Shown here: piece after piece, positions 1 to 55,240 of the stretch
How positions within the stretch are numbered: position 1 is the stretch's first letter
How the letters are laid out: every line of letters begins with the position of its first letter
Assembly: GCA_016213735.1 (NCBI GenBank)
Contig: JACQZU010000025.1
Span: forward strand, 1-55,240
Length of the DNA: 55,240 nt
Reading direction: 5' to 3'
Source of the DNA: Acidobacteriota bacterium
Lineage (GTDB): Bacteria; Acidobacteriota; Holophagae; Holophagales; Holophagaceae
Notes under the pieces: model-generated
What the model was told of the DNA's origin: nothing
The model's database searches: none
The model's input: the letters and a program-made list of their open reading frames with translations, nothing else
Made by a program: the position numbers and the translations under genes

Positions 1-1
1 T

Positions 2-124
2 CGTGAGTTTGGTTGGTTTACAGGAATCGTTGTTATCAATCATGATAACGGTATTTTTAAATTTCGTTGCTATAATGCAACTAACGTTGCCAAACACCTT
101 TCTAGTTTGCTTGGATTAGCCTAA
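2..124 (+). CDS. Cassette gene 0, 3' end only, unknown function
   Basis: The frame is open from the window edge and encodes 40 residues ending HLSSLLGLA. The stop TAA lies inside the R'' box (GCCTAAC) of the first attC. The visible part is a compact mixed sequence with FTGIVVINHDNG and FKFRCYNATN, without a membrane segment. No family is recognised. Continuity with the attC and AT-rich codon use match the other cassette genes, so it is probably a true coding end. Confidence 0.6.
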   Translation, partial: REFGWFTGIVVINHDNGIFKFRCYNATNVAKHLSSLLGLA

Positions 125-242
125 CCAGGCGTTCAACCCGGACCCAGCCGCTACCATCAACCATGCTCTTTCTTCCTCAATCCTCCCCGTCTCTGTTCCG
201 CGCCCTGCCAGCGGCTGGGCCGGTTAACTTCCATCGTTAGGC
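119..242 (+). repeat. attC site 1 (124 bp)
   Basis: R'' is GCCTAAC (119-125) and R' is GTTAGGC (236-242). The inner arms are GTTCAACCCGGACCCAGCCG and GCGGCTGGGCCGGTTAAC. The centre contains CATGCTCTTTC and CCGTCTCTGTTCCGCG, which marks the 124-bp subfamily. Recombination is expected between G236 and T237. Confidence 0.95.
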
Positions 243-252
243 GTCACTCCAA

Positions 253-600
253 ATGCTCCGAATTTCTAGTCTGAGCGATTTCCTCCTGCTGACTGCCATT
301 GCTATTCCCTTGTCCTGTTTCACCATTTTCAATCTTTATCGTGGCCGGGTACTCGTTCGTGGGGGTTGGGCCTTCCGTAAAACAGATCCTTCGCTATTTT
401 GGCTAGGTACAGTGGTTTTCTGTTTGGCTTCTGTTTACTTCATCATTCAGGCCGCAGTAGGTCTTTTTCAGTTGGGCCGCCTAACCGGGCGCTCAACTCG
501 GACCCAGCCGCAAGCGTCTTCCGTTCTCTTTCATGGGCCGTCTTTCTCGGCTCTGTTCATGGCCCGGCCTGCGGCTGGGCCGGTTAGCTTCCATCGTTAG
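253..600 (+). CDS. Cassette gene 1, small membrane protein with attC-encoded tail
   Basis: The frame gives 115 residues. The N-terminal three quarters hold two hydrophobic segments (about residues 8-28 and 48-70) separated by a basic loop (LYRGRVLVRGGW), so an inner-membrane location is likely. There is no stop before the attC. Translation runs through nearly the whole site, and residues from about 77 onward (GRSTRTQPQ to PVSFHR) are encoded by attC 2; the stop is the TAG of its R' box. The natural gene may have lost its own stop when the cassette formed. Function is unknown. The start is ATG 253, 11 nt after the AGG of the preceding R' box. Confidence 0.65.
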   Translation: MLRISSLSDFLLLTAIAIPLSCFTIFNLYRGRVLVRGGWAFRKTDPSLFWLGTVVFCLASVYFIIQAAVGLFQLGRLTGRSTRTQPQASSVLFHGPSFSALFMARPAAGPVSFHR

Positions 601-602
601 GT
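480..602 (+). repeat. attC site 2 (123 bp)
   Basis: R'' is CCCTAAC (480-486) and R' is GTTAGGT (596-602). The arms are CTCAACTCGGACCCAGCCGC and GCGGCTGGGCCGGTTAGC. It overlaps the 3' part of the preceding cassette gene. R' ends in GGT, and the R'' of the next cassette (ACCTAAC) is its exact complement. Confidence 0.95.
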
Positions 603-656
603 GGCCCTCTTCTCACCAAAATTCCAATTCAATGTTTCGTTTTTCGCGAGGATGAA

Positions 657-1160
657 ATGCTTGATCGAGGAATTGGGATTGCAGGTTTGGCACTCGCTCT
701 TATTTTTGGGATCTTGCAGTATTTTCTCCCTCAGCTTCCGCGTTGGGCTTCAGTAACCGGAATTCTAGTTGGGATATTCCTGCTTGGACTCTCCATTGGG
801 TTGATTGTGTCTAGTCGCCGGGCCGATAAAGCAAAGGCCGCAGCAACTGCGCATCTGCGACTTCACGTATTTAGCGACAATCGACTTCCAGATCGTCTTG
901 CTTCGGAAAATATTTTCAGATGGTATTTCCTAAAAAGTGCGATGGTAGTCGTTTCGCCAGTCGGGAAACAACATGTGGCGTCAATCTCAACACTATTCAT
1001 TACCTTTGATCCAGAGGTACAAATCTCAACACTTCAGGTCCGTTCTCCTGATATTCAGTTACCGACACATGAGGTGAAAGAATTTAATCAACGCTTCGCG
1101 ATCATAGTGTTTTCTGGTGATATTCCAGAAGGTACGCTAGAAATTAGCGTTATTTCTTAA
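657..1160 (+). CDS. Cassette gene 2, membrane-anchored protein of unknown function
   Basis: The product is 167 residues. Two hydrophobic helices (about 6-24 and 33-52) are followed by a basic stop-transfer stretch SSRRADKAKA. The soluble C-terminal domain of about 110 residues is rich in alternating hydrophobic and polar residues (HLRLHVFSD, FITFDPEVQ, FAIIVFSGD), suggesting a beta-rich fold. The usual topology would leave this domain in the cytoplasm. No family is recognised. ATG 657 lies 54 nt after the R' box, with GAGGATGAA just upstream as a plausible ribosome-binding site. The gene has its own TAA stop, 33 nt before the attC. Confidence 0.8.
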   Translation: MLDRGIGIAGLALALIFGILQYFLPQLPRWASVTGILVGIFLLGLSIGLIVSSRRADKAKAAATAHLRLHVFSDNRLPDRLASENIFRWYFLKSAMVVVSPVGKQHVASISTLFITFDPEVQISTLQVRSPDIQLPTHEVKEFNQRFAIIVFSGDIPEGTLEISVIS

Positions 1161-1193
1161 CGTTTTTTAAAAAAGCATCTTCTTCCCAACGCC

Positions 1194-1317
1194 ACCTAAC
1201 CACGCGCTCAACTCGGACCCAGCCGCTACGGTCAACCATGCCCTCTCTTGTTCCTGTTTCCTCGTCTCTGTTCATCGTCCGGCCTGCGGCTGGGCCGGTT
1301 AGCTTTGTCCGTTAGGC
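1194..1317 (+). repeat. attC site 3 (124 bp)
   Basis: R'' is ACCTAAC (1194-1200) and R' is GTTAGGC (1311-1317). Arms are CTCAACTCGGACCCAGCCGC and GCGGCTGGGCCGGTTAGC. R'' plus its preceding GCC is complementary for ten bases to the left boundary of its own cassette (GTTAGGTGGC at 596-605). Confidence 0.95.
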
Positions 1318-1333
1318 TCCCAATGGTTACCCA

Positions 1334-1654
1334 ATGCGATGTCATTTGATTCCTCTAATCACCAACACCATTATTGCAATAATGTTTCTTCCACTTATTT
1401 TTAAAAAAATTCCTCCACACTCATCATATGGAATTAAAACAAAATCCACACTTGCTGACAGGAATTTTTGGTATATTGCGAATGCCTACGCTGGCAAATC
1501 GGTTTTACTTGCTTCCGTTTCAAGCTCTCTTTTGTTATTTCTAACCCCATTTTGTCCAATTGGTTATTATAAACAACTTGTGTTGATTTTTTATTTCTTC
1601 CCATATGTTTTTGCTCTATTCTTTATTTTTCGTTTTTTCCGTATTCATGCCTAA
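1334..1654 (+). CDS. Cassette gene 3, SdpI-like membrane protein
   Basis: The product is 106 residues with about three hydrophobic segments (near residues 6-24, 56-73 and 82-101). The stretch GIKTKSTLADRNFW at 33-46 followed by NAYAGK resembles the SdpI/YhfL family signature (GIRT-x-x-TL then W and a small N/R-x-x-G motif) between the first two helices. In Bacillus SdpI is an immunity and signalling membrane protein; whether this cassette product protects against a toxin is only inference. The stop TAA is part of the R'' box of attC 4. The start ATG 1334 is 17 nt from the upstream AGG. Codon use is very AT-rich. Confidence 0.75.
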   Translation: MRCHLIPLITNTIIAIMFLPLIFKKIPPHSSYGIKTKSTLADRNFWYIANAYAGKSVLLASVSSSLLLFLTPFCPIGYYKQLVLIFYFFPYVFALFFIFRFFRIHA

Positions 1655-1772
1655 CCCAGCGTTCAACTCGGACCCAGCCGCTTCCATCAACCATGCTCTT
1701 TCTAGTTCGTGTCTTCTCGTCTCTGTTCCGCGTCCGGCCTGCGGCTGGGCCGGTTAACTTCCATCGTTAGGC
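1649..1772 (+). repeat. attC site 4 (124 bp)
   Basis: R'' is GCCTAAC (1649-1655) and R' is GTTAGGC (1766-1772). Arms are GTTCAACTCGGACCCAGCCG and GCGGCTGGGCCGGTTAAC. The TAA inside R'' terminates the preceding gene. Confidence 0.95.
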
Positions 1773-1776
1773 GCCA

Positions 1777-2118
1777 ATGGAATTCTCAACCTACCCCTTT
1801 CGAGCCTACATCAAGCTCTGGCAGGAGCAGCGCTTGCGCCCCGAACATGTCAACGAACCAATAACCCAATTCTACATTTACCGGGTTTTCACAGCATTAT
1901 TTTGCACTTTTCTTTATATTGCCTTCCAGGTCGGAATTCCAATGTTTATAGTTTTAATAGATCGTACTTGGCCTAGCTTATCATGGATTTCTTTAAGTTT
2001 TATTATGATTTTCCTCATTACCATTGGTTTTGTACTAGGTTTATACGCTTGTAAATTGCTAGATTATTCAGTTCTAAAATTCGAACTTAGAAACACCTTC
2101 CCCACCTCACGCGCCTAA
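1777..2118 (+). CDS. Cassette gene 4, small membrane protein, unknown
   Basis: The product is 113 residues. A polar N-terminus of about 30 residues (FRAYIKLWQEQRLRPEHV) precedes two long hydrophobic segments (roughly 37-60 and 67-91), then a short charged tail. It is probably an inner-membrane protein; no family is recognised. ATG 1777 lies only five nt beyond the AGG of the R' box, so R' itself probably serves as the Shine-Dalgarno core. The stop TAA is supplied by R'' of attC 5, so the gene fills its cassette almost completely. Confidence 0.75.
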   Translation: MEFSTYPFRAYIKLWQEQRLRPEHVNEPITQFYIYRVFTALFCTFLYIAFQVGIPMFIVLIDRTWPSLSWISLSFIMIFLITIGFVLGLYACKLLDYSVLKFELRNTFPTSRA

Positions 2119-2236
2119 CCCAGCGTTCAACCCGGACCCAGCCGCAACGATCCTCCATGCTCTCTCTTCTCCCTGCTTCCCCGTCTCTGTTCCGCGTCCG
2201 GCCTGCGGCTGGGCCGGTTAACTTCCATCGTTAGGC
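2113..2236 (+). repeat. attC site 5 (124 bp)
   Basis: R'' is GCCTAAC (2113-2119) and R' is GTTAGGC (2230-2236). Arms are GTTCAACCCGGACCCAGCCG and GCGGCTGGGCCGGTTAAC. With the preceding GC, R'' is complementary for nine bases to the left boundary of its cassette (GTTAGGCGC). Confidence 0.95.
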
Positions 2237-2269
2237 CGTCCGCAATCACTCAATTCAGGAGCCGATCCA

Positions 2270-2953
2270 ATGCAGGCACGAACATGGACGCGGGTCTTCC
2301 GCATTGTGTGGCGGATCAATGGTATTGCGCTGCTTGTTTTACTTGTTCTGGCCATCCTTGGAATTTCAAGCTCTCTACTTTCTGGTCTATTCCGAAATTC
2401 GCGCCCTAATGCTTTGAACCAAGCAAATCTAGCTCCTCCCGTGGAGGGCAAACCTGAACTACGATTGGGGTCCTTCGAACGCGTCCACGCCACGTCGGTA
2501 CTTCGGGCGGACCTCCGGTCACCCGACAAGGATTCCTTCAGTAGTTACAAAGGTGGTAGCTCGACTTCCCACAACGTCTTGTTCATTGATACCAATGATG
2601 GGAAATCGTGGTGGCTTCTACCAAATTCCGATCTAGTGATTCGCTCGGAGCAAACGGTTTCCCTACCCGGCGAAGGCATCGATAAGCCGCTTGCCAAAAT
2701 TTTCCACCTCGTAAACGAGGAAGACATCAAATCATCCTCATTGGTCTTAGCCGATTTGAAGGGGCTCAAACAGACCACAATTTCCACAGGTGAAATACGG
2801 CTAGATGAAGTCGTTGCCTTTAGCGGTAATGATGCAAAAGTGATCTACCACGACGCGAATGGGTATCACATCATCACGGTGAACCCTTCGGACGTCACAA
2901 AGGTCCGTGAAAGCCCTATATCATTCAAATTCCCACCAAGAAAACAACGGTGA
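2270..2953 (+). CDS. Cassette gene 5, single-pass membrane-anchored protein
   Basis: The 227-residue product is the largest in the array. A basic N-terminus (MQARTWTRVFRIVWR) is followed by one hydrophobic helix (about 18-40) and a soluble domain of about 180 residues, probably extracytoplasmic. That domain contains strand-like stretches such as NVLFIDTNDGKSWWLLP and GYHIITVNPSDV, which suggest a beta-rich fold. No catalytic motif or known family is recognised. The gene has its own TGA stop, four nt before the attC. Base composition is closer to balanced than in its neighbours, so the donor may differ. Confidence 0.8.
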   Translation: MQARTWTRVFRIVWRINGIALLVLLVLAILGISSSLLSGLFRNSRPNALNQANLAPPVEGKPELRLGSFERVHATSVLRADLRSPDKDSFSSYKGGSSTSHNVLFIDTNDGKSWWLLPNSDLVIRSEQTVSLPGEGIDKPLAKIFHLVNEEDIKSSSLVLADLKGLKQTTISTGEIRLDEVVAFSGNDAKVIYHDANGYHIITVNPSDVTKVRESPISFKFPPRKQR

Positions 2954-2957
2954 GTCG

Positions 2958-3081
2958 GCCTAACCTGGCGCTCAACTCGGACCCAGCCTGCACCGTCAAT
3001 GTTCCCCTCTCATCCTCATCCATCCTCGGCTCCGCTCAGCATGCGTTCGCAGGCTGGGCCGGTTAGCTTGGGTCGTTAGGC
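2958..3081 (+). repeat. attC site 6 (124 bp)
   Basis: R'' is GCCTAAC (2958-2964) and R' is GTTAGGC (3075-3081). The left arm ends CAGCCTGC and the right begins GCAGGCTGGGCC, so both halves carry the same change relative to the other sites. This compensatory change keeps the pairing. Confidence 0.95.
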
Positions 3082-3088
3082 CGACCCG

Positions 3089-3274
3089 ATGAACGAATTT
3101 CAATGCTGTTTCTGTGGCGAGACAATTCAAGGGCTGCCCTCGTTGTCTATCACACTGCAGTCGCTCGATGACCAGGCGCAGCAACTGTGGGCACACGAGG
3201 ATTGTCTTCGGAGTAAGCTCCACCGTTCAGTACCATTCCTTCCTCCCAGCGAATTCAACAAACCCCATCACTAA
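3089..3274 (+). CDS. Cassette gene 6, small cysteine-rich protein
   Basis: The product is 61 residues with no membrane segment. It has an N-terminal CxxC (CCFCGETI, residues 6-13) and a later HEDC motif near residue 39, so a CxxC...HxxC zinc-binding arrangement is plausible. The rest is unremarkable. ATG 3089 is eight nt after the AGG of R', suitable for ribosome binding. The TAA stop is 26 nt before attC 7. Short length leaves some doubt, but position, frame and codon use fit a cassette gene. Confidence 0.65.
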   Translation: MNEFQCCFCGETIQGLPSLSITLQSLDDQAQQLWAHEDCLRSKLHRSVPFLPPSEFNKPHH

Positions 3275-3300
3275 GCAAGTCAACTTCTTTCCTCCGCGCG

Positions 3301-3426
3301 CCCTAACCCAGCGCTCAACTCGGACCCAGCCGCTACGGTCTTCCAAACTCCCGTGATCGCTTCAGATTTCCCGTCCACCACCACCGTCCGGCCTGCGGCT
3401 GGGCCGGTTAGCTTCCATCGTTAGGC
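3301..3426 (+). repeat. attC site 7 (126 bp)
   Basis: R'' is CCCTAAC (3301-3307) and R' is GTTAGGC (3420-3426). Arms are CTCAACTCGGACCCAGCCGC and GCGGCTGGGCCGGTTAGC. The centre contains CTTCAGATTTCCCGTCC, which marks the 126-bp subfamily. Confidence 0.95.
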
Positions 3427-3432
3427 GGCTTC

Positions 3433-3822
3433 ATGAGGAACATTTCACGTTTCATTATTCCAATCGTTGCGTTACTGCTTGGCCTTATTTCCGGCATTGG
3501 CCTCACTGCTTGGCGTGCCAGCAAATTGATTAATGAAATTTTCGAAATGCACAGTGGGAATAGTGCCATGGAAAAACTCAAGCTGCTTCAACAACTTCGT
3601 TCAAACAATAATCAACAAGCCATAGATGATCAGGAACGTATTCTAGCGGAAGAGTTAAAGTATTTAGTTAGCCAACTCCAAGCCGGGAAGGGGGGCGAAT
3701 CAATTCGGACTACATTTCAAAGGGTCCAGGCCTATCAAAATCAATATCCTACTGCGTTCCACTCTGGCAATTTGGGTAATGAACTCGAACAAACCCTCTC
3801 ATTTGTCAACAAACAAAAATGA
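3433..3822 (+). CDS. Cassette gene 7, membrane-anchored helical protein
   Basis: The product is 129 residues. A signal-anchor helix (about 7-27, with a glycine-rich LLLGLISGIGLTAW) is followed by a polar, largely helical region rich in Q, E, K and L (MEKLKLLQQLRSNNNQQA, DQERILAEELKYLV). A short coiled coil or helical hairpin is likely. No family is recognised; it resembles small anchored helical proteins of unknown role. ATG 3433 follows the R' AGG by seven nt. The TGA stop lies ten nt before attC 8. Confidence 0.75.
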   Translation: MRNISRFIIPIVALLLGLISGIGLTAWRASKLINEIFEMHSGNSAMEKLKLLQQLRSNNNQQAIDDQERILAEELKYLVSQLQAGKGGESIRTTFQRVQAYQNQYPTAFHSGNLGNELEQTLSFVNKQK

Positions 3823-3832
3823 CCTCCCCGCT

Positions 3833-3958
3833 GCCTAACCCTGCGCTCAACTCGGACCCAGCCGCTACTATCTTCTAATCTCCTATGAACTCTTCAGATT
3901 TCTCGTCCCCAACCACCGTCCGGCCTGCGGCTGGGCCGGTTAGCTTCAATCGTTAGGT
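3833..3958 (+). repeat. attC site 8 (126 bp)
   Basis: R'' is GCCTAAC (3833-3839) and R' is GTTAGGT (3952-3958). The centre has CTTCAGATTTCTCGTCCCC, the 126-bp subfamily. R' ends in GGT, matched by ACCTAAC in the next cassette. Confidence 0.95.
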
Positions 3959-3962
3959 GTCT

Positions 3963-4406
3963 ATGCGAGCTTCCATTCCAGCGTTTCTGGTGACTGTTCA
4001 AATTGTCGGGGTACTTGGGGCTCAACAGCCTGCTTCTCCTACATCATTTATTTTTATCCCACCTACGCTAAAAACATTTCCGCCAAAATTTAAATCAAAG
4101 ACCTTAATAATAATCCGACCTGAAGATGGTTTGTTAGAAATTAAAATGACTGTCAATCCTGATGGATCAAAAAATAATTACGAATGGATTCACTGTCCAC
4201 CAAAATTTAGGCCCGCCCTTAAACAATGGATTGAGGCTGTTGAATTCAATCAATGCACTATCAACGGAATGCCACAGTTATTTTCTGTTTATTCTAAATT
4301 TTCTTTCCTACCTTGTTCTAATCGATTACATGTTCTATTTAAATTTCCCCAAGATCCACAAAAGGCTTCAACACAACCCTTATGGTATGAAATCCCTTTC
4401 GAATAA
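3963..4406 (+). CDS. Cassette gene 8, exported protein, possibly TonB-C-like
   Basis: The product is 147 residues with a signal peptide (residues 1-20, ending VLGAQQ). The mature part contains VNPDGSKNNYEWIHCPPKF, then RPALKQWIEAVEF, NGMPQLF and SKFSF. This order (dGs, a turn, a helix, nGxP, terminal strand) resembles the TonB C-terminal fold seen in many exported proteins, but there is no proline-rich spacer, so the assignment is tentative. ATG 3963 is preferred over GTG 3957 because it leaves a normal signal peptide and lies five nt after the R' AGG. The TAA stop is 14 nt before the attC. Confidence 0.7.
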   Translation: MRASIPAFLVTVQIVGVLGAQQPASPTSFIFIPPTLKTFPPKFKSKTLIIIRPEDGLLEIKMTVNPDGSKNNYEWIHCPPKFRPALKQWIEAVEFNQCTINGMPQLFSVYSKFSFLPCSNRLHVLFKFPQDPQKASTQPLWYEIPFE

Positions 4407-4420
4407 ATCCTGTCTGGCCC

Positions 4421-4546
4421 ACCTAACCAGGCGTTCAACTCGGACCCAGCCGCTACCATCAGGTAGAATCCCTTGAGCACTCCAGATTTCTCGTCCCCTC
4501 TCATCGTCCGGTTTGCGGCTGGGCCGGTTAACTTGGTTCGTTAGGG
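4421..4546 (+). repeat. attC site 9 (126 bp)
   Basis: R'' is ACCTAAC (4421-4427). R' is GTTAGGG (4540-4546), which deviates from the consensus in its last base. The centre has CCAGATTTCTCGTCCCC (126-bp subfamily), and the right arm begins TTTGCGGCTGGGCC. The next cassette's R'' is CCCTAAC, the exact complement of GTTAGGG. Confidence 0.9.
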
Positions 4547-4569
4547 CTCTCACCACTTCGTAGGAATAA

Positions 4570-4986
4570 ATGGCCATTCACAGCATCATCTTCGCGGTTT
4601 CAGGTTGTGTTGGGCTAGTGCTTTGCCACTTTTTGCTTTACAGGAAATCCCGTTTATTCCGGCTTTTCTCAGAAAACCCAGCAAGGCCTGTTTCCAACCG
4701 AGCAGATTGGTTCACCACAGGAAGGCTTCACATCGGCTTCCTCGACTGGTTTCACTTCTTTCTGATCGCCATTGATGATGAGCATTTGCACCTGCTCTTC
4801 TACGCTCCCCAACGGTTCTATCTGCGGCCTGGGCGTGCTTCGGTTCCACTCGGGCACCTTAAACTCCAGCCTGTGATCGCCCAAGCTGGTGAACGGGCAC
4901 ATGTCCTTGATCAAGCCTCTAACCTCGATTTCATGGTTTTTGGGGCACCAGGAAAGGCCCTACAAGCCAGACTGTCGCCGCCCTAA
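4570..4986 (+). CDS. Cassette gene 9, protein with N-terminal membrane anchor
   Basis: The product is 138 residues. One hydrophobic helix (about 5-24) is followed by a basic patch (YRKSRLFRLF). The soluble part is aromatic- and histidine-rich, with a second moderately hydrophobic stretch LDWFHFFLIAI. No family is recognised. The final residues read into the R'' box of attC 10, whose TAA is the stop. ATG 4570 lies 24 nt past the R' box. Composition is nearer to balanced than in most other cassettes. Confidence 0.65.
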   Translation: MAIHSIIFAVSGCVGLVLCHFLLYRKSRLFRLFSENPARPVSNRADWFTTGRLHIGFLDWFHFFLIAIDDEHLHLLFYAPQRFYLRPGRASVPLGHLKLQPVIAQAGERAHVLDQASNLDFMVFGAPGKALQARLSPP

Positions 4987-5104
4987 CCCAGCGTTCAACT
5001 CGGACCCAGCCGCTACGATCACCCATGCTCTTTCTTGTTCGTGTCTCCCCGTCTCTGTTCGGCCCCCGTTCCGCGGCTGGGCCGGTTAACTTCAAACGTT
5101 AGGC
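4981..5104 (+). repeat. attC site 10 (124 bp)
   Basis: R'' is CCCTAAC (4981-4987) and R' is GTTAGGC (5098-5104). Arms are GTTCAACTCGGACCCAGCCG and CGCGGCTGGGCCGGTTAAC. The centre has CATGCTCTTTC and CCGTCTCTGTTC, the 124-bp subfamily. Confidence 0.95.
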
Positions 5105-5107
5105 GTC

Positions 5108-5428
5108 ATGCGTCGTCCGTTGCTCATTTCCTTAGGTTTGGCCGCGGCATCCTTGCTCGCGGCTGGTATTTCGTCGCACTTGGGTCTCCGATTCTGGTGG
5201 ATATTTCTCATTTTCCCTTTTGGGCTATTTTCGATTTTCATCAATAGCTGGCTATTAAGGTTTGAAGATGGACTTCCTGGCGGCATTGATAATCCCGATG
5301 GCTTACACACACCGGATCATGTCGTCAGAGCAAGCAAGATAGGCCGGGGGATCTCCATTGCCCTTATTGTAATTTCATTCGCCTTCATATTCGTTGCTTT
5401 CGGTTACTTAATCATTCAAAATCATTGA
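5108..5428 (+). CDS. Cassette gene 10, small membrane protein, unknown
   Basis: The product is 106 residues. A hydrophobic N-terminal region (about 4-23 and 28-48) is followed by an acidic loop LRFEDGLPGGIDNPDG and a C-terminal helix (about 79-102, ISIALIVISFAFIFVAFGYL). About three membrane passes are likely. No family is recognised. ATG 5108 is four nt after the AGG of R'. The TGA stop lies nine nt before the last attC. Confidence 0.75.
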   Translation: MRRPLLISLGLAAASLLAAGISSHLGLRFWWIFLIFPFGLFSIFINSWLLRFEDGLPGGIDNPDGLHTPDHVVRASKIGRGISIALIVISFAFIFVAFGYLIIQNH

Positions 5429-5437
5429 CTTGTCATC

Positions 5438-5563
5438 GCCTAACCATGCGTTCAACCCGGGCCCAGCCGCAACTATCTCCCAAACCCTCATGATCGCTTC
5501 AGATTTCTCGTCCCTTTCCTTCGCCCGGCTTGCGCCTGGGCCGGTTAACTTTTTCCGTAAGAC
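5438..5563 (+). repeat. attC site 11, degenerate right end (126 bp)
   Basis: R'' is intact (GCCTAAC, 5438-5444) and the inner arms are recognisable (GGGCCCAGCCGC and GCGCCTGGGCCGGTTAAC). The R' position reads GTAAGAC instead of GTTAGGC. The centre contains CTTCAGATTTCTCGTCCC, the 126-bp subfamily. No further attC follows, so this marks the distal end of the array. Confidence 0.85.
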
Positions 5564-5599
5564 GACAAATTTAAATATTCAACGAACCACGAGTCCTGA

Positions 5600-5627
5600 T
5601 TGAATTTAATAAAATAAATAATATAAT
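5600..5627 (+). promoter_or_regulatory. Candidate sigma70 promoter in the AT-rich leader
   Basis: TTGAAT (5600-5605) and TATAAT (5622-5627) are 16 bp apart, about 55 nt before the gene starting at 5682. The leader is extremely AT-rich and carries a 13-bp direct repeat TTTAAATATTCAA at 5570-5582 and 5629-5641. Chance matches are common in such DNA, so this is tentative. Confidence 0.4.
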
Positions 5628-5681
5628 ATTTAAATATTCAAATTCAAATTAAATTTTTTTTAATTAGGTGCACATCAATCT

Positions 5682-6878
5682 ATGAAACCAAATTTACAGC
5701 CCATCATCGTTTCAATTATCTCTATTTCGGGCCTTCCTTCCCAATTGGCTTGCCAGGGAGAAAAGGGGATCAGCAAACTCAAGGAGATCGCAAAAAGCCA
5801 TGACGTACCTATTAAATTCTTTGGTAAAGTGGTGGATAACCTTGGCCAACCCATTGAAGATGCCGAAGTTGAAATTAATATTACTAAATTCGACTCAATA
5901 AGTCCATACTTTATGGGTATTCGTCAACATTATATTAGAACAAATAAAGAAGGATGTTTTTCAATAATAAACGAAATAGGATCAAAAATATTTATTGCGA
6001 AGATAAAAAAAGAAAAATACGATTCTAAATTATTAAATGAATCTCCGAGTGGAATAAATTATTATAAGAAAAATGATGTTGTGTTGAGTTATTTCCAAGA
6101 TAAATCTGGGTTTCCTTCCTATGTCCCCGACCCCAAGAACCCGATGGTTTTTCGCCTGCGGAAGAAGGGTCCCGAGGCCTTCCTGATGTCGGGAGGTGTC
6201 CATTTCGAGTTTTCCGAAGAGGAATCTGGCACCTACAAAGGGGACAGTCTCTTCCGCGGGGGGAGAGGCTTCCCAATGAAGACCGAGGAGCTGGACAATC
6301 CCAAGGTCTACGGGGAGCCGGTGGTGTGTGACCTGCGGGCCAAGGCGACCTACCATCCCAAGCGCAAGCTGTGGGTCGTGGTGATCGAACCCGGCAATCC
6401 CGAGGGGGGGATCCTGGTGAGCGACGAACTGCTCTACGAAGCCCCTGCCACCGGCTACCAGCCTGGCCTGACCATCCAGGTCCCTTGCAAGGGTCCCAAG
6501 GACTCGAACCCGAATTGGGGCATCGAGACCCCAAGCCCCGGAAAGTACCTCTATCTCCGAAGCCGCAAGGAACCCATCTATTCCAGGATCAACATGGAGA
6601 ACGGGTTTAAAACCCATTTCACCACTTCATCCAAGGACAAGAAGACCCTTGTTCAGGAGATGTGGTTTGGCGGTGCCGCCAAGACCAACCCCTACGGGGA
6701 CCGCATCCTGGAGGAGGCGACCGACCTCCCGGGGCCCCTTCGGTTGAAGCTCATGGATGAGATTGATGAGGCCCACAAGCGAGGCGTCCGGCCCGTGGCC
6801 CCCGATCTGGAAAAGCGCGTCGCGGAGTGGAGGCGGGGTGGTGCGTCCTCCGGAGACTCGAAGCGGCGGTCCAATTGA
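5682..6878 (+). CDS. Exported protein with carboxypeptidase-regulatory-like N-terminus, mosaic composition
   Basis: The product is 398 residues. An N-terminal hydrophobic stretch ending SQLACQ looks like a signal peptide. Residues about 43-110 (FFGKVVDNLGQPIEDAEVEI, later IRTNKEGCFSI and KKEKYDSK) match the pattern of carboxypeptidase-regulatory/Cna-B-like beta domains, common in extracytoplasmic proteins of Acidobacteriota. The C-terminal 260 residues are not recognised. DNA before about 6110 is AT-rich like the cassettes; after it the gene is GC-rich like the host, without frame loss. This suggests a fusion of acquired 5' and resident 3' sequence, or strong local drift. No good ribosome-binding site lies directly before ATG 5682. 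Confidence 0.75.
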   Translation: MKPNLQPIIVSIISISGLPSQLACQGEKGISKLKEIAKSHDVPIKFFGKVVDNLGQPIEDAEVEINITKFDSISPYFMGIRQHYIRTNKEGCFSIINEIGSKIFIAKIKKEKYDSKLLNESPSGINYYKKNDVVLSYFQDKSGFPSYVPDPKNPMVFRLRKKGPEAFLMSGGVHFEFSEEESGTYKGDSLFRGGRGFPMKTEELDNPKVYGEPVVCDLRAKATYHPKRKLWVVVIEPGNPEGGILVSDELLYEAPATGYQPGLTIQVPCKGPKDSNPNWGIETPSPGKYLYLRSRKEPIYSRINMENGFKTHFTTSSKDKKTLVQEMWFGGAAKTNPYGDRILEEATDLPGPLRLKLMDEIDEAHKRGVRPVAPDLEKRVAEWRRGGASSGDSKRRSN

Positions 6879-6912
6879 CGCATGAAGGCCAGTTCTACTT
6901 TCCCTCGGTCGG

Positions 6913-7062
6913 ATGCCGCTGCGCATGAGCCGGAGCTTCCAGCCCACGGAGCTGGTGGACGGGCTGATCCAGGTGGGCTTCTTCTACGAGAACCAGGTGC
7001 TGGCGGTGGGCGGGGAGCTGATCGGCACCGGGGCGGAGCGACGAACTGCGAGGCATGGCCGC
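6913..7062 (+). other. Possible gene fragment, unidentified
   Basis: One plus-strand frame reads MSRSFQPTELVDGLIQVGFF, then YENQVLAVGGELIGTGAERR, which has the texture of real protein. It has no clear start signal and runs into the 3' end of the minus-strand fic gene. It may be the remnant of a gene cut by rearrangement at this junction. No family could be named. Confidence 0.25.
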
Positions 7063-7072
7063 TCGCACAACC

Positions 7073-8158
7073 TCACGCATTCCGCCCACCTCCAGAGCCC
7101 ATCAGGATCTCCGTCAGCGCTGTGTTGATGTAGTAGCTGCCGCGCCCGATCTTCCGCTTGAGCAGGAAGCCGTCCTGAGCAAGCAAATCGAGGTACCGGG
7201 TGGCGGTAATGCGGGAGACGTTCAAGTCCCGTTCGATGAACTCGATGCGCGTGTAGGGGTGGATGAACAGGTTGTTGATGAGATCCTGGCTGTAGAACTT
7301 GTGGCGGTCGCGGATGCGGTGCTTGTAGTCGAAGAGCACGGCTTTGATCGCGTGGATCGTGTCGATGGTCTGCAGGGCAGTCTGCTCCACCGCATGCAGC
7401 ATGTAGAGCACCCACGCCTCCCAGGCATCGTCCTCCCGGACCGACTGGAGCAGGCGGTAGTAGTCGCTCTTGGTGCGGACGATGTGACTGCTGAGATAGA
7501 GCACCGGGATGTCCAACAGCCCTTCCTTGACGAGGTACAGGACGTTGACGATTCGCCCGGTCCTGCCGTTGCCGTCGTAGAAGGGATGAATGCTTTCGAA
7601 CTGGTGGTGGATCAGGCTCATCTTTACGAGGGGATCGGCCTCGAAAGGCACCTCTCCGTTGATGAACCGCTCCAGGTCGCTCATCAGGCGCTGTACATCC
7701 TTGGCATCCTGGGGCGGGGTATAGACGGTTTCGCCTGCGTTGTTCTTCAAGGCGGTGCCCGGCATTGTGCGGAACCCCGCCTTGTTCTCCTCCAGCACTT
7801 CCTGGATCAGGAGGATGTGGTTGAGGGTCAGAAGTCCTGTCCCTCGAACCTGCTCATACCCCTCCCGCAGCGCCTGCCGGTAACGATGCACTTCCTTGGT
7901 GACGGGATCGCCGGAATCCGGGGATTGGAGATCATCTTGGAACAACTCGTCATGGGTGGTGATGATGTTCTCGATCTCCGAACTGTCCTTGGCTTCCTGC
8001 AAACCCAGGGTGTCGATGAGGATGCCCTGGTTCGGGATGGAGGCTGCCACACCTTTGAGTTCAGCGAGCTGGCGGCTTGCCGATGCCAGTTTTTTCAGGA
8101 TGGGCGCCGTGTCGAACCGGCTGGCTCGGAGGCGCTCCAGGGGTGGGATGGGAGACAT
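7073..8158 (-). CDS. fic: Fic-family protein adenylyltransferase with C-terminal winged helix
   Basis: The product is 361 residues, close in length and layout to SoFic-type enzymes that transfer AMP to target hydroxyls. The active-site motif HPFYDGNGRTGR is complete at about 191-202. The N-terminal part has SSEIEN (59-64), matching the (S/T)xxxE(G/N) inhibitory helix with Glu63, so the enzyme should be self-restrained (class II). Residues after about 290 (IEFIERDLNVSRITATRYLD) form a winged helix-turn-helix, which could bind its own DNA. ATG 8158 is chosen because AAGGAAGG lies just upstream; ATG 8182 falls inside the palindrome and lacks such a site. A decayed hsdM lies upstream on the same strand, and Fic genes are often found in type I restriction loci. 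Confidence 0.9.
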   Translation of the reverse strand: MSPIPPLERLRASRFDTAPILKKLASASRQLAELKGVAASIPNQGILIDTLGLQEAKDSSEIENIITTHDELFQDDLQSPDSGDPVTKEVHRYRQALREGYEQVRGTGLLTLNHILLIQEVLEENKAGFRTMPGTALKNNAGETVYTPPQDAKDVQRLMSDLERFINGEVPFEADPLVKMSLIHHQFESIHPFYDGNGRTGRIVNVLYLVKEGLLDIPVLYLSSHIVRTKSDYYRLLQSVREDDAWEAWVLYMLHAVEQTALQTIDTIHAIKAVLFDYKHRIRDRHKFYSQDLINNLFIHPYTRIEFIERDLNVSRITATRYLDLLAQDGFLLKRKIGRGSYYINTALTEILMGSGGGRNA

Positions 8159-8178
8159 GTCCTTCCTTGGGGTGGAGT

Positions 8179-8212
8179 ACATGTATAGATATTGGTTGTT
8201 TTCTATACATGT
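8179..8212. promoter_or_regulatory. Palindromic operator candidate upstream of fic
   Basis: A perfect 10-bp inverted repeat, ACATGTATAG (8179-8188) and CTATACATGT (8203-8212), is separated by 14 bp of AT-rich sequence. It lies 20-54 nt before the fic start, where a promoter is expected. The Fic winged helix is a natural candidate ligand (inference). Confidence 0.6.
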
Positions 8213-8295
8213 TCCAGTCGAAATGCAAAGAATCCGCTGCCGATGCTCCTAAGAATTGATCCAGAAGGTCTTGTCGGTGTCAGGGCGAGGGGCGC

Positions 8296-8624
8296 TCAGA
8301 CAGAGTACCCCAGCCTGCCCAGGCGTTCACGGATGAGGACATTCAGTTCCTGTCACTTTTCCATCTGCTCTGCCAGTTGGGCCGTGAGGCGCTCCATCCT
8401 CTCGGCGAAGGCTTCGTCGTCATCCTCCGCCGCCTCGGGGCCGACGCAGCGTCCCTGGGTGAGCACGAAGCCGTGCGCGTGGATCCCGGCGACCTTCACG
8501 GCGCGGCAGAATCCGGGGAGATCAGCGTGAGCGTCCTTGGTCTCGCCATCTACTGGAGGTCCTCCTCGTCGAGGACGCGGTTCACCGGGGTTTCCATCCG
8601 CCCCAGCTTCCGGGCGACCATGGA
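8296..8624 (-). pseudogene. hsdM: Decayed 3' end of a type I restriction methyltransferase gene
   Basis: On the minus strand, ARKLGRMETPVNRVLDEEDL (8550-8624) is followed in another frame by ETKDAHADLPGFCRA, GFVLTQGRCVGPEAAEDDDE, AFAERMERLTAQLAEQMEK, a TGA, and then QELNVLIRERLGRLGY to a final stop at 8296. This order matches the C-terminus of HsdM (DVPGFC, VLTPGRYVG, EDD-x-x-F, RLT-x-x-L, LGY). There is at least one frameshift near 8555, one in-frame stop near 8353, and loss of everything upstream. The catalytic domain is gone, so the product is not functional. It probably formed part of a type I restriction-modification locus together with the adjacent fic gene. Confidence 0.75.
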
Positions 8625-9066
8625 CCACCATTCGCCCTTCCGAGGGCACGGGGCTGCAGGCCGAAGTGTTCGAGACCTACACGCTGCTGAACCAGGCGGT
8701 GATGCAGCCGGAGAAGCGGGTGCAGGACGCGGTGGGGTGCCGCCGGGTGCTGGGGAAGGATGGGACGGGAGGCGGCGCCACAACGCGGGACGGTGTCACG
8801 GCGGCCTTTGAATCGGGTTCCTTCGCGTCCCCCACGGTGGTGCCGGTGCAGGGGGGATCCGGCGGCGAGCTGGGCCTTGCCGTGACTGGGTTCGTCGCCA
8901 TCGGGGCGGGTAGAAGTGCTGCTCGCCGGTGGGGAGCCATCGGGTCCTGGAAGGCGGTGCGTTCGCGGTGCTTGTGCCGGCGAAGGCCTGGGCCTGGGTG
9001 ACGGGCACGGCGTCCATGCCGGCGGGATGGGCGGAGGTTATCCGGGCGAACAAGGAAAAAGCATTT
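8625..9066. other. Gene-poor stretch with possible unidentified relics
   Basis: No intact gene is supported here. A plus-strand segment near 8650-8760 reads GLQAEVFETYTLLNQAVMQP followed by EKRVQDAVGCRRVLGKDG, and another near 8970-9060 reads LVPAKAWAWVTGTASMPAGW. Both look protein-like but have no start, no recognisable family and no long frame. With the hsdM relic next door, this stretch probably consists of remnants of lost genes. Confidence 0.35.
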
Positions 9067-9140
9067 ACCACGAAAAACACGAAAAGCACGAAAACAGGAA
9101 CCCAACTGGACGGTTTCGTGTCTTTCGTGCCTTTCGTGGT
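9067..9140. repeat. Large palindromic repeat of CACGAAA units
   Basis: The left arm (9067-9095) is ACCACGAAA followed by further CACGAAA units. The right arm (9112-9140) is its imperfect reverse complement ending CTTTCGTGGT, about 24 of 29 positions pairing across a 16-nt loop. Repeats of this type are dispersed in many environmental bacterial genomes. It lies just after the 3' end of the minus-strand esterase gene and may also act as a terminator-like hairpin. Confidence 0.8.
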
Positions 9141-9170
9141 TGAGGATTCTTTTTCATCGGTTCCATCCCC

Positions 9171-10499
9171 CTACGGACCCTTCCCCGCCGCCATCTCCTT
9201 CAGGATGGCTTCGAATTCGGGGTCGCCGTGGAGGGGTTTCAGTTCTTCCAGGGCCCGGAGTCGCTCGGGCTTGGCGTAGCCCCGTAGCTGGGCGCTCCGC
9301 AGGTGGAGGAGGGCGTCGGGGCGGCGTCCCAGCTGGAGCTGGGCGGCGGCGGCGTAGATGCAGGGCCAGCCCTCCCGCTCGTCCAGGGCGGCCATGGTCG
9401 TGCTGAAGGCGAGGACGCGGTCCCAGGCCTTCTTCTCGTAGGCCTCGGCCAGGAGGCCGTAGCAGGCGGCGAAGGCCCGGCCCAGCAGGCGGCGGATCAT
9501 GCGCTGCTCCAGGGGCGGGGCCGCCCTCACGCGCTCCACCAGGGCCTGGAGGCGGCGGGTGGCCACGCTTTCGCTCCGCACCTCGGCCAGCTCCCGGGCC
9601 TCGGCCAGGTAGCGCTCCTCCAGGCGCAGCTCCTCCAGCACCGCCGGGTCCTTCCCCAGGGCGGCGGCCCGGGCCTGGGCCTGCCGTCCTTCCGGAGCCT
9701 CGGGGAAGAGGGCCGCCAGCTCCTGGCAGCGGCGCAGGGCCAGGGCCGAATTCCCCGCCGCCTCCGCCTGGGCGGCCAAGTGCCGGCGCAGCTCCGATTC
9801 CAGGGCCGGATCCGGCGCCTTCAGCCCCTTCCGCATGGCCCCCAGCTCCACCAGGCCCAGAAGGGTCTCGGCGACGGCCTCGGGGGGCCAGCGGTGGCCG
9901 CCCTCGAAGCGGTCCGCCAGGGCCCGCCAGCCCCGGGACTGGAGTTCCCGCCGCCCCTCAAGGAGTTCCCAGTGGTTGAAGTCCTCCTGGCCGCTGAGGA
10001 GGAGGAAGTCCAGGTGCCCCAGGCCCGTGAGGAAGCCCTCCCCGGTGCCGAAGGCGCCGATGGAGATGAGGCCGGAGAAGGCCTTGGGATGCCTCAGGGC
10101 CAGGCGCATCGCCATGCGGGCGCCGCCGGAGAAGCCCACGGCACAGCTGCGTTTCGGGTCCACCTTGAAGCGGGCGTGGACGTCCTCCCACATCTCCGCC
10201 GAGGCCTCCAGGGCCGGCCGCAGGGGACCGTTCCGGGAATCGTTGGAGCCCACCACGATCCAGCCGAATCGCTCGGCGGCCTTCCGGAACAGGCGCACCG
10301 GCTCCTCCCCGGCGCCCCCGGGGGAGAAGGCGAAGAGCACGGGCCAGCTGCGGTCCTCGCGGTAGCCCGGGGGCAGGTAGAGCGCGTAGCTGAAGGCCGG
10401 CCGGGCGGTGCAGGGCACCCTGGGAACCACCTCGCCGGGAGGGAAGGGGGCCTGGCCGAACAGCGGCGCAAGCAGGAGGACGAGGAGCAAGGCGCGCAT
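9171..10499 (-). CDS. Exported alpha/beta-hydrolase (esterase) with helical repeat tail
   Basis: The product is 442 residues. ATG 10499 opens a clean signal peptide (MRALLLVLLLAPLFGQ). Residues about 25-215 form an alpha/beta-hydrolase of the esterase/PHB-depolymerase-like type: YLPPGY, FAFSPGGAGEE (oxyanion region), the nucleophile elbow GFSGGA with Ser124, and FEGGHRWP supplying the likely catalytic His. The remaining 220 residues are alanine- and leucine-rich helices with spacing like tetratricopeptide repeats (for example YAAAAQLQLGRRPDALLHLR). A periplasmic or secreted ester hydrolase is likely; the substrate is unknown. It stands alone, with long intergenic sequence on both sides. Confidence 0.85.
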   Translation of the reverse strand: MRALLLVLLLAPLFGQAPFPPGEVVPRVPCTARPAFSYALYLPPGYREDRSWPVLFAFSPGGAGEEPVRLFRKAAERFGWIVVGSNDSRNGPLRPALEASAEMWEDVHARFKVDPKRSCAVGFSGGARMAMRLALRHPKAFSGLISIGAFGTGEGFLTGLGHLDFLLLSGQEDFNHWELLEGRRELQSRGWRALADRFEGGHRWPPEAVAETLLGLVELGAMRKGLKAPDPALESELRRHLAAQAEAAGNSALALRRCQELAALFPEAPEGRQAQARAAALGKDPAVLEELRLEERYLAEARELAEVRSESVATRRLQALVERVRAAPPLEQRMIRRLLGRAFAACYGLLAEAYEKKAWDRVLAFSTTMAALDEREGWPCIYAAAAQLQLGRRPDALLHLRSAQLRGYAKPERLRALEELKPLHGDPEFEAILKEMAAGKGP

Positions 10500-10632
10500 G
10501 GCAGGTGGATGATGGCAGGGCAGGGGGCCCGGGGGCATCGGGGCCCGCCCCGCCCGGAGGGCAGGTCGCCCCAGGGAGAGGGGGGATGGGCCCAGGCGGG
10601 CGGAGCAAGGAGGCGGGGGAAGGGTCCCTACT

Positions 10633-10745
10633 CGGCCGCGGCCACGGCCACGGCCACGGATTCGGACACGGCCACGGATACGGCCACGGCCACGGGACCG
10701 CGACCGTGGCCGTGACCGTGATCGTGGCCGTCACCGTCACCGTCG
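10633..10745. repeat. CACGGC repeat tract with inverted second half (copy A)
   Basis: GCCACG-type hexamers (GGCCACGGCCACGGATTCGG and so on) fill 10633-10695. Their reverse complements (GTGGCCGTGACCGTGATC and so on) fill 10700-10745, so the tract can form a long imperfect hairpin. It occupies the 465-bp gene-free interval between the esterase start and the gene at 10965; nothing else is recognisable there. A plus-strand frame reads as a Gly-His repeat, but no start or context supports translation. A related tract lies at 13171-13284. Confidence 0.8.
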
Positions 10746-10964
10746 CCCCAAAAATCCTTCCACCGTTCCTTCTCGAAAAACCTGAACAAGCGCACGGCTT
10801 CCCCCGGTCCGGAGGCCCTAACTCCAAGTCAGTCCCCCCAAGCTCCTTCCCTCTGGAGGTCCGCTGTTACCGTTCGCGTCGCCCAAGGGCACCGTTCGCG
10901 GTCAGCCGCCCAAGAACGCCCCGGCTCCTGCCATCGTCGAGCTTCACTGGTCACGGGAGGTTGC

Positions 10965-11498
10965 ATGTTTTCCATGGTTCGAAACGGGATGGTCCGGCAT
11001 TCCTTGAAGGCCCTGATGCTCATCCTCTTGCCTTCTTCCCTCGCGGATGCCCAAGGGGTGGCGGGCGCCCAGGGGCCCGACGTCCTGATGGTCAGGCTCA
11101 TCGGAAGTGGGGGATCGGCGACGATCGACGGCAAGCATCATCGAAGTTCCGAGGTGGGGGCGGATCTCATGCTTCCCGCCAACGACCGCCAAAGGTACGG
11201 ATTGAGGATTTCTTCCATCAACCTCGATGTTTCGGGCAAGAAGCAGAATTATCTTTGCGTGGGGGTGATGCTGGAGACGGTGATGTTCAACTGGTGCCGG
11301 ATGGAGATCGGCACCGTGGGGTTTGTGGGGCGCGGAGACTTGAGCGGAAGCAATCCTTTCGGCCTGGCCTCCTTCTTCGGCTACGAGAAGAAGCTGGGGC
11401 AGTTTTCCTTCACCATCGGGTACGACTCGAAAATCATCTTCACCAAGCCCTCCATCACGGTGAACGGCCTGGGCGTTGGGGTGGGTTACCATTTCTGA
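10965..11498 (+). CDS. Exported protein, possible small outer-membrane barrel
   Basis: The product is 177 residues. A signal peptide (SLKALMLILLPSSLADAQG, cleavage near residue 30) is followed by a sequence with alternating hydrophobic residues and glycines: YGLRISSINLDVS, NYLCVGVMLETVMF, FSFTIGYDSKIIF. It ends GLGVGVGYHF, and a C-terminal aromatic after alternating residues is typical of outer-membrane beta-barrels. Function is unknown. ATG 10965 has GGGAGG a few bases upstream. It may be co-transcribed with the VOC gene 31 nt downstream. Confidence 0.75.
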   Translation: MFSMVRNGMVRHSLKALMLILLPSSLADAQGVAGAQGPDVLMVRLIGSGGSATIDGKHHRSSEVGADLMLPANDRQRYGLRISSINLDVSGKKQNYLCVGVMLETVMFNWCRMEIGTVGFVGRGDLSGSNPFGLASFFGYEKKLGQFSFTIGYDSKIIFTKPSITVNGLGVGVGYHF

Positions 11499-11529
11499 CC
11501 TCCCTCCGACGCTTTCAAGGAGTGACGCC

Positions 11530-11997
11530 ATGGCCAGTTCCATTCGCACCTGCCTCTGGTTCCGCGACGGGCGGGGCCAGGAGGCAGCGGAGTACTACTG
11601 CTCCCTGATTCCCGGCAGCGGGATCGAGAAATCCTTTTTCGGGGACAACGGTTATGGCCCCTTCTCCGTGATCGATTTCTCCCTGGGCGGAGTGCCGTAC
11701 CAGATCCTGGACGCGGGGCCGATGTTCACGCTGACCGAGGCCGTGTCCATTTCGGTCGCGACGGACGACCAGGCCGAGACGGACCGGCTCTGGGCCGCCT
11801 TGACCGGAAATGGCGGGGAGGAAACCGCCTGCGGGTGGCTGAAGGATCGCTACGGGGTGTCGTGGCAGGTCTACCCGAAGCGGCTGACCGAATTGACCAC
11901 CAGCGCCGACAAGGAAGTGTCGGCCAAGGCCATGGCGGCGATGATGAAACAAACCAAAATCGACATCGCCGCAATCGAAGCCGCGGTCCGTGCCTAG
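11530..11997 (+). CDS. VOC-superfamily protein, PhnB/3-demethylubiquinone-methyltransferase-like
   Basis: The product is 155 residues. The start MASSIRTCLWFRDGRGQEAA, with EYYCSLIPGSGI, FSLGGVPYQILDAGP and the later GWLKDRYGVSWQV, matches the PhnB-like family (beta-alpha-beta-beta-beta folds with metal-binding potential). Members are often annotated as 3-demethylubiquinone methyltransferase but mostly lack a proven reaction. Protein length is typical. ATG 11530 has AAGGAG eight nt upstream. It is the first of three small-enzyme genes (VOC, DinB, SnoaL-like) reading in the same direction. Confidence 0.9.
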   Translation: MASSIRTCLWFRDGRGQEAAEYYCSLIPGSGIEKSFFGDNGYGPFSVIDFSLGGVPYQILDAGPMFTLTEAVSISVATDDQAETDRLWAALTGNGGEETACGWLKDRYGVSWQVYPKRLTELTTSADKEVSAKAMAAMMKQTKIDIAAIEAAVRA

Positions 11998-12149
11998 AAG
12001 CCGGCGCCCGACCCCTCCGCTCAACCCGGGCCCCGGCCGCATGGCCTTCCGCCCGCGGTCCACTTATAGCCATCCCGGGCCCGCCCATCCCCTCGGGACA
12101 CGCGCGGCCGCCTGGCTTCTCTCCTGAGGCATGCTCCAGTGGAGTCGGC

Positions 12150-12671
12150 ATGGATGCCCTGACCATCCTTGAAGAACTCACCCGACACATGGAATGGGCG
12201 GACTCGTTGGTCTTCCTCGCCATTCGGGGGAACCCGGGGGCGGAGCAGGACGAAGTCCTGTTGGGGCGGCTCCGGCACATCCACCTTGTCCAGAAAGTCT
12301 TTCTTGATGTCTGGGGGAACCAACCGATCAGCCCCCAGGAAACAGAGGCCCTGAGCGCTTCCGAGCTGCTCGGTTTCGCGAAATCCGTCCACGGGAAGAT
12401 CCAGCAATTCCAGGGCTCCCTGTCCGCGGGTGACTTGGACAAGAAGACTCCCCTGCCCTGGGCCCGGCAGGTCAGCGCCCAGCTCGGCTTCGAGATGGCC
12501 GACCCATCCCTGGGTCAAACCATGCTTCAGGTATCCGCCCACAGCTCCTACCACCGGGGGCAGGTCAACGCCCGGCTTCGAGACCTGGGCCTAGTCCCCC
12601 CCCTGACCGATTACATCGCCTGGGTATGGTCTGGCCGACCCTCACCGACCTGGCCGGCCCGCCCTGCCTGA
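12150..12671 (+). CDS. DinB-family protein (putative metal-dependent four-helix bundle)
   Basis: The product is 173 residues. Helical layout and the spaced histidines fit the DinB/YfiT-like fold: HMEWADSLVF near the N-terminus, HIHLVQKVFLDVW in the middle, and the terminal HSSYHRGQVNARLR, where the HxxxH pair usually holds the metal. Family members include thiol transferases and hydrolases; no specific substrate can be given. ATG 12150 begins MDALTILEEL. The last 15 residues (SGRPSPTWPARPA) look like an unstructured extension. Confidence 0.85.
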   Translation: MDALTILEELTRHMEWADSLVFLAIRGNPGAEQDEVLLGRLRHIHLVQKVFLDVWGNQPISPQETEALSASELLGFAKSVHGKIQQFQGSLSAGDLDKKTPLPWARQVSAQLGFEMADPSLGQTMLQVSAHSSYHRGQVNARLRDLGLVPPLTDYIAWVWSGRPSPTWPARPA

Positions 12672-12749
12672 CCTGTGCTTCCAACGGCCCCGGCTCCGCC
12701 GCCCGCCCCTCCGGTCACCGCGGCGAAGGGCACTCCTCGGAGTCTCCCC

Positions 12750-13145
12750 ATGAACCCCTCCTCCGCGGAATCCGTCGTCCGGGAATTTTGGCGCCTGATG
12801 GGCTCCAACGACTTCTCATCGGTCGGTGCCGTCCTCTCGCCTTCCTTTTCACTGGAGTGGCCGCAGTCCAATGAACGCATCCGCGGGGCCGACACCTTCG
12901 CGCGGATGAACGCGGAGTATCCCTCCCAAGGTCCGTGGTCCTTCACGGTCCTGCGCCTGGTCGCGTCCGGGACCGAGGCCGTCACCCGCGTCGCGGTCAC
13001 CGACGGTCATCTCTCCGCCGAGGCCATCTCGTTCTTCACCGTCTCCGAAGGCCTGATCACGAAGGTCGTGGAGTTCTGGCCCGAGCCCTATCCGGCCCCC
13101 GCCCACCGGAAACACCTGACCGAACCCCTGGCTCCTGCCCCCTGA
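12750..13145 (+). CDS. SnoaL-like NTF2-fold protein
   Basis: The product is 131 residues. FWRLMGSNDFSSVGAVLSPS, then a charged loop with NERIRGADTFARMNAEYP, and the strands VTRVAVTDG, ISFFTV, GLITKVVEFW match the SnoaL-like/NTF2 cone-shaped fold. Such proteins are cyclases, isomerases or of unknown role. ATG 12750 is chosen because the sequence upstream is low-complexity proline-alanine. It ends with an Ala-Pro tail (EPLAPAP). It lies 78 nt after the DinB gene. Confidence 0.8.
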   Translation: MNPSSAESVVREFWRLMGSNDFSSVGAVLSPSFSLEWPQSNERIRGADTFARMNAEYPSQGPWSFTVLRLVASGTEAVTRVAVTDGHLSAEAISFFTVSEGLITKVVEFWPEPYPAPAHRKHLTEPLAPAP

Positions 13146-13170
13146 CCGGGCCCCCGTCCCCGGAGACGGT

Positions 13171-13284
13171 CACGGCGCCGGCCCCGGCCACGATCACGGT
13201 CACGGCGCCGGCCCCGGCCACGATCACGGTCACGGCTACGGCCCCGGCCCCGGTCACAGTCACGGTCACGGATTCGGCCCCGCC
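13171..13284. repeat. 30-bp tandem repeat (copy B of the CACGG family)
   Basis: The units 13171-13200 and 13201-13230 are identical over 30 bp (CACGGCGCCGGCCCCGGCCA then CGATCACGGT). A diverged third unit (13231-13260) and a partial fourth with CACGGATTCGG follow. The motif GGTCACGGATTCGG links it to copy A. The tract fills the interval between the SnoaL-like gene and valS. Confidence 0.9.
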
Positions 13285-13361
13285 CCCGCCCAGTCCCCGG
13301 GCACGTTCATCCCAAGCTGCGGTAACATCGAGGTTTACGCATTTTCGCCCCGGGATCCCGC

Positions 13362-15980
<2,619 letters not shown>

Positions 15981-16014
15981 TGGGGGTCCAGGCGGCCCCT
16001 GGCACACTGGATCC

Positions 16015-16431
16015 ATGCGCACCTACTACGCCGGCATGGACCTGGACGCCCCCTGCGGGCGCTGCAAGCTGGAAACCCGGCACCGCGTCCTCACCCTGAC
16101 CAACGGCCAGCCGGACAACCTCATCTGCACCCAGTGCCAATCCGTGCACAAGTTCCGCCCCGAGCGGCCCGCGGCCCCGCCCCGGGTCCGGGCCGAGCGC
16201 GCCGAGGCGCCCCCCAAGCCGCGCTCCCCCGCCAGCCCCAGCCGCTTCCAGGAACTCATGATCCAGGAACAGGCGGGCGCCCAGGCGCGGCCCTACTCCC
16301 CCGCCACCCGCTGGGAGGAGGGGGCCTGGATGGACCACGCCAGCTTCGGCCTGGGGCGCGTCCAGAAACGCCTGGGCCGGAAGGTGGACGTGCTCTTCCG
16401 GGGCGGCCTGAAGACCCTGGTGAGAGCCTGA
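16015..16431 (+). CDS. Zinc-ribbon protein of unknown function
   Basis: The product is 138 residues. An N-terminal zinc ribbon has CGRCKLETRH (residues 14-23) and CTQCQSVHKF (near 38-47). A proline/alanine/arginine-rich linker (about 50-80) leads to a C-terminal module WMDHASFGLGRVQKRLGRKV followed by DVLFRGGLKTLV. That tail resembles a small beta-barrel seen behind zinc ribbons in other bacterial proteins of unknown role; nucleic-acid binding is possible but unproven. It lies 34 nt after valS and converges with the chemoreceptor gene, four nt between their stops. Confidence 0.8.
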   Translation: MRTYYAGMDLDAPCGRCKLETRHRVLTLTNGQPDNLICTQCQSVHKFRPERPAAPPRVRAERAEAPPKPRSPASPSRFQELMIQEQAGAQARPYSPATRWEEGAWMDHASFGLGRVQKRLGRKVDVLFRGGLKTLVRA

Positions 16432-16435
16432 CGGG

Positions 16436-17968
16436 TCAGAGCCGGAATTTCCGCACGATCTCCTTCAGGCCCTCGGCGACGCGGGAGAGGTCCTCGGCGG
16501 TCCGGGTGACCTCCTGCACCGTGGCGGAAAGCTCCTGGGTGGCGACGGCATTCTGGTCCAGCCGCTGGGCGGTCTGGCCCATGAGGGCCCGGACCTCCGC
16601 GCTGGTGCCGGCCTGCCCCTGACTGAGGTCCCCCATGTCCCGGATCCCCCGGGAGACCTCGGTCACCCGCTGCCGGATCGCCTCCAGGCGGGTGAGGGTG
16701 CTGTCCACGCTGGCGGTGCCTGCGTCCACCGCGGCCATGGTGCTCTGGATGATCCCCTCGATCTCCTGGGCGGATTGCGCGCTCCGCTCCGCCAGCTTGC
16801 GGACCTCCTCGGCCACCACGGCGAAGCCCTTCCCGTGGACCCCGGCCTTGGCGGCCTCGATGGCGGCGTTGAGGGAGAGGAGGTTGGTCTGGCGGGCGAT
16901 CTCCTGGATCACCTGGACCGCCTGGACGATGCGGTCCGTGGCGAGGCGGATCTGCGCCATGCCCGTGGAGGTCTCCCGACCGGATTCCGCGCCCCGGGCC
17001 GCATCCTGGACCGCCTCGTCGCTGCCGGCCCGGGTGTCCATGGCCTTGCCCGCCAGGGTGGCGACGTTGGCCTCCAGCCGTTCCAGGGCCTCCTGGACGT
17101 GGGTGCCCGAGTCCCGGAGGCCCTCTCCCACCCGCGCGGTCTCCGCCACGGTGCGGGACATCTCCTCGGCCCCCGCCGCCAGTTCCAGGGAGCCCGAAGC
17201 CACCCGGGCGGAAGCCCCCTCCACCTCCGCGAGGCTCGCCTGCAGCTGCCGGGCCATGGTGTTGAAGGACCCCGCCAGGGTCCCGATCTCGTCCGAGCTC
17301 CGCACGGGCGCCTCGACCCGGAGGTTCCCCCCGGCCATGGACTTGAAGGCATCCCCCAACTCCACCAGGGGCTTCAGGATGATGCGGCTCACCGACTGGT
17401 GGATCATCCCCAGGACCAGGAGCACCGCCGCTCCCGCGGCGAAGGCCCCGAAGAGCCAGGTGTTCCGCTGATCCCGGGCGAGGGAGGCGGTGGAGATGGA
17501 CGCGCCGAACCCCGCGGCGAGGGCACCCTCCTTGAGGTCCTTCGTCGCGGTCATGCCGAAGGCTTCGTGGCAGGTGTTGCACTCGCTCTTGAGGACGCCG
17601 GCGGCGAGCACGTAGAGCGTGGGGGTCCCGTCCGGGGAGTTGAACCGGCCCACCCGGTGGGTCAGGGAGGGGTCCCGGGCGAACTCCGCCATGGACTGGC
17701 GCTCGAATTCCTCTTCCTTCCCCCCGCCCTGGATCCCCGACACGGGAACGCGGTGGTACTTCATTCCCCGGCTCGCGCAGTAGTTCTCCGCCTCCTGGTG
17801 GAACATCCAGCGGGAGGCCAGGGCGATGGCCTGGAGCTGCTCCTCGAAGGCCCGCTCCGCCCGGCTGCTTGCGAGGGCCCCCACGCCCCAGGCCGCCGCC
17901 ATGAAGAGGAGGACGAGGAAAACACCCACGGGCAGCATGAATTTCGAAGCGAGCTTGAGCCTGTCCAT
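16436..17968 (-). CDS. Methyl-accepting chemotaxis protein with heme-binding periplasmic sensor
   Basis: The product is 510 residues. TM1 (about 10-33) is followed by a periplasmic domain of about 130 residues of the DUF3365/Tll0287-like type, with a single c-type heme motif CNTCH at 130-134. TM2 (about 168-190), a HAMP domain (SRIILKPLVELGDAFKSMAG) and a long cytoplasmic signalling coil follow. The conserved hairpin tip is present (IARQTNLLSLNAAIEAAKAG, then GFAVVAEEVRKLAERS). The heme suggests sensing of redox state or a small gaseous ligand, known for this sensor class but inferred here. No other chemotaxis gene is in the window. Confidence 0.93.
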   Translation of the reverse strand: MDRLKLASKFMLPVGVFLVLLFMAAAWGVGALASSRAERAFEEQLQAIALASRWMFHQEAENYCASRGMKYHRVPVSGIQGGGKEEEFERQSMAEFARDPSLTHRVGRFNSPDGTPTLYVLAAGVLKSECNTCHEAFGMTATKDLKEGALAAGFGASISTASLARDQRNTWLFGAFAAGAAVLLVLGMIHQSVSRIILKPLVELGDAFKSMAGGNLRVEAPVRSSDEIGTLAGSFNTMARQLQASLAEVEGASARVASGSLELAAGAEEMSRTVAETARVGEGLRDSGTHVQEALERLEANVATLAGKAMDTRAGSDEAVQDAARGAESGRETSTGMAQIRLATDRIVQAVQVIQEIARQTNLLSLNAAIEAAKAGVHGKGFAVVAEEVRKLAERSAQSAQEIEGIIQSTMAAVDAGTASVDSTLTRLEAIRQRVTEVSRGIRDMGDLSQGQAGTSAEVRALMGQTAQRLDQNAVATQELSATVQEVTRTAEDLSRVAEGLKEIVRKFRL

Positions 17969-18087
17969 GGACCCCCCGGCGCGGCCGCGCGGATCTGGTC
18001 CCGTTTTCGGCCTCCGGGGGCACCTTCTTTACAATCTGAAGCAGTGGAAGCAGCCCAGGCCCTCCTGGCCTTTCAGGAATCTGATCG

Positions 18088-18741
18088 ATGACGGACGGTG
18101 CCCCGTGGGGCGCGCCGTGGCTGCCGGAGGCCTCCACCGGCCTCCGGGACCTGTCTTTCGCCGTGGTGGACCTGGAGACCACGGGGGGCACGCCGAGGGC
18201 CTTCTGGGACCGCAGGGAGCGCTTCCACCCTCCTTCCGAGATCACCGAGGTGGGCGTGGTGCTTCTCTCGGGCACGCTGCGGGTCGGGGACTTCTCGAGC
18301 CTCTGCGCTGTGGAGCGGGGCATTCCCCCTGTGATCCAGCGCCTCACGGGGATCACGCCGGACCTTCTGACCCCCGCGCCCCCCTGGGAACAGGTGGTCT
18401 TCCGGCTCGCTCCCGCGCTGGAGGGGCGCATCTGGGTGGCCCACAACGCTCCCTTCGACGGGAGTTTCCTCAAGGCCTACCTGCCCGAGGGCCTCTGGGG
18501 CCGCCACCGGCTGTTGTGCACGCGCCGGCTGGCGGGGGCCTTCCTCCCCGAGGTCCGGAGCCGGGCCCTGGCCTCGCTCTGCGCCCACCTGGGGATCTCC
18601 AACCGGAGGCCCCACCGCGCCCTTCCGGATGCGGAGGCCACCGCCGAACTCCTGGCCCATTTCCTGGGCCTGGCGGAGAATTCGGGGATGGAGGCCGAGG
18701 CCTTCCTGCACGCGGGCGCCATCGCCTGGGAAAGGTTGTAG
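18088..18741 (+). CDS. DnaQ-like 3'-5' exonuclease
   Basis: The product is 217 residues with the DEDDh exonuclease motifs: Exo I VVDLETTG (Asp28, Glu30), Exo II HNAPFDGSFL (Asp124), Exo III HRALPDAEAT (His176, Asp181). The fold is that of the DNA polymerase III epsilon subunit, but there is no polymerase-binding tail, so a stand-alone nuclease is likely. ATG 18088 has no strong ribosome site. The stop TAG overlaps the GTG start of the next gene by one base (TAGTG), showing translational coupling. Confidence 0.9.
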   Translation: MTDGAPWGAPWLPEASTGLRDLSFAVVDLETTGGTPRAFWDRRERFHPPSEITEVGVVLLSGTLRVGDFSSLCAVERGIPPVIQRLTGITPDLLTPAPPWEQVVFRLAPALEGRIWVAHNAPFDGSFLKAYLPEGLWGRHRLLCTRRLAGAFLPEVRSRALASLCAHLGISNRRPHRALPDAEATAELLAHFLGLAENSGMEAEAFLHAGAIAWERL

Positions 18742-19310
18742 TGGACCTCATCGGATTCTGGAACCTCGTCCGGGGGCACGGCTGGCAGGGCGCGGCCCTG
18801 TGGGGTGTGCTGCTGGCCCAGGCGGTCCTCTGGGTGGGGCTGGTCCGGCTCCACCTGGCGCTGCGCCGCGAACAGGCTCCCTGGGAGGAGTGCGTCGGGA
18901 AGATCCGCAGCGCCTTCCTCCGGAAGCTGAACGGGGAGGAGGAGGTCGCGGAACTGAAGGTCCACCGCTATGCGCCCCTGGTGGACAAGCTCATCGCCCT
19001 CCACTTCGCGGAGGAGAAGAGCGATCTCGCCGCGCGGTTCCTGCTCTTCCGGTGGAAGACCAAGGAAGGTCTGCGCCCCTTCTGGATCCGCTGGGGCCAC
19101 CTGGTGATCGCCTTCGGCGTGGTGGTGTGGTTCCTCTACGGGGTGCGCCTGGACATCGGCACCGAGGTGCTCAAGCGGACCCCCGTGGACCCGCGCCTGC
19201 TGTGGGTCTGGCTGGGCTACGCCATGGGGGTCGCCTGGAAGCTGGTGCGGCTGCAGGGGGACCTGGAACGGGTGCAGCGGAGCCTCCTCCTGCCCCGCCG
19301 CGAGGAATAG
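18741..19310 (+). CDS. Membrane protein of unknown function
   Basis: The product is 189 residues starting with GTG 18741. An N-terminal hydrophobic segment (WQGAALWGVLLAQAVLWVGL, about 15-35) is followed by a charged region of about 85 residues, a second helix (LVIAFGVVVWFLYGV) and a third (LLWVWLGYAMGVAWKLV). No family is recognised. The overlap with the exonuclease gene and the short distance to the YraN-like gene make an operon likely. Confidence 0.75.
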   Translation: MDLIGFWNLVRGHGWQGAALWGVLLAQAVLWVGLVRLHLALRREQAPWEECVGKIRSAFLRKLNGEEEVAELKVHRYAPLVDKLIALHFAEEKSDLAARFLLFRWKTKEGLRPFWIRWGHLVIAFGVVVWFLYGVRLDIGTEVLKRTPVDPRLLWVWLGYAMGVAWKLVRLQGDLERVQRSLLLPRREE

Positions 19311-19313
19311 GTC

Positions 19314-19733
19314 CTGAAGGAGGCCGCGCCGACCCGCCCCCTGTCGGCCCGGGGCCGGCGGGCCCGGCGTTGGGGCCTGCTCTGCGAGCGGATGACGCTG
19401 TGGCTCCTCTGGCTGCGGGGCTGGGACCTGGTGGCCTGGCGCCTTCGCCAGGGCCGCTTCGAACTCGACCTCCTCGTCTGCCGCGGGAGCGAACTCCGCC
19501 TCCTGGAGGTGAAGGCCAGGGGCCCCCGGGCCTGGGTGGGCGCGGACCTGGCCCTGGGTCCCGACCAGCGGCTCCGGCTGCAGAGGGCCCTCCGCAGCTA
19601 CCTGGACCGCGTTCCCTGGCCCGGAGGGATCTCGTTCCAGCGTGCCTGCTGGGCCGGCTGGCGGATGCGCCTCCATCCCCCGGAAGCCTGGGACGGCCTC
19701 AAGGTTCCCCGGGAAAAACTGACAGGAAGGTGA
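19314..19733 (+). CDS. YraN/UPF0102-like protein (putative endonuclease fold)
   Basis: The core matches the UPF0102 family: RRWGLLCERMTLWLLWLRGW, then FELDLLVCRGSELRLLEVKA, which has the E, D and ExK residues of the restriction-endonuclease-like fold, and a terminal helix RLRLQRALRSYLDRV. The family's role is unsettled. The start is uncertain: the conserved Glu lies just before the first ATG (19392), so the gene probably begins upstream. The only usable in-frame codons there are CTG (19314) and later CTGs; no ATG, GTG or TTG exists. It lies a few bases after the preceding stop. Confidence 0.75.
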   Translation: MKEAAPTRPLSARGRRARRWGLLCERMTLWLLWLRGWDLVAWRLRQGRFELDLLVCRGSELRLLEVKARGPRAWVGADLALGPDQRLRLQRALRSYLDRVPWPGGISFQRACWAGWRMRLHPPEAWDGLKVPREKLTGR

Positions 19734-19735
19734 CC

Positions 19736-20098
19736 CTACTTGGGCGCCGTCATCTTGAAGTCAGTGTGGCAATCCAGGCACTTCACCACCGGAGGCTTGT
19801 GCTGCCGGTGGCAGTCGGGGCAGCTGATGGGCTCGGGGTGCTTGTCCGCCGGGGGGCTGTGCGGATTGGGCTTGAGGTGCTTCGTGTAGGCGGCCATGGC
19901 GGGGTAGTCCCCGTGGCAGACCATGCAGGAATCGTCTGCCACCGCGGCTTTCGAAGGATTCTCCTTCCGGTGGCAGTCGTGGCAGAGCACCCCGACCTTC
20001 GCGTGCTTGGCGGGGAGCGGACGCTTGGGCTCCTCCGCGGGAGCGGACGCCAGGGCGGAACCGAGCAGGAGGGTGAGCAGGATTTTCGGAAGCTTCAT
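19736..20098 (-). CDS. Periplasmic tetraheme cytochrome c (c3/STC-like), copy 1
   Basis: The product is 120 residues with a signal peptide (KILLTLLLGSALASA). Four CxxCH motifs lie at 39-43 (CHDCH), 58-62 (CMVCH), 93-97 (CPDCH) and 107-111 (CLDCH). Additional histidines (KH at 31-32, KH at 73-74, NPH at 78-80, RQH at 98-100) can serve as distal ligands. The NPH...C-x-x-CH-x-x-H...C-x-x-CH order resembles the small tetraheme cytochromes and the heme domain of flavocytochrome c3, which shuttle electrons in the periplasm. It diverges from a PstS-like gene, and the pair is duplicated next door. Confidence 0.92.
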   Translation of the reverse strand: MKLPKILLTLLLGSALASAPAEEPKRPLPAKHAKVGVLCHDCHRKENPSKAAVADDSCMVCHGDYPAMAAYTKHLKPNPHSPPADKHPEPISCPDCHRQHKPPVVKCLDCHTDFKMTAPK

Positions 20099-20285
20099 GG
20101 ATGCCCCCAGGAATGGATCCATTGATACTTGACGGGCCCGGAAGGGCGGAGGAAAAAAATTTCGGGATCGGTGGGTCATTAATATTTTATGCTCGAAACA
20201 GGCCCTCTGCCGGGGTAAATCGAGAATCGTTCTCCCCCGATCTCCGTTTTCCCCCGGGCGCGATCAACACTCCTGGAGGTTTTCC

Positions 20286-21284
20286 ATGAAACATCCAGCC
20301 ACCCTCCTTCCTGCCGCCCTGGTGGTCCTGCTCGGCGGGGCCCTGGCGCCCCCCCTGGGGGCGCAGTCCATGCAGTTCAGGGCCAAGGTGGCGGACACCA
20401 TCCCGAAGTACGCCCCGAAGGTGAGGGTCAGGGGGGTCCTGGAAGTGCCCGGCACGGACTCCCTCTCGGACCTCGGGGACGAGTGGAACAGGTCCTTCAG
20501 GCAGTTCCACCCCGAGGGGCGGCTGATCTATCTTCCCAAGCTCAGCAAGGAAGCCATCAAGGACCTCAACGACGGCGTCCGCGCGGTGATCGTCTCGGCC
20601 CGCGAAATGACCTCGGAGGAAATGCAGGCCTTCCGGACCAAGTTCGGCTACATGCCCATGCGGATCCCCGTGTGCCTGGACGCCAACATCGTGTTCGTGA
20701 ACAAGACCAATCCCATCACCTCGATCACCATGGAGCAGCTGGACGCCATCTACGGGAAGGACCGGAAGGGCGGACTGAAGGAACCCCTCCAGACCTGGGG
20801 AGACCTCGGCGTCCGCGGGGACCTGGCCAAGCGGCCCATCAACGCCTACGCCCGGGAAGAGGGCAGCGCGATCCGCGCCACCTTCGCGGCGGCCACCCTG
20901 CTCGGAGGAGACTTCCGGCCCGGGATCGCGGCCCGGGGGGACTCCTCCTCCCTGGCGGAATCGATTCTCACCGACCAGGCCGGGATCGCCTTCGGTCCCA
21001 TGGCGTCCTGGTACACCACCAACAAGATCCTTCCCGTGGTTCCCTACCAGGGTTCGGACGCGCGGCTGCCCACCCAGGAGATGGTCACCACGAGCCGCTA
21101 CCCCATGCCCATGCTCTACTACGCCTACGTGAACCGCCCCCCGGGCCAGGCGCTGGACCCGGCGGTGGACGAGTTCCTCCACTTCGTGCTGTCCCAGGAA
21201 GGTCAGAACACCGTGGCGGACGTGGGGCTGTTCCCTGGGCCCACCGAATTCCTCACCATCGCCATCAAGCGCCTGGACCGCTGA
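20286..21284 (+). CDS. PstS-like periplasmic substrate-binding protein, copy 1
   Basis: The product is 332 residues with a signal peptide ending PLGAQS. Sequence features fit the PstS-like binding-protein fold: VIVSAREMTSEEMQAFRTKF, YMPMRIPVCLDANIVFVNK, ITMEQLDAIYGKDR, TWGDLGV, and YAREEGSAIRATF. The family binds phosphate or related oxyanions, but no pstC, pstA or pstB gene lies near, so it may be a sensor, a scavenging protein or part of another process. Its divergent partner is a tetraheme cytochrome. ATG 20286 follows CTGGAGG. Confidence 0.88.
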   Translation: MKHPATLLPAALVVLLGGALAPPLGAQSMQFRAKVADTIPKYAPKVRVRGVLEVPGTDSLSDLGDEWNRSFRQFHPEGRLIYLPKLSKEAIKDLNDGVRAVIVSAREMTSEEMQAFRTKFGYMPMRIPVCLDANIVFVNKTNPITSITMEQLDAIYGKDRKGGLKEPLQTWGDLGVRGDLAKRPINAYAREEGSAIRATFAAATLLGGDFRPGIAARGDSSSLAESILTDQAGIAFGPMASWYTTNKILPVVPYQGSDARLPTQEMVTTSRYPMPMLYYAYVNRPPGQALDPAVDEFLHFVLSQEGQNTVADVGLFPGPTEFLTIAIKRLDR

Positions 21285-21311
21285 GGTCCGGGCCGGGGTG
21301 CGGAGGGCTGG

Positions 21312-21671
21312 CTACCGGGCCTTCATCTTGAAGTCCGGGTGGCAGTCCAGACATTTCACGACGGGCGGGGCGTGCTGCCGATGGCAGTCGGTGCAGGGGG
21401 GCTGGGCCGGGTGCTTGCCCCCGGGGGGCTTGTGGGGATTGGGGTTGAGGTGCTTGGTGTAGGCGACCATGGCGGCGTAGTCCCCGTGGCACATCATGCA
21501 GGATTCGTCCGCCACCGCCGCCTTGGAAGGGTTCTCCTTCCGATGGCAGTCATGGCAGAGCACCCCCGCCTTGGCATGGCGGGCGGGAAGGGGTTTCGGG
21601 GTGTCCCCCCCCGCCCAGGCGGGCAGGGCCCGGAGGGCAAGGGTGAACACCTGGATGCCGGGGGAGATCAT
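21312..21671 (-). CDS. Periplasmic tetraheme cytochrome c (c3/STC-like), copy 2
   Basis: The product is 119 residues and very similar to the cytochrome at 19736-20098 over its whole mature part. The four motifs CHDCH, CMMCH, CTDCH and CLDCH occur in the same order and spacing, with the NPH and RQH histidines kept. The N-terminus (IQVFTLALRALPAWAG) is a weaker export signal, with no basic residue before its hydrophobic stretch, so its start is less certain. It diverges from the second PstS-like gene, and its stop is 27 nt from the end of the first one. Confidence 0.88.
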   Translation of the reverse strand: MISPGIQVFTLALRALPAWAGGDTPKPLPARHAKAGVLCHDCHRKENPSKAAVADESCMMCHGDYAAMVAYTKHLNPNPHKPPGGKHPAQPPCTDCHRQHAPPVVKCLDCHPDFKMKAR

Positions 21672-21847
21672 GGGTATCCTCTGGAATTCAGGCCCCGCCT
21701 GGGCCTGGGGGTGGTCGAGCCGGCCAAATCCTATCACGACTCAGGAGTCCTGAACCCATCGCTCCATCCCTGCCCGACCCCTCAGCCCCCCCGGTCCGCG
21801 CTTCGGCCACCACCGGGTCTCCCGATCCCTGTTGTTCCGGTGCTTCC

Positions 21848-22846
21848 ATGTCTTCGCTCCTCCCCCCTTCCCGCCGTCTCCTCGCCTTCATGCTGATGCT
21901 GGGAGCGACGGGAATCCTGGACGGCCAGGTTCCCCCGCTCCGCCCGACGGTTTCCAGTGCCTTGCCGGCGTACCACCCCAAGGCCCAGGTCCGGGGGGTG
22001 CTGGAGATTCCCGGAACGGATTCCCTCGCCTCCATGGGGCACCGTTGGAACCAGGGCTTCAAACGCTTCCACCCGGCGAGCAGCCTGGTGTACCTTCCGA
22101 GGCTGACCCGGGACGCCCTGAAGGAATTCGTCGAGGGGGGCCGGAGCCTGGTTTTCTCAGCCAGGGAGATGACCCCGGAGGAGAAGCAGCGCTTCAAAGG
22201 GAAGTTCGGGTACCTCCCCATGCGGATCCCCGTGTGCATGGACGCCAACGTCGTGTTCGTGAACAAGGCCAATCCGATCCCGGCCATCACGATGGAGCAG
22301 CTGGACGCCATCTACGGCCGGGACCGGAAGGGTGGCCGCAAGGAGGCCATCCGCACCTGGGGCGACCTGGGGGTCGCCGGGAGCCTGGCGGGCCGTCCCA
22401 TCACCGCCTACCTGCGGGAAGAGGGCAGCGCCATCCGCGGCGCCTTCGCATCCGCGGCCCTTCTGGGAGGGGAGTTCCGTTCCGGCCTGGTGGTCCGGGG
22501 GGACTCCGCCTCCCTGGCCGAATCGGTCCAGGCGGATCCTGCGGGCATCGCGTTCGGCCCCATGGCGGCGCTGGAACCCGCCAACAAGGTCCTGCCGGTG
22601 GTGCCCTTCCAGGGGAGCGAGGCCCGGCTCCCCACCCAGGACCAGGTCACCACCAGCCGCTACCCCATGCCCATGCTCTACTTCGCCTACGTCCACCGGC
22701 CCCCGGGACAGCCCCTGCCTCCCCTGGTGGACGAATTCCTCCATTTCCTCCTCTCCCGGGAGGGACAGGGGACGGTGGCCGAAGGCGGCCTGTTCCCGGG
22801 GCCCATGGAGTTCCTGGCCATCGCCCTCAAGCGGCTGGACCGCTGA
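21848..22846 (+). CDS. PstS-like periplasmic substrate-binding protein, copy 2
   Basis: The product is 332 residues, the same length as the copy at 20286-21284 and aligned without gaps in all the motifs seen: LVFSAREMTPEEKQRFKGKF, MRIPVCMDANVVFVNKANPI, MEQLDAIYGRDRKGG, EEGSAIRGAFASAALLGGEF. The signal peptide is LLAFMLMLGATGILDGQ. Most differences are conservative, so the pair arose by duplication and has been kept. The ligand is unknown and no transporter genes accompany it. ATG 21848 has no strong ribosome site upstream. Confidence 0.88.
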   Translation: MSSLLPPSRRLLAFMLMLGATGILDGQVPPLRPTVSSALPAYHPKAQVRGVLEIPGTDSLASMGHRWNQGFKRFHPASSLVYLPRLTRDALKEFVEGGRSLVFSAREMTPEEKQRFKGKFGYLPMRIPVCMDANVVFVNKANPIPAITMEQLDAIYGRDRKGGRKEAIRTWGDLGVAGSLAGRPITAYLREEGSAIRGAFASAALLGGEFRSGLVVRGDSASLAESVQADPAGIAFGPMAALEPANKVLPVVPFQGSEARLPTQDQVTTSRYPMPMLYFAYVHRPPGQPLPPLVDEFLHFLLSREGQGTVAEGGLFPGPMEFLAIALKRLDR

Positions 22847-22865
22847 CCCGGGAGCCTCCCGGGCC

Positions 22866-24176
22866 TCAGTCCAGACGGCCCCGCCGCTCTCCGTCCAGCC
22901 ACTGCACGCGCACCGGAGATCCCGGAGGCAGCACCTGGGCCCCGAGGACGGGCATCCCCAGCTGATCGCGGACGAGGGCGAAACCCCGGCGGAGGGGGCC
23001 CCTGGGATCCAGGCCCTGGAGGCGGGCCCGGAGCACCTCCAGGCGCTGCCCGCGCTGCTGGAGGAGTCGAAGGGCGGCGGGGTGAAGGCGCCTTCCAGCT
23101 TCGTGCACCCGGGGCCGGTCGGACTCCCCGCTGGCCAGGAAGGCCGCGTGGCGGAGGCGCTGGCGGAGCAGCGCGAGTCGGCCCTGGCGCTGGTCCAGCC
23201 GCCGCTGGGGGTGGGCGAGGTGGAGCCTCTGGAGGAAGCCCTGGAGCCTGCCCTGGGCGAGGGAGGCCGGGTCCAGACGGAGCAGCCCGCGGTCCAGGAG
23301 CATGTTCAGGGTGCTTTCGAGGCCCCGGAGGCGCCAGGCCATCCGGCTTTCGAGCCCTTCGAGGCGCCGGCGGACCTCGGCGTCCAGGGTCCGGAGGTCG
23401 GGGGTGGCGATTTCCGCCGCCTGGCTGGGGGTGGCGGCCCGGCGGTCCGCCGCCAGGTCCACCAGGGTCGTATCGATCTCGTGCCCCACCCCCGTGACCA
23501 CCGGCAGCCGGCAGGCGGCCACGGCCCGCACCAGGGCGGGATCGTTGAAGCCCCAGAGGTCCTCCAGGCTTCCCCCCCCCCGGACCAGGAGGACCACCTC
23601 GCAGGCCCAGTGGGGATCCTGGATCTCCTGGAGGGCGAGGAGGTTCTCCGGGACGCAGCGCTCCCCCTGGGCCGCGGCGGGGGCCACCAGCAGGTGCACG
23701 CCCGGGGCCCGGCGGGCGGCCACCTGGAGGACGTCCCGGAGGGCAGCCCCTCCCAGGGCGGCCACCACCCCGATGCGCCGGGGAAAGGCCGGCAGGGCCC
23801 GCCTGGGCCGGTCGAAGAGGCCCTCGGCCCGGAGTTCGGCCTCCAGCTGGCGGAGCCTGGCCTGGAGGTCACCGATCCCCGCAGGTTCGCAGTGGGTCAC
23901 CGCCAGGGTCAGGCTGCCCCCGGCGACGTAGAGGTTCAGGGAACCCTTGAGCACCACCCGCTCCCCGTCCCGGGGGGCATGGCCCAGGAGGCGCTGCTGG
24001 CTGGCCCAGACGGCGCAGCTCAGGGTCGCGCCCTCCTCCTTCAGCGTGAAGTACCAGTGGCGGCCCTTGTCCCGGAGGTTGGAGACTTCGCCCACCACGC
24101 AGACGGAGGCGAAGGGAGGCTCGATCCGGGCCTTGATCTGCTCCAGGAGGCGCTTGACGGAGAGGGGGGCGTCCAC
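22866..24176 (-). CDS. xseA: Exodeoxyribonuclease VII large subunit
   Basis: The product is 436 residues, usual for XseA, a cytoplasmic single-strand-specific nuclease acting with the small XseB subunit. An N-terminal OB-fold (FASVCVVGEVSNLRDKGRHW, YFTLKEEGATLSCAVW) is followed by the catalytic region PRRIGVVAALGGAALRDVLQ, LLVRGGGSLEDLWGFNDP, VVTGVGHEIDTTLVDLAADR and RAATPSQAAE. A C-terminal helical region rich in Arg and Gln carries the subunit-binding coil. The start is GTG (24176). No xseB is visible nearby. It heads for the PstS gene tail to tail. Confidence 0.95.
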   Translation of the reverse strand: MDAPLSVKRLLEQIKARIEPPFASVCVVGEVSNLRDKGRHWYFTLKEEGATLSCAVWASQQRLLGHAPRDGERVVLKGSLNLYVAGGSLTLAVTHCEPAGIGDLQARLRQLEAELRAEGLFDRPRRALPAFPRRIGVVAALGGAALRDVLQVAARRAPGVHLLVAPAAAQGERCVPENLLALQEIQDPHWACEVVLLVRGGGSLEDLWGFNDPALVRAVAACRLPVVTGVGHEIDTTLVDLAADRRAATPSQAAEIATPDLRTLDAEVRRRLEGLESRMAWRLRGLESTLNMLLDRGLLRLDPASLAQGRLQGFLQRLHLAHPQRRLDQRQGRLALLRQRLRHAAFLASGESDRPRVHEAGRRLHPAALRLLQQRGQRLEVLRARLQGLDPRGPLRRGFALVRDQLGMPVLGAQVLPPGSPVRVQWLDGERRGRLD

Positions 24177-24216
24177 GGCTCCACCCTACCCCGGCGGCCG
24201 AAGGGGAGGAAAGCGC

Positions 24217-24786
24217 TCAGGGCTCCCGGCAGGCGGCGATGTCCACCAGGCGGGCCAGCTCCGAGAACACCTCCCCCTGACCGGGGTCCGCCTCGTAAAG
24301 CGCCTTCACCTTGATCCGGGCCGCCGCCACGTCCCCGCAGGCCTTGCCCCGCGCGATCAGCACGCGGCAGGATTCGGGCATGGGACCCCAGCTTCCGCAC
24401 TCCACGAAGGACTCGCTGAGGAAGATGAACTTGGGGATCGCCTCTCCCCCGTTGGTGAGGAAGCGCACGAAGACGTCGGGCCACTGCGCCCTGGAGATGA
24501 ATCGCACCTGGAGCCTGGGGCACGCCTCCGCCATCCGCTGAAGGGCCGGCACGTGCCGCACCACGTCGCCGCACCAGTCCTCCGCGATGGCCACCACGTG
24601 CACGGGGCGGGCCAGGGCGGGGAGGGACGCCGCCAATCCGGGGGGAAGCGTCAGGGCCTCGCGCCGGGCCTCCATCTTCTGGGCCTGCTCGGGGGATTCC
24701 GCGGCGGCCAGCCAGGCGGAGTGGTCGAGGCCTGAGGCGAACACGGCGCGCCAGTCGACGGTGGGGAGGATCGGGGGGCGCGGCAT
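24217..24786 (-). CDS. Thioredoxin-family protein
   Basis: The product is 189 residues without a signal peptide. HVVAIAEDWCGDVVRHVPAL carries a WCGD(V) motif in place of the thioredoxin WCGPC, so it has one cysteine at the position of the nucleophile. AIPKFIFLSES corresponds to the cis-proline strand. This matches the cytoplasmic thioredoxin-like proteins of about 185-200 residues of unknown partner. With only one active-site cysteine, a simple disulfide reductase role is doubtful. It lies 40 nt before xseA on the same strand. Confidence 0.8.
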   Translation of the reverse strand: MPRPPILPTVDWRAVFASGLDHSAWLAAAESPEQAQKMEARREALTLPPGLAASLPALARPVHVVAIAEDWCGDVVRHVPALQRMAEACPRLQVRFISRAQWPDVFVRFLTNGGEAIPKFIFLSESFVECGSWGPMPESCRVLIARGKACGDVAAARIKVKALYEADPGQGEVFSELARLVDIAACREP

Positions 24787-24806
24787 GGGGACTCCAGGGC
24801 GTGGAC

Positions 24807-25619
24807 TCAGTGGGCCAAGGGCCGGGGGAAGCGGGCCAGGCCGACGGTGAGGCCCGCGAAGAGGGAGTAACGCTGGGCGCCCCGGGTCAGCCCCGCATCC
24901 ACGCCGCAGTCCAGGACCAGCCGATGCGAGACCTTGCAGGCGAGGGCCCAGAGGTTGCTCACGACGCGAGGATTCAGCACCGTTCCCGCCATCCCGTACA
25001 CCTCGCCCGTGATGGACCAGACGGGACCCAGGTTCCGGGTGACGGCCAGGGTGGCGGCCGGCTGCCGAACACGGCCCCCGGGGTTCCCGGTCCCCCTTCC
25101 CAGCCAGGTCTCGAGCAGGTTCACGTCGGCGTGGCAGTCGCCGACATCCCGGCTGAACAGAAGGGCCAGGGCATCGTCCGCGGTGCCGCTGCCCAGCCCC
25201 TTGGCCACGCTGGCGGTGGGGAACTTGTGGGACACCTGCAGGGCTTGATCAAAACCCAGGAACCCGTCGTGCAGGTAGCACCACTGGGCAGCGAGACCGA
25301 CATCCCCCCACCCGGCGACGGAGGGCCCCTCCGGGCCGCTTTGGCGCAGGAAGCCGTTGCCGCTCAGGCGCAGCTCCAGGTCCGGGGCCAGACCGAGCTT
25401 CAGCAGGGTCGGGGTCTGGAAGGCCTTCGAAGCGTCCCGGAAGCGGGCCTGCTGGAGGCCCCATTCCAGCTCGGCGAGCCCGGGCTGGGTGGTGAGGGCC
25501 GGGTTGGCGAAGGTGGGGCGGTTCGGGTTCACTTCGATGGTGGTTTCCTCGCCCCGGAGCCAGACTGCCGGGAGCAGCACCAGGGTGAGCCCCCAGGCCG
25601 ACCAGCTCCTCCATCCCAC
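24807..25619 (-). CDS. Exported beta-barrel-like protein (phenol-pathway transporter family)
   Basis: The product is 270 residues. GTG 25619 with GGAGGT upstream gives the signal peptide SAWGLTLVLLPAVWLRGEET. The mature protein begins IEVNPNRPTFANPA and then GLAELEWGLQQ, a pattern of the outer-membrane family annotated as a putative MetA-pathway (phenol degradation) transporter, followed by alternating strands such as LELRLSGNGFL, VGLAAQWCYL and YSLFAGLTVGL. The ligand is unknown. Confidence 0.75.
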   Translation of the reverse strand: MGWRSWSAWGLTLVLLPAVWLRGEETTIEVNPNRPTFANPALTTQPGLAELEWGLQQARFRDASKAFQTPTLLKLGLAPDLELRLSGNGFLRQSGPEGPSVAGWGDVGLAAQWCYLHDGFLGFDQALQVSHKFPTASVAKGLGSGTADDALALLFSRDVGDCHADVNLLETWLGRGTGNPGGRVRQPAATLAVTRNLGPVWSITGEVYGMAGTVLNPRVVSNLWALACKVSHRLVLDCGVDAGLTRGAQRYSLFAGLTVGLARFPRPLAH

Positions 25620-25641
25620 GCAGCCACCTCCGGAAACAAGT

Positions 25642-26187
25642 CTATTCGGAGGTCAGGGCCGCGTCCTCCGGGCAGGGGTGGTGGTGGTTCCGGATGAGGC
25701 CGATGGCGAGGTCGTAGTCGGGCTCCTGGGTGATCTCGGGAACCAGCTGGGTGTGGACCACGGTGCCGTTCTCGTCCAGGGCGACGATGGCCCGGGCCAG
25801 CAGCCCCGCCAGGGGGCCGTCCTCCATGAGGACGCCGAAGGCCCGGCCGAATTCCGGGCTGCGGAAGGCGGAGGCCGGGAGCACCCGGTCCAGGCCCTGG
25901 GTGCCGCAGAAGCGCTTGTGGGCGAAGGGCAGGTCCATGGAGACGCAGAGGACCACCGTGTCGGAGGGTTCCGCGGCCCGGGCGTTGAAGGTCTGCACGC
26001 TGTCGGCGCAGACCGGCGTGTCCAGGCTGGGAAAGATGTTGAGGATGACCCGCCGGCCGACCAGGTTCTCGGGGGTCAGGTCCCCCAGGTCCACGCCGGT
26101 CAGGCAGAAGGGCGGGCAGTGGGAACCCACCCGGGGGAGTTCCCCCGAGGTCCGGATGGGGGTGCCCTTGAAGGTCAGGGTGGCCAT
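25642..26187 (-). CDS. tpx: Thiol peroxidase (Tpx-type peroxiredoxin)
   Basis: The product is 181 residues. NIFPSLDTPVCADSVQTFNA holds the peroxidatic Cys in the family's TPVC motif, and FAHKRFCGTQGLDRV holds the resolving Cys, as in atypical two-Cys Tpx enzymes. The opening TFKGTPIRTSGELPRVGSHC is also typical. It reduces hydroperoxides in the cytoplasm or periplasm with thioredoxin. The C-terminus (HHHPCPEDAALTSE) is about 12 residues longer than usual. It may be co-transcribed with the barrel-like gene downstream. Confidence 0.95.
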   Translation of the reverse strand: MATLTFKGTPIRTSGELPRVGSHCPPFCLTGVDLGDLTPENLVGRRVILNIFPSLDTPVCADSVQTFNARAAEPSDTVVLCVSMDLPFAHKRFCGTQGLDRVLPASAFRSPEFGRAFGVLMEDGPLAGLLARAIVALDENGTVVHTQLVPEITQEPDYDLAIGLIRNHHHPCPEDAALTSE

Positions 26188-26278
26188 GGCGTCGCTCCGG
26201 GAAGGCAGCCCATCCTACTGCGCCCATTGTCTCGGGATCCGGGAAGTTGGGCGAAGCCCGTCACATTCCCGGATGGGC

Positions 26279-26782
26279 TCAGGGGAACTCCACCGTGACG
26301 GGCTTCCAGGTCCTTTCGTCGTTGTGGAGGCCCCGGGCGGGACTGGAGATCTCCAGCCTCCGGGGCTGGACGCGGATCAGGACGTATTCGGGCCCCTGGG
26401 GCCCTCCCGGGTAGAAATCCTTCCAGTCCGGCTTCCAGCGGCGAGCCTTTTCGACGGGGTCCACCACCAGGGTGGCCCGGCCCACGAGGGCGACGTAGCT
26501 CTGGGAACCCGCCTCGAACCAGAGCAGGCTGACCCGGGGGTCCCGCCGGATCTGCCCCACTTTCCGGGACGCGGCGGTGGTGGCCAGCCACACGGTCCCG
26601 TCGGCCTCCATGGGAAAGGCATCCATGAGCCGGGCGTCCGGGGACCCCCCGGCGTCCAGGGTGACGAGGCTGCAGTACCGCGCGGTGGTGGACAGTTCCC
26701 GGGCCACGGCGAGGGGCTGGGGAGCGGGCGGAGCGGCGCCCAGGATCGGGGCCAGGGCCAGGGCGAGGAACAGACGGATCAT
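26279..26782 (-). CDS. Exported pyridoxamine-5'-phosphate-oxidase-like protein
   Basis: The product is 167 residues. ATG 26782 starts a signal peptide (MIRLFLALALAPILGAAPPA). The mature part, with CSLVTLDAGGSPDARLMDAF, VWLATTAASRKVGQIRRDPR, VALVGRATLVVD and the later YVLIRVQPRRLEI, matches the split-barrel flavin-binding fold of the pyridoxamine oxidase-like superfamily. Export is unusual for this superfamily, so FMN or heme binding in the periplasm is only possible. It diverges from the tricorn-like gene. Confidence 0.85.
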   Translation of the reverse strand: MIRLFLALALAPILGAAPPAPQPLAVARELSTTARYCSLVTLDAGGSPDARLMDAFPMEADGTVWLATTAASRKVGQIRRDPRVSLLWFEAGSQSYVALVGRATLVVDPVEKARRWKPDWKDFYPGGPQGPEYVLIRVQPRRLEISSPARGLHNDERTWKPVTVEFP

Positions 26783-26857
26783 GGAACCCCCGGGAAGGCC
26801 CCTGCGGGCCCCTGCCTCCAGGATGAGGACGCCCCGGGTGGTTTTCACAGAAAGGTC

Positions 26858-26884
26858 TTGACCCTTCATACCTCGCGTTACAAT
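26858..26884 (+). promoter_or_regulatory. Candidate promoter of the tricorn-like gene
   Basis: TTGACC (26858-26863) and TACAAT (26879-26884) are 15 bp apart, about 35 nt before ATG 26918. The spacing is shorter than ideal, but both hexamers are close to consensus in otherwise GC-rich DNA. Confidence 0.45.
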
Positions 26885-26917
26885 GCCCCGGCAGATTCAT
26901 TGACAACGGAGGCCCCC

Positions 26918-29900
26918 ATGCCCACGCGCACCGCGACGCTTTCCCTGCTGGCCCTGGCCCTCGCGGCCCTGCCGGCCCAGGCCCAGACCAAGCTCCTGCG
27001 CTACCCGGACATCCACGGGGACAAGGTGGCCTTCGTGCACGGCGGGGACCTGTGGACCGCCCCGGCCAGTGGCGGCACCGCCACGCGCCTTACGGCCCAT
27101 CCGGGCCTCGAGCTGTTCCCCAAGTTCAGCCCCGACGGGAAGTGGATCGCCTTCACGGGCCAGTACGACGGCGACGAGCAGGTCTATGTCATCCCGGCCA
27201 CCGGCGGCATCCCGCGCCAACTGACCTTCTACCCCTCCTTCGGGCCCGGGGCTCCCCGCCACGGCTACGACCAGCTGGTGATGGGGTGGACCCCCGACGG
27301 GAAGTCCATCCTCTTCCGCTCCACCCGGGAGGCCAACGGGGTGACCACCCATGGGGCCCTGTTCACGGTGCCCCTGGCCGGGGGCCCCGCGAAGCGCCTT
27401 CCCATGCCCGAGGCCGGCGCGGGCAGCTTCTCCCTGGACGGCCGGAAACTCCTCTACTCCCCGCTCTCCCGGGACTTCCGCCACTGGAAGCGCTACGAGG
27501 GGGGCTGGGCCCAGGACCTCTTCGTCTACGACCTCGCCACCCACGAGCAGAAGAAGATCGCCGCCACCAAGCGCACTGAGCGGGACCCCATGTGGATCGG
27601 GAACACCGGCTACTTCGCCTCCGACCGCACCGGCACCCTCAACCTCTTCTCGGTGGACCCCGCCACGGACACGGTGAAGCAGCTCACCTTCAACAAGACC
27701 TGGGACGTGCGATGGCCCTCCACGGACAAACAGTCCCGCATCGTCTACGAGCTGAACGGCGAGCTTCACGTCCTGGACGTGAAGGCGGGGAAGGACACCC
27801 CCGTGTCCATCACGGTGCCCACGGACGGCGGGGCCTCCCGGCCCGCCCGCATCTCCGTGGACCGCAACGTGGAGTCCTTCGCCCTCTCGCCCAAGGGAGA
27901 GCGGGCCCTCTTCGTGGCCCGGGGGGACGTCTTCACGGCTCCCATCGAGAAGGGGCCCACCCGCAACCTCACCAACTCCTCCGGGGCCCACGAGCGCCTG
28001 GCCCGCTGGTCCCCGGACGGGCGCCGGATCGCCTTCATCTCCGACCTGTCGGGTGAGGACCAGCTCTACCTGGTGGACCAGGACGGCAAGGGCAAACCCG
28101 AGGCCCTCACCTCGGACCTGAAGGTGATGCTCAACGCCCCCGAGTGGAGCCCCGACGGCAAGCGCATCGCCTTCACGGACAAGGACGGGATCGTCCACGT
28201 GGTGACGGTGGCCGACAAGAAGCGGGTCGAAGTGGTCCGGGACATCTACGGCAATGCCGCCGGCCTGGCCTGGTCCCCGGACAGCCAGTACCTCGCCTTC
28301 ACCCTGGACAACCCCAGCACCACCCGCTCGGTCCAGGTGTGGAGCGCGTCGGAGAACAAGCTCCGCCGGGTCACCGGGGACGCCTTCAGCGCCTTCGGTC
28401 CGGCCTGGGATCCGGACGGGAAGACCCTCTACTTCCTCTCCAACCGGGACTACGTCCCCCAGATGTCCAACCTGGAGTTCGACTTCGCCGGGACCCGGAG
28501 CACGGGCGTCTTCGCCCTGACCTTGAGGAACGACGGAAGCCACCCCTTCCCCCCGGAGAGCGATGAAGTGAGCCTGGCCGGAGAAAAGAAGGAGGAGGGA
28601 GGGGAGAAGAAGCCCGAGGCCAAGGGCGCCCCCGCGGTCCGCATCGACTGGGAAGGCCTGGAGCGTCGGGTGACCCGCGTGCCCCTGCCCGCGGACAACC
28701 TCGGCGGCCTGGAAGCCATCAAGGGCCACCTGATCTACACCAAGGCCGCGCCGCAGTTGTATGGCGGCGGACCTGGCCAGGGGGCGGGGGCCGCCCTGTG
28801 GATCTACGACCTCAAGAAGCGACAGGAGAGCGAGCTGGCCAGCGGCGTCCAGGGCTGGACCCTCAGCCAGGACGGCTCCAAGGTCCTCTTCCGGGCGGGC
28901 CAGGGTCCCCAGGCGGGCTACTTCCTCCTGGACGCCAAACCGGGCGCCAAGGACCGCAAGACCGTCTCCACCCGGGACCTCGCCGTGGACCGCATCCCCG
29001 CCCAGGAGTGGGAGGAGGTCTACAACGAGGCCTGGCGCCGCTTCCGGGACTTCTTCTACGTGAAGAACATGCACGGCTACGACTGGGTGAAGCTGCGGGA
29101 GCAGTACCGGCCCTGGCTGCAGCACGTGACCCACCGCTCGGACCTCACCTACGTGCTCACCGAGCTCATCTCCGAGCTGAACATCGGCCACACCTACACG
29201 GAAGGCGGGGACTACCTGATCCCGGAGCGGGCCAGGGTCGGGCTGCCCGGCGCCACCCTGGTCTTCGACGAGAAGGCCGGCCTCTTCCGCATCGGGAAGA
29301 TCTTCCGGGGCCACAACGAGGAACCCCGTTACCGCTCGCCCTTGACGGAAGTGGGCGTGAATGCCCACGAAGGGGACTTCATCCTGGCCATCGACGGGGT
29401 GGCCCCCACGGGCAGTGAGGACCCCTACCGGCTGCTGCGGAACAAGACCACCCCCGTGACCCTGACCCTCAATTCCAAGCCGGGCCCCGAAGGATCCTGG
29501 CAGACCACGTACCGCCCCCTGGAGAGCGAGAGCGCCCTCCGCTACCTGGACTTCGTGCTCTCCTCGCGTGAGGCCGTGGACAAGGCCTCGGGCGGGAAGG
29601 TGGGCTACCTCCACATTCCTGACATGGGCGCCCCGGGCATGTACGAGTTCATCAAGTGGTGGTACCCCCAGATCCGCAAGGAGGGCCTGGTGGTGGACGT
29701 GCGGAGCAACGGGGGCGGGAACATCAGCCAGATGGTCCTCGAACGCATGGGGAAGAAACTGCTGGGGACCCGCTTTGGAAACGCCAGCGATCTGCCGACG
29801 ACCTACCCCGGCACGGTCTTCCACGGTCACATGGCGGCCCTGATCAGCGAGACCAGCGCCTCCGACGGCGACATCTTCCCTCACTACTTCCGTCTTTCGG

Positions 29901-30199
29901 GCCTCGGTCCCCTCATCGGGAAGCGGACCTGGGGAGGCGTCGTGGGCGGGGGGAACATCCCCCTGATCGACGGCGGCAGCGTCTTCGTGCCCCGGAGCGG
30001 CACCAACAGTGCCACGGGCGAATGGATCATCGAGGGGGAGGGGGTTTCCCCCGACATCGAGGTGGAGAACACCCCCAAGGACCTGATCGCGGGCCGGGAT
30101 CCCCAGCTGGAGCGGGGGATCCAGGAGGTCCTGAAGCGCATGCAGGCGGAGCCCCGGACCCTGCCCAAGCGGCCCAAGGATCCGGTCAAGACCAAGTAG
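26918..30199 (+). CDS. Tricorn-type S41 protease, exported
   Basis: The product is 1093 residues with a signal peptide (LSLLALALAALPAQAQ). The N-terminal 600 residues are repeated WD40/TolB-like propeller blades (FSPDGKWIAFTG, WTPDGKSILF, WSPDGRRIAFIS). A C1 region with ELISELNIGHTYTEGGD follows; its His matches the tricorn catalytic base. Then come a PDZ-like segment (GVNAHEGDFILAIDGVAPTG) and the S41 core with ISETSASDGDIFPHYF (nucleophile Ser) and GGVVGGGNIPLIDGG. Tricorn enzymes trim peptides; this one would act in the periplasm or outside. A Lys/Glu-rich insert (EKKEEGGEKKPEAKG) separates the propellers from the second half. Confidence 0.95.
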   Translation: MPTRTATLSLLALALAALPAQAQTKLLRYPDIHGDKVAFVHGGDLWTAPASGGTATRLTAHPGLELFPKFSPDGKWIAFTGQYDGDEQVYVIPATGGIPRQLTFYPSFGPGAPRHGYDQLVMGWTPDGKSILFRSTREANGVTTHGALFTVPLAGGPAKRLPMPEAGAGSFSLDGRKLLYSPLSRDFRHWKRYEGGWAQDLFVYDLATHEQKKIAATKRTERDPMWIGNTGYFASDRTGTLNLFSVDPATDTVKQLTFNKTWDVRWPSTDKQSRIVYELNGELHVLDVKAGKDTPVSITVPTDGGASRPARISVDRNVESFALSPKGERALFVARGDVFTAPIEKGPTRNLTNSSGAHERLARWSPDGRRIAFISDLSGEDQLYLVDQDGKGKPEALTSDLKVMLNAPEWSPDGKRIAFTDKDGIVHVVTVADKKRVEVVRDIYGNAAGLAWSPDSQYLAFTLDNPSTTRSVQVWSASENKLRRVTGDAFSAFGPAWDPDGKTLYFLSNRDYVPQMSNLEFDFAGTRSTGVFALTLRNDGSHPFPPESDEVSLAGEKKEEGGEKKPEAKGAPAVRIDWEGLERRVTRVPLPADNLGGLEAIKGHLIYTKAAPQLYGGGPGQGAGAALWIYDLKKRQESELASGVQGWTLSQDGSKVLFRAGQGPQAGYFLLDAKPGAKDRKTVSTRDLAVDRIPAQEWEEVYNEAWRRFRDFFYVKNMHGYDWVKLREQYRPWLQHVTHRSDLTYVLTELISELNIGHTYTEGGDYLIPERARVGLPGATLVFDEKAGLFRIGKIFRGHNEEPRYRSPLTEVGVNAHEGDFILAIDGVAPTGSEDPYRLLRNKTTPVTLTLNSKPGPEGSWQTTYRPLESESALRYLDFVLSSREAVDKASGGKVGYLHIPDMGAPGMYEFIKWWYPQIRKEGLVVDVRSNGGGNISQMVLERMGKKLLGTRFGNASDLPTTYPGTVFHGHMAALISETSASDGDIFPHYFRLSGLGPLIGKRTWGGVVGGGNIPLIDGGSVFVPRSGTNSATGEWIIEGEGVSPDIEVENTPKDLIAGRDPQLERGIQEVLKRMQAEPRTLPKRPKDPVKTK

Positions 30200-30269
30200 G
30201 CCGGAGCCCCGCGGCCGGCCCGGGAGGCTTAGGCCAAGGGGCGTGAAAGCCGACGAAAAAGCACCCCAC

Positions 30270-30347
30270 ACCGCCAAGGGGCCAAGCACACCAAGAACTG
30301 CATGGTTATTGGATTTTCTTATCTTGGCGTCTTGGCATCTTGGCGGT
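30270..30347. repeat. Palindromic repeat of CCAAG units
   Basis: The left arm (about 30270-30297) reads ACCGCCAAGGGGCCAAGC and on; the right arm (30321-30347) is its imperfect reverse complement ending CATCTTGGCGGT. It lies between the convergent tricorn-like and decarboxylase genes and may serve as a shared hairpin. The type recalls the palindrome at 9067-9140, but with different units. Confidence 0.75.
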
Positions 30348-30374
30348 GGATTTTTATTTGAGCCCCAAGGCGTT

Positions 30375-31796
30375 TCAGGCCTCCCGGGCCAGGGCCTGGA
30401 GGCGCTCCCAGAGGGCTTCCACGTTCTCGCGGCGCGTGGCCTCCGCCCCGATGCTCACCCGGAGCATCTGCCGTCCCTTCAGCACCGCGGGGGTGAGGTA
30501 CGCCGAGCCCTCCGTGTTGAGGCGCCGGGCGATCTCCAGGTTGTGGGCCGCCAGGGCCGCTTCGTCCTCGGCCAGGCCGGCAGGGACATGCCGCAGGCAG
30601 AGGGTCTGAAGAGGCACCGGGGCCAGGAGCTCCCATTCCCGCACCGCCTCCACCTTCCCCTTGAGCCACTGGGCCAGGGCCAGGTCCCGGCGCAGCCTCT
30701 CCTGCAGACCCTCCACCCCCTCGTCCAGGAGCAGGAACCACAGCTTCAAGGCCCGGAAGCGCCGCCCCAGAGGGATGCCCCAATCCCGGAAGTTGTTCAC
30801 CTCCGCGTCCTGGGCGGTGCGCAGGTAGCTGGGGTTGGTGCCCATGACCCGGATGAGGTGCTGGGGGTCCCGCACGAAATAGGCGCTGAAGTCGAAGCCC
30901 ACGCCGAGCCATTTGTGGGGGTTCAGCACGATGGAGTCGGCCCCCTCCACCCCCTCCCACATCCAGCGGCATTCGGGGAGGATCATGGCGCTGCCCGCCA
31001 TGGCGGCGTCCACGTGGAGCCAGAGTCCGTGCCGGGCGGCGAGAGCGGCCAGAGGTTTCACCGGATCCACGGCCGTGGTGGCCGTGGTCCCCACGGCCGC
31101 CACGATGGCGCAGGGGCGCCGTCCGGCCGCGAGGTCCTCGGCAACGGCCGCTTCAAGGGCGTCGACCCGGAGGGCGTGCGCACCGTCGGTTTCCAGGAGC
31201 CGGAGGTGCTCCCGGCCGAATCCCGCCAGCAGGGTGGCTTTCGGAATGGAACTGTGGGCCTGGTCCGAGGCGTAGACCACCAGGGGGCTGCCCCCTTCCT
31301 GGAGCCCGCCCCGGGTCTGGGAGAAGCCGGTGGCCCGCTCCCGGGCGCAGAGCAGGGCGCAAAGGGTGGCGGTGCTGGCCGTGTCGTGGATGACGCCGGT
31401 CCAGTCGCCGCTCAGGCCCACCATCTGCCGCAGCCAGTCCATCACCACTTCCTCCAGTTCGGTGGCGGCCGGGCTGGTCTGCCAGCTCATGCCCTGGGCT
31501 CCCAGCCCCGAGGCGACGAGGTCCGCCAGGACGGAGGGAAGGCTGGTGTTGCTCGGGAAGTAGGCGAAGAAGGCGGGGTGGTTCCAGTGGGTGATCCCGG
31601 GCAGCACCGCTTCGTCCAGCATGGACAAGGCCCCAGGAAGGCCCCCGCCCTGGACGGGCGGGGTGGCGGGGAACCTTGCCCGCAGTTCCCCGGGTTTCAC
31701 CGGGCTCATCACCGGGAGGGAGGCCATCCGCTGCCGGTAGTCGGCCACCCAGTCCACCAGGGCATGCCCCAGACGGCGGAATTCCGTATCGTCCAT
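30375..31796 (-). CDS. Pyridoxal-phosphate-dependent amino-acid decarboxylase (group II)
   Basis: The product is 473 residues, usual for the aromatic-L-amino-acid-decarboxylase family. HPAFFAYFPSNTSLPSVLAD, then EEVVMDWLRQMVGL, HVDAAMAGSA and SIVLNPHKWLGVGFDFSAYF are all present; the lysine in NPHKW binds PLP. In plants and bacteria this family acts on Trp, Tyr, Phe or DOPA, and the substrate cannot be read from sequence alone. ATG 31796 has GGAGG seven nt upstream, better than TTG 31802. Confidence 0.92.
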   Translation of the reverse strand: MDDTEFRRLGHALVDWVADYRQRMASLPVMSPVKPGELRARFPATPPVQGGGLPGALSMLDEAVLPGITHWNHPAFFAYFPSNTSLPSVLADLVASGLGAQGMSWQTSPAATELEEVVMDWLRQMVGLSGDWTGVIHDTASTATLCALLCARERATGFSQTRGGLQEGGSPLVVYASDQAHSSIPKATLLAGFGREHLRLLETDGAHALRVDALEAAVAEDLAAGRRPCAIVAAVGTTATTAVDPVKPLAALAARHGLWLHVDAAMAGSAMILPECRWMWEGVEGADSIVLNPHKWLGVGFDFSAYFVRDPQHLIRVMGTNPSYLRTAQDAEVNNFRDWGIPLGRRFRALKLWFLLLDEGVEGLQERLRRDLALAQWLKGKVEAVREWELLAPVPLQTLCLRHVPAGLAEDEAALAAHNLEIARRLNTEGSAYLTPAVLKGRQMLRVSIGAEATRRENVEALWERLQALAREA

Positions 31797-31829
31797 CCGC
31801 AATCCTCCCCCCTTCTGGATGAGTTTGGA

Positions 31830-32780
31830 TCAGGGCGGGGGGGGAGGGAAAGACGGAGGGGCTTCCAGCTCCCGCACGGTGAGGGAGAGGGCCCCCAGGG
31901 AGATGATGTCTCCGATGCGCAACAGGGTGGGCTGCTCCACCTTCCTCCCGTTGATGCGAGAACCGTTGGCGCTGCCCAGGTCCGTGAGGACGCAGCCTCC
32001 GGGGAAACTTTCGATCACTGCATGGTGCCGGCTGATGGCAGGGTCGGCCAGGTGCAATTCATTGTCCGCCTCCCTTCCGATGCCCATCCGGTTGCCGATG
32101 GGAACGCTGAGGGTGCCTCCCCCCGGGCCAGGAATGAGGAGGACGTCCCCGGCGGTCACAGGGCGCCCCAGGCCCGAGGGAGGCGGCGTCAGGGCCACCT
32201 GGGTCTCGGGTCCCGGGGGCGAAGCGGGCATCAACATGGTGGGGAGCGGGGGCGGGACCCCCGGTCCTGCTGGTGGAGGGGTCGGGGGAAGGGGGCCCCC
32301 AGGACGCCCGGGGGCGGGGCGGCCCCTCCAGATCAGCACCCCGAGCAGGGTTGAGCCCAGGAGCAGCAGGGCGCCCACACCCCCCAGGAACAGGGGAGAC
32401 CCGACGAAGGCGCTCCGGGCCGGCGGGGGCGCGGGGCGGGGCGGGGCCGGGGCTTCGGCCCGGGCCACCTTCATCCTTCCGGCGAGTTCCTCCGTCCCGA
32501 GGGCCCCCTGGCGGAAGGCCTGCCAGTCCTCCCAGGTCAGCTCGCAACTGAGGTCGCTCCATTCGATCCGAATGCGCTCCGGCTTCTCCTCGAGAAGAAA
32601 GGATTCCTGGAATCGGTCGGCCAATTCCTTGGCCCGTTCCTGGGGCTCCGCGGGCGCGGCCGCGGCCACCGGGATGATGCGGAGGGGCTCGGCGAGCAGC
32701 GCGGCTCCCCCCAGCATTCCCCACAGGACCAGGGCCCGCCCCAGGGCGGGAAGGCCGCAGGCGGGCGGCAACAACCCCAT
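31830..32780 (-). CDS. Membrane-anchored FHA-domain protein
   Basis: The product is 316 residues. A hydrophobic N-terminus (ALVLWGMLGGAALLAEP) leads into a region with RFQESFLLEEKPERIRIEWS. A membrane helix (about 129-150, LFLGGVGALLLLGSTLLGVL) and a proline-rich linker (about 150-200) follow. The C-terminal 100 residues form an FHA domain (MGIGREADNELHLADPAISR, HHAVIE, LTDLGSANGSRINGRKV), which binds phosphothreonine. No Ser/Thr kinase is in the window. Confidence 0.9.
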   Translation of the reverse strand: MGLLPPACGLPALGRALVLWGMLGGAALLAEPLRIIPVAAAAPAEPQERAKELADRFQESFLLEEKPERIRIEWSDLSCELTWEDWQAFRQGALGTEELAGRMKVARAEAPAPPRPAPPPARSAFVGSPLFLGGVGALLLLGSTLLGVLIWRGRPAPGRPGGPLPPTPPPAGPGVPPPLPTMLMPASPPGPETQVALTPPPSGLGRPVTAGDVLLIPGPGGGTLSVPIGNRMGIGREADNELHLADPAISRHHAVIESFPGGCVLTDLGSANGSRINGRKVEQPTLLRIGDIISLGALSLTVRELEAPPSFPPPPP

Positions 32781-32825
32781 GGTTCGAGGATGACAGATCT
32801 TCCGCCGGTCGACCTGGCTTCTCCC

Positions 32826-33830
32826 TCAATGGGGGGCCGGCGCGGCACCCCCGGGCTCCTTGAGGGGGGGGAGGAATCTCACCTTCCCGGAGGTCAGATC
32901 GTAGACGGCCGGCACCACCCTCAGCTTGCCGGCGGCGTGAAGGTGGCGAAGAATCTCGCTGCGTTCCAGGAGGGCGGCGGCCTGTCGGCTCGCGTTGGCC
33001 TCCACCAGGTGGCCCAGGTGTTCGGCGGGGGTCTCGTTGGGGTCGTGGCGGACGCTGTCCAGCAGCCCCGCCATGGCTCCCTGGAGGGCCCAGAGGTTGC
33101 CGGGAAGCGATCGAGAACCGGCCTCCATCACCGCCTTGACGGCGCCGCAGGAGCCATGGCCCAGGACCACGGCCAGCTTGGAGCCCAGATGCTCGGCGGC
33201 GTATTCCACCGACGCGATGCCCTGGAGGTCCAGGATGTTGCCAGCCTCCCGGACCGTGAACAGGCGGCCCAGCTCCTGGTCGAAAATGAGATTGTCGGCC
33301 AAGCGGCTGTCGCTGCAGGTCACCACCACCGCGAAGGGAGCCTGGCCCCGGGCCAGGGCCGTTCGCAGCGCGGGGTCCCCGGCCCCCTGCACCGACCGGG
33401 TCCGATTGCCCGCCACGAAGCGGGCGTTGCCAGCCTTCAGTTCGGCGAGGGCTCCATCCGGGCTCGTGTTCTCGGATCCTGGAGGAGGCGCCGGGGCCTC
33501 GACCCGCTCCGCCAGCTCCCGCCGGAGGCGATGGTTTTCCGCCTCGACCCTCTTCAGCCCGGCTTCCAGGTCGCGGAGGCGCCTGGACATCCGCGCTTTC
33601 TCGGGATCGGGGGAGGGGGTTCCTCCCGGCCTGCTTCCCTTCGGGGGAACCCCGTCCTCTGGGCGTTCGGACCCGGGCCTGGGGGTTCCCGTCTCCTTCG
33701 CTGTCCGGGCCCCCGGGCCCCTCTCGGTCCGTGCGGAATCCTTTGGGAGGGGCTTGAGGGGGGGCTTTTCGTCCGAGCTGGCGATGGGGGCCAGGATGGA
33801 GAAGCCCAGCAGGAACGGAAGGAATGGCAT
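32826..33830 (-). CDS. Exported beta-class carbonic anhydrase with coiled-coil N-terminus
   Basis: The product is 334 residues. A signal peptide (PFLPFLLGFSILAPIASS) is followed by a charged, proline-rich stretch and a predicted coiled coil (RMSRRLRDLEAGLKRVEAEN then HRLRRELAERVE). The C-terminal 200 residues are a beta-carbonic anhydrase: VVVTCSDSRLADNLIFDQEL (zinc Cys, Asp-Arg dyad), VREAGN, and VVLGHGSCGAVKA (zinc His and Cys). It would interconvert CO2 and bicarbonate in the periplasm. The N-terminal 110 residues are an unusual addition to this family. Confidence 0.93.
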   Translation of the reverse strand: MPFLPFLLGFSILAPIASSDEKPPLKPLPKDSARTERGPGARTAKETGTPRPGSERPEDGVPPKGSRPGGTPSPDPEKARMSRRLRDLEAGLKRVEAENHRLRRELAERVEAPAPPPGSENTSPDGALAELKAGNARFVAGNRTRSVQGAGDPALRTALARGQAPFAVVVTCSDSRLADNLIFDQELGRLFTVREAGNILDLQGIASVEYAAEHLGSKLAVVLGHGSCGAVKAVMEAGSRSLPGNLWALQGAMAGLLDSVRHDPNETPAEHLGHLVEANASRQAAALLERSEILRHLHAAGKLRVVPAVYDLTSGKVRFLPPLKEPGGAAPAPH

Positions 33831-33957
33831 GGCGCGGCCCTCCGCCTCCCATCGGCAGCACGGGCAGAATCCCCAATTCCTGCCAGCCTCCCGGAGCCCC
33901 CGTCCGTGCCCGGGTCTTCGCCGCCCGCCCCCTTCGGAGAGAGGCGCGGCAGGGCTG

Positions 33958-35253
33958 TCACTCGTAGCGGAGGGCCTCGATGGGGTCCTGCCGGGCCGCC
34001 TTGACCGCCGGCCACATGCCGAAGACCAGGCCGATGGAGGTGCTCACGGCGAAGCCCAGGACGATGCTCCAGAGGGGCGCGGCGGCGGGGAAGTCGAAGA
34101 GGAGGCGCACCAGGCCCGCCAGCCCGAGGCCCGACAAGATTCCGAGGGCACCGCCGACACAGGTGAGGGTCACGGCCTCCACCAGGAACTGGCTCGCAAT
34201 GTCCTTGCGCGTCGCCCCGAGGGCTTTGCGGACGCCGATCTCCCGCGTCCGCTCCGTGACGCTCACCAGCATGATGTTCATCACCCCGACCCCTCCCACG
34301 AGCAGGGCGATGGCGGCGATGAGCACCATGGCCCCGGCAATGCCTCCGGTGATCTCCTGGAAGGTGCGGAGCTGGCCCTCGCTGGTGAAGATGGCGAAAT
34401 CGTTGGGTTCGTTGGCCTTCAGACCCCGCCTGGCCCGCAGGATGGCCACCTCCTGGTCCGTCATTTCCTGGACCCTGCGGGGGTCCTTGGGCACGGTGGC
34501 GATGTGGATGGTGTCTCCTCCGCCGTTCTTGATCTGGGGCCACATCTCGTCGAAGGTGCTGATGGGCATGATGAGGATGTTGTCGGCGTCCCCTCCAAGG
34601 AAGGAGCCCTTCTTCTCGAGGAGGCCCACCACCGTGAAGGAGGTGCCTCCGAGCAGCACGCTCCGCCCGATGGGGTCCCGCTTGTCGTAGAGCGCCTGAG
34701 CCAGCTCGGGACCGATGACGCAGACCCTCGAGGCGTGGGCGATGTCGGCATCGACCAGGAAGCGCCCGTCCTGGATGTAGGAGTTGTTGGCCGGCGCGTA
34801 GTCGGGATTGGTGCCCACGATGGTGGGGCTGTTCCCCTCCTGGCCCGAGGGGGTCTTCACCGAGAGGCTGACGAAGGCCGGCCCCTGGAGGTAGCGCTCC
34901 TGGCTTACCGCCGCGGCGAGGGTCCCCAGCCGCTTGAGGGCCTCGGCGTCCTCGATGGTGAGGTCCCTCCTGCGCTTCTGGTCCTCGGGCAGGGGCCCTC
35001 CGCCACCGTGGCGGGGTTCGAATTTCTGGAACTGCACGAGGGTGGCCCCGAAGCTCGTGAAGCTTTCCGTCACCGCGTTGTTGAAGCCGGCCACGAAGCT
35101 CACCATGGCGATGACCGTGGCCACCCCCGCGATGATTCCCAGGAGGGTGAGGGTGGAGCGGAGCTTCTGGGTCACGATGGCCCGCAGCGCGAAGCGGACG
35201 TTCTCCCAGCCGATGGCGCGGAGGAGGGCGGGTTTCTTGAGGGCGCTGTTCAT
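33958..35253 (-). CDS. MacB-type ABC transporter permease, second
   Basis: The product is 431 residues. The first membrane segment (LTLLGIIAGVATVIAMVSFV), a periplasmic domain of about 230 residues, and three C-terminal helices (AMVLIAAIALLVGGVGVMNI, LGILSGLGLAGLVRLLF, SIVLGFAVSTSIGLVFGMWP) with the MacB signature VTERTREIGVRKALGATRKD fit the FtsX/MacB permease family. The end SIGLVFGMWPAVKAARQDP followed by IEALRYE is typical. It is not fused to an ATPase. It starts three nt after the stop of the first permease, so it is part of one operon with it and the fusion protein. Confidence 0.92.
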   Translation of the reverse strand: MNSALKKPALLRAIGWENVRFALRAIVTQKLRSTLTLLGIIAGVATVIAMVSFVAGFNNAVTESFTSFGATLVQFQKFEPRHGGGGPLPEDQKRRRDLTIEDAEALKRLGTLAAAVSQERYLQGPAFVSLSVKTPSGQEGNSPTIVGTNPDYAPANNSYIQDGRFLVDADIAHASRVCVIGPELAQALYDKRDPIGRSVLLGGTSFTVVGLLEKKGSFLGGDADNILIMPISTFDEMWPQIKNGGGDTIHIATVPKDPRRVQEMTDQEVAILRARRGLKANEPNDFAIFTSEGQLRTFQEITGGIAGAMVLIAAIALLVGGVGVMNIMLVSVTERTREIGVRKALGATRKDIASQFLVEAVTLTCVGGALGILSGLGLAGLVRLLFDFPAAAPLWSIVLGFAVSTSIGLVFGMWPAVKAARQDPIEALRYE

Positions 35254-35256
35254 GGC

Positions 35257-36483
35257 TCATTCCGCCCGGATGGCGTCGATGACTGGGAGGTTGGACGCGC
35301 GCAGGGCGGGGAGGAACCCCGCGGCAAGGCCCACCAGGGTGGAAAGCCCGATGCCCGTTCCCACGATCGCGGGGGTGATCTGGGCCGGGAATCCCGCGAG
35401 TCCCCGAACCAGGCCCGTCGCGGCCCAGCCCAGGAGCACCCCCAGGACGCCCCCGGCCATGGCCAGAAGGGCCGCCTCCAGGAGGAACTGGCGCCGGATG
35501 TCCCGCTTCCTGGCCCCCAGCGCCAGGCGAACCCCGATCTCCTGGGTGCGCTCCACCACGCTCACCAACATGATGTTCATGATCACGATCCCCCCCACGC
35601 CCAGGCTCACGGAGGAGATCAGCACGAGGAGGATGAAGGCCACGCGGCTGATGGCCTTCCAGAGTTCCTGGAGGCTCTCCTGGGTCAGGATCCCGAAGGG
35701 GTCCGGCTCCTTGTAGCCGGTGTGGCGCATGGCCCGGAACAGGGCCCGCAGTTCGTCCGAGGAGGCCTCGATCCCAGGCACTCCTCCGGCTGCGCGGATC
35801 TGGAGTTCCAGGGACTCGTTCCGTCCCATGAAGTTCTTCCGGTAGACCTGCAGGGGTATGTAGACGCGGCCGTCCTGGTTGAAGCCGATGCTTCGGCCCT
35901 GCTTGGGCATGACCCCGATGACCCGGAAGGGGAGGCCCTTGATCAGGAGGATGCGTCCAATGGGGTCCACAAAGGGGAACAGTTCCTCCCTCGTGTTGGC
36001 CCCGATCACCGCGACGTACTGGCTCGCGCGGTCCTCCTCGTCGGTGAAGTACCTCCCCCCCTCGAAATCCAGCCGGAACATGGGGCCGAAGTTGGCGCTG
36101 GTCCCGATGACGATCACGTCGGGCAGGTGCTTGGGGCCGTTGTCCACCGCCATGGCCTGCCCGCTGGCCGCGGAAACCTGGGCGGCCCGCGTCAGGGCGC
36201 CCCCTGAGATCCGTTCGAATTCGCGGTAGGTGATGGGTGGCCGCTTGAGGGCGTTGATGAACTCTTTCCGGGATCGGATGATTCCGAATTTCTGGACCAG
36301 GTAGACGTCCGGGGCCATGACGATGATCTTTTCCGCCACGTAGGTGTTCAGCCCCGAAATGACCCCCACCACGCCCACGATGGTCGTCACCCCGATGATG
36401 ATGCCGAGCAGCGTGAGGAAGCTCCGCAGCTTGTGGGCCTTCAGGGCGCGCAGGGCGGCGCGGATGAGGTCCCGGGGATGCAT
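35257..36483 (-). CDS. MacB-type ABC transporter permease, first
   Basis: The product is 408 residues with the same layout as its neighbour: TM1 (LTLLGIIIGVTTIVGVVGVI), a large periplasmic part, and C-terminal helices with VVERTQEIGVRLALGARKRD. It ends GLAAGFLPALRASNLPVIDA followed by IRAE. MacB permeases work as dimers driving periplasmic substrates to an outer-membrane channel through an adaptor. Two different permease subunits here suggest a heterodimer, like other split systems. No ATPase gene is adjacent. It follows the adaptor stop by three nt. Confidence 0.92.
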   Translation of the reverse strand: MHPRDLIRAALRALKAHKLRSFLTLLGIIIGVTTIVGVVGVISGLNTYVAEKIIVMAPDVYLVQKFGIIRSRKEFINALKRPPITYREFERISGGALTRAAQVSAASGQAMAVDNGPKHLPDVIVIGTSANFGPMFRLDFEGGRYFTDEEDRASQYVAVIGANTREELFPFVDPIGRILLIKGLPFRVIGVMPKQGRSIGFNQDGRVYIPLQVYRKNFMGRNESLELQIRAAGGVPGIEASSDELRALFRAMRHTGYKEPDPFGILTQESLQELWKAISRVAFILLVLISSVSLGVGGIVIMNIMLVSVVERTQEIGVRLALGARKRDIRRQFLLEAALLAMAGGVLGVLLGWAATGLVRGLAGFPAQITPAIVGTGIGLSTLVGLAAGFLPALRASNLPVIDAIRAE

Positions 36484-36486
36484 CGC

Positions 36487-37719
36487 CTAGCCCTTCTTCT
36501 CGCCCTTGCCGTCCTTCTTGGCCTTCTTGTCCACGTGGACGGGGTCCCCATCCTTCAGCTCTCGGAGGATCCTGTTGGGACCGGTGATGAGGCTCTCGCC
36601 TCCGTTGAGGCCGCCGAGCACTTCGACGCTCAGGTCGCCGATCATGCCGGTCTTCACGGGGGCGAACTTGGCCTTGCCGTTGTCCATGAGGTAGACGCCC
36701 TCCTCCTCCTTGGGCGCTCCCGGAGCAGTCCCATCCCCCGGCTTGCGCTTGATGTCGCGCATGACGATGGCCTGGAAGGGGACGGCCAGGGCTTTCTCAC
36801 GCCTTCCGGTGAAGATGTCCGCCTGGGCGCTGAGTCCGGGCTTGATGGTCAGGGGAGGGTTCTTGATCCGGACCTTCACCTTGAACTTGGTGGCCTCGTT
36901 CTGGCTGAGCTTGAGGATCGGGCTGCCCCCGACCTCCGTCACGATGCCCTGGAAGAGCTGATTGGGATAGGCGTCGATGCGGACTTGGGCCTCCTGGTCC
37001 ACCTTCACGTTGGGGATGGAAGCTTCGTCCACCTCCATCTCGGCCTCGATCCGGCTCATGTCGCTGATGGTGAGCAGAACCGTGCCGGCCTGGTTCTGGA
37101 TGCCCGGAACCGCCGTCTCCCCCAGTTCGATGCGCCGCGCCGTGACCACCCCGTCGATGGGGCTCGTGATGGTGGTGTAGGCCAGGCCCACCTTGGACTG
37201 GTTCCGCGTGGCCTGGGCCTGCTCGGCCCGCCGCCGGGAGCTCTCCTCCGAGGCCTTGGCGGTCTCCAGGGCGGTGCGGGCCTTCTCGAATTCGGCGGCG
37301 GAGATGATGCCCGCCTTGTGGTTGGCCTGGGACCGCTCGAAGTCGCTCCGAACCTGGGCCAGGGTGGCACGGGCGGAGGCGTAGTCCGACTGGGCCGCGC
37401 GCATGTTGGCCTCCATCGCCTCCGAATTGGCCCGGGCATTCCGGGGGTCGATTTCCATGAGGAACTGCCCCTTCTTCACGGAATCCCCTTCCCGGACCGC
37501 CAGGCGGGTGACCTGGCCCACCAGGTTGGCCGAGATGTCCGCCTTGGTGACGGCCTGGATCTTCCCATTGGCGCTCACCTTCGCCTGGAGGTCCTGGCGA
37601 TCGACCTTCGCGACCTGGACCGCCTGGCCCTTTTCCCCGCGGCTGGCCATGGCCACGCTGAAGAGCACCAGGACAGCGACCCCCCCGCCGACGAGTGCGA
37701 ACTTCTGTTTCCTCTTCAT
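36487..37719 (-). CDS. HlyD/MacA-type periplasmic adaptor
   Basis: The product is 410 residues. One N-terminal membrane helix (ALVGGGVAVLVLFSVAMA) is followed by the membrane-fusion layout: a lipoyl half (ISANLVGQVTRLAVREGDSV), a long alpha-hairpin (about residues 95-175, rich in Ala, Glu and Arg), the second lipoyl half (SPIDGVVTARRIELGETAVP) and beta-barrel strands (GLSAQADIFTGRREKALAVP). ATG 37719 opens the operon adaptor-permease-permease. Adaptors of this kind join inner-membrane pumps to TolC-type channels. It diverges from the TonB-receptor gene. Confidence 0.93.
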   Translation of the reverse strand: MKRKQKFALVGGGVAVLVLFSVAMASRGEKGQAVQVAKVDRQDLQAKVSANGKIQAVTKADISANLVGQVTRLAVREGDSVKKGQFLMEIDPRNARANSEAMEANMRAAQSDYASARATLAQVRSDFERSQANHKAGIISAAEFEKARTALETAKASEESSRRRAEQAQATRNQSKVGLAYTTITSPIDGVVTARRIELGETAVPGIQNQAGTVLLTISDMSRIEAEMEVDEASIPNVKVDQEAQVRIDAYPNQLFQGIVTEVGGSPILKLSQNEATKFKVKVRIKNPPLTIKPGLSAQADIFTGRREKALAVPFQAIVMRDIKRKPGDGTAPGAPKEEEGVYLMDNGKAKFAPVKTGMIGDLSVEVLGGLNGGESLITGPNRILRELKDGDPVHVDKKAKKDGKGEKKG

Positions 37720-37794
37720 GGACACCGCTCCTCTTCGACCAAGGACCCGTCTGGGTTTCGGTCCCTGAAGCCCGGGGTTTAGGGGGCCGGGGGC

Positions 37795-37831
37795 TTGACA
37801 GACCAAATAAAAATAGAAATGATTTTCATTT
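37795..37831 (+). promoter_or_regulatory. Strong promoter overlapped by a Fur-like box
   Basis: TTGACA (37795-37800) and AATGAT (37818-37823) are 17 bp apart. The perfect palindrome AAATGA-TTT-TCATTT (37817-37831) covers the -10 region and resembles the core of Fur boxes (AATGATnATCATT). The placement, 23 nt before the TonB-dependent receptor start, would allow iron-dependent repression. Confidence 0.7.
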
Positions 37832-37853
37832 GCGTTTTCCTCCCGAAGGACCC

Positions 37854-40250
37854 ATGCCCCGATCCGCCGGATTCGTTGTTCTATCAGCCCTGCTCGTGTC
37901 CGGCCCTTCGCCGCTGGGGGCCACCACCGGAACGGCCGTCCTCCAGGGCAGGGTGGTGGACGATTCGGGCCGTCCGGTGGGGGGGGCCCGGCTCAGGCTG
38001 GTGAACCGGGTGAGCGGTTTCCGCCAGGCCGTCCTCAGCGAGGGATCCGGCCGCTACGCCTTCTTGAACATCCCCTTCAATCAATACCACCTGGAGGCCG
38101 AGGCCCCGGGCATGCAGACCTTCCACGCGAATGTGGAGCTTCGCAGCGCCGTGCCCCAGGATCTGGGCGTGACCCTGAAATCCGCAGGGGCGGTGGTGGA
38201 AATCCTGGACGAGACCCGCCTGGTGGAGGACCACGCCACCGTGCACCTGGACATCGACCAGAGCAGCATCGAGAAGATTCCCGCGGCGGTGCAGAGCCGG
38301 GCCCTGGAGTCCATCCTGCTCGCCACCCCGGGCTTCATCGCGGACGAGAACGGTCGATTCCATTTTCGCGGCTCCCATGGGCAGGTGACCTATGTGGTGG
38401 ACGGCATCCCCATCTCCGACCAGCTCCACGCCACCTTCAGCAACAGCCTGGACCCCTCCCAGGTGGCCAGCATGGAAGTGATCACCGGGGGGATCAGCGC
38501 CGAGTTCGGGGGCAAGCCCGTGGCGGTGGTGAACCTGAGCACCCGGAGCGGACTGGGGACGCCGAGGGGATTCGAGGGCGAGGTCTCCCTGGCGGCCTCC
38601 CGTTTCCGGACCGCCGAAGCCTCCCTGACCCTTCGGGGCGGCTCCGACCAGTTCGGCTATTTCGCTACGGCGGCGGGAAGCAAAGGAGACCGCTTCCTCG
38701 ACCCCGTGGACTTCGGGAACTGGCACAACCACGGGGAGACGGGGCGGCTCTACACACGCTTCGACTGGATCCTGGGAGCGGCCGACACCCTGCGCCTATC
38801 GGTTTCCGGGGGACAGGCACGCCGGGAAGTGCCGAACCTTGCCTCCCAGCAGGTCCGTGGACAGGACCAGCGGGCGGCCACGACGGACCAGAACCTCAGC
38901 CTGGCCTGGACGCGGGTGCTGGACGCCTCCCGGACCCTCGAGGCATCGGCATTCTTCCGCCGGGCCGGGGCCACCCTGGATCCCTCCGAGAACCTCGAGC
39001 CTGGATTCGACGCCCGCCCGCGACGCGACCTGCCGGTGTGGGCCCGGCAGGACCGCACCTTGGAGAACCGTGGGCTCCAGGCTTCCTGCACCGTCGGCTG
39101 GGGCGGAGGGAGCATCACGAAAGCCGGAATCCAGTTCCTTTCCTACCCCCTCGTGGAACATTTCCGCTTTGCGGTGACCGACCAGGCTTTCGCCGCCGAC
39201 CCCGGGGACCCCCTCTACCCTTTCACCGCGGCCGGCGGCGGGGCGATCTGGCGATTCGACGGTTCCCTGACCCCACGCCTGGCCTCCGCCTACCTCCAGA
39301 ACGACCTCCACCTCGGGGACTGGTTCATCGCCGCCGGACTTCGCTACGACCACTACACCGTGGCGGAGGTGACCCAGGCGCTCCTGCAGCCGCGATTGGG
39401 CCTGAGCCACGCCCTTCCCTGGCGGACGACGGTGCTTCGCGCTTCCTATGATCGTTTGCTGGTGGCCCGTGAGAACGAGAACCTGGCCCTCTCCCTCTCC
39501 CAGGCGGCCTGGGACCTGGGCCCCTTCCGCGGCACGCCGCGGCAGCCCCTGCGCCCCGAGACCCAGCACGCCTTCAGTGCCGGCGTGGAACAGCAGGTCG
39601 GGACCGTGGGCAGGCTCTCCCTCGAATGGTGGGAGCGCCGCTCACGCAACGCGGGAGACAACGAGCAGTTCTTCAACACGGGAGTGCTTTTTCCCGTCGC
39701 CGCGGAACGGGGTCTGTTCCGCGGCGCCAACCTCCGGCTGGACCTCACGCCCGTGGGGGGATGGTCCGGCTACTTGAGCCTGGGCCGGACCCGGGCCCTG
39801 TTCCAGGCGCCCCTGGCAGGGGGCCTCCAGCTCGAGATGCCCGAGCGCCTGCCCGGGGAGCGTTTCCTGGTGGACCACGACCAGAAACTGGCGGCCCAGC
39901 TTGGGATCAGGTGGGAATCCCGGGATTCTTGGGTTCAAGTGATCGGACGCCATGATTCAGGCCTCGTGGCCGGGGATCCCTCGGGTGCGGCGGGAGATCC
40001 CGACCACGCCTTCGGGGTGGCCTTCGTCCGAAGGGACTCGGAGGGGACCTGGCGGGTCAAGCCGCGCACCCTCTGGGACCTGGAGGCCGGCTGGACGATC
40101 CACCTGGGAGGAGGACGGAAGCTGCTTCTGGTGGGGGACCTGCTCAACGCCCTGGACCACAGGGGGCTTTACAATTTCCTGAGCGCCTTCGGCGGAACCC
40201 ACGTGATCCCCCCGCGGAACTTTTCTCTCCGGGTGAAATACCGGTTCTAG
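37854..40250 (+). CDS. TonB-dependent outer-membrane receptor
   Basis: The product is 798 residues with a signal peptide (FVVLSALLVSGPSPLGATTG). Residues about 28-110 are a carboxypeptidase-regulatory-like domain (LQGRVVDDSGRPVGGARLRL) as in many Acidobacteriota and Bacteroidota receptors. The plug follows (TPGFIADENGRFHFRGSHGQ, VTYVVDGIPISDQ, MEVITGGISAEFGGKPVAVV), then a barrel with C-terminal RNFSLRVKYRF. A Fur-like box upstream suggests uptake of an iron-linked ligand such as a siderophore (inference). ATG 37854 is used, with GAAGGA upstream. Confidence 0.93.
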   Translation: MPRSAGFVVLSALLVSGPSPLGATTGTAVLQGRVVDDSGRPVGGARLRLVNRVSGFRQAVLSEGSGRYAFLNIPFNQYHLEAEAPGMQTFHANVELRSAVPQDLGVTLKSAGAVVEILDETRLVEDHATVHLDIDQSSIEKIPAAVQSRALESILLATPGFIADENGRFHFRGSHGQVTYVVDGIPISDQLHATFSNSLDPSQVASMEVITGGISAEFGGKPVAVVNLSTRSGLGTPRGFEGEVSLAASRFRTAEASLTLRGGSDQFGYFATAAGSKGDRFLDPVDFGNWHNHGETGRLYTRFDWILGAADTLRLSVSGGQARREVPNLASQQVRGQDQRAATTDQNLSLAWTRVLDASRTLEASAFFRRAGATLDPSENLEPGFDARPRRDLPVWARQDRTLENRGLQASCTVGWGGGSITKAGIQFLSYPLVEHFRFAVTDQAFAADPGDPLYPFTAAGGGAIWRFDGSLTPRLASAYLQNDLHLGDWFIAAGLRYDHYTVAEVTQALLQPRLGLSHALPWRTTVLRASYDRLLVARENENLALSLSQAAWDLGPFRGTPRQPLRPETQHAFSAGVEQQVGTVGRLSLEWWERRSRNAGDNEQFFNTGVLFPVAAERGLFRGANLRLDLTPVGGWSGYLSLGRTRALFQAPLAGGLQLEMPERLPGERFLVDHDQKLAAQLGIRWESRDSWVQVIGRHDSGLVAGDPSGAAGDPDHAFGVAFVRRDSEGTWRVKPRTLWDLEAGWTIHLGGGRKLLLVGDLLNALDHRGLYNFLSAFGGTHVIPPRNFSLRVKYRF

Positions 40251-40344
40251 GGGCGGCCCCCGGCCCCGCCTGGCCGCCGATCGGGCATCCCGGCGGGACC
40301 CCCTCGTCGAAGGAGGCTCACCCGGGGAGACCCTGGGACCCGGG

Positions 40345-40899
40345 TCAGGCTCCCCTGGACCAGCTTCCGGCGATCCGGGCGACCTGCTGGATGGCGGGCC
40401 CCGCTTCCTCCAGGCTGCCCCGTTGCTCGGCGGCCTGAAGGAGGGCGGCCGCTGATTGAAGCTGCTCGAGGTCGGAATCGAGCTGTTCCGAGGTGCGGGT
40501 GAGGGACTCGCTGATTTCCTGGAGCTGGTCGTCCGGGCGGATGCGGGTGTGCTGAGGGATCCGGCGTTCCCCCAGCTCGTCCAGCACGGCCTTGAAGCGA
40601 TGCAAGGGTCCGGCGATCCGGTGGCTGAGGAGGGTGACGAAGATCGTGACGCACAGCGTGGACACGGCGAGGCTGCAGGCCGAGAGCAGGAGAACGATGG
40701 GCATGAGCATCTGCCCAAGGGTGCGGTAGGCCGCGTGGGCGGAGGCGAGGGACGCCGTGAGCTCGCTTTCCATGAACAGGTAGATTCCGAAGGCGAAGAT
40801 GCCGGTGAGGAGGATCTGGACCAGCATGAAGAGAGCCGCCAGCCGGAGCTGGAAGGCGGGATTGATCAGGACGATGCGGCGCCGGCGGAGCTGGGACAT
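40345..40899 (-). CDS. Membrane protein with HAMP-like domain
   Basis: The product is 184 residues. Two helices (about 17-41, AALFMLVQILLTGIFAFGIY, and 65-88, MLMPIVLLLSACSLAVSTLC) lead to a HAMP-like module (LLSHRIAGPLHRFKAVLDEL) and a coiled tail rich in Glu and Gln. There is no kinase or methyl-accepting tip, so it has a sensor-protein architecture cut after the HAMP region. Such short proteins sit beside cytochrome genes in several metal-reducing bacteria. ATG 40899 is preferred, nine nt after the cytochrome stop; ATG 40917 would overlap that gene. Confidence 0.78.
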   Translation of the reverse strand: MSQLRRRRIVLINPAFQLRLAALFMLVQILLTGIFAFGIYLFMESELTASLASAHAAYRTLGQMLMPIVLLLSACSLAVSTLCVTIFVTLLSHRIAGPLHRFKAVLDELGERRIPQHTRIRPDDQLQEISESLTRTSEQLDSDLEQLQSAAALLQAAEQRGSLEEAGPAIQQVARIAGSWSRGA

Positions 40900-40907
40900 G
40901 GGGGCCT

Positions 40908-41366
40908 TCAATGGCATGCGAGGCACAGCTGGCCCCGGTCGTTTCGGAGGGCGAGGAAATAGGTAGGGTAATCCTTCTGCCGCCGGAACCAGCGATCGAA
41001 CAGGCTCTCGGATTTCCATCTCCCGCGGTCCCGGCGCGGAGTACCGAGGTCGTGGCAGGTGGCGCATTCCAGGCGGCCGGCGGGCACCAGGAGGCGGGAA
41101 TCCCCGGGAGGCTTCCGCAGGTTGACCCCAATCGGGTGGTGCTGCCCGGTCTGGTCCTTGAAATGGCATGAACGGCAATAGGGGCTGCACGGCCGCAGGG
41201 CCCGGGACCCTTGGAGGGGAGAGGGCCCGGAAGGATGGCAGGGGCGGCAGGCCTCCTGGGAGGGGGGAAGGCAGGGAGGGGGGGTCACCTGGGCCCGGAC
41301 CCAGCCGACGGCCAAGCCCAGGAGCAGGGTGAGAGCCAGGGTGCGGGGGACGAGTTTCCTGGGCAT
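40908..41366 (-). CDS. Periplasmic tetraheme cytochrome c
   Basis: The product is 152 residues with a signal peptide (LALTLLLGLAVGWVRAQ). Four CxxCH motifs are present: CRPCH, CRSCH, CATCH and a terminal CLACH, whose His is the last residue. The distribution differs from the small tetraheme pair elsewhere in the window, with about 45 residues between the last two, so it belongs to another cytochrome type. ATG overlaps the porin stop by one base (TGATG), showing translational coupling. It probably carries electrons to or from the periplasmic face of the porin partner or the membrane protein downstream. Confidence 0.9.
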   Translation of the reverse strand: MPRKLVPRTLALTLLLGLAVGWVRAQVTPPPCLPPSQEACRPCHPSGPSPLQGSRALRPCSPYCRSCHFKDQTGQHHPIGVNLRKPPGDSRLLVPAGRLECATCHDLGTPRRDRGRWKSESLFDRWFRRQKDYPTYFLALRNDRGQLCLACH

Positions 41367-42451
41367 CAGAGCACCAGAACGGCCTGGAAGAGCAGGCGGT
41401 GCCGCTCCCCGGGGAGGGCCGGATGCGGCCCGGCTGCGCGCTGTGCTTCCACCTTGACCTGCAGCAGGCCGCCCAGGGTGAGGCTGAACCCCGCGGAGCC
41501 CAGGGTGGCTGGCCCGGGGGAGGGCTCCTCCGGCGGACCCTGGATCCACGCCCGTTCATACCGGAGGAAGAAGACCGGCCAGGGACCCCCCGGCGCGAAC
41601 TCCTGCGTCAGGTGCCAACCCTCGCTCCGGGTCCGCTCCGAACCGTCCCCGGGGTCCTGGACCCTCGCGATGTATTCGCCCCGGAGGGTCCAGGCATCCA
41701 CGCGAATCTCGGCATCCGAGGCCGCGGCCCAGCCGCTCTTCCGTCCCCCTCTTCCCGCGTCGAAGAGGTAACTCAGTCCGATTTCCAGCGTCTTGGGTTC
41801 CCGGGCGCCCTTGAGGGAGAAGGGATTGCCGAATGGGGTGAATCCCAGCCGCCCCCCGGCCAGGTGCCCGCGGCTGAACCCCCGGACGAGGAAGGCGTTG
41901 AAGTTGAGCGTTCCGTCGTTGCCGAGCACGCGGAGGCCCGCGTCGTTGTAGCCCCCATCCATGATCAGGGCGGTGGTCAGGGGCCGGGCGATGGTGGTGC
42001 TGTCCTTGCTGGCGAAGAATTGCCAGTCATTCCCGAAGGGAATGTCGAATCGGCCCGCCTGCACGTGGAACCCCTTCTCGACCCAGAGCCTGCCCCGCGG
42101 GGCGATGGTCCCCCCGTACGGGTGGTAGTCCAGGAAGCCAACGGTCAGGAGGGTGCCCTCCTTGTTGGTCACGAGGGCTGCGGTGGCGTCCAGGCGGTCG
42201 TGAAGCTCTGCCGACAGGTCCAGTTCCGCGGAACCCCAAGCGGTCTTCCGGACTCCGCTGTCGTCCGGAGCGGATAGGAAATCCGTGAAAAAAAATGGTT
42301 TGAGGGCGAGCCGATTGTCGGCCAGGCGATCCCTGGCCTGGTCCACCTGTTCCCGGAGGGTTTTGGAGGGAGCCGGTTCCCCAGCGGGTTCCTGGGCCCA
42401 AAGGAGGCCGGTGGCCACCAGGGGAAGGAGGAGGGAAGGTCGAAGGGACAT
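41366..42451 (-). CDS. Outer-membrane porin-like protein
   Basis: The product is 361 residues with a signal peptide (SLLLPLVATGLLWAQEP). A short coiled N-terminal stretch (TLREQVDQARDRLADNR) is followed by alternating strands and aromatic turns: DLSAELHDRLDATAALV, LWVEKGFHVQAGRFDIPFGN, EIGLSYLFDAG, VFFLRYERAW. It ends LLFQAVLVL. The pattern fits a porin of about 16 strands. Its coupling to a tetraheme cytochrome suggests a role in respiration or in a conduit across the outer membrane, which is inference. ATG 42451 has GGGAG upstream and is preferred over ATG 42466. Confidence 0.8.
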   Translation of the reverse strand: MSLRPSLLLPLVATGLLWAQEPAGEPAPSKTLREQVDQARDRLADNRLALKPFFFTDFLSAPDDSGVRKTAWGSAELDLSAELHDRLDATAALVTNKEGTLLTVGFLDYHPYGGTIAPRGRLWVEKGFHVQAGRFDIPFGNDWQFFASKDSTTIARPLTTALIMDGGYNDAGLRVLGNDGTLNFNAFLVRGFSRGHLAGGRLGFTPFGNPFSLKGAREPKTLEIGLSYLFDAGRGGRKSGWAAASDAEIRVDAWTLRGEYIARVQDPGDGSERTRSEGWHLTQEFAPGGPWPVFFLRYERAWIQGPPEEPSPGPATLGSAGFSLTLGGLLQVKVEAQRAAGPHPALPGERHRLLFQAVLVL

Positions 42452-42511
42452 GGCACGCACTCCCATCAACCTCGGCCCTTGCCAAAGATGACTTGAACAT
42501 TGGTTTTTTGG

Positions 42512-45500
42512 TCAGGAAGCTCCTTCGCTGGCCTGGGACAATCCCCTGCGTTTTCCGACCCACTCGTAGAACCCCGGGAGCACCAGGAGGGTGAACAAGG
42601 TCGAGGTGAGGAGGCCGCCCACCATGACGATGGCCAGGGGGCGTTCGAGTTCGCTTCCCCCAAAGCCCAGGAGCATGGGGAAAAGGCCGAGGATGGCTGC
42701 GCCGGCGGTCATGAGCTTGGGCCGGACCCGGCCCAGGCTGGCTTCAAGGACCGCCTCCCGCAGGGGCAGGCCCGACGCCAGGAGGTCCTTGATCTGGGTG
42801 ATCAGGACCAGGCTGTTCTGCACCGCCACCCCGAAGAGGCCGATCATTCCGACGATGGAACTCACATTCCAGGTCTCCCCGGCCAGCCAGAGGCCGAAGA
42901 GCCCCCCCGCGAAGGCGTTGGGAAGGGTGGCCAGCACCACGAGGACTTCCCACCAGCGGGCGAGAGCAAGGTAGAGCAGGCCCACCACGATTCCCAGGGC
43001 CACCAGGATGGCGATCTGGAGACGGAACTGGGTCTCCCGGGCCTCCTCGATCTTCCCCCCGAGCTTGACCTCGGTTCCCTTCGGCAGCGGGAAACCCGCC
43101 ATGAGGCTTTCCACGCGCCGGGCGGCGCCTCCGAGGTCCCCCTCCGTCCTCAGGTTCAAGGCCAGCCTGCGCTGGCTCGCCTCCCGGCGGAGCATGCTGG
43201 GCGTGGTGGCCTCCCGGAATTCAACCACCTGGCCCAATTCCAGCACCCTGCCATCCTCCAGCACCAGGGGCAGCCTCCGGAGCCGCTCAGGGGTGAGTTC
43301 TTCATCCTGCGCGAACCGAAGGACCCGGCTGATCCGCTGGGGGCCGTCGAAGCGGGGCGCGACCTCCAGGCCCTGGAGGGCCGCCTGGAGGGTCTGCAGG
43401 AGCAGGCCGCGAGGAACCCCCAAGTGGCGCAGGTCCTTGTCGTCGATGGTCACCTGCCATTTCGGCAGGGGCCCCCCGGTGTCCGGCGTGACGGATCTCA
43501 CCCCTGGAAGGTCCGCGAGCTTTTTCCGGAGTTCGGGGAGCACTTGCTCCAGGGCCTGGAAGTCCGGGTGGAAGAGCTTGAGCTGGAGGTCGGCGGGAGT
43601 GCCGCCGAGCCCCTCTGAGATCTTCATCTGCATGGGAGTGGTCAGTTCCACGGGGTAGGGCAGGGCATCGGCCATGGCCCCGAGGGCACCCTCCACGGCC
43701 CGGGGATCCGCGCCCTCCTTCAGCACCACGAGGATGTCGCTGGAGTAGTGGGGCATGGGATCCTCCGTGACGTCCCCGCGACCCGTTCGCCGGTAGAAGT
43801 CCTTCACGCCGGGGGTTTCCCGGATGCGCTGGCTGATGATCCGGTTGCCCTCGTTGACCGCGTCCAGGCTCGTTTCCGGCGGGAAGTTGGGCGTGAGGAT
43901 GAACGCGCCTTCGTCGAGGGTGGGGAGGAAATTGCTCCCCAGGCCGAGGGCCAGGACGATGCTGAGGATGGTCAGGCAGCCCGCCCCCACCAGCAGCTTG
44001 GCTCCATGACCGAGGGCCCAGGCGAGCACCGGGCGGTAGTGCTCCTTGAGCCGGGTCACGAAACGAGGTTCCTGGAGGACGGTCCCAGGGGGGAGGTAGC
44101 GTTCCACCAGGGTGGGCACCAGGGTGAAGCTCAAGATCAGGCTGAACACCATGGAGGACCCCACCGCCACGGCCAGGGGCGCGTAGAGGCGTCCCGCCAC
44201 GCCGCCGATGGCCAGGAGGGGAATGAAGACCGCCAGGATCACGAGCACGGCGATGAGCACCGGGATCCCCACTTCCGCGGCTGCGGCCACGAGGGTTTCC
44301 CGCCGGCCCGCCCCATCGGCTTGGTGGGCCTCATGCAGCCGGTGCGAAAGGTTCTCCACCATGATCACCCCCGCATCCACCAGCAGGCCCACGGCGATGG
44401 CGAGCCCCCCCAGGGTGAGGGCGTTGAGGCCCAGACCCATGAGCGCCAGGGGAATGGCGGCGCCGAGGGTGGCCAGGGGGAGCATCAGGATGACGATCAG
44501 GGAGCCCCGCAGGTTTCCCAGCAGGACCACCAGGACCAGGCCCACGAAGGCCCCCCCCATCAGGAGGGCGAGGGTGACGCCGCTGAGGGCGTGCCGCACG
44601 AAGGCGCCCTGGTCGTAGAACATCTCCAGGCGCATGCCCTCGGGCAGTCCGTCCCGGAGTTCCGGCAACCGGTCCCGCACCGCCTGCGCCGTGTTCAGGG
44701 CCTCCGCGGTGGGCTGCTTGACCACCCGGAGGGAGACCGCCTCCGCCCCGCGGTAGACGCTGAGACCCCTCCGAAAGCCTGCCCCCTCGGCAATTTCCGC
44801 CACTTCTCCGAGGAAGACAGGTCCCCGATGTCCCTGCACGGGGAGCCGCCGGAGCTCCTCCGGGGTCGCCGCCCCGCTCCCCAAGGTCACGAACCAGCCC
44901 TTGTCCTGGAGTTCGAGGATGCCGGCCCCGGCATCCTGGTCGCTGCCCTCCAGGGCCTCCATGGCGCGTCCCAGGCTTACGCCGAGGAGGCGCATCCGGT
45001 CGGGGCGCAGCCGGACCTGGACCTGGCGGGCCTCCCCTCCGAGGGCCTCGACCCGGGCCACTCCCGGGACCGCCTGGAGCCTGGGCAGAAGGACCTTCAC
45101 CGCATGGTCCCGGAGGGCCATGGGTCCCACCCCGGGCCCCATGAGGACGAGTTCCTGGATCTCCTGCAGGCGCCCGGAGGCGCTGGTGACGAGGGGCGGC
45201 AGGGTCCCCGGGGGGAAGGCCCCGGTGATGGAGGCCAGGCGTTCGCCCACGAGCTGTCGGGAGCGCCAGGGGTCCGTCCCCCCTTCGAAGGCGATGACGA
45301 CCTGGACCAGTCCCGCCTGGACGGTGCTGACCACCCTCCGGACCCCGGGAAGGCCGCCCACCGCCTGCTCCACGGGCTGGGCCACGGTGAATTCGAGCTC
45401 CGACGCGGCCCGACCCGGGCTCTGGATCAGCAGCTGCAGCGACGGCAGGGAGAGGTCGGGAATGAGGTCCCGCTTGAGGTTGAAGAAGGTGAGCGTCCCG

Positions 45501-45598
45501 GTGAACGCGAGGAGGAGGGTGGCCCCGAAGACCAGGCCCCTCTTCGGCAGGAGCCACTCGAACCAGCGGGTCAGGAGGAGGTGGGTGTTCTTAATCAT
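42512..45598 (-). CDS. Heavy-metal-type RND efflux pump, inner-membrane subunit
   Basis: The product is 1028 residues, standard for CusA/CzcA-like proteins. TM1 (VFGATLLLAFTGTLTFFNLK), the IPDLSLPSLQLLIQSPGRAA stretch, and GLAIAVGLLVDAGVIMVENL in TM4 (with the Asp of the proton relay) place it in the RND family, heavy-metal branch. The tail GLSQASEGAS is short. Substrate metal cannot be fixed from sequence. It overlaps the adaptor stop by eight bases. The porin gene follows 60 nt later, so the operon may continue. Confidence 0.94.
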   Translation of the reverse strand: MIKNTHLLLTRWFEWLLPKRGLVFGATLLLAFTGTLTFFNLKRDLIPDLSLPSLQLLIQSPGRAASELEFTVAQPVEQAVGGLPGVRRVVSTVQAGLVQVVIAFEGGTDPWRSRQLVGERLASITGAFPPGTLPPLVTSASGRLQEIQELVLMGPGVGPMALRDHAVKVLLPRLQAVPGVARVEALGGEARQVQVRLRPDRMRLLGVSLGRAMEALEGSDQDAGAGILELQDKGWFVTLGSGAATPEELRRLPVQGHRGPVFLGEVAEIAEGAGFRRGLSVYRGAEAVSLRVVKQPTAEALNTAQAVRDRLPELRDGLPEGMRLEMFYDQGAFVRHALSGVTLALLMGGAFVGLVLVVLLGNLRGSLIVILMLPLATLGAAIPLALMGLGLNALTLGGLAIAVGLLVDAGVIMVENLSHRLHEAHQADGAGRRETLVAAAAEVGIPVLIAVLVILAVFIPLLAIGGVAGRLYAPLAVAVGSSMVFSLILSFTLVPTLVERYLPPGTVLQEPRFVTRLKEHYRPVLAWALGHGAKLLVGAGCLTILSIVLALGLGSNFLPTLDEGAFILTPNFPPETSLDAVNEGNRIISQRIRETPGVKDFYRRTGRGDVTEDPMPHYSSDILVVLKEGADPRAVEGALGAMADALPYPVELTTPMQMKISEGLGGTPADLQLKLFHPDFQALEQVLPELRKKLADLPGVRSVTPDTGGPLPKWQVTIDDKDLRHLGVPRGLLLQTLQAALQGLEVAPRFDGPQRISRVLRFAQDEELTPERLRRLPLVLEDGRVLELGQVVEFREATTPSMLRREASQRRLALNLRTEGDLGGAARRVESLMAGFPLPKGTEVKLGGKIEEARETQFRLQIAILVALGIVVGLLYLALARWWEVLVVLATLPNAFAGGLFGLWLAGETWNVSSIVGMIGLFGVAVQNSLVLITQIKDLLASGLPLREAVLEASLGRVRPKLMTAGAAILGLFPMLLGFGGSELERPLAIVMVGGLLTSTLFTLLVLPGFYEWVGKRRGLSQASEGAS

Positions 45599-46706
45599 TG
45601 CTGCCTCCCGAGCGAAGCCGGAGCAGCTTCGACTTCAGGAGGTAGGCCCCCTCCACCACGATGCTTCCCTGGGCCGGAGCTCCCCCGAGGATGAGGGTGC
45701 CGTTCTGGCTTTCCGGCCCGCGCTTGACGGGAATGAACCTGGCGGTGTCGCCCTCCTCCAGGAACACTCCCCACCCGCCGTCCACCTGTTGGAGGGCCCC
45801 GGTGGGAACCAGGACGCCCTGGCCGAGCGGAACCTCGACCTCCATGGGGGTGCCGGGGAGGGGCAGGGGGGGGCCCTGGAGTCGCAACCGGTAGGCCAGG
45901 CGGTGGGTGGTTTCACCCATGATCGCGGGGAGGCCCACCACCTCGGCCTTCCAGCTCCCCCCCTCCGTCCTCACTCGGGTCCGGGCCCCCAGTTTCCATC
46001 CCTCCGGAGCCGGGGGCGGGAGGTCCACCTGGACGAGGGCGGCTGAACCCATTAGGAAACTCCCGAGGACCTCGTTCGCCTGGACGCCCTGTCCCAGCCT
46101 CACCTTCCAATCCACCACCGTCCCGGGGGCCGGTGCCTTCAGGCGAAACACCCCCTCCGCCTGTTCCGGGTCAAGGCCCCGGGCCTGGAGGGCCATCCGA
46201 CTGCTCTCGGCCTCCGCAAGGGCCACCCCGTGTTCCGCCTGGGCGTGTTCCAGGTCCCGGATCGCCCCGGCCCCGGCTTCACCCAGACGCTGCTCCCGCG
46301 CCACCTCGGAGGTGGCACGGCCCAGGCGGGCCCTTGCCGCCAGCCACCGCGATTTCAGGTCCGCCAGTTCAGGACTTCGAAGGGTGAGAAGTTCCTTCCC
46401 GGCTGGCACAGGCCGACCGGGCGCGGCGGGTGCCGTGGCGACGGTGCCCGAGACGGGTGCACTCAGCACCGCCCTGGAGGATTCATCTCCCAGGGCCTCC
46501 CCGGGGACCCAGGTCGTCAGGACGCCTGGGCCGGGAACCTTCATGCTCCGGATTTCGGGCTTCAAATCCTTGATGGGGACGGTGTCAGCCCCCGGGGCCC
46601 GCGACAGGGAGGCAGCGGGTTCAGTCGGGGAGGGCCGGGACTGGCAGGCAACAGCGAGGGCCACCAGGGACAGGGCCGTGGCAGAGGAAAGGAGGGCGCG
46701 GGTCAT
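45591..46706 (-). CDS. RND efflux periplasmic adaptor, lipoprotein
   Basis: The product is 371 residues. A lipoprotein signal (ALSLVALAVACQS) is followed by a lipoyl half (LSAPVSGTVATAPAAPGRPV), a helical hairpin (about 110-165), the second half (LKAPAPGTVVDWKVRLGQGV) and beta-barrel strands (MEVEVPLGQGVLVPTGALQQ). It matches CusB-type adaptors without a separate metal-binding N-terminal domain. The start overlaps the stop of the outer-membrane gene by four bases (ATGA). Confidence 0.92.
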   Translation of the reverse strand: MTRALLSSATALSLVALAVACQSRPSPTEPAASLSRAPGADTVPIKDLKPEIRSMKVPGPGVLTTWVPGEALGDESSRAVLSAPVSGTVATAPAAPGRPVPAGKELLTLRSPELADLKSRWLAARARLGRATSEVAREQRLGEAGAGAIRDLEHAQAEHGVALAEAESSRMALQARGLDPEQAEGVFRLKAPAPGTVVDWKVRLGQGVQANEVLGSFLMGSAALVQVDLPPPAPEGWKLGARTRVRTEGGSWKAEVVGLPAIMGETTHRLAYRLRLQGPPLPLPGTPMEVEVPLGQGVLVPTGALQQVDGGWGVFLEEGDTARFIPVKRGPESQNGTLILGGAPAQGSIVVEGAYLLKSKLLRLRSGGSND

Positions 46707-47881
46707 CGGCTCTCTCCGAGCGTGAGAAGTTCGATTTCATTGAGGAGCGTGTGAGCGTCGTGGTGGCGGCGGAGGCGGGAATTCTCGGCCTCCAGGAGCT
46801 GCCGGCGGAGGGCCAGGGATTCGGAGGGCCGGTCCTTTCCCTCGCGGAGCCGGAGGTCCACCGCGCGAAGGGCCCCGGCGAAGTCGGCGCCCGGCGCGAT
46901 GTCCAGGTGGAGCGGAAGGCGCTCGAGGGCGGACTGAAACCGGACCCGGACTAACATCCGAGCCGTCTCCGCTTCCCGCTCCAGCGCGCTCCGGTGGACC
47001 CTGGCCTCCAGGCCCAGGGCGGCGGATTCCCCCGGGCGCGGAAGTCGAACGGACACCCCCACCCGGGCGATGCGCTCCTCGCCTTCGGAGGCGTAGCTCC
47101 CCCGAAGGCTCCACCGTGAAGCCCGGAGGGCGTGCTGGAGATCCAGGCCCGCCCGGTCGGAGGCGAGCTGTTCCTGAAGGGCGCGGTTGAGGAGCCCGCA
47201 TTCAAACGCCTGGGCAAGGCCCTGGGGATCCGGGAAACGAGGCGCCCCCGGGTCCGCGAGAGGGGCCGGAGTTTCGGGGATTTCCGCCAGGGTTCGAAGG
47301 GCGCCCCAGGATTCCGACGCGCGGCGGGCCCCCTCGGCGAGTTCTCCCTCGAGACGGAAGAGGTCCCCCCGCACCAGTTCAGGTTGGAAGGCGGGATCAG
47401 ATCCGTTGGCGCTGCGGGCGCGGGCCACCTCCAGCCAGCTGCGGGTCAAATCCACCTGGGAGCGCCGGAGCTGAAGCTCCCGCTGGGCGAGCCAGGCGTC
47501 GAGGTAGGCCTGCCGCAGCCGGTGCCGGGCCTCGGCCTGGGCCACGCCGGCCATGAGGTTGGAGCTCTTCTGGAACCGAAGGCCAGCCTCGTGCCGGAGT
47601 CCAGGGGCGAGCAGCAGCGGGAACTCCATCTGGGCGGACCGGTCGGTGCTGCGGGGGGTCGGACCCGTCCTGGAACCGGCCTCCGCGATGAAGGTGGGTC
47701 CCTCCCGAAGCAGGCCCCCGGTGTTCGCGAGGCTTCGCGAGCGGGTCGCCCGCTCTGCCTCTGCCCGGAGGGCATGGGGATCGGTCCTGGCCCGGGCCAG
47801 GATGGATTCGAAATCCAGGGTGGAAGGTTGGACCAGGGCCATGGCGCTGAGCGCCAGGGCCCCGAAGATGACGCCATTCAT
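46703..47881 (-). CDS. TolC/CusC-type outer-membrane efflux protein
   Basis: The product is 392 residues with a signal peptide (NGVIFGALALSAMALV). It is mostly helical with repeated Ala/Arg/Glu patterns (AEARHRLRQAYLDAWLAQRE, RRSQVDLTRSWLEVARARSA) and an internal duplication typical of TolC-like channels. It is about 60-80 residues shorter than most CusC proteins. ATG 47881 follows a small gene of unknown function. It is first of the efflux trio. Confidence 0.85.
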   Translation of the reverse strand: MNGVIFGALALSAMALVQPSTLDFESILARARTDPHALRAEAERATRSRSLANTGGLLREGPTFIAEAGSRTGPTPRSTDRSAQMEFPLLLAPGLRHEAGLRFQKSSNLMAGVAQAEARHRLRQAYLDAWLAQRELQLRRSQVDLTRSWLEVARARSANGSDPAFQPELVRGDLFRLEGELAEGARRASESWGALRTLAEIPETPAPLADPGAPRFPDPQGLAQAFECGLLNRALQEQLASDRAGLDLQHALRASRWSLRGSYASEGEERIARVGVSVRLPRPGESAALGLEARVHRSALEREAETARMLVRVRFQSALERLPLHLDIAPGADFAGALRAVDLRLREGKDRPSESLALRRQLLEAENSRLRRHHDAHTLLNEIELLTLGESR

Positions 47882-47951
47882 GGCTACCTCGGCGAAAGGG
47901 AACGTGCGCACACGGGCCCCGGAGGACCCTGGAGCGGGGGACGCGTCTCGA

Positions 47952-48305
47952 TCAGGCGAGGAACCTGGGCGGGGCCTTCTCGGGCTGGGGGTGGAGGCTC
48001 ACCGGGCGAAGGGAGGCGGGTCGCTCGAAATCGCCCTGGACGAGGATTTCCGGAATGGAAGGGGGTTCCGCCAGGGGTGGCACCGGGCAGAGGCCGTTGC
48101 AGAAAAAATGGCAGCCGACCAGCTTTTCACCCGAGAGGTTCTCGAGGGTGAGCCATGGGTCCTGGCTCGCGATGGCGGGGCTGCTGCCCCTGCAGACCGG
48201 GAGCATGCCCTGGGCGGCGTGGAAAACCGCATGGGCCAGGTAGATCAGGGACAACGCCAGCAGGAGGCTTGCGGGAAGGCGTTTCATGAAGGTGCGAAGC
48301 GACAT
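47952..48305 (-). CDS. Small exported protein heading the efflux operon, unknown
   Basis: The product is 117 residues. A signal or anchor segment (LPASLLLALSLIYLAHAVFH) is followed by a short soluble part with three cysteines (MLPVCRG, GCHFFCNGLCPVPP). The motif CHFFCNGLC could bind metal, which would fit a metal-efflux operon, but no family is recognised. ATG 48305 is used; ATG 48287 is an alternative. It is 70 nt before the TolC-like gene. Confidence 0.6.
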   Translation of the reverse strand: MSLRTFMKRLPASLLLALSLIYLAHAVFHAAQGMLPVCRGSSPAIASQDPWLTLENLSGEKLVGCHFFCNGLCPVPPLAEPPSIPEILVQGDFERPASLRPVSLHPQPEKAPPRFLA

Positions 48306-48493
48306 CTGGGACAACGGGCCTCGACGACATCGTATCGGAAATCAACAACCCTTCCAACACCGGCATTGGCGATGCTCAGGTCGTGGCGGAATCATGCACG
48401 CGGCTCAGGTCGGCCCTGGTCCTTCGGAGGTGAGACCTCGGAGCGGTTATTACTTCGTGTTACGATACATGCATTCCTTCCGGAGAAGCCTCC

Positions 48494-50596
48494 ATGCCCC
48501 GTCCCCTCCCGATCCTCCTAGCGCTGTTGGCCTTGGCCAATGCCCCCGCCCCCCTCCGGGCGGACGAGGGCATGTGGACCTTCGACAACCTGCCCCTGAA
48601 ACAGCTCAAGGAGAAGTACGGATTCGTCCCCGACCAGGCCTGGCTGGACCACGTTCGGCTGTCGGCCATCCACTTCGGGGGGGCCAGCGGCAGTTTCGTG
48701 AGCCCGGACGGCCTGGTGCTGACCAATCACCACGTGGGGCGGGGAGCGGTCCAGCGGCTCAGCAGCAAGGAGAAGGACTACATCAAGAACGGCTTCCTGG
48801 CGGCCACGAGGGAGGAGGAGCTGAAGGTTCCCAACCTCACCCTCCGGACCCTCATGGCCATGGAGAACGTCACGGAGCGGGTGCGGAAGGCCGTGAAGGC
48901 CGGGGCGACCGAGAAGGACGCCGCGAAGCAGCGACTGGCTGAGCTGGACGCCGCCAAGGCCGAGGTCGAAAAAAAGACAGGCCTTTCCTGCGATGCCGTG
49001 ACGCTGTACCAGGGCGGGGAGTACTGGATCTACGGCTACAAGAGGCACACGGACGTGCGCCTCGTGGCGGCCCCCGAGATGGGCATCGCCTTCTTCGGCG
49101 GCGATCCCGACAACTTCACCTACCCGCGGCACAACCTGGATGTCTGCCTGTTCCGGGTCTACGAGGACGGGAAGCCCTACCGGCCGCCCCATTTCCTGAA
49201 CTGGGCCGAGGGGGGCCTCAAGGCCGGGGACCTGACCTTCGTCGTGGGGCACCCAGGCCGCACGGCGCGGCTCCAGACCTACGCCCAGATGCTGTACGAG
49301 CGCGACACGGCCATCCCCAACGGGCTGAAGTCCTCGGGCCGGCTGCGGGATGTGCTCATGGAGTACTCCGCCCGGGGCGCCGAGCAGGCCCGCCAGGTCA
49401 CCACCCTGATCTTCGGGGTCGAGAACGGCCTGAAAGCCAACAAGGGCGCCCTGGACGGATTGAAGGATGTGGAGGCCATGAAGGCCATCGAAAAGGCCGA
49501 GAAGGAGCTGCGGGCCCGGGTGGCCGCGGATCCCAAGCTGACCGCCAGCACGGGGCAGAGCTGGGCCAAGATCCAAGGCGCCCTGGACAAGCAGAAGGCC
49601 TTCGCCAAGGAGGCGATGTTCGTGGGCTCCGCCCGCTCCACCACCCTGGGGCAGGCCCTGGGCCTCGTCCGGCTGGCGGATCAGGTGGCCCTCCCTGAGG
49701 CCGCCCGCCTGAGCGAGTACCGCAGCGAGGCCAGCCTCAAGTCCCTCAGGACGCGCCTCTCGGGGCCCTCCACCGGCATGATGGGCATGGCCTTCAACCC
49801 CGACCAGGAGACCCTGATGTTCACCCGGGGCCTGGAGGACGCTCTGAAGGAACTGGGTCCCGACCATGCCTTCGTGAAGACCGTCCTGGGAGGAAAGACT
49901 CCGGCGGAAGTCGCCAAGTCGGCCGTGGAGGGGACCAAGCTCGGCGACGCCGCCGTGCGCAAGGCCCTCGTGGAAGGCGGTAAGAAGGCCATCGCGGAAA
50001 GCGCAGACCCCATGATCGTCCTGGCCCGGAAGATCGAACCGGAAGCCCTCAAGCTCCGCAAGAAACAGGACGACGTGGCCGCCGTCATCTCCGAGCACGC
50101 GTCGCGCATCGCCAACGCCCGCTTCGCGGTCTACGGCAAGAGCCGCTACCCCGACGCCACCAGCAGCCTGCGCCTCAGCTTCGGCCCCGTGGCGTCCTAT
50201 CCCGCCAATGGCACCCTGATCCAGCCCTTCACCACCTTCCACGGGCTCTTCGACCGGTACGAGGGCTGGGGCGGGAACGCCGCCCGGGCCGAGAACGGCG
50301 CCTGGACCCTGCCCCAGCGCTGGCTGGACCGGAAGTCCAAGCTCAACCTGGACACCCCCTTCAACTTCGTCCATGCCGTGGACATCATCGGAGGGAACTC
50401 CGGCAGCCCGGTGGTGAACGTGAGGGGCGAGCTGGTGGGGCTCATCTTCGACGGGAACATCGAGAGCAACGCCGGGCGCTACTTCTACGACGCCCGCGTG
50501 AATCGCGGCGTCTCCGTGGACGCCAGGGCCATCCTCGAATCCCTCGAAAAAGTGATGGATGCCGGCCACCTCGTGAAGGAGATCCGGGGCAAGTGA
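48494..50596 (+). CDS. S46-family dipeptidyl-peptidase
   Basis: The product is 700 residues, typical for DPP7/DPP11 serine exopeptidases that release dipeptides in the periplasm. A signal peptide (ILLALLALANAPAPLRADEG) precedes MWTFDNLPLKQLKEKYGF, the family's opening. The catalytic His lies in GLVLTNHHVG (79-80) and the Ser in IIGGNSGSPVVN (Ser636). GLIFDGNIES has Gly where acid-specific DPP11 enzymes have Arg, which points to cleavage after hydrophobic residues. ATG 48494 has GGAGAAG upstream. Confidence 0.95.
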   Translation: MPRPLPILLALLALANAPAPLRADEGMWTFDNLPLKQLKEKYGFVPDQAWLDHVRLSAIHFGGASGSFVSPDGLVLTNHHVGRGAVQRLSSKEKDYIKNGFLAATREEELKVPNLTLRTLMAMENVTERVRKAVKAGATEKDAAKQRLAELDAAKAEVEKKTGLSCDAVTLYQGGEYWIYGYKRHTDVRLVAAPEMGIAFFGGDPDNFTYPRHNLDVCLFRVYEDGKPYRPPHFLNWAEGGLKAGDLTFVVGHPGRTARLQTYAQMLYERDTAIPNGLKSSGRLRDVLMEYSARGAEQARQVTTLIFGVENGLKANKGALDGLKDVEAMKAIEKAEKELRARVAADPKLTASTGQSWAKIQGALDKQKAFAKEAMFVGSARSTTLGQALGLVRLADQVALPEAARLSEYRSEASLKSLRTRLSGPSTGMMGMAFNPDQETLMFTRGLEDALKELGPDHAFVKTVLGGKTPAEVAKSAVEGTKLGDAAVRKALVEGGKKAIAESADPMIVLARKIEPEALKLRKKQDDVAAVISEHASRIANARFAVYGKSRYPDATSSLRLSFGPVASYPANGTLIQPFTTFHGLFDRYEGWGGNAARAENGAWTLPQRWLDRKSKLNLDTPFNFVHAVDIIGGNSGSPVVNVRGELVGLIFDGNIESNAGRYFYDARVNRGVSVDARAILESLEKVMDAGHLVKEIRGK

Positions 50597-50608
50597 TTCT
50601 GGCCGCGA

Positions 50609-50640
50609 GGTCCGGGTCCTCCCCGCGGGGGACCCGGACC
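50609..50640 (+). terminator. Probable intrinsic terminator after the S46 gene
   Basis: The perfect 10-bp stem GGTCCGGGTC (50609-50618) and GACCCGGACC (50631-50640) encloses a 12-nt GC-rich loop. A pyrimidine-rich run (CCTTTCCTTTCTT) follows at 50649-50661. It begins 13 nt after the S46 stop. Confidence 0.65.
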
Positions 50641-50669
50641 CCCGGACTCCTTTCCTTTCTTGGGAACCC

Positions 50670-51080
50670 TTGAAGATCTACTTCTCCTGCGCGATGACGG
50701 GCGGCCGGGGGGACCAGCCGGCCTACGCCGCCCTGGTGTCAGGCCTCCAGGCGATGGGGCACGATGTGCTCACGGCCCACCTGGCCGAGCCGGAGGTGAT
50801 GGAGGAGGATGGGAAGCTCCCGCCCCGCCAGGTCTTCGATCGGGACACTGCCTGGGTGCGGGCCTGCGACGCCATGGTGGCCGAGGTGAGCACGCCCTCC
50901 CACGGCGTGGGCTACGAGGTGGCCCTGGCCCTGGAACTTGGGAAACCGGTGCTCTGCCTCCACCGGGCGGACGCCGGGGTGAGCAAGATGCTCAGCGGGA
51001 ATTCCCGGCCCGGGTTCCAGATCCTGGCCTACGGGGAGATCAGGGAAGCCCTGGGCTGGCTGGAGTCCCGCCTCCGCTGA
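50670..51080 (+). CDS. DNPH1/Rcl-like deoxynucleoside 5'-phosphate N-hydrolase
   Basis: The product is 136 residues starting at TTG 50670. KIYFSCAMTGGRGDQPAYAA, VLTAHLAEPEV, DRDTAWVRACDAMVAEVSTP and SHGVGYEVALALELGKPVLC match the nucleoside 2-deoxyribosyltransferase superfamily. The glutamate in GVGYE is the usual catalytic residue. The STPSHGVGYE form is closest to the Rcl (DNPH1) branch, which hydrolyses the N-glycosidic bond of deoxynucleotides. It overlaps the FAD oxidoreductase gene by 41 bp, tail to tail. Confidence 0.85.
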   Translation: MKIYFSCAMTGGRGDQPAYAALVSGLQAMGHDVLTAHLAEPEVMEEDGKLPPRQVFDRDTAWVRACDAMVAEVSTPSHGVGYEVALALELGKPVLCLHRADAGVSKMLSGNSRPGFQILAYGEIREALGWLESRLR

Positions 51081-52134
51081 AGCGCGCCGGGTCGAGGGCT
51101 CCGGTGCGGGTTCGGGCCCGGAAGGCTTCCGCCGCGAGGGGCCCCACCGCCAGGGCGGTGGTGATCCCATGCCCGCCCAAGCCGGCCATCCAGAAAAGGC
51201 GGGGGTTGCCGGGATCCCAGCCCACCACGAAGCCCCGGTCCGGGGCGAAGGTCCGCAAACCGCTCCACCAGCGGGCCACCGTGAGGTCAGGACCCGGGAC
51301 GAGCTCTTCCTGCAAGGCGTGGAGCTGCTCCAGCGCGGAGGGATCGGTGGCCGGCTGCTGCCCACGGGGCGGGAGGGGAACCGCTGTCTCGTCGCAGGGG
51401 CAGAGGAGGGTCCCGCCGCTCTCAGGCCGGAGGTAGAAGGGGCGGTCCACCCACCAGGACCAGGGCCCTGGGGGAACCGCCTGGATGTCGCTCCACACCA
51501 GGTGGCGTCGAAGCCCGCGGAGGGGGATGGGGAGACCCCCGGCCCTGCGGCCGAGGTCACCGGCCCAGGCCCCCGCGGCATTGGCCAGAAAGGAAGCTTG
51601 GACCGTACCGAGGTCCGTCTCGACCTCGAAACCATCGCCCGAGCTTCGCAGCCGTTCCAGGTTGCAGCGGTACTGAAGGTCCACCCCGCGCTCCCTGGCC
51701 CGGGCCGCCAGGACGCCCAGGAGGCCGTGGACGTCCACCACCCCGTCCCCTGGGATCCACAGGTGCTCCGTGGCCCGCAGAGCCGGAGTTCCGGCCCCGG
51801 ACCTCCAGTCCACCGGCACCCCGAACGAGCGGGCTTCCTCCTCCAACGAACCCAGGCCTCCGGGCTCGGCCCCCAGCAGACGGCCACCGGAAGTTTCCAT
51901 CAGGCCCTGCGCGGCAAGGGTCCGGGATCCCTCGGCGGCAAGGGCCGTGTGGGCGGCCCTCCCGGTAAGGCTGCGGCCGATGGCGGCATTGTGCCCGCTG
52001 GCGTAGAAGCCGGCCTGGTCCTCCCGGTCCAGAAGGAGGATCTCGCCCCGGCCGTTCCGCGCCAGGTGGGCCGCCAGGGTCAGGCCGGCCACCCCGCCCC
52101 CCACGATCAGGACCTCCACCTTCCGCGCCACCAT
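51040..52134 (-). CDS. FAD-dependent oxidoreductase (DAO family)
   Basis: The product is 364 residues. The FAD-binding dinucleotide fold is at the N-terminus (VLIVGGGVAGLTLAAHLARN, ILLLDRE), followed by ASGHNAAIGRSLTG. The C-terminal GLRTFAPDRGFVVGWDPGNP and MAGLGGHGITTALAVGPLAA are typical of the DAO/glycine-oxidase family, which oxidises amines or sarcosine-like substrates. The exact substrate is unknown. ATG 52134 opens the gene; its promoter region is shared with the divergent copper operon. Confidence 0.9.
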   Translation of the reverse strand: MVARKVEVLIVGGGVAGLTLAAHLARNGRGEILLLDREDQAGFYASGHNAAIGRSLTGRAAHTALAAEGSRTLAAQGLMETSGGRLLGAEPGGLGSLEEEARSFGVPVDWRSGAGTPALRATEHLWIPGDGVVDVHGLLGVLAARARERGVDLQYRCNLERLRSSGDGFEVETDLGTVQASFLANAAGAWAGDLGRRAGGLPIPLRGLRRHLVWSDIQAVPPGPWSWWVDRPFYLRPESGGTLLCPCDETAVPLPPRGQQPATDPSALEQLHALQEELVPGPDLTVARWWSGLRTFAPDRGFVVGWDPGNPRLFWMAGLGGHGITTALAVGPLAAEAFRARTRTGALDPARFSGGGTPASPGLP

Positions 52135-52171
52135 CCCCCATTCTTGCCGTTCCCTGCCGGAGGAGCACCCC

Positions 52172-52230
52172 TTGCCCTCCGGGGGCCCGAGAGGCATACT
52201 GGGATACCCACCCCCCCTGGGGTGGGGTAT
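52172..52230 (+). promoter_or_regulatory. Copper-operon promoter with CsoR-type operator
   Basis: TTGCCC (52172-52177) and CATACT (52195-52200) are 17 bp apart. Directly downstream, 52204-52230 is an imperfect GC-rich palindrome with arms ATACCCACCCC and GGGGTGGGGTAT. This resembles known CsoR operators, whose consensus is TACCC...GGGTA with runs of C and G. GGAGGG (52233-52238) precedes the copZ start at 52245. Confidence 0.75.
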
Positions 52231-52244
52231 TCGGAGGGCTCCCC

Positions 52245-52442
52245 ATGACGACCTTGATCATCACCGGCATGACCTGCGGCCATTGCGCCATGGCCGTGAA
52301 GAAGGCCCTTCTGGCTGTTCCAGGGGTGCTGGCCGCGGAGGTGGACCAGCCCCTGGGGGAGGCCCGGGTGGAGGGGAGCGCTCCCCCGGCCCTGCTGCTG
52401 GCCGCGGTGGAAGGGGAAGGATATGGGGCCAGGATGAGGTGA
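52245..52442 (+). CDS. copZ: CopZ-like copper chaperone
   Basis: The product is 65 residues, one ferredoxin-fold HMA domain. The metal site GMTCGHC has two cysteines (residues 11 and 14), after the opening strand TTLIIT; VKKALLAVPGVLAAEVDQPL is the usual first helix and second strand. It passes Cu(I) to the efflux ATPase in the cytoplasm. It is the first gene of a three-gene operon and starts 15 nt after the CsoR-type operator. Confidence 0.93.
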   Translation: MTTLIITGMTCGHCAMAVKKALLAVPGVLAAEVDQPLGEARVEGSAPPALLLAAVEGEGYGARMR

Positions 52443-52446
52443 ATCC

Positions 52447-52737
52447 GTGAAGACCTGCTGCGAATCCCTCAGGCTGGACCCCGGGGTCCGTTCGGATGCC
52501 CGGCGCCGCCTTCTGTCCGTGAAGGGCCACGTGGAGGGCGTCCTTCGGATGCTCGAGGACGAAACGGTCTACTGCGTGGACGTGCTCAAGCAGTTGAAAG
52601 CCGTGGAGGGGGCCCTCGGCAAGGTGGGCCAGCTGGTCCTGAGGAGCCACCTCCAGGAACACGTGGTCACCGCGCACGGGCGCGGAGACGAATCCCGGAT
52701 CGTCGAGGAACTCATGGAAATCCTGAAATACCGCTGA
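52447..52737 (+). CDS. CsoR/FrmR/RcnR-family metal-sensing repressor
   Basis: The product is 96 residues starting at GTG 52447. The all-helical family pattern is clear: RLLSVKGHVEGVLRMLEDET, YCVDVLKQLKAVEGALGKV, VLRSHLQEHVV, then the C-terminal helix RIVEELMEILKYR. The metal residues read Cys43, His68 and His72. Copper-sensing CsoR proteins have Cys-His-Cys, while nickel/cobalt RcnR has Cys-His-His, so the ligand set is unlike that expected beside copZ and copA. Two more cysteines lie at residues 4-5. It should repress the operon through the adjacent palindrome. Confidence 0.92.
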   Translation: MKTCCESLRLDPGVRSDARRRLLSVKGHVEGVLRMLEDETVYCVDVLKQLKAVEGALGKVGQLVLRSHLQEHVVTAHGRGDESRIVEELMEILKYR

Positions 52738-52745
52738 GGTGACCC

Positions 52746-54842
52746 ATGGAGGCGATGCAGTTCCGCGTGGAAGGGATGACCTGCGCCGCCTGCGTGCGAC
52801 GGGTGGAGAAGGCCCTGGAATCCGTTCCGGGCGTGCAACGCGCTTCCGTCAACCTCGCCACGGAGCAGGCGCAGGTGGAAGGTCCTGCGCTCTCGGCCCC
52901 CGCCTTGGCGGCCGCCCTGGAGGAGCGGGGATACCGTCTGTCGGCCCCCGTGGGCACCCGCCCCGAGGACCGGGAGGCCTCCCGGGCCTTCCCCCGCCTG
53001 ATCCTGGCCTGGGCCCTCACCGTTCCCCTCATGGCGGACATGGTCCCGGGCCTGCACCTTCACCTCCCCTGGGAGTTCCAGGCGGGGCTCGCGGGAGTGG
53101 TGGTCTTCGGGGCGGGGCATCCCTTCATCCGGCGGGCCCTGGGGCAGGCCCTGCACCTGGAAAGCTCCATGGACACACTCGTGGCCCTGGGCTCCACCCT
53201 GGCCTGGCTGTTCGCCGTCGTGGAGGCCCTCCGGGGGAGCCCCCATCCCCCCTTCGAGTCCGCCGCCGCCCTGGTGGCCTTCCTCCTGGTGGGCAAATTC
53301 CTGGAACACAAAGCCAAGCACCGGGCCTCGGGAAGCGTGGAGGAGCTCCTCCGGCTGGCCCCGGACCAGGCCACCCTGGTTCGCGACGGCGTTGCGGACG
53401 TCGAGGTCCCGGTGGCAGAACTCCGTCCGGGGGACCTCATCCGGGTCCGTCCGGGCCAGGCGGTGCCGGTGGACGGGACCATCCTCCAGGGCTCGGCGGA
53501 ATTGGAGGAAGCCCTGTTGACGGGGGAGCCTCTCCCGGTGCCCAAGAGGGCGGGAGATCAGGTCCGGGCCGGCTCCCACGTCTTTGGCGGGTCGCTTCAG
53601 GTGCGGGTGGACGCCGCCGGTGAAGGGACCTGGCTGGCCCGGCTCGCGGCCCAGGTGGCCTCCGCCCAGGGGTCGAAGGCCCCGGCCCAGGAAAGGGCCG
53701 ACCGGATCGCGGGGGTGTTCGTGCCGGCCATCCTCATCCTGAGTGCCCTCACCTTCATCGGCTGGTGGGCCTGGGCGGGCACCTGGCAGGCTGCCTGGAG
53801 GCCCGCAGTCACGGTCCTGGTCATCGCCTGCCCCTGCGCCCTGGGCCTGGCCACTCCGGTCGCGATGGCGGCGGCCCTGGGCACCGCCGCCCGTGAGGGC
53901 GTCCTGGTTCGGGACGCCCGCGGGCTTGCAGGACTGGCGGACCTGACCGACCTGGCCTTCGACAAGACCGGCACCCTGAGCCTGGGCCGTCCCGTCCTGA
54001 CGGAGGTCCGGGTGTTCCGGGGGACCAAGGTGCGGGAGGCGCTTCGGCTGGCTGCAGCCCTGGAAGAAGGGTCGGAACATCCCCTGGCCAGGGCCTTGCG
54101 GGAGGCCTGCCCGGAGGCGAGGGGAACGGCGGTGGAGGCTTTCGAATCCCATCCGGGAGGAGGGGTCTCCGGGGTCGTGGAAGGGCGGACCCTTCGGCTC
54201 GGCGGGGTCCGCTTCCTTGGGGCGGCCCTGGAGGGGGAGACACCCGGGGCGACCCTGGCGGGCCTGGCCGACGACGGGGGCCTGCTCGCCATCTTCGAGT
54301 TCAAGGATCAGCTTCGCCCCGAGGCCGCCTCGGTGGTGAAGGATCTCCTGGCCAGCGGGCTCCGCCTGCACCTGCTCAGCGGGGACACCCCCGGGGCGGC
54401 TCGGGACTCCGCCCAAGCCCTGGGGATTGCCGAGTTCGAGGGGGGCTGCTCCCCGGAGGCCAAGCGCCAGCGGATTCGTGTCCTCCAGGAAGGGGGGCGG
54501 AAGGTCGGGTTCGTTGGGGATGGGGTGAACGACGCCCTGGCGCTGGCCCAGGCGGACGTGGGCATCAGCCTTCCGGGCCTGGATGCCCTGCGGCCGGCCG
54601 CCAGCCTGAACCTCCTCAGACCGGGACTGGGCCCCCTCCTCGGGGTCCGCCGTCTGAGCCTGCGCACCCGGGCGGTCGTCCGCCAGAATTTCTCCTGGGC
54701 CTTCGGTTACAACCTGCTCCTGGTCCCCCTGGCGGCCCTGAACCTTCTGGACCGATTCGGAGGCCCCATGCTCGCGGGGGCGGCCATGGGACTGAGTTCC
54801 CTCAGCGTGGTGCTCAACGCCCTGCGGCTCCGGCGGAGGTGA
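52746..54842 (+). CDS. copA: Copper-exporting P-type ATPase
   Basis: The product is 698 residues. One N-terminal HMA domain has GMTCAAC, then eight membrane helices with the cation motif CPC (VLVIACPCALGLATP) and the Cu-specific residues YN (FGYNLLLVPL) and MxxSS (AAMGLSSLSV). The catalytic core has TGEP, DKTGT (phosphorylated Asp), SEHPLA and GDGVNDALAL. It moves Cu(I) out of the cytoplasm. The start overlaps no other gene; the regulator stop is eight nt upstream. A signature of P1B-1 ATPases is complete. Confidence 0.97.
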   Translation: MEAMQFRVEGMTCAACVRRVEKALESVPGVQRASVNLATEQAQVEGPALSAPALAAALEERGYRLSAPVGTRPEDREASRAFPRLILAWALTVPLMADMVPGLHLHLPWEFQAGLAGVVVFGAGHPFIRRALGQALHLESSMDTLVALGSTLAWLFAVVEALRGSPHPPFESAAALVAFLLVGKFLEHKAKHRASGSVEELLRLAPDQATLVRDGVADVEVPVAELRPGDLIRVRPGQAVPVDGTILQGSAELEEALLTGEPLPVPKRAGDQVRAGSHVFGGSLQVRVDAAGEGTWLARLAAQVASAQGSKAPAQERADRIAGVFVPAILILSALTFIGWWAWAGTWQAAWRPAVTVLVIACPCALGLATPVAMAAALGTAAREGVLVRDARGLAGLADLTDLAFDKTGTLSLGRPVLTEVRVFRGTKVREALRLAAALEEGSEHPLARALREACPEARGTAVEAFESHPGGGVSGVVEGRTLRLGGVRFLGAALEGETPGATLAGLADDGGLLAIFEFKDQLRPEAASVVKDLLASGLRLHLLSGDTPGAARDSAQALGIAEFEGGCSPEAKRQRIRVLQEGGRKVGFVGDGVNDALALAQADVGISLPGLDALRPAASLNLLRPGLGPLLGVRRLSLRTRAVVRQNFSWAFGYNLLLVPLAALNLLDRFGGPMLAGAAMGLSSLSVVLNALRLRRR

Positions 54843-55086
54843 AGGGGGCGGAGGAGTCCGTTGGGGGCCCGGATCACCCCCCTGATCGTCTTCCGCGTTC
54901 CGTGGGATCGGAATTTTCTTGATGGAGAACGGGTCTCGACTTTCGGAGGGGTAATTTCCTTGGCGGATGAGCTTGTGGGTCTCGCCCTCCGGGACCAGAA
55001 TAGGGGCCGGTATGCACCTTCTCCCGTTCCGCCCCACAACCCCCCGGCCTCGCGGCCCGGAGGGAGTGTCCCGACTTGGAGGTCTT

Positions 55087-55240
55087 ATGAAAACAGCCAA
55101 TCGTTCTCTTCTTTCCCTGCTCACGGTGTGTTTGGCGGGAGGGTCGCTGATGGCGGCGGCTCCGGATCGCGAGGACGTGGAGCGGAGGGTGAAGCCGTCG
55201 GCGGCGTCGTTCCGCCGGGAGATGACGAAGGAGTTGTCCA
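55087..55240 (+). CDS. Exported protein, 5' end only
   Basis: The visible 51 residues begin MKTANRSLLSLLTVCLAGGS and continue MAAAPDREDVERRVKPSAAS, a signal peptide followed by a polar mature start. TTGGAGG lies at 55077-55083, well placed for the ATG at 55087. The gene runs past the window edge. No family can be named. The 244 bp upstream hold no evident gene. Confidence 0.7.
   Translation, partial: MKTANRSLLSLLTVCLAGGSLMAAAPDREDVERRVKPSAASFRREMTKELS

Follow-up and report, generated by a model that had tools for sequence, protein, structure and literature searches.

Within the window, the whole 55,240-nucleotide stretch of DNA that was analyzed, positions 19736 to 22846 hold two consecutive head-to-tail units, each consisting of a gene for a tetraheme cytochrome on the minus strand and a divergent gene for a PstS-like protein on the plus strand. 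The layout and strands are those described in an earlier note on this DNA. The features, with their Pfam matches, are as follows:

19736..20098, minus strand: tetraheme c-type cytochrome copy 1; 120 amino acids, secreted, four CXXCH motifs; Cytochrom_c3_2, E = 4.9e-15
20099..20285, no strand: divergent intergenic region of unit 1; 187 bp, without the GTGA-N6-TCAC palindrome of Geothrix
20286..21284, plus strand: PstS-like periplasmic binding protein copy 1; 332 amino acids; PBP_like_2, E = 4.4e-24
21312..21671, minus strand: tetraheme c-type cytochrome copy 2; 119 amino acids, four CXXCH motifs; Cytochrom_c3_2, E = 4.9e-15
21672..21847, no strand: divergent intergenic region of unit 2; 176 to 218 bp, set by the PstS start chosen
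21848..22846, plus strand: PstS-like periplasmic binding protein copy 2; 332 amino acids; PBP_like_2, E = 2.8e-23

After refinement, the cytochrome genes probably start at 20098 and 21671, and either 21848 or 21890 is possible as the start of the copy 2 PstS-like gene. Unlike copy 1, the copy 2 cytochrome (21312-21671, minus strand) has a weak signal peptide with no basic residue near the start; its export may be impaired, or its start may have been misjudged. No permease or ATPase gene was seen near the pair at the window locus, as the earlier note had also stated for phosphate transport.

Copies 1 and 2 are 66 to 67% identical, both for the cytochromes and for the PstS-like proteins, and 300-nt repeat blocks link the two units, spaced 1573 and 1562 bp apart. 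The two copies in the window were sisters in the maximum-likelihood trees of the PstS-like proteins (support, 100/99) and of the cytochromes (support, 99/93), with a longer branch for copy 2 in both trees (0.64 versus 0.13 for copy 1 in the PstS tree). The cytochrome copies differ by a dS of 0.696 and the PstS copies by one of 0.684, and dN/dS was ∼0.37 for both. The sister positions in both trees and the equal dS indicate that the whole unit was duplicated once, in this lineage, which upholds the proposal that both halves had been copied together. Both copies have since been retained under purifying selection.

A gene for a methyl-accepting chemotaxis protein (16436-17968, minus strand) lies 2.3 kb from the pair. 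Its Tll0287-like sensor domain, a sub-threshold Pfam match, contains a CXXCH motif, and the protein is possibly a heme-based chemoreceptor. It was ruled out as a third member of the unit because it is not kept beside the pair in other genomes.

Features of the two proteins

The four CXXCH motifs (66-70, 85-89, 120-124, and 134-138) were invariant among 59 cytochrome homologues, as were the additional histidines His59, His107, and His127 (59 of 59), a pattern consistent with bis-histidine hemes. The best matches in the PDB were to flavocytochrome c3, whose heme domain the cytochrome resembles, and the top NCBIfam match was CctA (NF047727), at 27.7 and 22.8 bits, below the cut-off of 180. STC/CctA and the flavocytochrome c3 heme domain have the same four CXXCH motifs in a Cytochrom_c3_2 arrangement. 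However, the cytochrome of the pair differs from flavocytochrome c3 in having no flavin domain, and it differs from STC/CctA in being partnered with a binding protein as well as in its low score against the CctA model.

An AlphaFold2 model of PstS-like copy 1 (pLDDT, 87) could be superimposed on Pseudomonas aeruginosa PstS (4OMB) with a Z score of 38 and 1.7 Å over 298 residues, at 32% identity, and the predicted fold is clearly of the PstS type. The scores of the window copies against the PstS family model TIGR02136 were 103 and 97 bits, below its cut-off of 206.6. P. aeruginosa PstS (PA5369; 4OMB and 4PQJ) thus shares fold and subfamily with the PstS-like protein, which differs from it in that there are no adjacent pst transporter genes, a pocket serine is changed, and a cysteine (Cys130) is added. 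P. aeruginosa PstS has non-transport roles too, one together with CtpL, a chemoreceptor, and one in biofilms (PMC5439949).

Sequence alignment with PstS proteins from pst operons suggests that the anion site is partly kept (Arg190, Asp132, Ser/Thr87, and Ser/Thr194), with Thr196 replaced by Ile in both window copies. Arg125 of Clostridium perfringens PstS, the equivalent of Arg190, contacts phosphate (PMC12421899). In all 22 aligned proteins of the paired clade, the residue just before the conserved Arg106 is Ala, Asp, or Gly, where PstS from pst operons has serine. A single cysteine, Cys130, is found in 21 of these 22 at a position occupied by Ala in pst-operon PstS, two residues ahead of the pocket-side Asp132. 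Cys130 was ruled out as a hallmark of pairing, since it is also carried by three unpaired paralogues from two other clades (L085, L087, and L102). In the Geothrix rubra protein (L084:8983-9981), Cys130 is replaced by Gly and there are cysteines at pocket positions 56 and 241, and the protein at locus L026 has all of these cysteines together. Such changes within the clade might reflect a disulfide or a metal site that switches.

The earlier note had raised the idea of a redox process on a bound oxyanion, in which the binding protein would present a reducible oxyanion such as vanadate, chromate, selenite, or arsenate for reduction in situ by the cytochrome. Phosphate is not reducible by such a cytochrome route. 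The largely kept anion site and the placement of Cys130 just before Asp132 are compatible with this idea, as is the analogy with AioX, in which a pocket cysteine is proposed to bind arsenite. However, the pair has no catalytic center apart from hemes of the apparent bis-His type, genes for oxyanion reduction or resistance are absent from the loci, Cys130 is not tied to pairing, and a ligand would be buried in the closed PstS cleft. No direct support for reduction of a bound oxyanion was found, and it seems improbable.

The pair among Holophagaceae genomes

The distribution of the close PstS clade and the close cytochrome clade was surveyed in 77 Holophagaceae genomes. Each clade was found in 40 genomes; 39 genomes had both genes and 36 had neither, leaving one with PstS but no cytochrome (G023, 80% complete) and one with the cytochrome but no PstS (G038). 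The Fisher p value for this co-occurrence was ∼1e-19 across the 77 genomes, not corrected for kinship, and because presence of the pair is clumped in few clades, with the tree of pst-operon PstS taken as a rough species marker, the statistic reflects only few independent events.

By coordinates, the two genes lie next to each other in divergent orientation in 38 of the 39 genomes with both genes, across three genera, which rules out a pairing unique to this genome. The exception (G036) has kept the PstS-like gene and the palindrome described below, with no cytochrome beside them, and at some loci a single PstS is accompanied by two cytochromes. Holders of the pair include, among others, Geothrix fermentans, G. 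limicola, G. rubra, G. oryzisoli, G. terrae, G. paludis, G. fuzhouensis, and G. campi. In a phylum sample of 396 genomes, no homologues of the pair were found outside the Holophagaceae at E 1e-58, and the only deltaproteobacterial relative encountered (L135; 37% identity) had no cytochrome nearby.

The pair is set in at least five unrelated neighborhoods. Its flanks are UPF0102/exonuclease VII in the window; in most Geothrix they are a glycosyltransferase and CysS, in G. rubra an epimerase and a CBS protein, and in genus g9 a 6-phosphogluconate-dehydrogenase-like gene. Yet other flanks occur. It is conceivable that the genes are neighbors by inheritance and have independent functions, as might be suggested by a presence or absence that tracks few clades and by the limitation of the pair to one family. 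However, a stand-alone unit with the same divergent layout in 38 of 39 genomes and so many unrelated settings is not passive synteny, and joint duplication with equal dS, along with the rate covariation reported below, also argues against passive linkage, which is disfavored and very unlikely. Repeated retention of the unit in unrelated neighborhoods is a stronger argument than the co-occurrence statistic. The earlier note had taken a pairing limited to this genome as grounds for refutation; the pairing extends far beyond it, and a functional link between the two genes is well supported.

Among linked Geothrix genes, PstS and the cytochrome had the most strongly correlated rate residuals (r = 0.78 to 0.87 in three settings). 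The rate residual of the cytochrome also correlated with that of CysS (r = 0.62 to 0.72), so linkage effects contribute and the rate method is noisy.

A gene with a CXXCH motif was present within four genes of PstS at 21 of the 22 paired-clade loci that were fetched and at none of 18 loci of other PstS-like copies in the family, true pst-operon PstS included, which rules out an association of PstS paralogues with cytochromes in general. A dedicated pst operon (PstS, two permease subunits, ATPase, PhoU, and a PhoB-like protein) is located on another contig (C22) of the same genome, so the window binding proteins are not the cell's only PstS.

Several other PstS-like and cytochrome genes were encountered in the family. 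In Geothrix, a second clade of orphan PstS-like proteins (L087, L088, and L089; 43 to 45% identical) is encoded by tandem duplicates that are accompanied by neither cytochrome nor permease genes. Two genomes of genus g4 (G051 and G052) have an unusual expansion of seven to nine PstS-like genes each, and the three copies fetched from G052 (L093 to L095) had no heme-protein neighbors. An extra, solo tetraheme cytochrome with no PstS-like partner is found beside ValS in Geothrix (L097:9539-9898 and other loci), and the window pair is near the same ValS gene cluster. In G006, the pair is adjoined by a 1,008-residue protein with 42 CXXCH motifs (L104:10876-13902) and by a 269-residue multiheme protein.

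The shared intergenic region

A palindrome of the CRP/FNR type, GTGA-N6-TCAC, whose distance from the PstS start hardly varies, was detected in 23 of the 25 Geothrix-type intergenic regions of the pair (23 of 33 overall, compared with 0.11 expected from shuffles). It was absent from the intergenic regions of the window and from genera other than Geothrix, and regulation through this site is thus not common to the whole clade. The suggestion of co-control in the earlier note is partly supported by the palindrome in the shared intergenic region of Geothrix. A scan for CTGTCAT repeats as a shared PHO box was uninformative even at true pst operons.

The strict palindrome is rare, with just 2 to 5 copies per genome in four Geothrix genomes. 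One copy is upstream of a gene for a PepD-like peptidase in all four (L139, L140, L145, and L146; site at 1501), and another is ahead of a NarK-like transporter in G. fermentans.

One regulator of the CRP/FNR type might induce both genes during anaerobic or metal-reducing growth with no contact between their products. The PstS-like protein would then scavenge phosphate, released for example from iron oxides, for a distant PstCAB, and the cytochrome would act separately. The position and rarity of the palindrome, including the copy before the NarK-like transporter, point in this direction, as do the apparent retention of most phosphate-contacting positions and the one genome that retains PstS alone. 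Co-regulation of this kind does not account as readily for a pairing that persists in the window and in other genera without the palindrome. Furthermore, the pst operon already has its dedicated PstS, other PstS-like paralogues are never paired, and the serine before Arg106, which is a phosphate ligand in studied PstS proteins, has been lost clade-wide, with the additional change of Thr196 in the window copies. Co-regulated phosphate scavenging, which would also cover the second refuting case of the earlier note (binding proteins that serve a distant pst operon), is a tenable but tentative alternative.

Interpretation and relation to known systems

The two genes form a real, co-inherited, and jointly duplicated unit, apart from the pst operon. 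We favor a role of the PstS-like protein as an accessory or sensor working with an electron carrier over co-regulated phosphate scavenging, and we estimate a probability of roughly 0.4 that the pair is a periplasmic module of the Holophagaceae in which the tetraheme carrier and the PstS-fold partner serve one electron-transfer process. The soluble tetraheme carrier and its orphan anion-binding partner of the PstS fold would be expressed from one divergent promoter region. The binding protein would dock on the cytochrome, or on the redox partner of the cytochrome, depending on bound oxyanion, and docking would support or gate electron transfer.

This preference is based on the conserved pairing, the 18 unpaired controls, the joint duplication, the rate covariation, and the separate pst operon, together with the PstS fold, the partly kept anion site, the replaced serine before Arg106, and Cys130. 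It is weakened by the clumped presence of the pair, the lone PstS of G036, the loci with two cytochromes, and the correlation between the cytochrome and CysS. The phosphate site also appears to be largely intact, so plain phosphate binding fits as well. A more specific version of the accessory role, in which the PstS-like protein would be a subunit gated by an oxyanion, docking on the tetraheme cytochrome in one way with the anion bound and in another without it, is doubtful. If true, it would mean that a periplasmic anion steers respiratory electrons in metal reducers of the Geothrix type.

Holophagaceae, Geothrix among them, are iron-reducing acidobacteria of soil, and the routes of electrons through their periplasm have been charted poorly. 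The pair offers a small, testable entry point, a putative anion-binding protein linked to a respiratory cytochrome without a transporter, and it cautions against taking orphan PstS genes automatically for phosphate uptake genes.

No description of the pair was found in the open-access papers searched. The statement in the earlier note that no system of this kind has been described needs to be narrowed, because XoxJ/XoxG, MxaJ, AioX, and ArrX are known pairings of a binding protein with a cytochrome or redox enzyme, but it holds in that none of them combines PstS with a tetraheme cytochrome. AioX, ArxX, and ArrX are orphan periplasmic oxyanion-binding proteins of arsenic respiration with a pocket cysteine, which in AioX is the one proposed to bind arsenite (PMC5908839). 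Like the PstS-like protein, they are orphans that are linked to a redox system and have a cysteine at the pocket, but they belong to a separate subfamily near PhnD and are always accompanied by a sensor kinase and a regulator, whereas no sensor histidine kinase or response regulator (XSR) is conserved beside the pair.

The binding proteins XoxJ and MxaJ belong to an SBP family other than that of the PstS-like protein. In XoxJ/XoxG and MxaJ/MxaG of the PQQ methanol dehydrogenases, one electron transfer requires both a binding protein and a c-type cytochrome (PMC7391723). These systems resemble the pair in having a secreted partner with a binding-protein fold beside a cytochrome and no transporter genes. 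They differ from it in that their cytochrome is a cytochrome cL rather than a tetraheme cytochrome and in that they include a dehydrogenase gene; no PQQ dehydrogenase gene was present at the pair loci in the neighborhoods examined. Pairing and rate covariation are indirect signs that the binding protein of the pair may interact functionally with a redox partner. XoxJ/XoxG and AioX/ArrX are the nearest described arrangements, and neither matches the pair in family or accompanying genes; a new gene pairing of limited phylogenetic range is well supported. XoxJ/XoxG serves here as a loose working analogy, with the PstS-type protein in the role of XoxJ, and the pair could extend to the PstS family the idea of a binding-protein fold as an electron-transfer partner.
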